Shown here piece by piece: positions 1 through 32,716 of a stretch of DNA of 32,716 bases. Source of the stretch: an uncultured Halomicronema sp. (GTDB lineage: Bacteria; Cyanobacteriota; Cyanobacteriia; Phormidesmidales; Phormidesmidaceae). The stretch lies in the NCBI GenBank assembly GCA_937899725.1, contig CALCCA010000111.1:1-32716 (forward strand), in the 5' to 3' direction. Position numbers and translations under genes: made by a program. Below the pieces are notes generated by a model that searched no databases, had not been told where the DNA came from, and was given only the letters and a program-made list of their open reading frames with translations. Every line of letters begins with the position of its first letter. The stretch's first letter is position 1.

Positions 1-135
1 TCTAGCTTACAGAGATGAAACCTTTTCTCAACCTTTTAGTTGCACATCGCGTTAATAGTTGTGTGTATGCAGAGTGCTAAGTAGATGAATCGCTGCCAAC
101 GCCTTCAGTACGAACCTCTGTGAACGATTCGCTAC

Positions 136-1062
136 TCAAATCGTTAATCCCGCTGGGTGGTTGCTGAACTGCTGCATCAGAAAATTGATAAAGGTTTGCA
201 CCCGGAGAGAGTGACGGCGGTTGGGCAGATAGAGGGCGTAAATGCCCCTGTCTAAATCGAGGTGAGGATAAAACAGAAAATCTTCCAGTACGGCCTCTAA
301 CTGACCTGCCTGCAGATCGGCTCCGACCAACCAGGTGGGCATCAGGATTATCCCGACGCCATCTAAACAAGCCTGCCGCAGCACTTCAGAATGATTGGCG
401 ATGAGGGGTCCCTGCACCTGCACTTCGCAGATCTCTCGATCGCGCTTAAAGCGCCAGGTGTCGGCACCGAGGGCATAGCTAAAACGCAGGCAGTGGTGCT
501 GGGCTAAATCGTCGGGATGGTCGGGCTTGCCATAGCGTTGGAAATAAGCCGGGCTACCGCAAATTTTGCGGGTATGAGTGGTGAGTTTACGGACAATCCA
601 ATTAGCGCCAGAGCGATCGAGGTTGCCAATACGAATTACGAGATCGAGCCCCTCTTCGACCGGATTAGCGAGGCCGTCACTAAAGGTCAAATCCAGCTGC
701 ATTTCAGGATATTGCGCTAAAAAGTCGCTCAGCAGGGGGGCAATGTGCAGGCGGCCAAAAGCCACGGGCACACTGGCACGCAACAGGCCTCGGGGGACTT
801 CATCCTGTTCGGTGACGGCTAGATTCGCTGCTGCGACATCCTGCAGAATCTGCACTGCCTTGTCGTAATAGCGGCGACCTTGGGGGGTGAGCGTGACGCT
901 GCGAGTTGACCGATTGAGCAATTGGGTATGCAGCATCGCTTCTAGAGCGTTGACTTGCCGGGTCACCGAGGAGACCGCCACTCCGAGTTGCCGAGCCGCC
1001 TCGGAAAAGCTGTGGGTTTCGACCACTCGCACAAACGATCGCATCGCCAAAAACTGATCCAT
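136..1062 (-). CDS. LysR family transcriptional regulator
   Basis: This 308-residue protein has the usual LysR layout and length. An N-terminal winged helix-turn-helix covers about residues 1-60, with the typical recognition-helix pattern around ARQLGVAVSSVTRQVNALE and the LNRSTRSVTLTPQG wing. A periplasmic-binding-like effector domain follows, from about residue 90 to 295. It resembles the group of LysR proteins (often annotated CrgA-like or DhcR-like) that sit beside oxidoreductases. The ATG at 1062 gives the canonical MDQFLAMRSFVRVVE start. It is divergent from the DsbA-like/monooxygenase operon starting at 1310, the classic arrangement for a LysR protein that controls its neighbour. A perfect 8-bp palindrome lies 10-32 bases upstream of its start codon and suggests autoregulation. 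The effector is unknown. Confidence 0.93.
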   Translation of the reverse strand: MDQFLAMRSFVRVVETHSFSEAARQLGVAVSSVTRQVNALEAMLHTQLLNRSTRSVTLTPQGRRYYDKAVQILQDVAAANLAVTEQDEVPRGLLRASVPVAFGRLHIAPLLSDFLAQYPEMQLDLTFSDGLANPVEEGLDLVIRIGNLDRSGANWIVRKLTTHTRKICGSPAYFQRYGKPDHPDDLAQHHCLRFSYALGADTWRFKRDREICEVQVQGPLIANHSEVLRQACLDGVGIILMPTWLVGADLQAGQLEAVLEDFLFYPHLDLDRGIYALYLPNRRHSLRVQTFINFLMQQFSNHPAGLTI

Positions 1063-1071
1063 CGCTGCTGT

Positions 1072-1094
1072 ACTTTTGCGTTAAATGCAAAAGT
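1072..1094. promoter_or_regulatory. Palindromic LysR-type operator candidate
   Basis: ACTTTTGC (1072-1079) and GCAAAAGT (1087-1094) form a perfect 8-bp inverted repeat with a 7-base AT-rich spacer. It contains a T-N11-A core (T1077 to A1089), the LysR-box pattern. It lies just upstream of the lysR start codon (1062) in the divergent intergenic region. The likely role is autoregulation and co-control of the operon at 1310; this is inferred from position and symmetry. Confidence 0.55.
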
Positions 1095-1294
1095 GTTTGC
1101 TGAAAAAGTGATATTAACATCTTCTGCGAGTGGAGTTAGGGTGGAACTGTCGTTATTCAGACGGCTCAATCAACTTTTTTCAAGGCTCTAACGTTCTCCT
1201 CTCATCATCGTTTCACGGCATTGCCGCCGCCTAGAGGATGGCGGTTGACGATGAGAGCGAGGGTCATATCAGAATTTCACGTTGCATTTCTGCC

Positions 1295-1300
1295 AGGAGG
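1295..1300 (+). promoter_or_regulatory. Ribosome binding site deciding the FrnE-like start
   Basis: A full AGGAGG lies 9 bases before the ATG at 1310. Consensus Shine-Dalgarno sites are not common in this window, so this one argues strongly for the inner start over the longer reading frame from 1238. Confidence 0.7.
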
Positions 1301-1309
1301 GCAGCAACC

Positions 1310-1975
1310 ATGACCTTAACGATTGAAATTACTTCAGATTTTATTTGTCCCTGGTGTTGGGTGGCCGAAACGCGGTTACAGCGCGCCCTGGCTCAGCTCG
1401 CTCCCGCTGTTGATGTGCAGTGGGTGTGGCATCCCTTTGAACTCAACCCAGACATGCCTGCGGCGGGGCTCGATCGCCGCACCTATCGCACTCAAAAGTT
1501 TGGCAGCTGGGCCTATTCCCTGCAGTTAGATGCCCAAACTGTGCAGGCCACACAGCAGGATGGGTTGGCCTTTCGCTACGACCTCATGACCACTACGCCC
1601 AACACCTTGCAGGCTCATCGCCTGACTGGATTTGCTGCTCAGCAGGGCCAAGCCACTGCCATGGCAGAGCGCCTACTCCGCGCTTACTTTGCTGAGGGGG
1701 CCAATATTGCCGAGGTGGCGGTGCTAGTGCGCCTTGCCGGTGAGGTCGGGTTTGACCAGGATGCTGTCAAGACGTTTTTGGACTCCGAGGCGGGTATTCC
1801 AGCGGTGCGCCAGCAAGAACAACAGGCGATCGCTCAGGGCGTCCATGGAGTGCCCAACATTCGCATCGGCACCCAGGTTTTATCGGGCGCTCAACCGCTG
1901 GCGGTGTTTGTAACGGCCCTGCAAGCGGCAGTTCAAGATCTGACTTTACAAGCGTCAATGGGAGGTCAATCATGA
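1310..1975 (+). CDS. DsbA family (FrnE-like) thiol oxidoreductase
   Basis: The thioredoxin-fold protein has a CPWC active-site motif at residues 13-16, right after the first strand, and the VHGVPNIRIG cis-proline region near the C-terminus. This matches the FrnE/2-hydroxychromene-2-carboxylate isomerase-like branch of the DsbA family, which is cytoplasmic; no signal peptide is seen. The ATG at 1310 is chosen over an in-frame start at 1238 because AGGAGG (1295-1300) sits at ideal distance and the fold begins at once, giving 221 residues. The stop overlaps the start of the monooxygenase gene (ATGA), so the two are translationally coupled. The physiological substrate is unknown; a link to polyketide or aromatic oxidation is only suggested by the neighbour. 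Confidence 0.9.
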   Translation: MTLTIEITSDFICPWCWVAETRLQRALAQLAPAVDVQWVWHPFELNPDMPAAGLDRRTYRTQKFGSWAYSLQLDAQTVQATQQDGLAFRYDLMTTTPNTLQAHRLTGFAAQQGQATAMAERLLRAYFAEGANIAEVAVLVRLAGEVGFDQDAVKTFLDSEAGIPAVRQQEQQAIAQGVHGVPNIRIGTQVLSGAQPLAVFVTALQAAVQDLTLQASMGGQS

Positions 1976-3159
1976 CACTTACTACCAAACAGACCCACCC
2001 CGGTCGGGCCATCGTTATTGGCGGCTCATTGGGGGGACTCTTTACCGGCATCTTGTTGCGATCGCGGGGCTGGCAAGTCGATATCTACGAGCGATCGCCC
2101 CACAACCTCAGCAGCCGGGGCGGGGGCATTGTCCTCCAGCCGGAAATTTTGACCGCCTTTCACCAAGCGGGCGTGGCCTATGAAGCGCCCTTGGGCGTGG
2201 TCGCTCGCGAGCGGCTCTACCTCGATCAGGCCGGGGAGATTGCCCAGCGGCTGGCCATGCGCCAAACCTTGACCTCGTGGAATGTGCTGTATGGCACGAT
2301 GCGGCGGCATTTTCCGACCGAGCAGTATCACGCTGGCAAAACGTTGGTGTCAGTGCAGCAGGATGCGGCTCACGTCACCGCTGGGTTTGATGATGGCACG
2401 CAGGTGTCGGCTGATTTGCTAATTGGGGCCGATGGCGCTAGCTCGACGGTGCGGCAGCAGCTTTTGCCCAGTTATGAGCCCAGCTATGCTGGCTACGTGG
2501 CCTATCGCGGCTTAGTGCCGGAAGCCGATTTGCCTCCCAAAGCGGCCAAACTGCTGACCGAACGCTTTGTCTTCTACCAGTTTCCTAATTCTCACATGCT
2601 GCAATATGTGATTCCGGGGGAAGATGAGTCGCTGGTGCCGGGCGAGCGTCGCTTCAACTGGGTCTGGTACGTCAACTACGACGAGCAGACAGAATTACCC
2701 GCTCTCCTCACTGATAAAACAGGCCGCGATCGCGCCTCCATTCCTCCAGGCATGATGGCCCCGACGACTGAGCAGCAGATGCGCGCCTATGCCAGTCAAG
2801 TGCTGCCTCCACCGTTGCAGCAGCTGGTTGCGGCTACCCAGGAACCGTTTGTGCAGCCCATTCTCGATCTGGGCGTGCCCCAGATGGCGTTTGGTCGCAT
2901 TGCTCTCGTCGGGGATGCGGCGTTTATTCCCCGTCCGCACACCGCTGCTGGAGTCTCTAAAGGAGCCGCCAATGCGATCGCCTTGGCCGATGCGTTAGTC
3001 AGTCACAACCATGATGTGCCCCAGGCGTTACATGACTGGGAAATCGGTCAGTTGCGCTTGGGCATGCACTTGTGGCGTACTGGTCAGGCGTTGGGCGATC
3101 GCTCTCAGTTCACCCACGGTCAACAGCGCTCCGGCGAAGCACTCACTCCGAGATCATGA
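1972..3159 (+). CDS. FAD-dependent monooxygenase (PHBH fold)
   Basis: This 395-residue protein belongs to the aromatic-ring hydroxylase-like flavin monooxygenases. Visible landmarks are the N-terminal dinucleotide-binding GGSLGG in AIVIGGSLGGLFTG, the IYERSP acidic end of strand 2, the GADGASSTVR (DG) motif in mid-protein, and the second FAD motif ALVGDAAFIPRPHTAAG near residue 310. The GD motif is intact, so an active flavoprotein is expected. Start: GGAGG at 1961-1965 precedes the ATG at 1972, and the ATGA overlap with the upstream gene implies one operon. The LysR gene upstream is the probable regulator. The substrate cannot be read from the sequence; zeaxanthin epoxidase or salicylate hydroxylase names in databases would be generic. 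Confidence 0.92.
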   Translation: MTLTTKQTHPGRAIVIGGSLGGLFTGILLRSRGWQVDIYERSPHNLSSRGGGIVLQPEILTAFHQAGVAYEAPLGVVARERLYLDQAGEIAQRLAMRQTLTSWNVLYGTMRRHFPTEQYHAGKTLVSVQQDAAHVTAGFDDGTQVSADLLIGADGASSTVRQQLLPSYEPSYAGYVAYRGLVPEADLPPKAAKLLTERFVFYQFPNSHMLQYVIPGEDESLVPGERRFNWVWYVNYDEQTELPALLTDKTGRDRASIPPGMMAPTTEQQMRAYASQVLPPPLQQLVAATQEPFVQPILDLGVPQMAFGRIALVGDAAFIPRPHTAAGVSKGAANAIALADALVSHNHDVPQALHDWEIGQLRLGMHLWRTGQALGDRSQFTHGQQRSGEALTPRS

Positions 3160-3206
3160 TTGCGGTCGGCGGTGGCAGATGAACCCTCAGACTAAAGCCA
3201 AATATT

Positions 3207-3316
3207 AGGACTGACGCATGGCTCCTTTGCATCCTCTAATTCTGTGGGAAGCTGCATCCGGTTTCTCCAGGATTGGGGGCTAGGGGGCCAAAACCGAATG
3301 CAACTGCGTAAGTCCT
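3207..3316. repeat. MITE-like inverted-repeat element
   Basis: About 110 bp bounded by AGGACTGACGCA (3207-3218) and the inverted TGCGTAAGTCCT (3305-3316), 11 of 12 positions matching. Inside, GCATCCGGTTT pairs with AAAACCGAATGC, so the whole element can fold into a long imperfect hairpin. No coding capacity is seen. It sits between the convergent monooxygenase and rhodanese genes and may serve as a bidirectional terminator. Ends of this AGGACTTACGCA type are, as I recall, frequent in cyanobacterial intergenic repeats. ATATT occurs near both ends but is not flush on the right, so a target duplication is uncertain. Confidence 0.6.
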
Positions 3317-3378
3317 GCATATTTAACTGCCCGCTACTTTGTGGACTGCTATGCCGTGCCATCTCCGCCACATTGCGA

Positions 3379-4212
3379 TTACCGATCAATCGGCGCATGG
3401 GGGAGGCGACTCCACTCGTTCCAGGAGCCGTCATAGTTGCGCACATCAGGATAGCCAAGTAAATACGTCAACACAAACCAGGTACAGGCAGAGCGGCCCC
3501 CGATCGCACAGTAAGGAAACACGACTTTGTCAGCCGTCACGCCTTGACGGTTAAAGAGCGCGTGCAACTCATCGGCTGACTTAAAAGTGCCATCGTCATT
3601 AAGCGTGAGCGTATGCTCAAGATGGATTGCACCCGGAATATGCCCCCCTCGTTCGTCCCCTGCGGGCGGCTTCATCATAAAGACATCGCCCTGATATTCC
3701 TCTGGGGTGCGTACGTCTAGCACTACACAGTTGGGTTGTCCCAGAGCGGCCTGCACCTCTGTTTGTCGAGCCCGCAAAGTCATATCTGGGGAGTTTGCCT
3801 GATACTGAGTCGGTGCAAAGCTGGCCAGCTCAGCGGTGAGGGGCCGACCTTCTGCCACCCATTTTTGATAACCGCCATTGAGAACGGACACGTTGTCATG
3901 GCCAAAGAGTTTCAACAGCCAAAATATCCAAGCGCCGGTGCCAGGATAGCCGCCATAGGCAACCACAGTGGTTTCCGGCGAAATGCCCGATCGCGACAAT
4001 AGCTTCGCCATCGCGATGGGGTCGAGATTCACGCTGAGGTTAGGCTTCAGCAGGTCGGTGAAAATATTCCAGAAAATTGCCCCCGGAATGTGAGCCTTTT
4101 GGTAAGGGTCTGGACTCATATCCACTGCTACCACCCGCACCTGTGGATCGTTGAGGTGGGCCAGCAGCCATGGGGTATCGACTAAAACTTCTGGATGAGC
4201 ATATTGAGACAT
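3379..4212 (-). CDS. Two-domain rhodanese (sulfurtransferase)
   Basis: The 277-residue protein has two tandem rhodanese domains (about 8-122 and 145-270), the layout of thiosulfate and 3-mercaptopyruvate sulfurtransferases. The C-terminal domain keeps the catalytic loop cysteine (C235 in YCAIGGRS), with VLDVRTPEEYQG and GGHIPGAIHLE as typical family motifs. The N-terminal domain has YGGYPG at the matching loop, without cysteine, so it is the usual inactive partner. The CAIGGR loop differs from the charged CRxGER-type loop of classic thiosulfate enzymes, so the sulfur donor is uncertain. The gene is convergent with the monooxygenase. Its 5' end and upstream DNA have a decayed copy at 4988-5168. 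Confidence 0.93.
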   Translation of the reverse strand: MSQYAHPEVLVDTPWLLAHLNDPQVRVVAVDMSPDPYQKAHIPGAIFWNIFTDLLKPNLSVNLDPIAMAKLLSRSGISPETTVVAYGGYPGTGAWIFWLLKLFGHDNVSVLNGGYQKWVAEGRPLTAELASFAPTQYQANSPDMTLRARQTEVQAALGQPNCVVLDVRTPEEYQGDVFMMKPPAGDERGGHIPGAIHLEHTLTLNDDGTFKSADELHALFNRQGVTADKVVFPYCAIGGRSACTWFVLTYLLGYPDVRNYDGSWNEWSRLPHAPIDR

Positions 4213-4318
4213 TGGGCATCTCCTGTGATTAGCACTAGGGCCAACATTAGGAAAAGCCTTTGCCGTCGCCTAGTCCCCGATCGAGTACACTTCGCCGGCA
4301 TAGTTATGCCCTGTTCTT
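4141..4318. repeat. Direct duplication, copy A (rhodanese 5' end plus upstream)
   Basis: This stretch covers the first codons of the rhodanese gene and its upstream region. It aligns with 4988-5168, sharing for example CTGTGGATCGTT, GCACTAGGGC and the run CTTTTGCCGTCGCCTAGT with scattered differences. At its right end TTATGCCC...GT.CTT matches the first codons of the LuxR-type gene, so copy A carries a stub of that gene and copy B a stub of the rhodanese. Confidence 0.75.
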
Positions 4319-4426
4319 GAGCGATCGGGGCAGTTGCTTTGTGCTCAATTCAGATAATCTGCCGCTGACATTGGGGTGACCGTTTCGTAACCGGTCTCTT
4401 GTTAATCCACCAGAGGAATGACCAAT

Positions 4427-4825
4427 TCACCGTCGGTTAAGCAGCAGCGCTGACGGTAGCGAGATTAAAATTAGCCAGCCTCCGACAACGCCCGCTACTT
4501 TAGGAACCATTGCTAAAAACGCCGACAAGGTTGAATAGCAAGCAGGTGTTTGCAGAGTACATAAAAGGCTATGAAAGATGAGGCCCGCTAAAAGCGCGAT
4601 GGCGACTCCCAACAGCCATTGTTGGCGTCTGAACAAAATGAATGGCCCGATCGCGACTAAGCCCGCTGGCAGTGATACTACGATCGTGCTTGCAAGGTGA
4701 ATAGACAGAGCATTTTGCAAGCTGCCGATCTCGTGATCGGATGCGACGATAATCCCTGCAGTCAGGATGACAAAAAGGCAGAACCAGCCGATGCCTAAGC
4801 CTTGCCGAATATGAGAAAAGGTCAT
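4427..4825 (-). CDS. Small four-helix membrane protein, unknown function
   Basis: I do not recognise this 132-residue protein. It is mostly hydrophobic, with about four predicted membrane segments near residues 10-30, 42-65, 68-88 and 100-128, and short positively charged loops (FRRQQW, C-terminal NRR). No catalytic or binding motif is visible. GGAG lies about 11 bases before the ATG at 4825. It lies between the two copies of a local duplication (4141-4318 and 4988-5168) and so may have been brought in, or exposed by deletion, during that rearrangement. Both the gene call and membrane location are reasonable; function is open. Confidence 0.65.
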   Translation of the reverse strand: MTFSHIRQGLGIGWFCLFVILTAGIIVASDHEIGSLQNALSIHLASTIVVSLPAGLVAIGPFILFRRQQWLLGVAIALLAGLIFHSLLCTLQTPACYSTLSAFLAMVPKVAGVVGGWLILISLPSALLLNRR

Positions 4826-4987
4826 GTTGGTGACTCCAGTCTTGAAATGTACAATTGCATGGAAATTTTTCTCTTAAGCCAGATCTGTGAAAAAAATAAT
4901 GCTTTGGACTGTCACAGTTTGGCGGTTTGGACGTTTTGTTTAAGTCAGCATAGTGATTAGATGCAGAATAATGTCATTCACCTGTAT

Positions 4988-5168
4988 CTGTGGATCGTTC
5001 AGGTGAGCCATCGGCTACGGGGTTATCGACTACAACTGTTGGATGAGTACATGAGGCCATCAGAGGTCTTTTGTCATGAGCACTAGGGCTAAGATTAGAA
5101 GAAGCTTTTGCCGTCGCCTAGTTCCCGATCAAGTCCACCTTGCGCCAGCGCGATTATGCCCCGTCCTT
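4988..5168. repeat. Direct duplication, copy B with rhodanese remnant
   Basis: Degenerate copy of 4141-4318. Read on the minus strand from the ATG at about 5060, the first codons give MASCTHPTVVVD, clearly related to the rhodanese start MSQYAHPEVLVD. A one-base insertion then shifts the frame and a stop follows after about 28 codons. The right end of the copy runs into the intact LuxR-type gene (ATG at 5156). It is a broken gene fragment and is not expected to make a product. Confidence 0.75.
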
Positions 5169-5929
5169 TGCAGTCTTTGTTTCAAGCCATTCACCAAGCT
5201 ACAGATGAGCAGGCGTTGCGATCGCAGGTTGTTCCGGTAATTGGCGAGCATTTTGAGGCTAAGCGCCGGGGCATTTTTTTCTTCAACTCTTTAGAAGAGA
5301 TGCTCCGCAAACAGCTGCCGCTGGCCGATGCAACGCTCCAAAAAGCCCTGCGTCGAGGCTTCTCAGTCGAACACAATCCAGTGGTGCGTTATCTCGTGGA
5401 GCGCCACGCTCCTGTGCATGAAGCATTGGTGACCTCCCCTAAAGTGTGGACGATGGTTTGTCCGCGCCCTGATCACTGGCATGTGATGGTCGGCCCCATT
5501 GTCAGCCAGGGGCAGTTAATTGGGGTGGTGGGCTGCACTCGTGAGCAGTCAATGCCTGCCTTTGATACTCAAGATTTAGCTGATTTGAGTGCAGTCTGTT
5601 TGCATTTGTCAGCTTGGGCAGCCACCGTGCGCTCACGATTAGTGACTGCTGATGTGGCCTGCCTGAAGGATCAAGGCAAGGGGGCCACTCCATCTTTCAA
5701 AAGCGATGCTCTGCGGCACAGCAAAGTCGAATGCTTGACGCCGCGTGAATTGCAAATCGCTGACCTGGTGGCTTTGGGTAAAACGAATGCCGCGATCGGT
5801 ACTGAACTTTGGATTACTGAAAACTCGGTAAAACAGGCGCTCAAGCGGATGTTTCGTAAGTTAGAAGTCTCGTCTCGGGCGGAAATGGTGGCGCAGTTGG
5901 TCGCAAATAATACTCTTGGCTCAATGTGA
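5156..5929 (+). CDS. GAF-like/LuxR-type transcriptional regulator
   Basis: The protein (257 residues from the ATG at 5156) ends in a LuxR/FixJ-type helix-turn-helix, about residues 190-250, with the family landmarks LTPRELQIADLVALGKTN, the TENSVKQALKRMFRKL recognition segment and SRAEMV. The N-terminal 160 residues look like a GAF-type sensory fold; I see no phosphoacceptor receiver pattern, so ligand or redox sensing is more likely than phosphorylation. An in-frame TTG at 5108 would add 16 residues, but those lie inside duplicated non-coding DNA, so 5156 is preferred. No good Shine-Dalgarno is seen. The gene is divergent from the decayed rhodanese copy, and in the ancestral arrangement was probably divergent from the rhodanese itself, which may be its target. 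Confidence 0.88.
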   Translation: MPRPLQSLFQAIHQATDEQALRSQVVPVIGEHFEAKRRGIFFFNSLEEMLRKQLPLADATLQKALRRGFSVEHNPVVRYLVERHAPVHEALVTSPKVWTMVCPRPDHWHVMVGPIVSQGQLIGVVGCTREQSMPAFDTQDLADLSAVCLHLSAWAATVRSRLVTADVACLKDQGKGATPSFKSDALRHSKVECLTPRELQIADLVALGKTNAAIGTELWITENSVKQALKRMFRKLEVSSRAEMVAQLVANNTLGSM

Positions 5930-6374
5930 AAAAGTGTTTTATTCTGGTGCTTGAATTCCGAGCGGTGAGCCAACGGCAAGGTTGCGTGAAAAGAAAACAT
6001 AGTCAATCAAGAAAATAATAGCGTTAGAGATTATCAATTTCTTGTTTTTAGATGCTCTGTCCACAGCCAGGCCAGCTTAATGCTTTTGTATTACTGCAGG
6101 CGGTGAACAGAGTAGAGTGAAAACTCCGAAACATCATGAATAAGCAATTGGCAGCCAAAAATGATCAACACCGCTGCAGAAAAGTGCTGATTAAAGCTCT
6201 ATCTTAATATATGAGGTGATTTGGATTGATGATCTTGCTCTAATTTTGCTTCATTTTCTAATCTGACCGAATTCAACGGCTTCAGCCATTTCTTTACTGT
6301 ATAAATGTTTCCGATCTGACAAATTCTACTAATAATCTTTGTTCCATCAGAATGCTCTTACATGAAGACGAAAA

Positions 6375-6402
6375 GATACCCATAGTCCGTGGACGAATAG
6401 TC
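6375..6402 (+). promoter_or_regulatory. C-boxes (controller protein operator)
   Basis: Two half-operators, GATACCCATAGTC (6375-6387) and GACGAATAGTC (6392-6402), are joined by CGTGG. This is the known C-box layout of restriction-modification controller proteins (GACT..AGTC repeats around a central CGTG). The pair ends 22 bases before the C gene ATG, the expected place for activation by the left site and repression by the right site. Confidence 0.75.
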
Positions 6403-6409
6403 ATCTGAA

Positions 6410-6416
6410 TATTAAT
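6410..6416 (+). promoter_or_regulatory. -10 element of the C-R promoter (leaderless)
   Basis: TATTAAT at 6410-6416 lies 8 bases after the C-box and 8 bases before the ATG at 6425. Transcription would start at or next to the start codon, giving a leaderless mRNA as is known for other C-protein genes. This fits the lack of a Shine-Dalgarno. Inferred from spacing only. Confidence 0.45.
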
Positions 6417-6424
6417 TTCAGGGC

Positions 6425-6643
6425 ATGACAGAACCGGATCTACTCATTCTCTTAGGTGCAAGAGTTCGGAAGTTGCGAAAAGCTCGTGGTTTATCGCAAG
6501 AGATGTTCGCAGCCGAGTGCGGATTGGATCGTACTTACATCGGCGGTATTGAACGTGGTGAGCGGAATGTTGCTATTCGCAACTTGGTATTGATTGCTAA
6601 AAGCTTAGATATATCCGTGTCAGAGTTGCTATCGGGACTTTGA
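6425..6643 (+). CDS. Restriction-modification controller (C) protein
   Basis: A 72-residue XRE-family helix-turn-helix protein, of the size and pattern of C proteins: [17 protein letters not shown] for helices 1-2, [21 protein letters not shown] for the recognition helix region, and a C-terminal dimerisation helix ending [11 protein letters not shown] proteins bind the C-boxes seen just upstream, first activating then repressing their own promoter. This delays the endonuclease until the methylase has protected the DNA. Its stop codon (6641-6643) overlaps the TTG start of the endonuclease gene, so the two are made from one transcript with coupled translation. Confidence 0.92.
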
Positions 6644-7248
6644 ATATAGTGAAAATAGTTGAAGAGATTAATGTCGTTTGTCATGGAAATGCAGACCGTT
6701 TGGAAACTTGGTACAGAGCTTGTTCTGACGTCGAGCAAGCTATCGCATCAATCGATTGGCCTCATGGTTCTGGGTCTTTTAAGCTTAATCCTGGAACTAC
6801 TAAAAATGCTAATGGTGTTGTGCCAATTAAAATACCTGGAATTGTCAAACTCAGAGAGCTTGGTTGGAAAACGGAAAGTTTACCTAGAGAACTAGCTGGA
6901 GTGAGGATGGGCAATTTAGATGCCGTGCTCGAAACAGAAGAAGGTGTAATTGGTTTTGAATGGGAGACCGGTAACATCTCATCCAGTCATCGTGCAGCAA
7001 ACAAAATCATTCATGCCATGCTCAAAGGTGGCTTGATTGGCGGAATATTAGTAGTGCCTGCTGAGTCTATGCGTCGATATCTTACGGATCGTATTGGCAA
7101 CATAACTGAACTTCGTGCTTATTTTCCAGTATGGTCAGCTGTTAATATTAATGCTGGAGTATTTCGGGTCGTGGCAATAGAATATGATCAATTAGACAGC
7201 AATGTTCCTTTAATCCCAAAAGGTAGAGATGGGATGGCAATGCGCTAG
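6640..7248 (+). CDS. Type II restriction endonuclease, BamHI family
   Basis: About 202 residues, close to BamHI (213). From memory of the BamHI sequence I see matching blocks in the same order: GVVPIK near residue 59; the metal site D94 with F-E107-W-E109-TGNISS (BamHI D94, E111, E113 in FETGNISS); YLTDR at 147-151; and the C-terminal [13 protein letters not shown] near 187-199. All catalytic acidic residues are present, so an active GGATCC-cutting enzyme is expected. The start is TTG at 6640, overlapping the C gene stop; GTG at 6649 is an alternative. It converges on the methylase gene, both stop codons lying within CTAG at 7245-7248. The AT-rich composition suggests transfer. Confidence 0.93.
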
Positions 7249-8141
7249 TTAGCATCATCTATAAAATCTGTATTTAGATGTTGAGATATCTCGCCTCGAG
7301 TCAATCGTTCAATAATGACGTCACAATTTTCGAGTTCAATGCCGATCCAATAACGGTGTCTGGCCTCACAGACAGCAAAGGTAGTGCCAGAGCCGCCGAA
7401 AGGGTCGAGCACGATATCGCCGGGGCGGGTAGAAATTTCGATCACCCGTGAGAGCAGCTTGGTAGAAAGTTGATTGGCCTGACGTTTTTTACTTTTAAAC
7501 TTCCAGTGGCGAACCGGCGGAATATCATTCCAAACATCGGTAAGATTCACGCCTTTGGGATTCATCGCTGAGCGATGACCGCCATAATCTTTGATGTCAC
7601 CGCCACAATGGCGACAGGTTTCTATCGGCGTGCGGATTTTGCGAAAAGTTTTGGGTTTGCTGCCTTTGCTGTAGTAAATCAAGCTGTAGTGAGAGGGGTA
7701 TAGCCGCCCGTTGATCGGCATGCTCATTTTGATATTGACCGCAATCCAATGACGGAATGTTAGACCCCGTTCCAGCAGATAGGGGCCAAGCATAATATTC
7801 CATTTTGGTAAGTTGTAAATGAAGAGTGACCCACCGGGGCGCAGCACTCGCTCACACTCGGCGATCCATGTATGCATCCAGTTGAGGTATTCATTCTCTC
7901 CTAAACTATCGTTGACTTTTTTGCCATAGTGCTTACCGAGATTAAAGGGGGGATCGGCAAACACCGTATCCACACTTTCACTTTCAATATGTTTGAGAAT
8001 TTCTAAGCAGTCGCCCTGAAAAAGTACACCGTGTTCTGTGTTGAGTATAGGTTGAGGGCAACGCTGACGAAGAATAGCTTCCGGCTTCCACTGAGGCGTA
8101 CTGAACTCTAGGACTTGCTGTTGATAAGTGTTTTCAGGCAT
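7245..8141 (-). CDS. DNA methyltransferase, beta class (R-M partner)
   Basis: A 298-residue N6-adenine/N4-cytosine methyltransferase. The catalytic motif IV DPPF (63-66) comes first and the SAM-binding motif I, DPFGGSGTT (246-254), comes last, the beta-class order. The stretch VFADPPFNLGKHYG and the GIELEN segment near the C-terminus are typical. A small CRHC pair (177-180) with nearby histidine may form a zinc knuckle. Paired with a BamHI-type endonuclease, it should protect GGATCC. DPPF rather than SPPY leaves open whether it makes m6A or m4C; BamHI's own methylase makes m4C. The gene is transcribed apart from C-R, so protection can be made before the nuclease. Confidence 0.93.
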   Translation of the reverse strand: MPENTYQQQVLEFSTPQWKPEAILRQRCPQPILNTEHGVLFQGDCLEILKHIESESVDTVFADPPFNLGKHYGKKVNDSLGENEYLNWMHTWIAECERVLRPGGSLFIYNLPKWNIMLGPYLLERGLTFRHWIAVNIKMSMPINGRLYPSHYSLIYYSKGSKPKTFRKIRTPIETCRHCGGDIKDYGGHRSAMNPKGVNLTDVWNDIPPVRHWKFKSKKRQANQLSTKLLSRVIEISTRPGDIVLDPFGGSGTTFAVCEARHRYWIGIELENCDVIIERLTRGEISQHLNTDFIDDAN

Positions 8142-8314
8142 GCGCGAAATTTGTTGGTCGAATTAGTGATGACTATGTGTATCACTCTGGAGTATGGATG
8201 TCAATTGGCACGATTTCCAGCCGGACATTGTGCATTAGCAAATCCTCTTGAATTCCTGCTAGCTAATTTGAGCGTGATCGCACTCAAGCAGAGTTGAGCG
8301 GCATTGTTGTCAAT

Positions 8315-9019
8315 CTAGACTGACCGAGTGATGCCGCCATCGACACGAAGATTTTGCCCCGTAATATAGCTGGCTCCTTCGGAAGCCAAAAACGCTACGA
8401 CAGCCGCGATTTCTTCTGTCTTACCATAACGACCCATCGGGATGCGTTGGAGAAACTGAGGTTTTTCCGGCAGGCTGTCGATAAAGCCGGGCAGGATGTT
8501 GTTCATGCGGATATTTTCTGCGGCATACCGATCTGCAAACAGCTTGGTATAGGCAGCCAGGCCAGCCCGAAAGACGCCAGAAGTTGGAAAGGTTGGGTCG
8601 GGCTCAAAAGCGGCAAAGGTCGAGATGTTGATGATGCTGCCAGATTGCTGCTGCTGCATGATAGGCGCGACTAACCGGGTGGGGCGGACGACGTTGAGAA
8701 AGTAGACCGCCATACCCTGCTGCCAATCGTCGTCTGACAGCTCTAGCAGCTCTCCTTTGGGGCCGTGACCGGCACTGTTGACCAGAACATCAACCCGCCC
8801 CCAGGCGTTCATCGTTTGATCAACGAGTTGCTGCAAATCGTCATTCGATTGATTAGAGCCGGTAACCCCAAGGCCACCGAGTTCGCTGGCCAGGGCCTCT
8901 CCTTTGCCAGATGAAGACAAAATTGCAACACGATACCCTGCTGCAGCTAACTTGCGCGCGGCACCTGCCCCCATGCCGCTGCCACCAGCGGTGATTATGG
9001 CAACTTTTTCATCAACCAT
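8315..9019 (-). CDS. SDR family protein with altered catalytic site
   Basis: The 234-residue protein has a Rossmann fold with the cofactor motif TAGGSGMGAG at 10-19, NSAG at 81-84 (classic NNAG), the active-site serine S133 in NISTF, and the C-terminal PGFIDS and SYITGQNLRVDGG segments. The standard YxxxK pair is absent: where Y and K should fall the sequence reads S147...R151 (TSGVFRAG). It may therefore be a non-classical or non-catalytic SDR, or use other residues. It stands alone between the methylase and the repeat protein; both flanking gaps are short. Substrate is unknown. Confidence 0.88.
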   Translation of the reverse strand: MVDEKVAIITAGGSGMGAGAARKLAAAGYRVAILSSSGKGEALASELGGLGVTGSNQSNDDLQQLVDQTMNAWGRVDVLVNSAGHGPKGELLELSDDDWQQGMAVYFLNVVRPTRLVAPIMQQQQSGSIINISTFAAFEPDPTFPTSGVFRAGLAAYTKLFADRYAAENIRMNNILPGFIDSLPEKPQFLQRIPMGRYGKTEEIAAVVAFLASEGASYITGQNLRVDGGITRSV

Positions 9020-9176
9020 TGACTGAGCCTGTGGTTACCAACGACAGTTTATAGGATGCATGAGCGAGACAGCATAATTCATCAAAGCATGATGGAATCG
9101 TGTTGACGGCTTCGCCTAACGGTACCCTACAGCATTGTTGATGGATAGAAATCTACTTATCAAACCAATAGATATC

Positions 9177-9209
9177 AAAGAGGGAGGCCAACAGTGGGCC
9201 TCCCTCTTT
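9177..9209. terminator. Strong hairpin terminator
   Basis: AAAGAGGGAGGCC (9177-9189) and GGCCTCCCTCTTT (9197-9209) form a perfect 13-bp stem with a 7-base loop. It lies 36 bases past the end of the repeat-protein gene on the minus strand, ends in TTT on both strands, and is the likely terminator of that gene. Confidence 0.85.
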
Positions 9210-9244
9210 AAACAATCCCGCTTCTCTGCCTGGCGCTTTTGGTT

Positions 9245-10744
9245 TTAACTTAAGCTGCGCCCTTCGGCATAGCCAAATATAAAGTAATGCTCGACGCCAC
9301 TTCCTAGTGTGTCTGCCTTGACCGCCGCCGCCACATCGGAGTTAGCCGCTAAGTAAGCACTCTCATCAAAAAGGCTACTGGGCCGACGACCTTCTGACAT
9401 GCCAAAGGTTTGGAAGTGCTCCCAGCCGGATTCAAAGAACCCATTCTCTACTGCTGCCTTGACATCCGCATAGAAGGTCAAATAATCATCTTCTTGGAAC
9501 ACAGAATAGGATAACCGTCCTTCCTGTGCCCCATGGGTAGTGAAATGCTCAAAGGCACTATCAATGGCCCCAGATTGCACCGCTGCCGCCACATCCGGGT
9601 TATTGAGCAGATAGTCTTTGGCATCAAACAAACCGCTGGGGTTACGGTTTTCTTTATGGCCGAACAAAAGGAAATGCTCGATGCCGCTCTGGAAGCCCCC
9701 GTTGGCAACTGCTGCTTTGACGTCAGCATTTTGAGCTAGGTAATATGCCTCGTCAAAGTAGGCAATAGGGCTGCGCCCTTCTGCCATGCCGTGAATGACA
9801 AAATGGTCATACCCTGTGGCAAACTCCCCTGCCGTCACTGCTGCCGTGACATCAGCATTTTGCAATAGATAATAGCTTTCATCAAAGGTGCTACCTAATG
9901 GCAAATCACCGATCTCTAGATTGATGGAGGTTTGGGAAGGGGTGCCTGTGATCTGCAGTGGCAAGTTGAGGCTCAAGACTACGGTGCTGGCCGAGTCGGC
10001 GGGTGTGCTCACTGGTGTTGGAGAGGGGCTGGCAAGGGCAGTTGCGAAGCGTAAAGTGCGAGGAATAATTTCAGTTACAAAGTCAGCACTATTGTTAGAG
10101 CCATTTGCATGGATGCCCTCCCCATAGTCAGTCGCAAAGCCAGCACTGAAAAAGTCAGAGCTCAGGTATACAACTTTCCCGGCACCCGCCTCGATTACTG
10201 CCACAGCTGCATTGCTGTCATCACCGTAGATGGGAGTAAACCCAGCGACTGTTCCATTGGCAATATTCCAACCGGAAAGGGGATCTAACGTTGCGGGGCC
10301 TCCTTCATAAGGCGTCCCCGCAGCGTTATCTATTTTTAAGCTGGTGGGCTCGTAGCTAGAACTATCTGGTCCTTCAGCTAAATCCCAACCAAAAATTCGA
10401 TTTAAGAAGATGGCATCATCAGAACCGTCAGTGCCCGTCATGACCATAATGCCGCCCCCTTCGACATAAGTCTTTAAAGTGTTGACGGCCGACTCGGGTA
10501 AGAAAGCATTATCCGTAGGAGATGCATTCTCCATATCAGTCATGAAGAAGAAAGTGGCATCGTTTAATCGAGTTGCCAGGTCAGGTATCGTAAAAGAGGT
10601 AATGCCCGCTTCGATAGCGTAATTTTCACCGTCATCAATTTGCTTTTGAATAATACTTAGGATATTCGCATTCTCGTCGCTAGAGTCTCCTACGCCGTTG
10701 CCGTTTAGATTGGGTTGATTGAATACTGCGACTTTCGTAACCAT
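9245..10744 (-). CDS. GATase/ThuA-like protein with five 43-residue repeats
   Basis: Residues 1-235 look like a class I glutamine-amidotransferase/ThuA-like fold, with beta strands KVAVFNQ, ATFFFMTD, VEGGGIMVMTG and VVYLSSDFF and a family style of late-residue glycine turns. I see no cysteine nucleophile, so it is probably a non-catalytic version. A Ser/Thr/Pro linker (238-282) follows. Then five repeats start at residues 287, 330, 373, 416 and 459, exactly 43 apart, each of the form FDE..YL..N.DV.AAV..G...SG.EHF..G..EGR. Repeats of this kind occur in cyanobacterial exported or calcium-binding-like proteins. There is no N-terminal signal peptide; type I export is possible but not shown. Single-gene transcript ending at the hairpin 9177-9209. 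Function unknown. Confidence 0.85.
   Translation of the reverse strand: MVTKVAVFNQPNLNGNGVGDSSDENANILSIIQKQIDDGENYAIEAGITSFTIPDLATRLNDATFFFMTDMENASPTDNAFLPESAVNTLKTYVEGGGIMVMTGTDGSDDAIFLNRIFGWDLAEGPDSSSYEPTSLKIDNAAGTPYEGGPATLDPLSGWNIANGTVAGFTPIYGDDSNAAVAVIEAGAGKVVYLSSDFFSAGFATDYGEGIHANGSNNSADFVTEIIPRTLRFATALASPSPTPVSTPADSASTVVLSLNLPLQITGTPSQTSINLEIGDLPLGSTFDESYYLLQNADVTAAVTAGEFATGYDHFVIHGMAEGRSPIAYFDEAYYLAQNADVKAAVANGGFQSGIEHFLLFGHKENRNPSGLFDAKDYLLNNPDVAAAVQSGAIDSAFEHFTTHGAQEGRLSYSVFQEDDYLTFYADVKAAVENGFFESGWEHFQTFGMSEGRRPSSLFDESAYLAANSDVAAAVKADTLGSGVEHYFIFGYAEGRSLS
9248..9886 (-). repeat. Five tandem 129-bp coding repeats
   Basis: The C-terminal repeats of the 499-residue protein are in exact 129-base register (43 codons, no indels). 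The DNA has diverged, but the codons for the DV.AAV and EHF..G..EGR cores recur. The regular spacing shows expansion by in-frame tandem duplication under selection for length. Confidence 0.8.
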
Positions 10745-11217
10745 GACTTTGCCTGATTCCTAAAAACTCAACAACATAAAGACAGAACGCAGGATGATGC
10801 AACCAAGCTGCTCTCATTGCGCCTTTATGAAGCCGTGAACGCTGAACTGAAAGTTCGGCATTCGGCTCACGATTTTAGGATGGACAAGTGATCAATCAAC
10901 AAATCTAAGTGGCTTCTATGAATTTTGGAGTGACTGGGCAGATTAGCTAAATATTTACAGTGGTTCTCAAGTTGACATAGAACACCCTATTGGTCTAGAA
11001 ATCTCACTTAGAAATAGCGGCTCCCAGTGGCGACAACGTTCAGAGTGAAATTATGTGGCGAGCCCAGAGTATGAGGCTATAGACAATGCTCTCAAAACAG
11101 CATACGTAAGGTACTACTAGCGCGGCGATGCCCCTTTCTCCCGAACACCGCGATCACTCCGTAAACCACTAAAGGTTCCCCTCCGGTGCTCACCAGCGGG
11201 ACGCGGAATACCTTTAA
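10745..11217. other. Intergenic stretch with no supported feature
   Basis: About 470 bp between the start of the repeat-protein gene and the decayed antitoxin. It must hold the promoter of the repeat-protein gene (minus strand), but no convincing box stands out. A short inverted pair around CTGAAC..GTTCGG near 10850 is too weak to call. No ORF, RNA gene or mobile-element end is supported. Confidence 0.5.
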
Positions 11218-11445
11218 TCAGCTACTTGATGGCATTGATTCAATCAGCGCTCTCAGCACCCGGTTAACTGCTTCAGGTGTGGTAGATACCTAGGCGACAT
11301 CTTCATCTAAAACGACGACGGTACATTGCTGTGCTCCATCATGAGCTGCAAATCGATTTGGCTTTGCTTTTATATAGTCGAGGCGATATTCATCTAAAAG
11401 CTCATCTGCGGCAGGCGGTGAGTTCTCAGAGGGCAGATTGTTCAT
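11218..11445 (-). pseudogene. BrnA-like antitoxin broken by an amber codon
   Basis: From the ATG at 11445 the minus strand encodes a protein starting MNNLPSENSPP with the family segment DEYRLDYIKAKPNRFA and then VVVLDEDVA, stopping at TAG (11290-11292). The same frame continues past the TAG with VSTTPEAVNRVLRALIESMP and a TGA at 11218-11220. That continuation is the missing C-terminal DNA-binding half of such antitoxins (normally ...LDEDVAKVF.TPEAVN.ALR..). A single AAG to TAG change explains the break; read through, it would be 75 residues. The start overlaps the restored end of the toxin gene by 20 bases, the usual toxin-first order of brnTA. The 51-residue product lacks its operator-binding part. 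Confidence 0.75.
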
Positions 11446-11703
11446 AATCCTCACGTTCCTGACAAGTGGCTAAACGGGCGCTGACGAGCGGATACGGTTT
11501 GATCGTTCACTAAAGGCGACCAGTAATAGTCGATTTTGTTGAGAGTGACCGATGATGATTTCTCGACGTTCTTCAGCAGAATGAGCTTCATCGTCGAAGA
11601 TGACTGCCAGCGGGTTCTCAAACACAGTTCTAGCTTCTTTAAAGCTAACACCGTGCTTCTTTAGGTTGGCGGCCGCTTTTGACAAATCCCACTCAAATCT
11701 CAT
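11426..11703 (-). pseudogene. BrnT-like toxin with a C-terminal frameshift
   Basis: The minus-strand frame from ATG 11703 reads MRFEWDLSKAAANLKKHGVSF, then FENPLAVIFDDEAH, EERREIIIGHSQQNRLLLVAF and SERSNRIRS. This is the BrnT ribonuclease fold and order. It then ends early in SAPV at TAG 11470-11472. In the next frame the expected tail follows directly, SARLATCQEREDYEQSAL, ending at TGA 11426-11428. One base appears to be missing near 11480, inside RIR.xSAR, the conserved C-terminal strand and helix that carry active-site residues. The shifted 77-residue protein probably lacks activity. The ATG overlaps the stop of the upstream PLP-enzyme gene (ATGA), so it is co-transcribed with it. Confidence 0.8.
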
Positions 11704-12950
11704 GTCTCTGCTGATTCGATGCTCAACCGCTGAATTGCCTTGACTGCCGCTTCGATCGCGATCGCGACATGCGTCCAGTGGGTACCGCCTTGGCAATAGA
11801 CTACGTAGGGTTCTCGTAGAGGGCCATCGGCAGAGAGTTCTGACGTGCTGCCGTCGATGAAGGTGCCGCCTGCCATGACCAGCTCGCTGTCATAGCCCGG
11901 CATGCCCGCCGGGATGGGTTCTACATAAGATTCCACCGGCGAATGCTGCTGGATCGCTTTGCAAAAAGCGATTAGCTTTTCGGGGGAGCCCAGTTTGATC
12001 GCTTGAATGACGTCGCGCTGGTGATCGGCTGCTGGGGGATGCACCGCGTAGCCGAGTCGCTCAAAGGTGTGGGCGATCAACGCATTGCCCTTCATGGCTT
12101 CCCCCACCATTTGCGGCGCGAGAAACAAGCCCTGAAACAACAGCCGATTTTGATTGAGGCTGGCCCCGCCGCTGCTGCCGATGCCAGGGGCAGTTAGGCG
12201 ACAGAGGGCCATTTCAACCAGGTCTTCGCGTCCGGCCAGATAACCGCCGGTGGTCGCGATCGTGCCGCCAGGATTTTTGATCAGTGAGCCCGCCATTAAG
12301 TCCACCCCGACGGCGGTCGGTTCGCGATCTTCCACAAATTCGCCGTAGCAATTATCGACAAAGCAAACCGTGTGGGGATTTTGCTGCTTGACCACCTGCA
12401 CAATGCGCTCAATTTCAGCAATGGTCAGGCTGCGCCGCCAGCTATAGCCGCACGATCGCTGGATCAACACCAGCCGGGTTTCGGGCTTTATTGCCTGTTC
12501 TAGGCTCTCCCAGTCAACGGAAGCGTCTATAGTAAGGGGTAGTTCACAATAAGTAACACCAAACTCTTTTAGGGAACCCTGGTGATTACCCCGAAGCCCG
12601 ATCACCTCTTCTAAGGTGTCGTAGGGCGAGCCCGCCACGGCCAACAGTTCGTCACCAGGACGCAAAACGCCAAATAAGGCACACGCGATCGCGTGAGTTC
12701 CTGAAACCAACTGCACTCTGACCGCAGCAGCTTCTGCCTGCATGACATCGGCAAAGACGCGATCCAACGTGGCGCGGCCCAGGTCGTTGTGACCATAGCC
12801 AGACACACTGGCAAAATGGTGACTGCCTACCCGGTGCTTACCCATGGCTGCCAGCACCCGACTCAGATTGGCTTTGACCTGCCGGTCAATCTGCCAAAAG
12901 ATCTGGGAGAGTGCGACCTCAGAGACTTGCATGTTGTCTGGGGAATTCAT
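11700..12950 (-). CDS. Aluminium-resistance / methionine gamma-lyase family PLP enzyme
   Basis: This 416-residue fold-type I PLP protein matches the family annotated as aluminium resistance protein or methionine gamma-lyase family protein, common in cyanobacteria and Firmicutes. Landmarks are SGYGHNDLGRATLDRVFADV near residue 50, VSGTHAIACALFGVLRPGD, the FVDNCYGEF aspartate that binds the pyridine ring, and the Schiff-base lysine region SLIKNPGGTIATTGGY near 225. The ATG at 12950 gives the usual start. Its true substrate is not established; carbon-sulfur lyase activity is inferred from the fold. The stop codon overlaps the start of the broken BrnT gene. Its promoter lies in the 80-bp divergent gap shared with desC. 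Confidence 0.92.
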   Translation of the reverse strand: MNSPDNMQVSEVALSQIFWQIDRQVKANLSRVLAAMGKHRVGSHHFASVSGYGHNDLGRATLDRVFADVMQAEAAAVRVQLVSGTHAIACALFGVLRPGDELLAVAGSPYDTLEEVIGLRGNHQGSLKEFGVTYCELPLTIDASVDWESLEQAIKPETRLVLIQRSCGYSWRRSLTIAEIERIVQVVKQQNPHTVCFVDNCYGEFVEDREPTAVGVDLMAGSLIKNPGGTIATTGGYLAGREDLVEMALCRLTAPGIGSSGGASLNQNRLLFQGLFLAPQMVGEAMKGNALIAHTFERLGYAVHPPAADHQRDVIQAIKLGSPEKLIAFCKAIQQHSPVESYVEPIPAGMPGYDSELVMAGGTFIDGSTSELSADGPLREPYVVYCQGGTHWTHVAIAIEAAVKAIQRLSIESAET

Positions 12951-13031
12951 CGGGGAATCAATGTCTATGCTGTGTAGAGTTTATTCTCCTGTGAGTTGGT
13001 ATCTTCCTGTCCAAAATCTGAGAAATTGTGC

Positions 13032-13850
13032 ATGACAACCGCTATTCGAAATTTAGATAAACCGACTGTTGATTGGCCGACCACTCTCTTTATGGTGGCG
13101 ATTCACGGCTTGGCCTTGCTGGCTTTTATTCCTGGTAACACGACCTGGGCCGCTGTTGGCGTGGCGTTGGTGCTGCACTGGATTACTGGCTGCCTGGGCA
13201 TTACCCTGGGCTGGCACCGGTTGATCGCCCATAAAAGCTTTGAAGTGCCTAAGTGGCTAGAGTATTTCTTTGTGGTTTGCGGCACGCTAGCCTGCCAGCA
13301 TGGCCCCATTGTGTGGATTGGGCTGCACCGCCATCACCACCGGTATTCCGATCAGCCTAATGATCACCATGATGCGGGCAAAGGTTTTTGGTGGAGCCAT
13401 ATGGGTTGGTTGCTGAGAGAGGTCCCGGCGAAAGATGAGATCCACAAATTTACCCGTGACATCGCGGATGATCCGGTTTACAAATTTTTTGAAAAATACT
13501 TTTTGTCGATGCAGTTGCCCTTGGGCATCGTCCTTTATCTGATGGGCGGCTGGCCGTTTGTGGTCTGGGGTATTTTTGTCCGCTTGGTGGTCGTGTATCA
13601 CTGCACTTGGTTTGTGAATAGCGCCACTCACAAGTTTGGCTATCGCACTTACAACACCGACGATACTTCCACCAACTGCTGGTGGGTGGCGCTCGTTACC
13701 TACGGCGAAGGCTGGCACAACAACCACCATGCTTATCAGCACTCAGCCCGTCATGGCTTGAAATGGTGGGAGATTGATGTGACTTGGTTGCACATTCGTC
13801 TGCTGCAATTGCTCGGTTTAGCTCGCAAGGTCAAGGTCGCTGACTCATAG
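13032..13850 (+). CDS. desC: Acyl-lipid delta-9 desaturase
   Basis: A membrane di-iron fatty acid desaturase of 272 residues, the usual DesC length. It introduces the first double bond at C9 of acyl chains on membrane lipids, using ferredoxin as electron donor in cyanobacteria. The three histidine boxes are intact: HRLIAH (62-67), HRHHH (99-103) and HNNHH (229-233). Hydrophobic pairs at about 18-58 and 160-195 make four membrane spans. The ATG at 13032 is chosen over an upstream in-frame TTG (12996) because MTTAIRNLDKPTVDW matches family starts. It is divergent from the PLP enzyme and ends in a clear terminator. Confidence 0.93.
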   Translation: MTTAIRNLDKPTVDWPTTLFMVAIHGLALLAFIPGNTTWAAVGVALVLHWITGCLGITLGWHRLIAHKSFEVPKWLEYFFVVCGTLACQHGPIVWIGLHRHHHRYSDQPNDHHDAGKGFWWSHMGWLLREVPAKDEIHKFTRDIADDPVYKFFEKYFLSMQLPLGIVLYLMGGWPFVVWGIFVRLVVVYHCTWFVNSATHKFGYRTYNTDDTSTNCWWVALVTYGEGWHNNHHAYQHSARHGLKWWEIDVTWLHIRLLQLLGLARKVKVADS

Positions 13851-13884
13851 CCCAGTCGGCAAAAAATCTCTCACTATGTAACTC

Positions 13885-13908
13885 AAAGGGGCGGTTAGCC
13901 CCTTTTTT
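13885..13908 (+). terminator. Rho-independent terminator of desC
   Basis: AAAGGGGC (13885-13892) pairs with GCCCCTTT (13898-13905) across a 5-base loop and runs on into six T residues (13903-13908), 35 bases after the desC stop. Confidence 0.85.
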
Positions 13909-14000
13909 GTTGCCGATATTGCTGTGCGATTGCACAGCAGAGGTCGATCTGTATCAATGAAAAGATGATGTGTTATGGATTCTGTGACGGGTTCTATTGA

Positions 14001-15389
14001 CTAAACGTTTACGCTCTGTGTGCTTCTTACTTGAGCTAAAGACTTCCGATATTCAGCAGCTTCAGCAATTTTTGTGATTTTGATTGCTGAAGTACACGTT
14101 TGTAGCTGCTGATCAATCTCTTCAACAGCTTTAGTGACTTCTTCGAGTGATACTCTGAAAAACTCTTTTCGTGCATTAACACTATTCACACGTTGAGTAT
14201 CAAATGTCTTGTGTAGCCTACGTTCCAACTCAGGGGCATTTGCACAGGAGATCATTGCATGAACATCAAAAGGAAATGGCACAGAAGCGTCTCCCAGTTC
14301 TTTCACTCGCTCTTCTGGCTTCAGTCTTCGAGTCATGCCAATTTTGTAGATGTTCTCACCGAATGAACCTAAGTTTGAAATAATGTAAACATGGCCAGAT
14401 TTAGTTAGCTGTGCTTGTGAGATCGCTCGCGCTTTGTTGTCTTCTGCCTCAGCAACTCTTTTCTGAAGCTCTGCAATCTGTGCTTGAAGTTCTTGCTGGA
14501 GCTTTCCAGTGGCAGTTTCGGCTTCTTTTCTAGCTTTTTCTAATGCGTCTTGATACTGCTTCTCTTCTTTTTCGGCTTCTTTTCTAGCTTTTTCTATTTC
14601 TTTGGCCGCGCGCTCTTCTTCACGCATTTGCTCACGAATTTTTCTTTGCTCTTCTTGTTCCTCCTGCTTTTTCTCTTGATACTCGTGAGTCAATCTCAAT
14701 TCTTCGATTTTTAGAGTTAAGTACTCATACGTGATCTCACAATGTGTCGTCGCAGAAAGCTTATTCAAGGTTTCATATGCTTTTTGTAAACGATTCTCCA
14801 TTGTTTGTATATTGTTATATCTGACTTTGCTGATCGCTGAATCGCATTCCCCATTAAATGCACGAAGAACTAGCTTAAGAAAGCCATTCACCATCTTCTG
14901 ACCTTCGCGTTTGCTGCCTGCAACTGTCCATTCTGTATTGCAAATGGCAGCTGTCTTTTCTTTGATTAGTTGCTTTTGTTTAGTTCGAATGACGTCTAGT
15001 CTTTGTTTGTATTCTGTCGCCTCTTGAAAATCATACTTAGATTCATAGAAGCCGAATTCCTCAACAAAGTCTTTTTCTTCAAGCTCAGATAGTTTTTCGG
15101 CAAGTGTATTGATCTTTAAATTAATTTCCTGTTCTTGTAGACTGGCTTGTGTTTGAAGCTGTTTGAGGCGATCTCGAAGAATGATGATTTTTGTGTCTAA
15201 CTGTTTGATGGCTTCTTCTTTCGAGATCAGTCCACCATACTTTCGATCTGCAGCTCTGAGTTTCTTTTCAGCTTCTTGAGCTAATTGCTGAGTGATCTTG
15301 TTTTCATTTCTACTTTTTTGAAGTTGCTGATAAAGTAATGCTGTTCCTGTAGCGAAAACAATAGATAGAAAAAGCAATAAGAAAGACAT
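14001..15389 (-). CDS. Membrane-anchored DUF4041 / GIY-YIG-like protein
   Basis: Residues 2-20 form one hydrophobic anchor. A coiled coil and a DUF4041-like domain (about 90-235, including EEFGFYESKYDF and GSKREGQKMVNGFLK) follow, then a highly charged coiled coil (about 240-328). A T5orf172/Mug113-type GIY-YIG domain (about 332-425) comes last. Its marks are GHVYII, YKIGMTRR, ERVKELGDAS, the acidic PELERRLHKTF and NARKEFFRV. These are the expected tyrosines, arginine, glutamate and asparagine of the nuclease fold, so DNA cleavage or nicking is plausible. This architecture is common in phages and mobile islands, and its role is not settled. Composition is AT-richer than its neighbours, hinting at transfer. 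No partner gene is evident. Confidence 0.85.
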   Translation of the reverse strand: MSFLLLFLSIVFATGTALLYQQLQKSRNENKITQQLAQEAEKKLRAADRKYGGLISKEEAIKQLDTKIIILRDRLKQLQTQASLQEQEINLKINTLAEKLSELEEKDFVEEFGFYESKYDFQEATEYKQRLDVIRTKQKQLIKEKTAAICNTEWTVAGSKREGQKMVNGFLKLVLRAFNGECDSAISKVRYNNIQTMENRLQKAYETLNKLSATTHCEITYEYLTLKIEELRLTHEYQEKKQEEQEEQRKIREQMREEERAAKEIEKARKEAEKEEKQYQDALEKARKEAETATGKLQQELQAQIAELQKRVAEAEDNKARAISQAQLTKSGHVYIISNLGSFGENIYKIGMTRRLKPEERVKELGDASVPFPFDVHAMISCANAPELERRLHKTFDTQRVNSVNARKEFFRVSLEEVTKAVEEIDQQLQTCTSAIKITKIAEAAEYRKSLAQVRSTQSVNV

Positions 15390-15602
15390 AGGTTTAACGT
15401 ACGAAAACTCTCTCTGCAGAATTCCCAGCGTTTAGGCAGAATCGTTAATCTTTTGGTGAGCCAATGATTTCTTCATAGGTCGATACAATAGCGATCTTCC
15501 CCTTTCAATCCAGAGAGAGCACTTCCTCTAATCAACTGACTGTTTTACCGTTCACGCTATAGTCGATGCTTGAAGAACGAGCCCTCTGCATCTAATCAAC
15601 TT

Positions 15603-16493
15603 ATGATCTCAGATTGGCGAACTTGGCAAGAATTCAAAGCAGCCCAACAAGAAATGGTTTTGCCTGCGGGCACGGTTGCCCATATCCCGCTGACGATTCG
15701 GTATATCGATCTCGGTGAGGCGCAGCAGGGCACGATTTTGCTGATGCACGGCATTCCGACTTGGGGCTACCTCTACCATGCGGTCATTCCAGTCCTCGTG
15801 CAGGCGGGCTATCGCGTCCTCGTGCCAGATTTTCTTGGCCACGGCTGGTCCGATCGCCGCGATCGCTTCGACCGCTCATTTCAAGATCAGGCGCGGATGA
15901 TTACGGCTTTTCTCGCGGCTTTGGAGCTGTCACGAGTCGATGTGGTGGGTCACGATACTGGCGGTGCAGTCGCGTTGATTCTGGCGATCGAGCACGCTGA
16001 TTTAGTGAATCGCCTGGTGATTACCAATTCGGTTTGCTACGACCGATTCGACGATGACATGCTTGATTTTGGTCATCCCCTGCGGTGGCAGGCTCGTTCC
16101 GTTGCTGATCTGGTCGCGGCGCTAGAAGCCAGTCTCGCTGACGGACTCTCGAATCCGAGTCAGCTCACCCCCGAGTTTCGCGAGGGCATCATCGCCCCTT
16201 GGGCTAGCACAGAGGGAAAATTAAGCCTGCTACGCAATGCCGCTGCCCTGAATGCCAACCAAACGATGGCGCTGGTTGACCGCCACGGCAATATTGTGGC
16301 TCCGACGCTGATTTTGTGGGCAATGGATGACCCATGGCAAAAGTCAGAAGATGGTCAGCAGCTGGCGAGTGAGATTCCGGGTGCTAATTTCCAGGCAATT
16401 AAGGGAGCGTCCCATTGGGTGCAGCAAGATGCCCCAGAAGAATTTTCTGAGGCACTGCTGACATTCTTCACAGATTCAGTTTTTACAACCTGA
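15603..16493 (+). CDS. Alpha/beta hydrolase, haloalkane-dehalogenase-like
   Basis: The 296-residue protein has the hydrolase landmarks LLMHGIPTWGYLYH (oxyanion HGxPTW), VPDFLGHGWSD, the nucleophile elbow VVGHDTGG with aspartate, a late acidic residue in LWAMDDPW, and the catalytic histidine in GASHWVQQDAPEE. An aspartate nucleophile with HGxPTW is the pattern of haloalkane and fluoroacetate dehalogenases and epoxide hydrolases; dehalogenation is not proven. The ATG at 15603 is preferred to a TTG at 15570; neither has a good ribosome site. The gene faces the ferritin-like gene tail to tail. A broken second copy of its 3' end lies at 18115-18220. Confidence 0.9.
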   Translation: MISDWRTWQEFKAAQQEMVLPAGTVAHIPLTIRYIDLGEAQQGTILLMHGIPTWGYLYHAVIPVLVQAGYRVLVPDFLGHGWSDRRDRFDRSFQDQARMITAFLAALELSRVDVVGHDTGGAVALILAIEHADLVNRLVITNSVCYDRFDDDMLDFGHPLRWQARSVADLVAALEASLADGLSNPSQLTPEFREGIIAPWASTEGKLSLLRNAAALNANQTMALVDRHGNIVAPTLILWAMDDPWQKSEDGQQLASEIPGANFQAIKGASHWVQQDAPEEFSEALLTFFTDSVFTT

Positions 16494-16571
16494 ATTCGCG
16501 ATAGCGCGAGTTCAACGTCAGGAGGGGAAAAGGCCGGTTTGTGCTAACCGAAACGGGGCTTCCGGCAGGGG

Positions 16572-17510
16572 TTATACAGACTTGAGGACGGGACGTCGCC
16601 CAAACAACCCTGCGAGTGATTCGGGCTGCAGGTGAGCGTTCCAGCTACACATCTGTCGCAGGACGCGGGTGAAAATATAGGCCAGTTCTGCTCCGGATTG
16701 GAGGTTGGACAGCTGAACGATGGTTTTGCTGGTTGTGCGATCGCCTTGATGATGATCAAACATGTTGAAAGCCTGGGTTGCCATGGTGAGGAGGCGACGC
16801 TGCATGGAGTCACCAAACCCCCAGCGAGTCATGCCCCAAAACTTAGCCAGGTGATTGACTTCGTCCTGCAGGGGTTGGGCGATTGCCTGCTGTAACGCCC
16901 CAGTCGAGTGAGCCATCAGCCAGAGATAAACCGAAACAGCACTCCATTCCGTTGTAATGCGTCGCACAGCATGTCGGTAGAGGGCTTCGACCGGCGTTCT
17001 GACCGGAGCGAGTTCGGTAATGGAATTGGTCTGAGGAACTAATTGCTCACCGACCAGTTGCTGATAAATCTTGCAAAAAATCGGGGCATGCTGGCGTTCT
17101 TCTTTTTCCCAAACCCCGACTTCAATCAAATTTCCCGCTTCGTCGTAAGACCCACTCACGAAACGGGTCATTTCAGGATGAACGCTTTGTAAGTACTCAC
17201 GGGTGATTTCGGCATAGGCCCGAATGGGGGCCTCAACTTCGGCTGATGCCGCAATCATGCTGGTAAACAGCTTGGGCTCTAAGCCCACAATTTGGTTGAC
17301 CGCGATCGCCGACCAGTCAAATGTTTCCCAACGGCGCTGATGAGGATGGGTGAACTGGCGGGGTAGATCGGTGAGGTGATCCGTCAGCACATTTGGGGCT
17401 AGATAGCGCTCAGCGAGATATCTAAGGCGCTGTCGAGTTTGAAAGTAGTTGGGATTTGGGTGTAAGTAGCCTGCTAGGTCGAGGACATTGTGAGGCACTG
17501 TAATTTGCAT
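16572..17510 (-). CDS. Ferritin-like di-iron protein
   Basis: I do not know a name for this 312-residue protein, but it carries a textbook set of ferritin-superfamily di-iron ligands: a glutamate in helix 1 (E91 or E93), E138-R-Q-H141, a further glutamate (E188), and E217-V-N-H220. This spacing is that of the acyl-ACP desaturase/ribonucleotide-reductase R2-like group. A soluble di-iron oxidase or desaturase-like enzyme is therefore likely, with unknown substrate. No signal peptide or membrane span is seen. It is convergent with the hydrolase gene at 15603. The 60 or so bases between contain short hairpins but no clear T-run terminator. Downstream of its promoter lies the debris region 17511-18220. 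Confidence 0.82.
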   Translation of the reverse strand: MQITVPHNVLDLAGYLHPNPNYFQTRQRLRYLAERYLAPNVLTDHLTDLPRQFTHPHQRRWETFDWSAIAVNQIVGLEPKLFTSMIAASAEVEAPIRAYAEITREYLQSVHPEMTRFVSGSYDEAGNLIEVGVWEKEERQHAPIFCKIYQQLVGEQLVPQTNSITELAPVRTPVEALYRHAVRRITTEWSAVSVYLWLMAHSTGALQQAIAQPLQDEVNHLAKFWGMTRWGFGDSMQRRLLTMATQAFNMFDHHQGDRTTSKTIVQLSNLQSGAELAYIFTRVLRQMCSWNAHLQPESLAGLFGRRPVLKSV

Positions 17511-17919
17511 GATGGAACATCCTTATGTGAAAGAAATACACAACACACTTAGTTTGCTGATATCTCCTCTGAAGCCTCAATGAGCAGCTGGTAGCTAGCG
17601 CCAGTAAGGCGAAGTGTCTCGTAGCGGATCGAAGTGCCTGGTAGTTTTGAGAACTACATGAATATTCTGCTCATGACGCTTTGCCGTCAGGAAATTGTGT
17701 TCCGTGACGTTTTGATGCCTTTGGCGTAGCGCGCTGGCCTGTAAACGCATCAATTTTAGGAACGTGAGTTCAATGGCCTAAAAGATTGCAGAAGGGAGAG
17801 CAGGCTAGCCTTGAACTTCCAGATTTAAGGCAGGCGGCTGTTCCTGACCGGTGTCAGCCATGGCAGCATTCAGAATGCTGAGGTTGGAATACCCTGTGGG
17901 AAGGGCAAGCCCTACGGAA

Positions 17920-18111
17920 TTAGAAAGTTGGCCAGATGGTGATTTCAGCCAGTTGGGGTGATCGCATCAAACAGCGGCTTGTTATACCAGCGCCTTTTAG
18001 GGTGTTGAGCCGAAAATTGAACACTCCCGCCATCGCAGTCCCTTCAATTTGCATGACGTTTTTCAGCGGAGCATTCACCGTTTCAATCAAGGCACGGTTA
18101 CGCCACATCAT
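17920..18111 (-). mobile_element. Remnant of an IS982-like transposase
   Basis: The minus strand encodes RNRALIETVNAPLKNVMQIE followed by FNFRLNTLKG. This matches the conserved C-terminal part of IS982-family transposases (RKRA.IET.N..LKN..QIEH......NF..N). The rest of the transposase, the catalytic DDE core and any terminal repeats are missing or unrecognisable. It is a dead fragment joined to a hydrolase fragment at about 18112. Confidence 0.55.
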
Positions 18112-18114
18112 CTT

Positions 18115-18220
18115 GCTAATCAGCGCGATAAAAGGGGCGTCCTATTGGGTGCAACATGATGCTCACGAACAGTTTTCGCCGGTGCTGCTGCGGTTTTTTG
18201 CAGAATCAAGATCGCAATGA
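18115..18220 (+). pseudogene. 3' end of a second hydrolase gene
   Basis: The plus strand reads ISAIKGASYWVQHDAHEQF, then LLRFFAES, and stops at 18218-18220. The intact hydrolase at 15603 ends FQAIKGASHWVQQDAPEEF with LLTFFTDS. The DNA also aligns from GCTAAT onward, with mostly third-position changes. Only about the last 33 codons remain; the 5' part was lost, apparently at the IS fragment. The catalytic histidine is replaced by tyrosine (SYW for SHW). Confidence 0.75.
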
Positions 18221-18559
18221 TGCTAATTTTCGAGGCTTCCGACTTCTAATGCCACTTTGCCAATGCAGAGGAGTCAGCTTTATTGTTTTGTGTCAGAGGA
18301 TTGCGAGTATCACGATCGCGACTGCCAAACAGGCTGAGGACATTCCAAGTTTGTATTTCTATAGCGAGCCGCAGCCAGGCTGGGACACTTTTAAGCGCCG
18401 GAGCGCTTGCGGCAATGCCCTTCTCTGCCCCTCTTGAAACCTGCACCTTTCTACCCGCTGCTATAGCTCTGCTCGCGGCGCCCTAAACACATTGATGGAT
18501 TGGTAAATCTGAGATGTGTCCAATGGCTTGGCGTTTAGCGGTTTACGCATGAAAAGCAA

Positions 18560-18601
18560 AAAAGCCTGATGTCGATTCTTTAAGATCAGCATCAGGCTTT
18601 T
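18560..18601. terminator. Hairpin terminator past the 96-residue membrane gene
   Basis: AAAAGCCTGATG (18560-18571) and CATCAGGCTTTT (18590-18601) form a 12-bp stem with an 18-base loop. On the minus strand it runs into a T-rich tract. It lies 30 bases past the end of the small membrane gene at 18632, which it probably terminates. Confidence 0.75.
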
Positions 18602-18631
18602 CATAAACTTGGGTTGTTGCGGGCTGAAGCG

Positions 18632-18922
18632 CTAATTTTGCACAACAGCTTGATTCGCGATCGCAGGTGCCTGTTGTAAGTAGGCGTAGGCTTCCTGACC
18701 ATCAGCCAAGTAGTTTTCAGAAGTGGCGATGCCGACTGACTGATCCAGGTAAAGCATGTAGTCAGTCATCAAAAAATAGACAGTCATCATGGCGACAGCG
18801 GAGGAAGCGACCAAAAAGCCCGCCAGCATGAACGAAAACTCTTGGCTTTGAATAGCTTGTTCCATCAGGCGTAGAGCCCAAGCAACCAATCCGATGACAA
18901 CGATGAGAATTAAAAGCAACAT
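18632..18922 (-). CDS. Small two-span membrane protein, unknown function
   Basis: An unrecognised 96-residue protein. Two hydrophobic segments are visible, about residues 1-18 and 31-54, followed by a polar C-terminal tail (YLDQSVGIATSENYLADGQEAY). No motif suggests enzymatic activity. The gene is followed by a good terminator, which supports it being real and singly transcribed. It may be an inner or thylakoid membrane protein; nothing more specific can be said. Confidence 0.65.
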   Translation of the reverse strand: MLLLILIVVIGLVAWALRLMEQAIQSQEFSFMLAGFLVASSAVAMMTVYFLMTDYMLYLDQSVGIATSENYLADGQEAYAYLQQAPAIANQAVVQN

Positions 18923-18995
18923 AATAATGGCAATCGCCTACATCCATCATTAAACCTCTTATGTAACGTACTGTAACAGGAATTTAATGATGTCG

Positions 18996-19775
18996 TCACA
19001 TTTGGACGGCCTTTCGTGTCGTGATTTGATGACTTGCCAGATAGTCTTTGATTTCGGCGACGGTGAGTTGGCCGTAGTGCAACAGCGATGCCAATAAGGC
19101 GGCTTCAGCTTGGCCCGTGGTTAAGGCCTCATAGATATGGTGACAGTTGCCCGCGCCCCCGGACGCAATCACTGGCACCGGCACCCGATTGGCGATCGCC
19201 TGCGTCAGGGGCAAATCATAGCCCGCCTGAGTGCCATCGGCATCCATGCTGGTGATGAGCAGCTCGCCTGCGCCGCGCCGCACGACGTCTTGCGCCCAGG
19301 TCACCGCATCCAGGCCCGTGTTTTCGCGCCCCCCCCGCACGTAGACATCCCAGCCGGGGTTATCAGGAGTGTCGCGTTTACGCGCATCGATCGCCACCAC
19401 AATGCACTGGTTGCCAAAGCGATCGCTGGCCCGATCAATTAAGTCGGGCTGTCGCACGGCGGCGGAGTTGATGCTGACTTTGTCGGCCCCGGCCCGCAGC
19501 AGCTGTTTGATGTGATCGACTGTGCTGATGCCGCCGCCCACCGTGAGGGGGATAAAGACCTGATCAGCCGTGCGATACACCACATCGAGCAAGATGCCGC
19601 GATCTTCGTGGGTGGCGGTGATGTCTAAAAACACCAGCTCATCGGCCCCGGCTTCGTTATAGGCCTGAGCCAGCTCAACCGGATCGCCGGCGTCGCGCAG
19701 GTCAACAAAATTGACGCCCTTTACGACGCGTCCCGCGTTGACATCTAAGCAGGGCAGAATACGCTTTGCCAGCAT
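18996..19775 (-). CDS. hisF: Imidazole glycerol phosphate synthase, cyclase subunit
   Basis: HisF (259 residues) closes the imidazole ring in histidine biosynthesis, using ammonia channelled from the HisH glutaminase, to yield imidazole-glycerol phosphate and AICAR. It is a (beta/alpha)8 barrel with the two catalytic aspartates in place: D11 in [15 protein letters not shown] and D130 in VVAIDARKR. The phosphate-binding loops GGGIST and ASGGAG are intact. Full length and highly conserved. hisH is not adjacent, as usual in cyanobacteria where his genes are scattered. The gene is divergent from the DUF2862 gene, with about 150 bp between. Confidence 0.98.
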
Positions 19776-19927
19776 GGCCGCTTACCTTGCACACCTTCGG
19801 CAGGTGCTGATTGATTTTCGCTATCCACCATAGACCAGGATGGCGCAAGACGCTGATAAACTGTGGGGTGGTTTGTGTAACGAAACCGTCGTTGAGCAGT
19901 TCAAAATTTCAGGTAGTTAGGTTAGGC

Positions 19928-20128
19928 ATGGCCTTAGAAATCGGACAAAAGGTGAAAGTTGCCCGCTTGCGCGATCGCGTATCTCGCGACGTGACCACTC
20001 GACTGGGCAAATCGGGCGTGATCAGTCAATTTAAAATGGTGGATGGCAGTGGTGTGGGCGTCGTTGTTGAGTTTGACGATGATAACTATTCCACCTGGTT
20101 CTTTGAAGATGAACTGTCGCCAACGTAA
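19928..20128 (+). CDS. DUF2862 family small protein
   Basis: A 66-residue protein typical of cyanobacteria, starting MALEIGQKVKVARLRDRVSRD and ending with FDDDNYSTWFFEDEL, an SH3-like small beta barrel in appearance. An upstream in-frame start at 19811 would add 39 residues, but these look non-coding, and the known family is about this short length. The function of DUF2862 is not established. It lies 21 bases before the ArsA-like gene and is probably co-transcribed with it. The order DUF2862, ArsA-like, chlG suggests, without proof, a role in membrane or photosystem assembly. Confidence 0.88.
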   Translation: MALEIGQKVKVARLRDRVSRDVTTRLGKSGVISQFKMVDGSGVGVVVEFDDDNYSTWFFEDELSPT

Positions 20129-20149
20129 CTAGGATTTTAGAGAAGATCT

Positions 20150-21247
20150 GTGCCGCAAATTCTGACTTTTCTCGGGCAATCTCGGAGCGCCTGTGCGATC
20201 GCGTCAGTGGCGTTTGCGCGTCAACTGGCCCAACAAGGGGCGCGAGTGCTGTGGCTGACGCAAGACAGCGGGCCGTTGCCCAGCAGGTTGTGGGGCAGGC
20301 CTCTGGCCACTGCCGCCCAACCGGCGGGAGCTAACCTCTGGACGCTGCAGCTGCAGGCGACCACTCTGCTTGAAAGCAGCTGGGATGTCGTTAAGGGGAT
20401 TGAAGCCCAGTATTTGCGCGATCCTTTACTGAAACAGGTGTTTGGTGAAGAGCTGGTGATTTTGCCGGGGATGGCCGATGCCCTCACCCTCGATGCCATG
20501 CGCGGGTTTTACGATAGTGGCAGCTATGACTACCTTGTCTTTGATGGGCTGTCTAGCCAGGCCGCTCTGCGCATGTGGGCGCTGCCGGAGCAGCTGGACT
20601 GGTATATTCGCCGCTTTCAAAAGGTGTTGGCCGAGTCGCAGCTGGCACAAACGCTGGCACCCTTTATTCAGCCGATCGCGGGCTCGGTTCTCAATCTGAG
20701 TGGGGCCAATGCTTCGCTCGATCAACCGGTGCAGCAGGCCCGGAGCTTTTTAGAGGCCGGCCGGCGAGTTGTGCAGTCAGCTCAACAGCTGCTGGGCTTC
20801 TTGGTGGTGACTGATGACGCGGCAGATGTTGACACTGCTCGTTATTTATGGGGCAGTTCCCAGCAGATTGGCCTCACCGTGGGCGGGGCGATCGCCTATG
20901 CCACGGCTGAGTCTGGGGTTGCCGATCAAGCCTTTGCTCCCCTGGCACTGCAGCGCCTGCCGGGGCTCACCGGTGATGACTGGCAACCGCTGATGGCTGC
21001 CTTGCCGAGCCTCAGCGTCGCGGTGCAAACTGCGCCCGCGCCCGTGGTCATCGATGAGGTAGCGCAGCAGGTACGGCTATTTTTGCCTGGTTTCACCAAG
21101 GCTGACATCAACTTGACGCAGTATGGCCCTGAGGTCACCATCACCGCTGGCGACCAGCGACGTAATCTGATGCTGCCAGCGGCGCTCAAAAATCGCTCGA
21201 TTCAAGGCGCTAAATTTCAAGAAGACGCGCTCATTCTGTCCTTTTAG
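20150..21247 (+). CDS. ArsA/Get3-like protein with degenerate P-loop and HSP20-like domain
   Basis: The 365-residue protein has the ArsA/Get3 fold order: first strand ILTFLGQSRSACAIASVAFA, then VLWLTQDSGPL, a DYLVFDG segment (Walker B/switch position) near residue 125, and a C-terminal HSP20-like domain (about 300-365: VRLFLPGFTKADINL...VTITAGDQRRNLMLP) seen in ArsA-family proteins of phototrophs. The deviant Walker A GKGGVGKT is replaced by GQSRSACA, which lacks both key lysines, so ATP hydrolysis is unlikely. Start GTG at 20150. It precedes chlG and may act as a chaperone or membrane-targeting scaffold; that role is inferred from context. Confidence 0.85.
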   Translation: MPQILTFLGQSRSACAIASVAFARQLAQQGARVLWLTQDSGPLPSRLWGRPLATAAQPAGANLWTLQLQATTLLESSWDVVKGIEAQYLRDPLLKQVFGEELVILPGMADALTLDAMRGFYDSGSYDYLVFDGLSSQAALRMWALPEQLDWYIRRFQKVLAESQLAQTLAPFIQPIAGSVLNLSGANASLDQPVQQARSFLEAGRRVVQSAQQLLGFLVVTDDAADVDTARYLWGSSQQIGLTVGGAIAYATAESGVADQAFAPLALQRLPGLTGDDWQPLMAALPSLSVAVQTAPAPVVIDEVAQQVRLFLPGFTKADINLTQYGPEVTITAGDQRRNLMLPAALKNRSIQGAKFQEDALILSF

Positions 21248-21383
21248 AGTCAGGTGCGGTTAGGGTGTTCTGGCGAGTTGTCTCTGACTGGTCGTTAGCA
21301 TTACATCTACACCTAAGCTAAGCCTGCATAATAAAAAGCCCGTTGGGCTCGCTGAGACGCTGGTACACCCTTAGATAACGCTC

Positions 21384-22433
21384 ATGACTGATCAAATTTC
21401 AGACGTTTCTCCCCCTGATCAACCCTCCGACGCGGCTTCCACCGAGGCCACCGCAGATGCGACTTCCACCGCTGCTGGTACCAAGAGCGGCAAGGCGCGG
21501 CAGCTGCTCGGTATGAAAGGGGCCGAAGCGGGTGAAACCTCAATATGGAAGATTCGCCTGCAGTTGATGAAGCCGATTACCTGGATTCCCCTAATTTGGG
21601 GGGTCGTGTGTGGGGCGGCTTCGTCGGGGCAGTTTGTGTGGAGTTTGGAATATGTGCTGCTGTCAGCGGCTTGTATGCTGCTGTCGGGGCCGCTGCTAAC
21701 CGGCTATACCCAAACCCTCAACGACTTTTACGATCGCGAAATTGATGCGATCAATGAGCCCTATCGCCCGATTCCATCAGGGGCGATTTCGATTCCCCAG
21801 GTCATCACGCAGTTTGTCTTACTGCTGGTGGCGGGTATTGGTGTGGCCTATGCCCTCGACCAGTGGGCTGGCCACGACTTTCCCACCATTACGGCGCTGA
21901 CGCTGGGCGGTTCGCTGCTGGCCTATATCTATTCAGCTCCGCCTTTGAAGCTGAAGCAAAACGGCTGGCTGGGCAACTATGCTCTGGGGGCCAGCTATAT
22001 TGCGCTGCCCTGGTGGGCCGGTCACGCCCTGTTTGGCGAACTGAATTTGACCATTGTGCTGCTGACGCTGTTTTACAGTTTGGCTGGTTTAGGAATCGCC
22101 ATCGTGAATGACTTTAAGAGCGTGGAGGGCGATCGCCAGCTAGGGCTGAAGTCTTTGCCGGTGATGTTTGGTATTGGCACCGCCGCCTGGATTTGCGTGT
22201 TGATGATTGACATCTTTCAAGGGGGCATCGCGGCTTACCTGATGGCGATCCATCAAAATCTTTATGCGGTGCTGCTGGTGCTGCTAATCATTCCGCAAAT
22301 CACCTTTCAAGACATGTATTTTCTGCGCGATCCGCTGAAAAACGATGTGAAATATCAGGCCAGTGCCCAACCCTTTTTGGTCTTAGGTATGTTGGTGGCA
22401 GCCTTGGCCTTGGGGCATTCTGCCCTGGTCTGA
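21384..22433 (+). CDS. chlG: Chlorophyll a synthase
   Basis: ChlG (349 residues) joins the phytyl or geranylgeranyl diphosphate tail to chlorophyllide, the last step of chlorophyll a synthesis, within the membrane. It is a UbiA-family prenyltransferase. Both Asp-rich motifs are intact: N113-D-x-x-D117 in NDFYDREIDAINEPYRPIPSG, and NDFKSVEGD (242-250) followed by LGLKSLPVMFG. About eight or nine hydrophobic helices are visible. The first 50 residues are Ser/Thr/Ala-rich and polar, a common soluble head. It lies about 135 bp after the ArsA-like gene. Its presence shows an oxygenic phototroph. Confidence 0.97.
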   Translation: MTDQISDVSPPDQPSDAASTEATADATSTAAGTKSGKARQLLGMKGAEAGETSIWKIRLQLMKPITWIPLIWGVVCGAASSGQFVWSLEYVLLSAACMLLSGPLLTGYTQTLNDFYDREIDAINEPYRPIPSGAISIPQVITQFVLLLVAGIGVAYALDQWAGHDFPTITALTLGGSLLAYIYSAPPLKLKQNGWLGNYALGASYIALPWWAGHALFGELNLTIVLLTLFYSLAGLGIAIVNDFKSVEGDRQLGLKSLPVMFGIGTAAWICVLMIDIFQGGIAAYLMAIHQNLYAVLLVLLIIPQITFQDMYFLRDPLKNDVKYQASAQPFLVLGMLVAALALGHSALV

Positions 22434-22547
22434 ATCAGTGGCAAAAGGTCGGGACTTTGCCTTGAGGGCATAGTCTCTGGTATAGAGTTAGCTCAGGTAA
22501 GCGCATCGATTCGTGAGATCAAAGTGGGCGAGAGGATAAGGTGAGCT

Positions 22548-24917
22548 GTGGCAAATACCTTTGTGAGACGACTCAAAAATCTATTCACTGGTTCACCCTC
22601 GGTGCGGCGACCCCGACGCCCTGTGACGCCTGCTCCGGCTAACCCGTCGTCGTCCCCCTCTCCCGCAACGGCGCCGCGACCGACCTACTATCGGCGGCCG
22701 CTCTATTACCGCCCGCTGTTTTGGGGCATGGTCGCCCTCGGCGCTGTCAGCACAACGGGGCTGACTCGGGGCTATCGGATTTGGCAGACAACGGAAGCTG
22801 ACTTGCCAGCGATTAGCAACCTAAAAACGTTTGAACGCCAGGGGACGATCACGATTAAGTCTGCTGATGATGTGGTCTTGCAAAAGATTGGGCCGGCGAC
22901 TCGCCAAAAGCTAGCCTATGAAGAAATGCCTGAAACGCTGATTGCAGCGTTTATTGCCTCAGAAGATCGCCGCTTCTATGAACATAATGGTCTCGACTAT
23001 CAGGGCATTGGCCGGGCGGTGCTGGCGAACGTGCGGGAACGCAGCCTCGTTGAAGGGGCGAGTACGATTACTCAGCAGCTGGCCAGAATTGCCTTCTTAG
23101 ATCAAGAACGCAGCTTTCAGCGCAAGGCGAGAGAAGCGCTGTTGGCCCTCAAAATTGAGGATGAATACAGTAAATCGGAAATTCTGGAGCGCTACCTGAA
23201 TCTGGTTTATCTCGGGGCCGGTGCTTACGGGGTCGCCGATGCTGCCTGGATCTATTTTGGCAAGCCGGTCAGTGACTTGACGGTATCAGAAGCGGCCCTG
23301 ATTGCGGGGATGGCCCCCGCTCCCAGCGCCTATTCGCCGCTGGTTGACCCCGAAGCTGCTGAAACTCAGCGCAACATTGTCATTCGCCGCATGTTAGCCA
23401 ACGGCAAAATTACCCAGGCCCAGGCTGATACCGCAGTGGCTACTGAGGTGGCCACGACGCCCAATGAGCCGAAGTTTCTCTACAGCGAGTTTCCCTACTT
23501 CACGATTTATATTCAGAAGCAGCTCAGCGAAATTTTGCCGCCGGAAGTCGTGGAAGCGGGCGGCTTGGTGGTTGAGACTACTTTGAACACCGACTGGCAG
23601 CGCAAAGCCCAGGAGACGATCAACGATACGGTGGCGACGGTGGGCAATCGCCAGCGGTTTAGTCAGGCCTCCTTAGTGGCAGTGGATCCCCGCAATGGTG
23701 AAATCAAAGCGATCGTAGGCGGCACTGACTTTAACGACAGTCAGTTTAACCGGGCGACCCAAGCGCTGCGGCAGCCGGGCTCAACCTTTAAGACCTTTGT
23801 CTATACAACGGCGATCGCGGCGGGCTTTTCTCCCAATAAAAGTTATGCCGATGCCAAATTTGTCGTCGATGGCTACGAACCCAAAAACTATGGCGGTCGC
23901 TTTAGCGGTGATGTGTCGATGCGCAGGGCGTTAACGTCCTCGATCAACATCGTGGCGATCAAAGTATTGATTGACGTGGGCTTTGAGCCAGTGATTGCGA
24001 TGGCGCAGCGCATGGGCATCGAATCGGAGATGCTGCCGACGTATTCACTGGCGCTGGGCGCTTCTGAAGTCACTCTGCTAGAGCTAACGAGTGCCTATGG
24101 CACCCTGGCACGTCAGGGGCGGCATCATCCGGTGCACGGCATCCGCCGGGTGCTCGATAGCTCCGGAGCCGTGATTTATGAAATTGACAATACCCCCACT
24201 CAAGCTGTCGACGAGACTACTGCGGCAATCATGACCTGGATGCTGCGTGGTGTGGTTGAAGGTGGTACGGGTGGCCGTGCCAGTGTGGGTCGCCCCGTCG
24301 CGGGTAAAACGGGCACGTCGGAAGATGATCGCGACCTGTGGTTTGTCGGCTACATGCCACAGTTAGCCGTTGGGGTTTGGCTGGGGAATGACGATAACAG
24401 TCGCACCTGGGGCGTCAGCAGTTCGGCAGCGGCCACTTGGGGGCGGTTTGTTTCCCAACTGCTGGATGATATCCCCGAAGAAGACTTTCCGCCGTTGCCC
24501 CAGCTGGCCGGTCGCAAAGGCAGTATTGAAGCCGAACCGGTAAAACCGGGTAAGGTCGTGGCATCCACCGCCTCGGAAAACGAAGACGAAGCGGAAGAAG
24601 CCGTTGACTCCGCTGCGAGTGAAGCTGCTGAGGGTGAGGAGCCGCCTGCCAGCAATGATCTGGCTGATGAGACTGCCCCCACAGGCGGCGCTGCTGAGGG
24701 GGGAGGTACCAACCCCGCGCCTGCGCCCGAACCCGCCCCGGCCCCAGATCCTGACCCCTTTCCTGCCCCGGTCACGCCTGATCCGGTGCCCGCTGAACCC
24801 GCCCCGGCCCCTGAACCCGCGCCCGCACCGGCCCCCGCGCCGGAACCGGCTCCAATTCCCCCACCCGCGCCCGCGCCGGCCCCGGCCCCTGCTCCCACTG
24901 GCAACACTGAAGAATAG
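22548..24917 (+). CDS. Class A penicillin-binding protein (PBP1A-type)
   Basis: A bifunctional peptidoglycan synthase of 789 residues. After a basic Pro-rich cytoplasmic head (1-56) and one membrane anchor (57-73), the GT51 glycosyltransferase spans about 95-285, with its catalytic glutamate E139 in ASEDRRFYEH and EGASTITQQLAR. The transpeptidase spans about 370-640 with all three motifs: S412-TFK415, S465-I-N467 and K587-TG. The last 150 residues are acidic, then a low-complexity Pro/Ala/Glu tail (about 690-785). The start is GTG at 22548, giving MANTFVRRLK. It polymerises glycan strands and cross-links stem peptides outside the plasma membrane. Confidence 0.95.
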   Translation: MANTFVRRLKNLFTGSPSVRRPRRPVTPAPANPSSSPSPATAPRPTYYRRPLYYRPLFWGMVALGAVSTTGLTRGYRIWQTTEADLPAISNLKTFERQGTITIKSADDVVLQKIGPATRQKLAYEEMPETLIAAFIASEDRRFYEHNGLDYQGIGRAVLANVRERSLVEGASTITQQLARIAFLDQERSFQRKAREALLALKIEDEYSKSEILERYLNLVYLGAGAYGVADAAWIYFGKPVSDLTVSEAALIAGMAPAPSAYSPLVDPEAAETQRNIVIRRMLANGKITQAQADTAVATEVATTPNEPKFLYSEFPYFTIYIQKQLSEILPPEVVEAGGLVVETTLNTDWQRKAQETINDTVATVGNRQRFSQASLVAVDPRNGEIKAIVGGTDFNDSQFNRATQALRQPGSTFKTFVYTTAIAAGFSPNKSYADAKFVVDGYEPKNYGGRFSGDVSMRRALTSSINIVAIKVLIDVGFEPVIAMAQRMGIESEMLPTYSLALGASEVTLLELTSAYGTLARQGRHHPVHGIRRVLDSSGAVIYEIDNTPTQAVDETTAAIMTWMLRGVVEGGTGGRASVGRPVAGKTGTSEDDRDLWFVGYMPQLAVGVWLGNDDNSRTWGVSSSAAATWGRFVSQLLDDIPEEDFPPLPQLAGRKGSIEAEPVKPGKVVASTASENEDEAEEAVDSAASEAAEGEEPPASNDLADETAPTGGAAEGGGTNPAPAPEPAPAPDPDPFPAPVTPDPVPAEPAPAPEPAPAPAPAPEPAPIPPPAPAPAPAPAPTGNTEE
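24694..24906 (+). repeat. Low-complexity Pro/Ala coding repeat
   Basis: The 3' end of the PBP gene consists of imprecise CCCGCGCC/GCCCCGG-type repeats coding for runs such as PAPEPAPAPAPAP. It is extremely GC-rich against its surroundings. Likely a flexible wall-spanning linker that expands and contracts by slippage. Confidence 0.75.
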
Positions 24918-25333
24918 AGGCAGTTGTTGCGCGCACATCCTAGGCGATCTCGGACGCATTCCCATCCTCAGGGCTTGCATTCCCCAGGCAATCTGAGGAA
25001 TATCGGAGAGCCTAGGGTCAGGGAGCTACCTGGCGGATGTGTTTAACGCCAGTGCAGGTTAGCTAAGCCCCGTTTCTTTCCCCTCTGGGGAGGGGCTATG
25101 GGGTGGGTTTAACCACTCTCAGCGGCAGGAGACACCCACCCCGCCTTGGTGACTCCCAATTTTCGCTTTAACCGGCTGGTCAGCGTGCTTGATGCCCTTA
25201 TCCCGAACTCAGGTTGTTGAGGATTGCAGCATTCTGAGGTGGCCTCAATCAGGGAGCCAGCACTATGGTTGCCCACCTGCCGCATGGGGCGATCGCGCGG
25301 CTGCCTCAATTGGCGTAGCTCTGACCCTGAAAG
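24918..25333. other. Intergenic stretch with GC-rich hairpin
   Basis: About 415 bp with no supported gene. CCCCTC (25080-25085) pairs with GAGGGG (25090-25095) within a run of C/G tracts that resembles degenerate cyanobacterial intergenic repeats and could end the PBP transcript. Nothing else stands out. Confidence 0.45.
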
Positions 25334-26638
25334 TTAGCGGTTGGCGTGACCCATCGCGCCAGACAGCTCAGCGGTTAGAAAATCGATGAACTGACGAGCC
25401 GTGCGGCCAGAACGACCGTTGTGGCGAGTAGCCCACTGCAGGGCGCGCCGTGCTAAAGCCTCATCGTCGATCGCCAGCTGAGCGATCGCTGCCAGGTGCC
25501 GCACGATCGCCAGGTAGGTTTTTTGATCGGGGGCTTCAAAGGTCAGGGTGAGGCCAAAGCGATCGCTAAAGGACAGCTTTTCTTGCATCGTGTCCCAGGC
25601 TTGAATATCGTCTTGGTCTTGGGGGCGCGGGCGATCGGCAAAGTACTCTCGCACTAAGTGGCGGCGGTTCGAGGTGGCATACACCACGACATTTTGAGCG
25701 CGGGCCGTGACGTTGCCCTCGAGCACCACTTTCAGAGCCTTAAAGGCATCATCGTCGTCTTCAAAGGAGAGATCATCGACAAAAATGATGAACTTTTGGG
25801 GGCGATCGCGCACCCGTTCCACGATGGCGGGCAGATGCTTCATTTCGGTTTTATCGACCTGGATCAGGCGCAGCCCGCGATCGCCGTAGGCGTTCACCAG
25901 TGCTTTGACCAGTGACGACTTGCCCGAGCCCCGACTGCCATAGAGCAGCACGTGCAGCGCCGTCGATCCCTGGAGGAGGAACTCCGTATTTTGCACCAGC
26001 TGCTGGCGCGGCTGGTCATAGGCGGCCAGCTCACTCAGCTGCACCGGGTCAGGATGAGGCACCCCCACCAAGTCTGCGCCCTGCCAACGAAAAACGCGAT
26101 ATTGGCCGATCAGACCGATGCCTCGCTGCTGGTAATAGGTTGCCAGCTCGACCAGACCGGCGGACCAGTCCGGTAGGGTCACAAACGACACATCCGCCAG
26201 GGGCTCATCTTCTAAATACCAAACAACGGGTGCGTCTGGCACTTGACAGACCGTTTGCACCCATTGACTTAGCTGGCTGCTCTGGCAGGTATACATCGTT
26301 TGCAGGCAGCGCAGATCACTCTGCGCTGCCTCTAAGAGGGCGGGGGGCAGTTCTTGTACGGGCTGCTGCTGCGCCTGCTGAGAGAAAGGATTTTCGGCCC
26401 GTAGAATTTGCTCTAATAGGTGGCTTTGCCAGGTTTGCTGCTGGGCGGCCAGCGCCTGAAACCAGCGCCCGTAGGCCACTAAACATTCGGCAGAATCCTC
26501 ACGACAGAGGGCATCCAGCAAATTGAGCCAGGCTTGACTGATCGGCGTGTCGAGCACCGATTGATAGAGCAACAGCCCGACTGACTGCTGCTGATACCGC
26601 TGTACAAAAGCGATCGCGGCCGCTGCTAACCCACTCAT
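25334..26638 (-). CDS. DUF815 family AAA+ ATPase
   Basis: The C-terminal half (about residues 205-430) is a DUF815 P-loop ATPase. It has Walker A in LLYGSRGSGKSS (232-242), Walker B FIIFVDDL (283-290), the sensor-like VVVYATSNRRHLVREYF, and the FSDRFGLTLTF arginine-finger region. The N-terminal half (1-200) is Gln-rich and without recognisable motif. The family is widespread and its substrate is unknown; AAA+ remodelling of a protein partner is the usual guess. All nucleotide-binding residues are present, so it should bind and hydrolyse ATP. It stands alone, 150 bases from the toxin-antitoxin pair transcribed in the same direction. Confidence 0.9.
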   Translation of the reverse strand: MSGLAAAAIAFVQRYQQQSVGLLLYQSVLDTPISQAWLNLLDALCREDSAECLVAYGRWFQALAAQQQTWQSHLLEQILRAENPFSQQAQQQPVQELPPALLEAAQSDLRCLQTMYTCQSSQLSQWVQTVCQVPDAPVVWYLEDEPLADVSFVTLPDWSAGLVELATYYQQRGIGLIGQYRVFRWQGADLVGVPHPDPVQLSELAAYDQPRQQLVQNTEFLLQGSTALHVLLYGSRGSGKSSLVKALVNAYGDRGLRLIQVDKTEMKHLPAIVERVRDRPQKFIIFVDDLSFEDDDDAFKALKVVLEGNVTARAQNVVVYATSNRRHLVREYFADRPRPQDQDDIQAWDTMQEKLSFSDRFGLTLTFEAPDQKTYLAIVRHLAAIAQLAIDDEALARRALQWATRHNGRSGRTARQFIDFLTAELSGAMGHANR

Positions 26639-26791
26639 CTCCTAGCTCCGTCACTCTTTGCACGTCTCACCTGAGGCTGCCATTGGCCGAGCACTCCCTG
26701 GCGCTAGTCATCCCGTCCGGCTGGTCCCGGTTTCCTGGTTCCCCTGCACCTCTGCTGAGGATGCTGGAAGGGAAAATCCTGCGGCGGTCGC

Positions 26792-27136
26792 TTAGGTCAC
26801 CAGGGTCTCTAAGCGACTGATGACTTCTAGCACTAATTCTGGGCTGGCGGGTTCGATGAATTGGGCCTGACGCGCGATACAATCCACCGTCCGGATTTGA
26901 TCGACTAAAACAACGCCGTAGGTTTCCATCGAATCTGGCAATAGCACCTCAAAGGGCCACCCCTGCTGGCGACTGGCGATCGGGCAAACCACCAGTAGCT
27001 TCGAAATGCGATTGTAGACCAGTGGTGAGATCACCAGGGCAGGGCCTGACTTCCCGGCTTCACCATCGGCCTGAGGATCGAACTGTAGTTGAATGATGTC
27101 GCCCCGTTCAGGCGTGCGGTTAGCCAGCGTTACCAA
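26792..27136 (-). CDS. MazF/PemK-family toxin (mRNA endonuclease)
   Basis: The protein has the MazF/PemK fold: an N-terminal ERGDIIQLQFDPQ strand-loop, GPALVISPLVYN (R/K-P-A-x-V-ISP motif), LLVVCPIASRQQGWPFEVLLP, and the C-terminal GVVLVDQIRTVDCIAR with the catalytic-site arginine. MazF toxins cut mRNA at short sequences. The start is taken at TTG 27136, giving 114 residues, because GGGGAGGA lies just upstream; the ATG at 27169 would overlap the antitoxin by 40 bases and lacks such a site. The TTG overlaps the antitoxin stop region, giving coupled translation with antitoxin first. Confidence 0.88.
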   Translation of the reverse strand: MVTLANRTPERGDIIQLQFDPQADGEAGKSGPALVISPLVYNRISKLLVVCPIASRQQGWPFEVLLPDSMETYGVVLVDQIRTVDCIARQAQFIEPASPELVLEVISRLETLVT

Positions 27137-27372
27137 TGTTCCTCCCCGATAGCTGGGCCCCAATGCCACTCATCAGCCTGCGAGGTGGGGCCAGCCGCTT
27201 TAAACAACTCATCCAGCGTATATTTTGGGTGCGCCGGTGCCAAGACGATGTTATGGCCTTCGACACAGATCGAAATGATCGCGCCTTCTTCTAACCCCAC
27301 CTGCTGGGCAATGTCAGGGGGCAAATGGACTCCTAGGGCGGTGCCCCACAAACTCACCTTTTGCGTAATCAT
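27130..27372 (-). CDS. MazE/AbrB-type antitoxin
   Basis: An 80-residue protein. The N-terminal swapped-hairpin domain (1-45) follows the AbrB/MazE pattern: VSLWGTALGVHLPPDIAQQVGLEEG and then ISICVEGHNIVLAP. The rest (50-80, TLDELFKAAGP...EWHWGPAIG) is the disordered, toxin-wrapping tail with the usual W/G/D-rich end. It lies upstream of and overlaps the toxin gene, the standard order. It should neutralise the toxin and, with it, repress the shared promoter upstream of 27372. Confidence 0.9.
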   Translation of the reverse strand: MITQKVSLWGTALGVHLPPDIAQQVGLEEGAIISICVEGHNIVLAPAHPKYTLDELFKAAGPTSQADEWHWGPAIGEEHW

Positions 27373-27594
27373 GCTCGGGTCTCAACGAGTACTGGTTTCT
27401 TAGAGAATATCTTCCGCTGCTCCCTTAATTCCCCTCAATTGCGAAATTAGACAGGGTGTCCTGCCACCGAGGATGAGTCTTGAACGGCTGGTGCAGGGGC
27501 GGTTATTTCGGGGGCGGTCAGCTGCCATCGAGCGCCTAAAAGTTCCTACAATGGCACTAACCCATTCACCGTGAAGCAAGATTAGGACGTTTGC

Positions 27595-28512
27595 ATGGCA
27601 GACCAACTCCTTCGAGCCACCGCTGCCGATGGCGGCATTCGGATTGTCGGCACGATTACGACTGATTTAGTAGAAACTGCCCGTCAGCGCCACCACCTGA
27701 CCTATGTGGGCACGGCGGCCTTGGGGCGAGCCATGTCTGCAGGCTTGCTTTTAGTCTCTAGCATGAAGCGCGAGGGATCGCGCATCAACCTCCGCATCAA
27801 AGGTGATGGGCCTTTAGGCGGGGTCATGGTCGATGCCGGGCTCGATGGCGCCGTGCGGGGCTATGTTGATGATCCCACTGTGGAGGTGCCGCCCACTGAA
27901 AATGGCAAGCTCAACGTGGGGGGGGCGATCGGGCGCCATGGCTATCTCTATGTGGTGCGTGATGTGGGCTACGGCCAACCCTACTCCAGCACGGTCGAGC
28001 TGATTTCGGGCGAAATTGGCGAAGACTTGACCTACTATCTCGCCACCTCCGAGCAGACGCCCTCGGCCCTCGTGCTGGGGGTATTTGTGGATGAGCATGG
28101 CGTCGAAGCCTCGGGCGGGCTACTGGTGCAGGTGATGCCCAAGGCCGCTCGGGATGAGTCGTTGATTTCGCTGTTAGAGTCGCGGGTGGAAGCCCTGGCC
28201 GACTTTACGCCTAAGCTACGCAGCAACCAAACTCTGCCCGAGATTTTTGAAGCGCTGGTGGGTGATTTGGATCTGCAGATTTTGCCTGAGGCAGAGAGCC
28301 AGTCGATTCGGTTTTATTGTCCCTGTACCTACGATCGCATGCTGGGCGCGCTGAAGATGCTCGGCGTTGAGGAACTGCAGGATATGATCGACAAGGATGA
28401 TGGTGCAGAAGCGACCTGCCACTTTTGTGGTGAGGTTTATCAGGCCGACAGCGCCAAGCTCGCCAGTTTGATTGATGACCTGAAAAAACAGCACTCAGAG
28501 GCTTTGAACTGA
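27595..28512 (+). CDS. hslO: Redox-switched chaperone Hsp33
   Basis: Hsp33 (305 residues) is a cytoplasmic holdase turned on by oxidation. The N-terminal domain contains AALGRAMSAGLLL and RINLRIKGDGPLGG. The C-terminal zinc-centre cysteines are all present: C242-P-C244 and C275-H-F-C278. In the reduced form these bind zinc; peroxide plus unfolding releases it and exposes the client-binding surface. The ATG at 27595 gives the standard MADQLLRATA start. It is divergent from the toxin-antitoxin pair and appears to be single-gene. Confidence 0.97.
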   Translation: MADQLLRATAADGGIRIVGTITTDLVETARQRHHLTYVGTAALGRAMSAGLLLVSSMKREGSRINLRIKGDGPLGGVMVDAGLDGAVRGYVDDPTVEVPPTENGKLNVGGAIGRHGYLYVVRDVGYGQPYSSTVELISGEIGEDLTYYLATSEQTPSALVLGVFVDEHGVEASGGLLVQVMPKAARDESLISLLESRVEALADFTPKLRSNQTLPEIFEALVGDLDLQILPEAESQSIRFYCPCTYDRMLGALKMLGVEELQDMIDKDDGAEATCHFCGEVYQADSAKLASLIDDLKKQHSEALN

Positions 28513-28702
28513 GCCCCACCGCCGTTCCCCTTTGGAGGCGCATTAATCATGGCGGGGGTGGCCCGATCAAGGGGGCCGCTGCGATAAACGACGCACGGTG
28601 TGGCACTCTGGGGAAAGATCCCGCGATGGCCCAGAAATCGACGCCAGCCACTGGCCAAGGGATCCATTGGGTAGAGCACCCTGGGACTCGTAGGAGGGGC
28701 AG

Positions 28703-30028
28703 ATGGCCACGACGCCAAAAATTATTGTGCTGGATGATGATCCGACGGGATCGCAAACGGTGCACAGCTGTTTGTTGTTGTTGCAGTGGGATGTGGAAAC
28801 GCTGGTCTTGGGCCTGCAGGATGAGGCTCCCATCGTCTTCATTTTGACCAATACGCGAGCCCTCTCACCCGCCCAAGCGCAGGCAGTGACCCAAGAAGTT
28901 TGCCACAATCTCAAGCTAGCCATTGCTCAAGCCGGGGTTGAAGAGTTTTTGGTGGTGAGCCGATCTGACTCAACGCTGCGGGGGCACTACCCGATTGAGA
29001 CCGATGCGATCGCCGCTGAGTTAGGCCCCTTTGATGCGCACTTTATGGTGCCGGCCTTTTTTGAAGGGGGCCGCATCACCCGCGACAGTGTGCACTATGT
29101 GGTGCAGAACGGCGTCCCTATCCCGGCTCATGAAACCGAGTTCGCTAACGATTCGGTCTTTGGCTACAGCACCGCCTATTTACCCGACTATGTGGCCGAA
29201 AAAACCGGGGGCAAAATTGCCGCCGACCAAGTGCAGCGGTTTACCCTTGACCGCCTTCGCGCGGGCTGTCTAGAGGCGCTACAGCAGTTGGAAAATAACG
29301 TCTGCGTCGCCGTTGATGGGGAACAGCAGAGCGACCTGAATGCGTTTGCTCAAGCGGTGCTGCAGGCAGCTGCTCAAGGCCAACGTTTTTTGTTTCGCAG
29401 TGCTGCCAGTTTGCTGACGGCGCTCGCGGCGCTGCCCCCCCAACCCGTCGCGGCGGACGAGATGGCGCAGTACGTTAAAGATCATCATCCAGGGGCGATT
29501 TTGGTCGGCTCTCATGTGAAAAAGACGACGCAGCAGCTCCAAGCCCTGCTGCAAGCCCCTGACATTGTGGGCGTTGAGGTCGATGTGACTCAGATGGTGG
29601 ATGACCTGGCGGGCGGGCGATCGCGCCTTTTGACAACCACCTTGACCCAGGTGCGTCAGATCCACGAGCGTGGCCAAACTCCTGCCATCTACACCAGTCG
29701 CCAAGAACTCACCTTTCCTGATGTGCAAACTCGACTGGCCTTTGGCGAAGAGGTTTCTGCTCTGCTGATGGATATCCTGCGCGGCCTGCCTAGCGACCTG
29801 GGGTTTCTGATCAGCAAAGGTGGCATCACCTCCAATGACACTTTGAGTAAAGGGCTAGCGCTCCGCACCACCCGTCTGTTGGGCCAAATTCTGCCGGGCT
29901 GTTCCGTAGTCCGAACGGCTGCCGACCATCCGCAATTTTCGGCTTTGCCGGTTGTGCTGTTTCCAGGCAATGTGGGCGACGACAACGCCCTAGCCCTGGC
30001 CTACGAGCGCCTGAGTCGCTCCGTCTAA
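28703..30028 (+). CDS. Four-carbon acid sugar kinase family protein (DUF1537)
   Basis: The 441-residue protein has the DUF1537 family layout. The N-terminal sugar-binding part has IIVLDDDPTGSQTVH, FILTNTRALS and SRSDSTLRGHYPIETDAI. The C-terminal nucleotide-binding part has LVGSHVKKTTQQL, LISKGGITSNDTLSKGL and FPGNVGDDNAL. Characterised relatives (OtnK, DtnK) phosphorylate four-carbon sugar acids such as erythronate or threonate. Here no partner dehydrogenase, aldolase or isomerase lies nearby, so the substrate is open. AGGAGG (28692-28697) before the ATG at 28703 supports the start. It follows hslO by about 190 bp on the same strand. Confidence 0.9.
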   Translation: MATTPKIIVLDDDPTGSQTVHSCLLLLQWDVETLVLGLQDEAPIVFILTNTRALSPAQAQAVTQEVCHNLKLAIAQAGVEEFLVVSRSDSTLRGHYPIETDAIAAELGPFDAHFMVPAFFEGGRITRDSVHYVVQNGVPIPAHETEFANDSVFGYSTAYLPDYVAEKTGGKIAADQVQRFTLDRLRAGCLEALQQLENNVCVAVDGEQQSDLNAFAQAVLQAAAQGQRFLFRSAASLLTALAALPPQPVAADEMAQYVKDHHPGAILVGSHVKKTTQQLQALLQAPDIVGVEVDVTQMVDDLAGGRSRLLTTTLTQVRQIHERGQTPAIYTSRQELTFPDVQTRLAFGEEVSALLMDILRGLPSDLGFLISKGGITSNDTLSKGLALRTTRLLGQILPGCSVVRTAADHPQFSALPVVLFPGNVGDDNALALAYERLSRSV

Positions 30029-30235
30029 GCGACTTCGGTGCTAGGGTACAGAACCATGCTAATAAGCTGAAGCGCATGGGGGCCAGCAGGGCAGAAAACC
30101 TCGATGAGTCGGGTGACCGCGGCCGCGCTGTCTAGTGGCCTGAACAAGTTCTGTGAGTACCCGCGACGCCTCTTTAAGACCGTTTTACGGTACAAACGGA
30201 CAAGCAGTGACGTATCGCCATTTCGGATTATTGTG

Positions 30236-30871
30236 ATGACTGAGCCAGATAGATTTAGGGTCGTGATCTTTGGATCAGCCCGCCTCAAGCCGGGTGATTC
30301 GGTCTATGAGCAAGTGCGACGCTTGGCTCGACTGCTGGGCCGCGACGGCATGGATGTTGTGACCGGTGGCGGCCCTGGCCTGATGGAAGCGGCCAATTTG
30401 GGCCATCGTGAAGGTCGCGAAGATCCTCACAGCGTAGATGATTCCAGCAAATCCTATGGGCTCAATATCAAGTTGCCGTTTGAAGAAGCGGCTAACCCCC
30501 ACGTCGATATCAAGCATGAGTTCGATCGCTTCTCAGAACGGCTTGATCACTTCATGCACCTGGCAAATGCTGTCGTGGTCGCCCCGGGCGGTGTGGGCAC
30601 GCTGTTAGAGCTGGCTTACACGTGGCAGCTGATGCAGGTCGAGCATATTTGTAATATTCCCATCGTGCTCCTTGGGGACATGTGGGAAGACTTTTTGCGT
30701 TGGGTACAAGACTGGCCGTTAGAAAAACAGCTGCTCAATCCCGAAGATTACGAGATGCTCTTCTTGGTCAGAACCTGCGATGAAGCGTTTGAGGTGGTGC
30801 GTGCTGCTCAACGCAAATTTATCGATAACCCCGACGATTTTTGCTTGCAATATCGCCAATACAAGCTTTAA
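30236..30871 (+). CDS. LOG family protein (putative nucleotide phosphoribohydrolase)
   Basis: The Rossmann-like protein contains the LOG signature PGGVGTLLEL and the GGGPGLMEAANLG motif, with RFRVVIFGSAR as the first strand. LOG proteins release a base from nucleoside monophosphates (cytokinin activation in plants and some bacteria); many bacterial members act on purine nucleotides, and the old name lysine decarboxylase is wrong. The ATG at 30236 (211 residues) puts strand 1 at the very N-terminus as in the family. An upstream in-frame ATG at 30104 would add 44 residues with no family likeness. Ends at a hairpin (30926-30963). Confidence 0.88.
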   Translation: MTEPDRFRVVIFGSARLKPGDSVYEQVRRLARLLGRDGMDVVTGGGPGLMEAANLGHREGREDPHSVDDSSKSYGLNIKLPFEEAANPHVDIKHEFDRFSERLDHFMHLANAVVVAPGGVGTLLELAYTWQLMQVEHICNIPIVLLGDMWEDFLRWVQDWPLEKQLLNPEDYEMLFLVRTCDEAFEVVRAAQRKFIDNPDDFCLQYRQYKL

Positions 30872-30925
30872 GTCAGCGAGTTTCTATTCTTCATCCATGC
30901 GGCGGCGATATTACCTCCGATAAAA

Positions 30926-30963
30926 CCCTCAGTTCCTAGCATCGATTCACTGAGAACTGAGGG
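30926..30963. terminator. Hairpin terminator after the LOG gene
   Basis: CCCTCAGTTC (30926-30935) and GAACTGAGGG (30954-30963) form a perfect 10-bp stem with an 18-base loop. The run TTTT follows on the minus strand, so it could serve the converging SLH-protein gene as well as the LOG gene. Confidence 0.6.
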
Positions 30964-31094
30964 CTGTTGTCTGATCACAGAGAGTCGCTTTGGATGCGAT
31001 CTGAGGTGGCAGTAGGAAGGACTGAGTGATCGCGATCGCCGCTGCCGCTAGCCATCAATTAACTGTTCTGGTGTGCTGCGATCGCGGCAATCGG

Positions 31095-32348
31095 TTAGCC
31101 GCCGACATTAAAGTCAGTATCCACAGTCAGATCAAGCTGGCTAGGATCGATCACGATCACCGCGTTTTGCGACGTCACTTGATCGTTGCCGCCAATCACC
31201 GCTCCCACCAACGAACCCAGATCGACATTACCGAGTAGCGAGCCTAAAATCGACTCGGCGGCTCCCGTGATCAGGGCACCCTCTAGAGACCCGGTATTGA
31301 CCGACTCACTCGCCGCGATCGCGCTAGATTCTGCATCAATGTTGTAGGTGCGGCCATTGATCGTCAGGCTATCGGCCACGAAGCGAGCCGCCGTGATTGA
31401 GGCGCCGCGAATTTCCACCGGTTCAATGCGTCCCTGCACGCTGCTCCCAGCGGGGATTAGCACTTGATTGGCACTGTTCACCAGCGACCCGGAGACCTCT
31501 AGCGACGTCGCGACCGTTTGACCGGGGGCGACCACAATGTCCACCCCATCCGCATTGGGATACCGCAGGGGAATTTGCGTACCTGCTGGCACGACTCCGG
31601 CGACGGTCTGCGGCACGGCTTGCGGCGTGCTGCCCGAGCCGTCATAGCCCACGATGTAGTCCGTCGCATTCAAATCAGCGGCTAAGGCCGGTAGCTCACC
31701 CTCGGCGACCAACGCCTGATAAATAAACGCTGCGACATCAGCGCGAGTAGCGGTTTGTCCGGGTTGTAGGCGATTGACGTCAGGGTAGCTGACCACGATC
31801 TCGTTTTCCGTCGCGGCGGCCACCGGCCCTTGTGCATAGTCAGGAATCTGACTTGCATCTCGATAGACCCCGAGCGCCTGATTGTCGCTGCCGCTAGCGT
31901 TCATGCCCAAACCATTGGCCAAGGCCACCACGACTTGCACGCGAGGAATCTGCTGCTCGGGCTTAAAGGTACTGTCGGGGTACCCCGACATAAAGCCCTG
32001 ACCATAGGCATCGGCGATCGCTTCAGTCGCCCAATAGCTGGACGGCACATCGCCAAAGTTGGGGGCTGAGCGGGTGCGAGCTTGATCAAAGGCCTGTCGT
32101 ACGATCGCGGCAAATTGGGCGCGGGTCACTGCTTGGTCAGGTTTAAAGGTGCCGTCAGGAAAACCAGCAATAATTTGCTCTGCTGCCAATGTCTCGATAT
32201 ACGGTTGAGCCCAATAGCCATTGCCGACATCGACAAACTGCTGAGCCATCGCCGGAGCCGCGTCAATGAGGGGAAACGTGGCTCCAGCCATGACGCCTAA
32301 CGCGACTAAAGCAGCGGTTTTTGAATCGCTATTTAAAAAATTAACCAT
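31095..32348 (-). CDS. Secreted SLH-domain surface protein
   Basis: Starting at ATG 32348 (an AGGA lies about 9 bases upstream), the protein has a signal peptide (1-36, ending PAMAQQ) and three S-layer homology domains at about 38-85, 98-148 and 160-212. The patterns are FVDV..GYWAQPYIETLAAEQIIAGFPDGTFKPD, YWATEAIADAYGQGFMSGYPDSTFKPE and a weaker YPDVNRLQPGQTATRADVAAFI. SLH domains bind pyruvylated wall polymer at the cell surface. The remainder (about 240-417) is beta-rich and Gly/Ala/Val-rich with no known fold I can name. No porin barrel is evident, unlike the usual cyanobacterial SLH-OprB proteins. The upstream in-frame ATG at 32402 would spoil the signal peptide. Confidence 0.9.
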   Translation of the reverse strand: MVNFLNSDSKTAALVALGVMAGATFPLIDAAPAMAQQFVDVGNGYWAQPYIETLAAEQIIAGFPDGTFKPDQAVTRAQFAAIVRQAFDQARTRSAPNFGDVPSSYWATEAIADAYGQGFMSGYPDSTFKPEQQIPRVQVVVALANGLGMNASGSDNQALGVYRDASQIPDYAQGPVAAATENEIVVSYPDVNRLQPGQTATRADVAAFIYQALVAEGELPALAADLNATDYIVGYDGSGSTPQAVPQTVAGVVPAGTQIPLRYPNADGVDIVVAPGQTVATSLEVSGSLVNSANQVLIPAGSSVQGRIEPVEIRGASITAARFVADSLTINGRTYNIDAESSAIAASESVNTGSLEGALITGAAESILGSLLGNVDLGSLVGAVIGGNDQVTSQNAVIVIDPSQLDLTVDTDFNVGG

Positions 32349-32460
32349 GCCATTACATCCTGTGAAAAGTGAGTTTAGAGCAGTGGAAACAGGCCCCAGC
32401 AACCAGTGGCTGCAGGCGCAAATAAACGTTGGAAACGGCTCTCAGTGGCGACAGTCGTCA

Positions 32461-32700
32461 CTAATGAACACTGTCGTCTGAGGTTGGTGGCACTGAATTC
32501 ATGACCGGCGCGGGAGACTGGGCCATCCGGCTGTGCTCAGCCATGACGGCGATAGATGCCAGAGCAAGAATTATGATTGGGGTCTTCCCATGGTTAGACC
32601 GCAGTGCTAACGGGAGAGTTCCCATTGATACCGGCATTCCACCGACGAATACTGTTGTTTGGTAGACCTTATCGGAAATTGAACCGATAGGATGATTCAT
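32461..32700 (-). CDS. Possible small secreted or membrane protein
   Basis: A 79-residue frame near the window edge. Residues 40-58 (TPIIILALASIAVMAE) form one hydrophobic stretch, which could be a signal sequence or anchor preceded by a basic residue cluster, but the N-terminal 38 residues look irregular. No family is recognised. It is on the same strand and just upstream of the SLH-protein gene, with about 110 bp between. Real coding is uncertain. Confidence 0.3.
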   Translation of the reverse strand: MNHPIGSISDKVYQTTVFVGGMPVSMGTLPLALRSNHGKTPIIILALASIAVMAEHSRMAQSPAPVMNSVPPTSDDSVH

Positions 32701-32716
32701 ATCAGACGCATCGACC

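Follow-up and report, generated by a model that had tools for sequence, protein, structure and literature searches.

A BamHI-family restriction-modification system in convergent layout in an uncultured Halomicronema, and its methylase at the same locus of a sister genome

What is the compact gene cluster on a contig from an uncultured Halomicronema sp., and for how long has the host lineage carried it? The stretch analysed here (contig CALCCA010000111.1, 32,716 nt, hereafter the window) had been described, in a first-pass annotation made from the letters alone, as carrying a complete BamHI-family restriction-modification system with its own controller, acquired recently. The profile, structure and locus comparisons of the endonuclease, the controller and its operator give good support to the first part of this description. 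The cluster is an ordinary, complete BamHI-family system in convergent layout: a C-R-M type II unit with the controller gene (C) and the endonuclease gene (R) on the plus strand, a methylase gene (M) facing them on the minus strand, and all three frames open. The recent date does not stand. The features are as follows.

6371..8205, no strand: full span of the unit, aligned at 75% by blastn with the nearest relative, L026; no other part of the window aligns with it
6382..6394, plus strand: C-box core ATAGTCCGTGGAC before C; exact match, and conserved upstream of C in other loci
6425..6643, plus strand: C, controller protein of 72 aa, HTH_3; Pfam and PDB matches
6649..7248, plus strand: R, endonuclease of the BamHI family, 199 aa when started at GTG 6649 (202 aa from TTG 6640); Pfam, PDB and start-codon comparison
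7245..7248, no strand: CTAG shared by the stop codons of R and M; sequence and stop-codon comparison
7245..8141, minus strand: M, beta-type amino-methylase of 298 aa, motif IV DPPF; Pfam, motif order and PADLOC; intact at the same locus in the sister genome G002
5932..7242, no strand: segment holding C, R and the spacer upstream of them; G002 lacks it and has 12 bp instead; alignment with G002 contig C399

In the reading that we regard as very probable, R would cut unmodified GGATCC, and M would methylate the same site, most likely at the inner cytosine (m4C), and thereby protect the host. C would bind the C-boxes that precede its gene and turn on the C-R operon late, leaving M active first on entry into a new cell, comparable to the convergent AhdI-type systems. 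Horizontal acquisition would predate the split between the window's own genome (G000) and G002, a genome of the same genus, which would subsequently have lost C and R while retaining M.

The controller and the endonuclease

The controller gene is borne out by its matches to Pfam HTH_3 (E 8.5e-17) and, in the PDB, to C.AhdI as the nearest entry (E 1.2e-16), with C.BclI also matched (1.6e-10). Upstream of it, the C-box core at 6382-6394 is matched without mismatches and is the sole match when up to two mismatches are allowed. This evidence alone is modest, since chance would give 0.32 matches and at least one turned up in 24 of 100 shuffles. The comparison across loci makes the call firm and confirms the C-boxes that had been annotated here: of the 18 loci in which a C gene was recognised, the window among them, 15 carry the core ATAGTCYG upstream of C, as against three occurrences elsewhere in the same loci (234 kb, both strands). 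It is missing upstream of C in L008, L012 and L026, the latter two carrying near variants. The core fits the C.PvuII-like operator type as described in PMC4824078. With a small HTH protein encoded before R and a C-box upstream, C is a putative activator and the system would be under C-protein control.

R, present in a single copy in the genome, matches PF02923 (BamHI) over profile positions 1-157 of 157, scoring 144.2 bits where the cut-off is 22.8 (E 3.8e-42), which settles its proposed family membership at the profile level. The PDB search returned OkrAI (1.4e-44) and BamHI (1.5e-24) and no other match at E up to 1, PADLOC assigned R to REase_II (E 1.4e-53), and no NCBIfam model matched at E 0.001. 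OkrAI, the closest solved relative, is described as a BamHI isoschizomer (PMC9416302). Its alignment, a comparison of the endonuclease only, spans query residues 28-202 and leaves the first 27 residues of R unaligned (202-aa numbering).

The R frame, open to its stop at 7246-7248, had been read from TTG 6640, which makes C and R overlap by TTGA. The start-codon comparison favours GTG 6649: among the 31 of 40 relatives that align from residue 4 or earlier (the nine aligning later were omitted), codon 4 of the frame is a start codon in all 31 (20 ATG, 9 GTG and 2 TTG), and codon 1, the position of TTG 6640, in none. R thus most likely begins at GTG 6649, which lies 5 nt past the stop codon of C and leaves no TTGA overlap. 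The catalytic residues D94, E107 and E109, which are where they had been placed given the TTG start, accordingly become D91, E104 and E106. In the PDB-match alignment these pair with BamHI D94, E111 and E113, which we take to be its catalytic residues, whereas N109, S111, R115, D147, R148 and D194 pair with N116, S118, R122, D154, R155 and D196, presumably the base-reading residues of BamHI. The equivalents of both sets are therefore all present in R. Across ten aligned members, chosen among 41 sequences, there is no variation at D91, E104, E106, N109, S111, R115, R148 or D194, and almost none at D147 (E in L014). Given these residues, GGATCC is the expected target of R.

Layout and relatives

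We compared 40 relatives of R, comprising 29 loci in genome contigs, eight in the phylum sample and three of the four plasmid matches. M is convergent and downstream of R in 24 of them, from several phyla (in L028 by a weak match only), and divergent and upstream, as in BamHI, in 14; M was not found beside R in the remaining two. On the R tree the layouts require two changes, as against a mean of 11.8 for shuffled labels (0 of 500 as low). The R and M frames of the window end inside a common CTAG, just as the first-pass annotation had stated, and close spacing is the rule: the two stops lie -41 to +24 nt apart in 24 of the 25 convergent loci, window included, and overlap by exactly 4 nt in seven, the lone exception being L015 (1384 nt). 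The further suggestion that this layout keeps the nuclease and methylase transcripts apart is unsupported, because the stops are so close in nearly all convergent loci and no terminator-like site separates those of the window. The sole terminator-like site within 5900-8400 sits inside C, so the R and M transcripts may overlap.

The system resembles that of BamHI itself (Bacillus amyloliquefaciens H) in the R family, in the catalytic and reading residues and in the combination of a C protein with C-boxes and a paired amino-methylase; however, the BamHI genes are described as divergent (PMC5333194), whereas M of the window faces C-R. In this respect the unit is closer to the convergent C-protein systems AhdI and Csp231I, in which a C-R operon faces M (as described in PMC5333194 and PMC4824078), and C.AhdI is also the nearest structural match of C. 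Those two systems differ from it in the families of their R and M proteins, and in the window the R and M stops overlap.

The nearest relative, L026, comes from a cyanobacterial MAG (Oscillatoriales). Its methylase frame (L026:4115-5002, minus strand) contains one in-frame stop next to an open R frame, which could be a sequencing error or the sign of a decaying system. R is present in nine of the 386 genomes of the phylum sample, the window's genome included, and M, at E up to 1e-60, in 11, among them all nine R carriers. The two genomes with M and without R are G286 (66-69% identity) and the more distant G338 (44%). For G286, no C or R match was found in the 3.8 kb covered (L136); G191, which carries the same genus label, has both R and M.

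Relatives of M also occur on Acetobacter and Klebsiella plasmids, and the R search of plasmids gave no match on those records. When four neighbouring proteins on the two Acetobacter plasmids were searched in Pfam, three had no match and one was a second methylase. One of these plasmids carries (L043:2583-4801) a methylase sharing 66% identity with M; beside it are a type I-F CRISPR cluster and another methylase, which has an Mrr_N domain. Relatives of M were found in 65 phage records as well, 64 of them below 60% identity and one in the 60-80% band; the R search of phage records returned no match.

The methylase and the base that it marks

The assignment of M to the beta class holds: it matches Pfam N6_N4_Mtase (E 1.4e-44) and PADLOC MTase_II (E 1.7e-112), and DPPF precedes DPFGGSGT, which is the beta order. 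DPPF is found in an open methylase frame beside R in 36 of the 40 relatives, the exceptions being L026 (where DPPF is present and the frame interrupted), L028, L033 and L042. As to the base modified, the motif and the nearest families of M point to m6A, whereas its pairing with a BamHI-like R points to m4C.

The same system could operate with M marking the adenine of GGATCC and R being blocked by that mark. Such a reading is quite unlikely, although the NCBIfam models nearest to M are adenine-specific (with scores far under their cut-offs), its best PDB match is the m6A enzyme MboIIA, and most m4C enzymes are described as carrying SPPY rather than DPPF (PMC8885841); a literature search for DPPF combined with N4-cytosine methylation found nothing. 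Against it stands the plasmid locus L041, divergent in layout, in which an R that matches BamHI at E 7.9e-99 lies beside a DPPF methylase 56% identical to M, albeit of 414 aa compared to 298 aa in the window. M.BamHI is reported to produce GGAT(m4C)C (PMC3646050), and for a GGATCC methylase from Oceanispirochaeta the listed modification is m4C (PMC7380536). Because of the L041 methylase and the product of M.BamHI, m4C is the better prediction for M. The host moreover encodes one MethyltransfD12 enzyme, and such enzymes in cyanobacteria mark GATC; if this one does so, m6A within GGATCC would be made by it too and would be useless for telling self from foreign. Also weighing against m6A, BamHI is not known to be blocked by Dam methylation.

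Age of the system and the sister genome

The case for recent acquisition had been built on AT-richer DNA and missing HIP1 octamers. The unit is indeed AT-richer, with a GC content of 0.46 in C, 0.42 in R and 0.47 in M compared to 0.53 in one flank and 0.54 in the other. HIP1 is absent from it as well, but this is too weak a sign to mark foreign DNA and was rejected as such: at 1.22 per kb (294-kb sample) about 2.2 copies are expected in 1.77 kb, with P(0) of about 0.11, and the HIP1-free stretch, 5226-11757, extends through neighbouring genes. Elsewhere in the window there are an AT-rich gene (14001-15389, GC 0.40) with DUF4041, MUG113 and T5orf172 domains, a BrnT-type ribonuclease toxin domain (11470-11796, E 2.3e-20) in a frame that overlaps the 3' end of ORF 11700-12950, and a PemK/MazF-like toxin gene adjoining a MazE-like antitoxin gene (26792-27372).

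The sister genome speaks against a recent arrival. Contig C399 of G002 matches window positions 3361-5931 at 94% and 7243-9047 at 89%, and the 1311 bp between these matches, which include C and R, are represented by 12 bp. At this same locus the M gene of G002 is open from end to end and 90% identical over 298 residues, and a PF02923 search of G002 (90% complete, 1050 contigs) gave no match. Searches of 39 relatives, a set that includes the genome of the window itself, found R in that genome only, and M, at E up to 1e-40, in it and G002 only. Because M occupies the same locus in both genomes, recent acquisition is rejected, and the system is older in the host lineage than first thought; a horizontal origin at some earlier time is nevertheless likely, since the GC content differs and the relatives are spread over many phyla. 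Between G000 and G002, M has a dS of 0.30 and dN/dS of 0.18, compared to 0.13-0.22 and 0.07-0.15 for three neighbour genes (L026 was left out of the codon comparisons on account of the stop in its M frame). With a dS above that of its neighbours, M may have been replaced later by a related M. Repeats flanking the segment missing from G002, sought within 5850-8330, amounted to short imperfect pairs. A separate stretch, window 17863-17981, is 72% similar to C399:616-733, which lies in G002 between the equivalents of window positions 3181 and 3361, and is perhaps a dispersed intergenic repeat.

The use of GGATCC bears on how long R may have acted. The site occurs 44 times per Mb in G000 and 41 in G002, compared to 90, 98, 103 and 121 in G001, G005, G004 and G003, respectively (sizes of G001-G005 rounded). 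With a Markov expectation from samples, the observed/expected ratio for whole genomes is 0.62 in G000 and 0.74 in G002 (0.91-1.87 in the others); counting in the samples alone gives 0.72 (15 observed versus 20.9 expected) and 0.74 (0.97-1.21 in the others). The expected counts are rough for G004, sampled over 50 kb, and for G002, whose sample comprises 17 out of 21 contigs, including three that have almost the same length and may be near-copies. In G000, GTCGAC (0.28) and GAGCTC (0.35) are more strongly depleted, and the control CCTAGG stands at 1.05 there and at 0.48 in G002, so that the value of G002 is no evidence by itself. Given the mild depletion, the rough expectation and the close kinship of the two genomes, we count this as one observation, lending weak support to long exposure to R.

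This mild depletion, together with the non-ATG start codon of R, would also suit a BamHI-like system that does not function in restriction in this host, R being silent or inactive. We consider that unlikely, given that the C, R and M frames are all open and that the catalytic and reading positions of R and the C-box are retained. The presence in G002 of M without C and R could, in turn, reflect an ancestral locus with M alone, beside which G000 later gained C and R. This order of events is very improbable, since C-R facing M with near-touching stops is the layout of almost all convergent relatives and L026 aligns with the window over C, R and M as a single block. The same spacing makes the joined C-R/M state look ancestral and favours loss in G002, the history adopted above.

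As one more member of the BamHI family, the system adds little, but here the family appears in a convergent arrangement like that of AhdI, and not in the divergent one of BamHI. If the m4C prediction holds, the DPPF motif of M cautions against inferring m6A solely from motif IV. More tentatively, G000 and G002 might constitute a natural before-and-after pair, in which C and R were cleanly lost and the intact, orphan GGATCC methylase was kept by selection, whether for epigenetic regulation or for protection from the nuclease of the sister; G286 may have undergone the same independently. A sister pair with and without the nuclease at the same locus is useful for following the fate of a methylase once its nuclease is gone.
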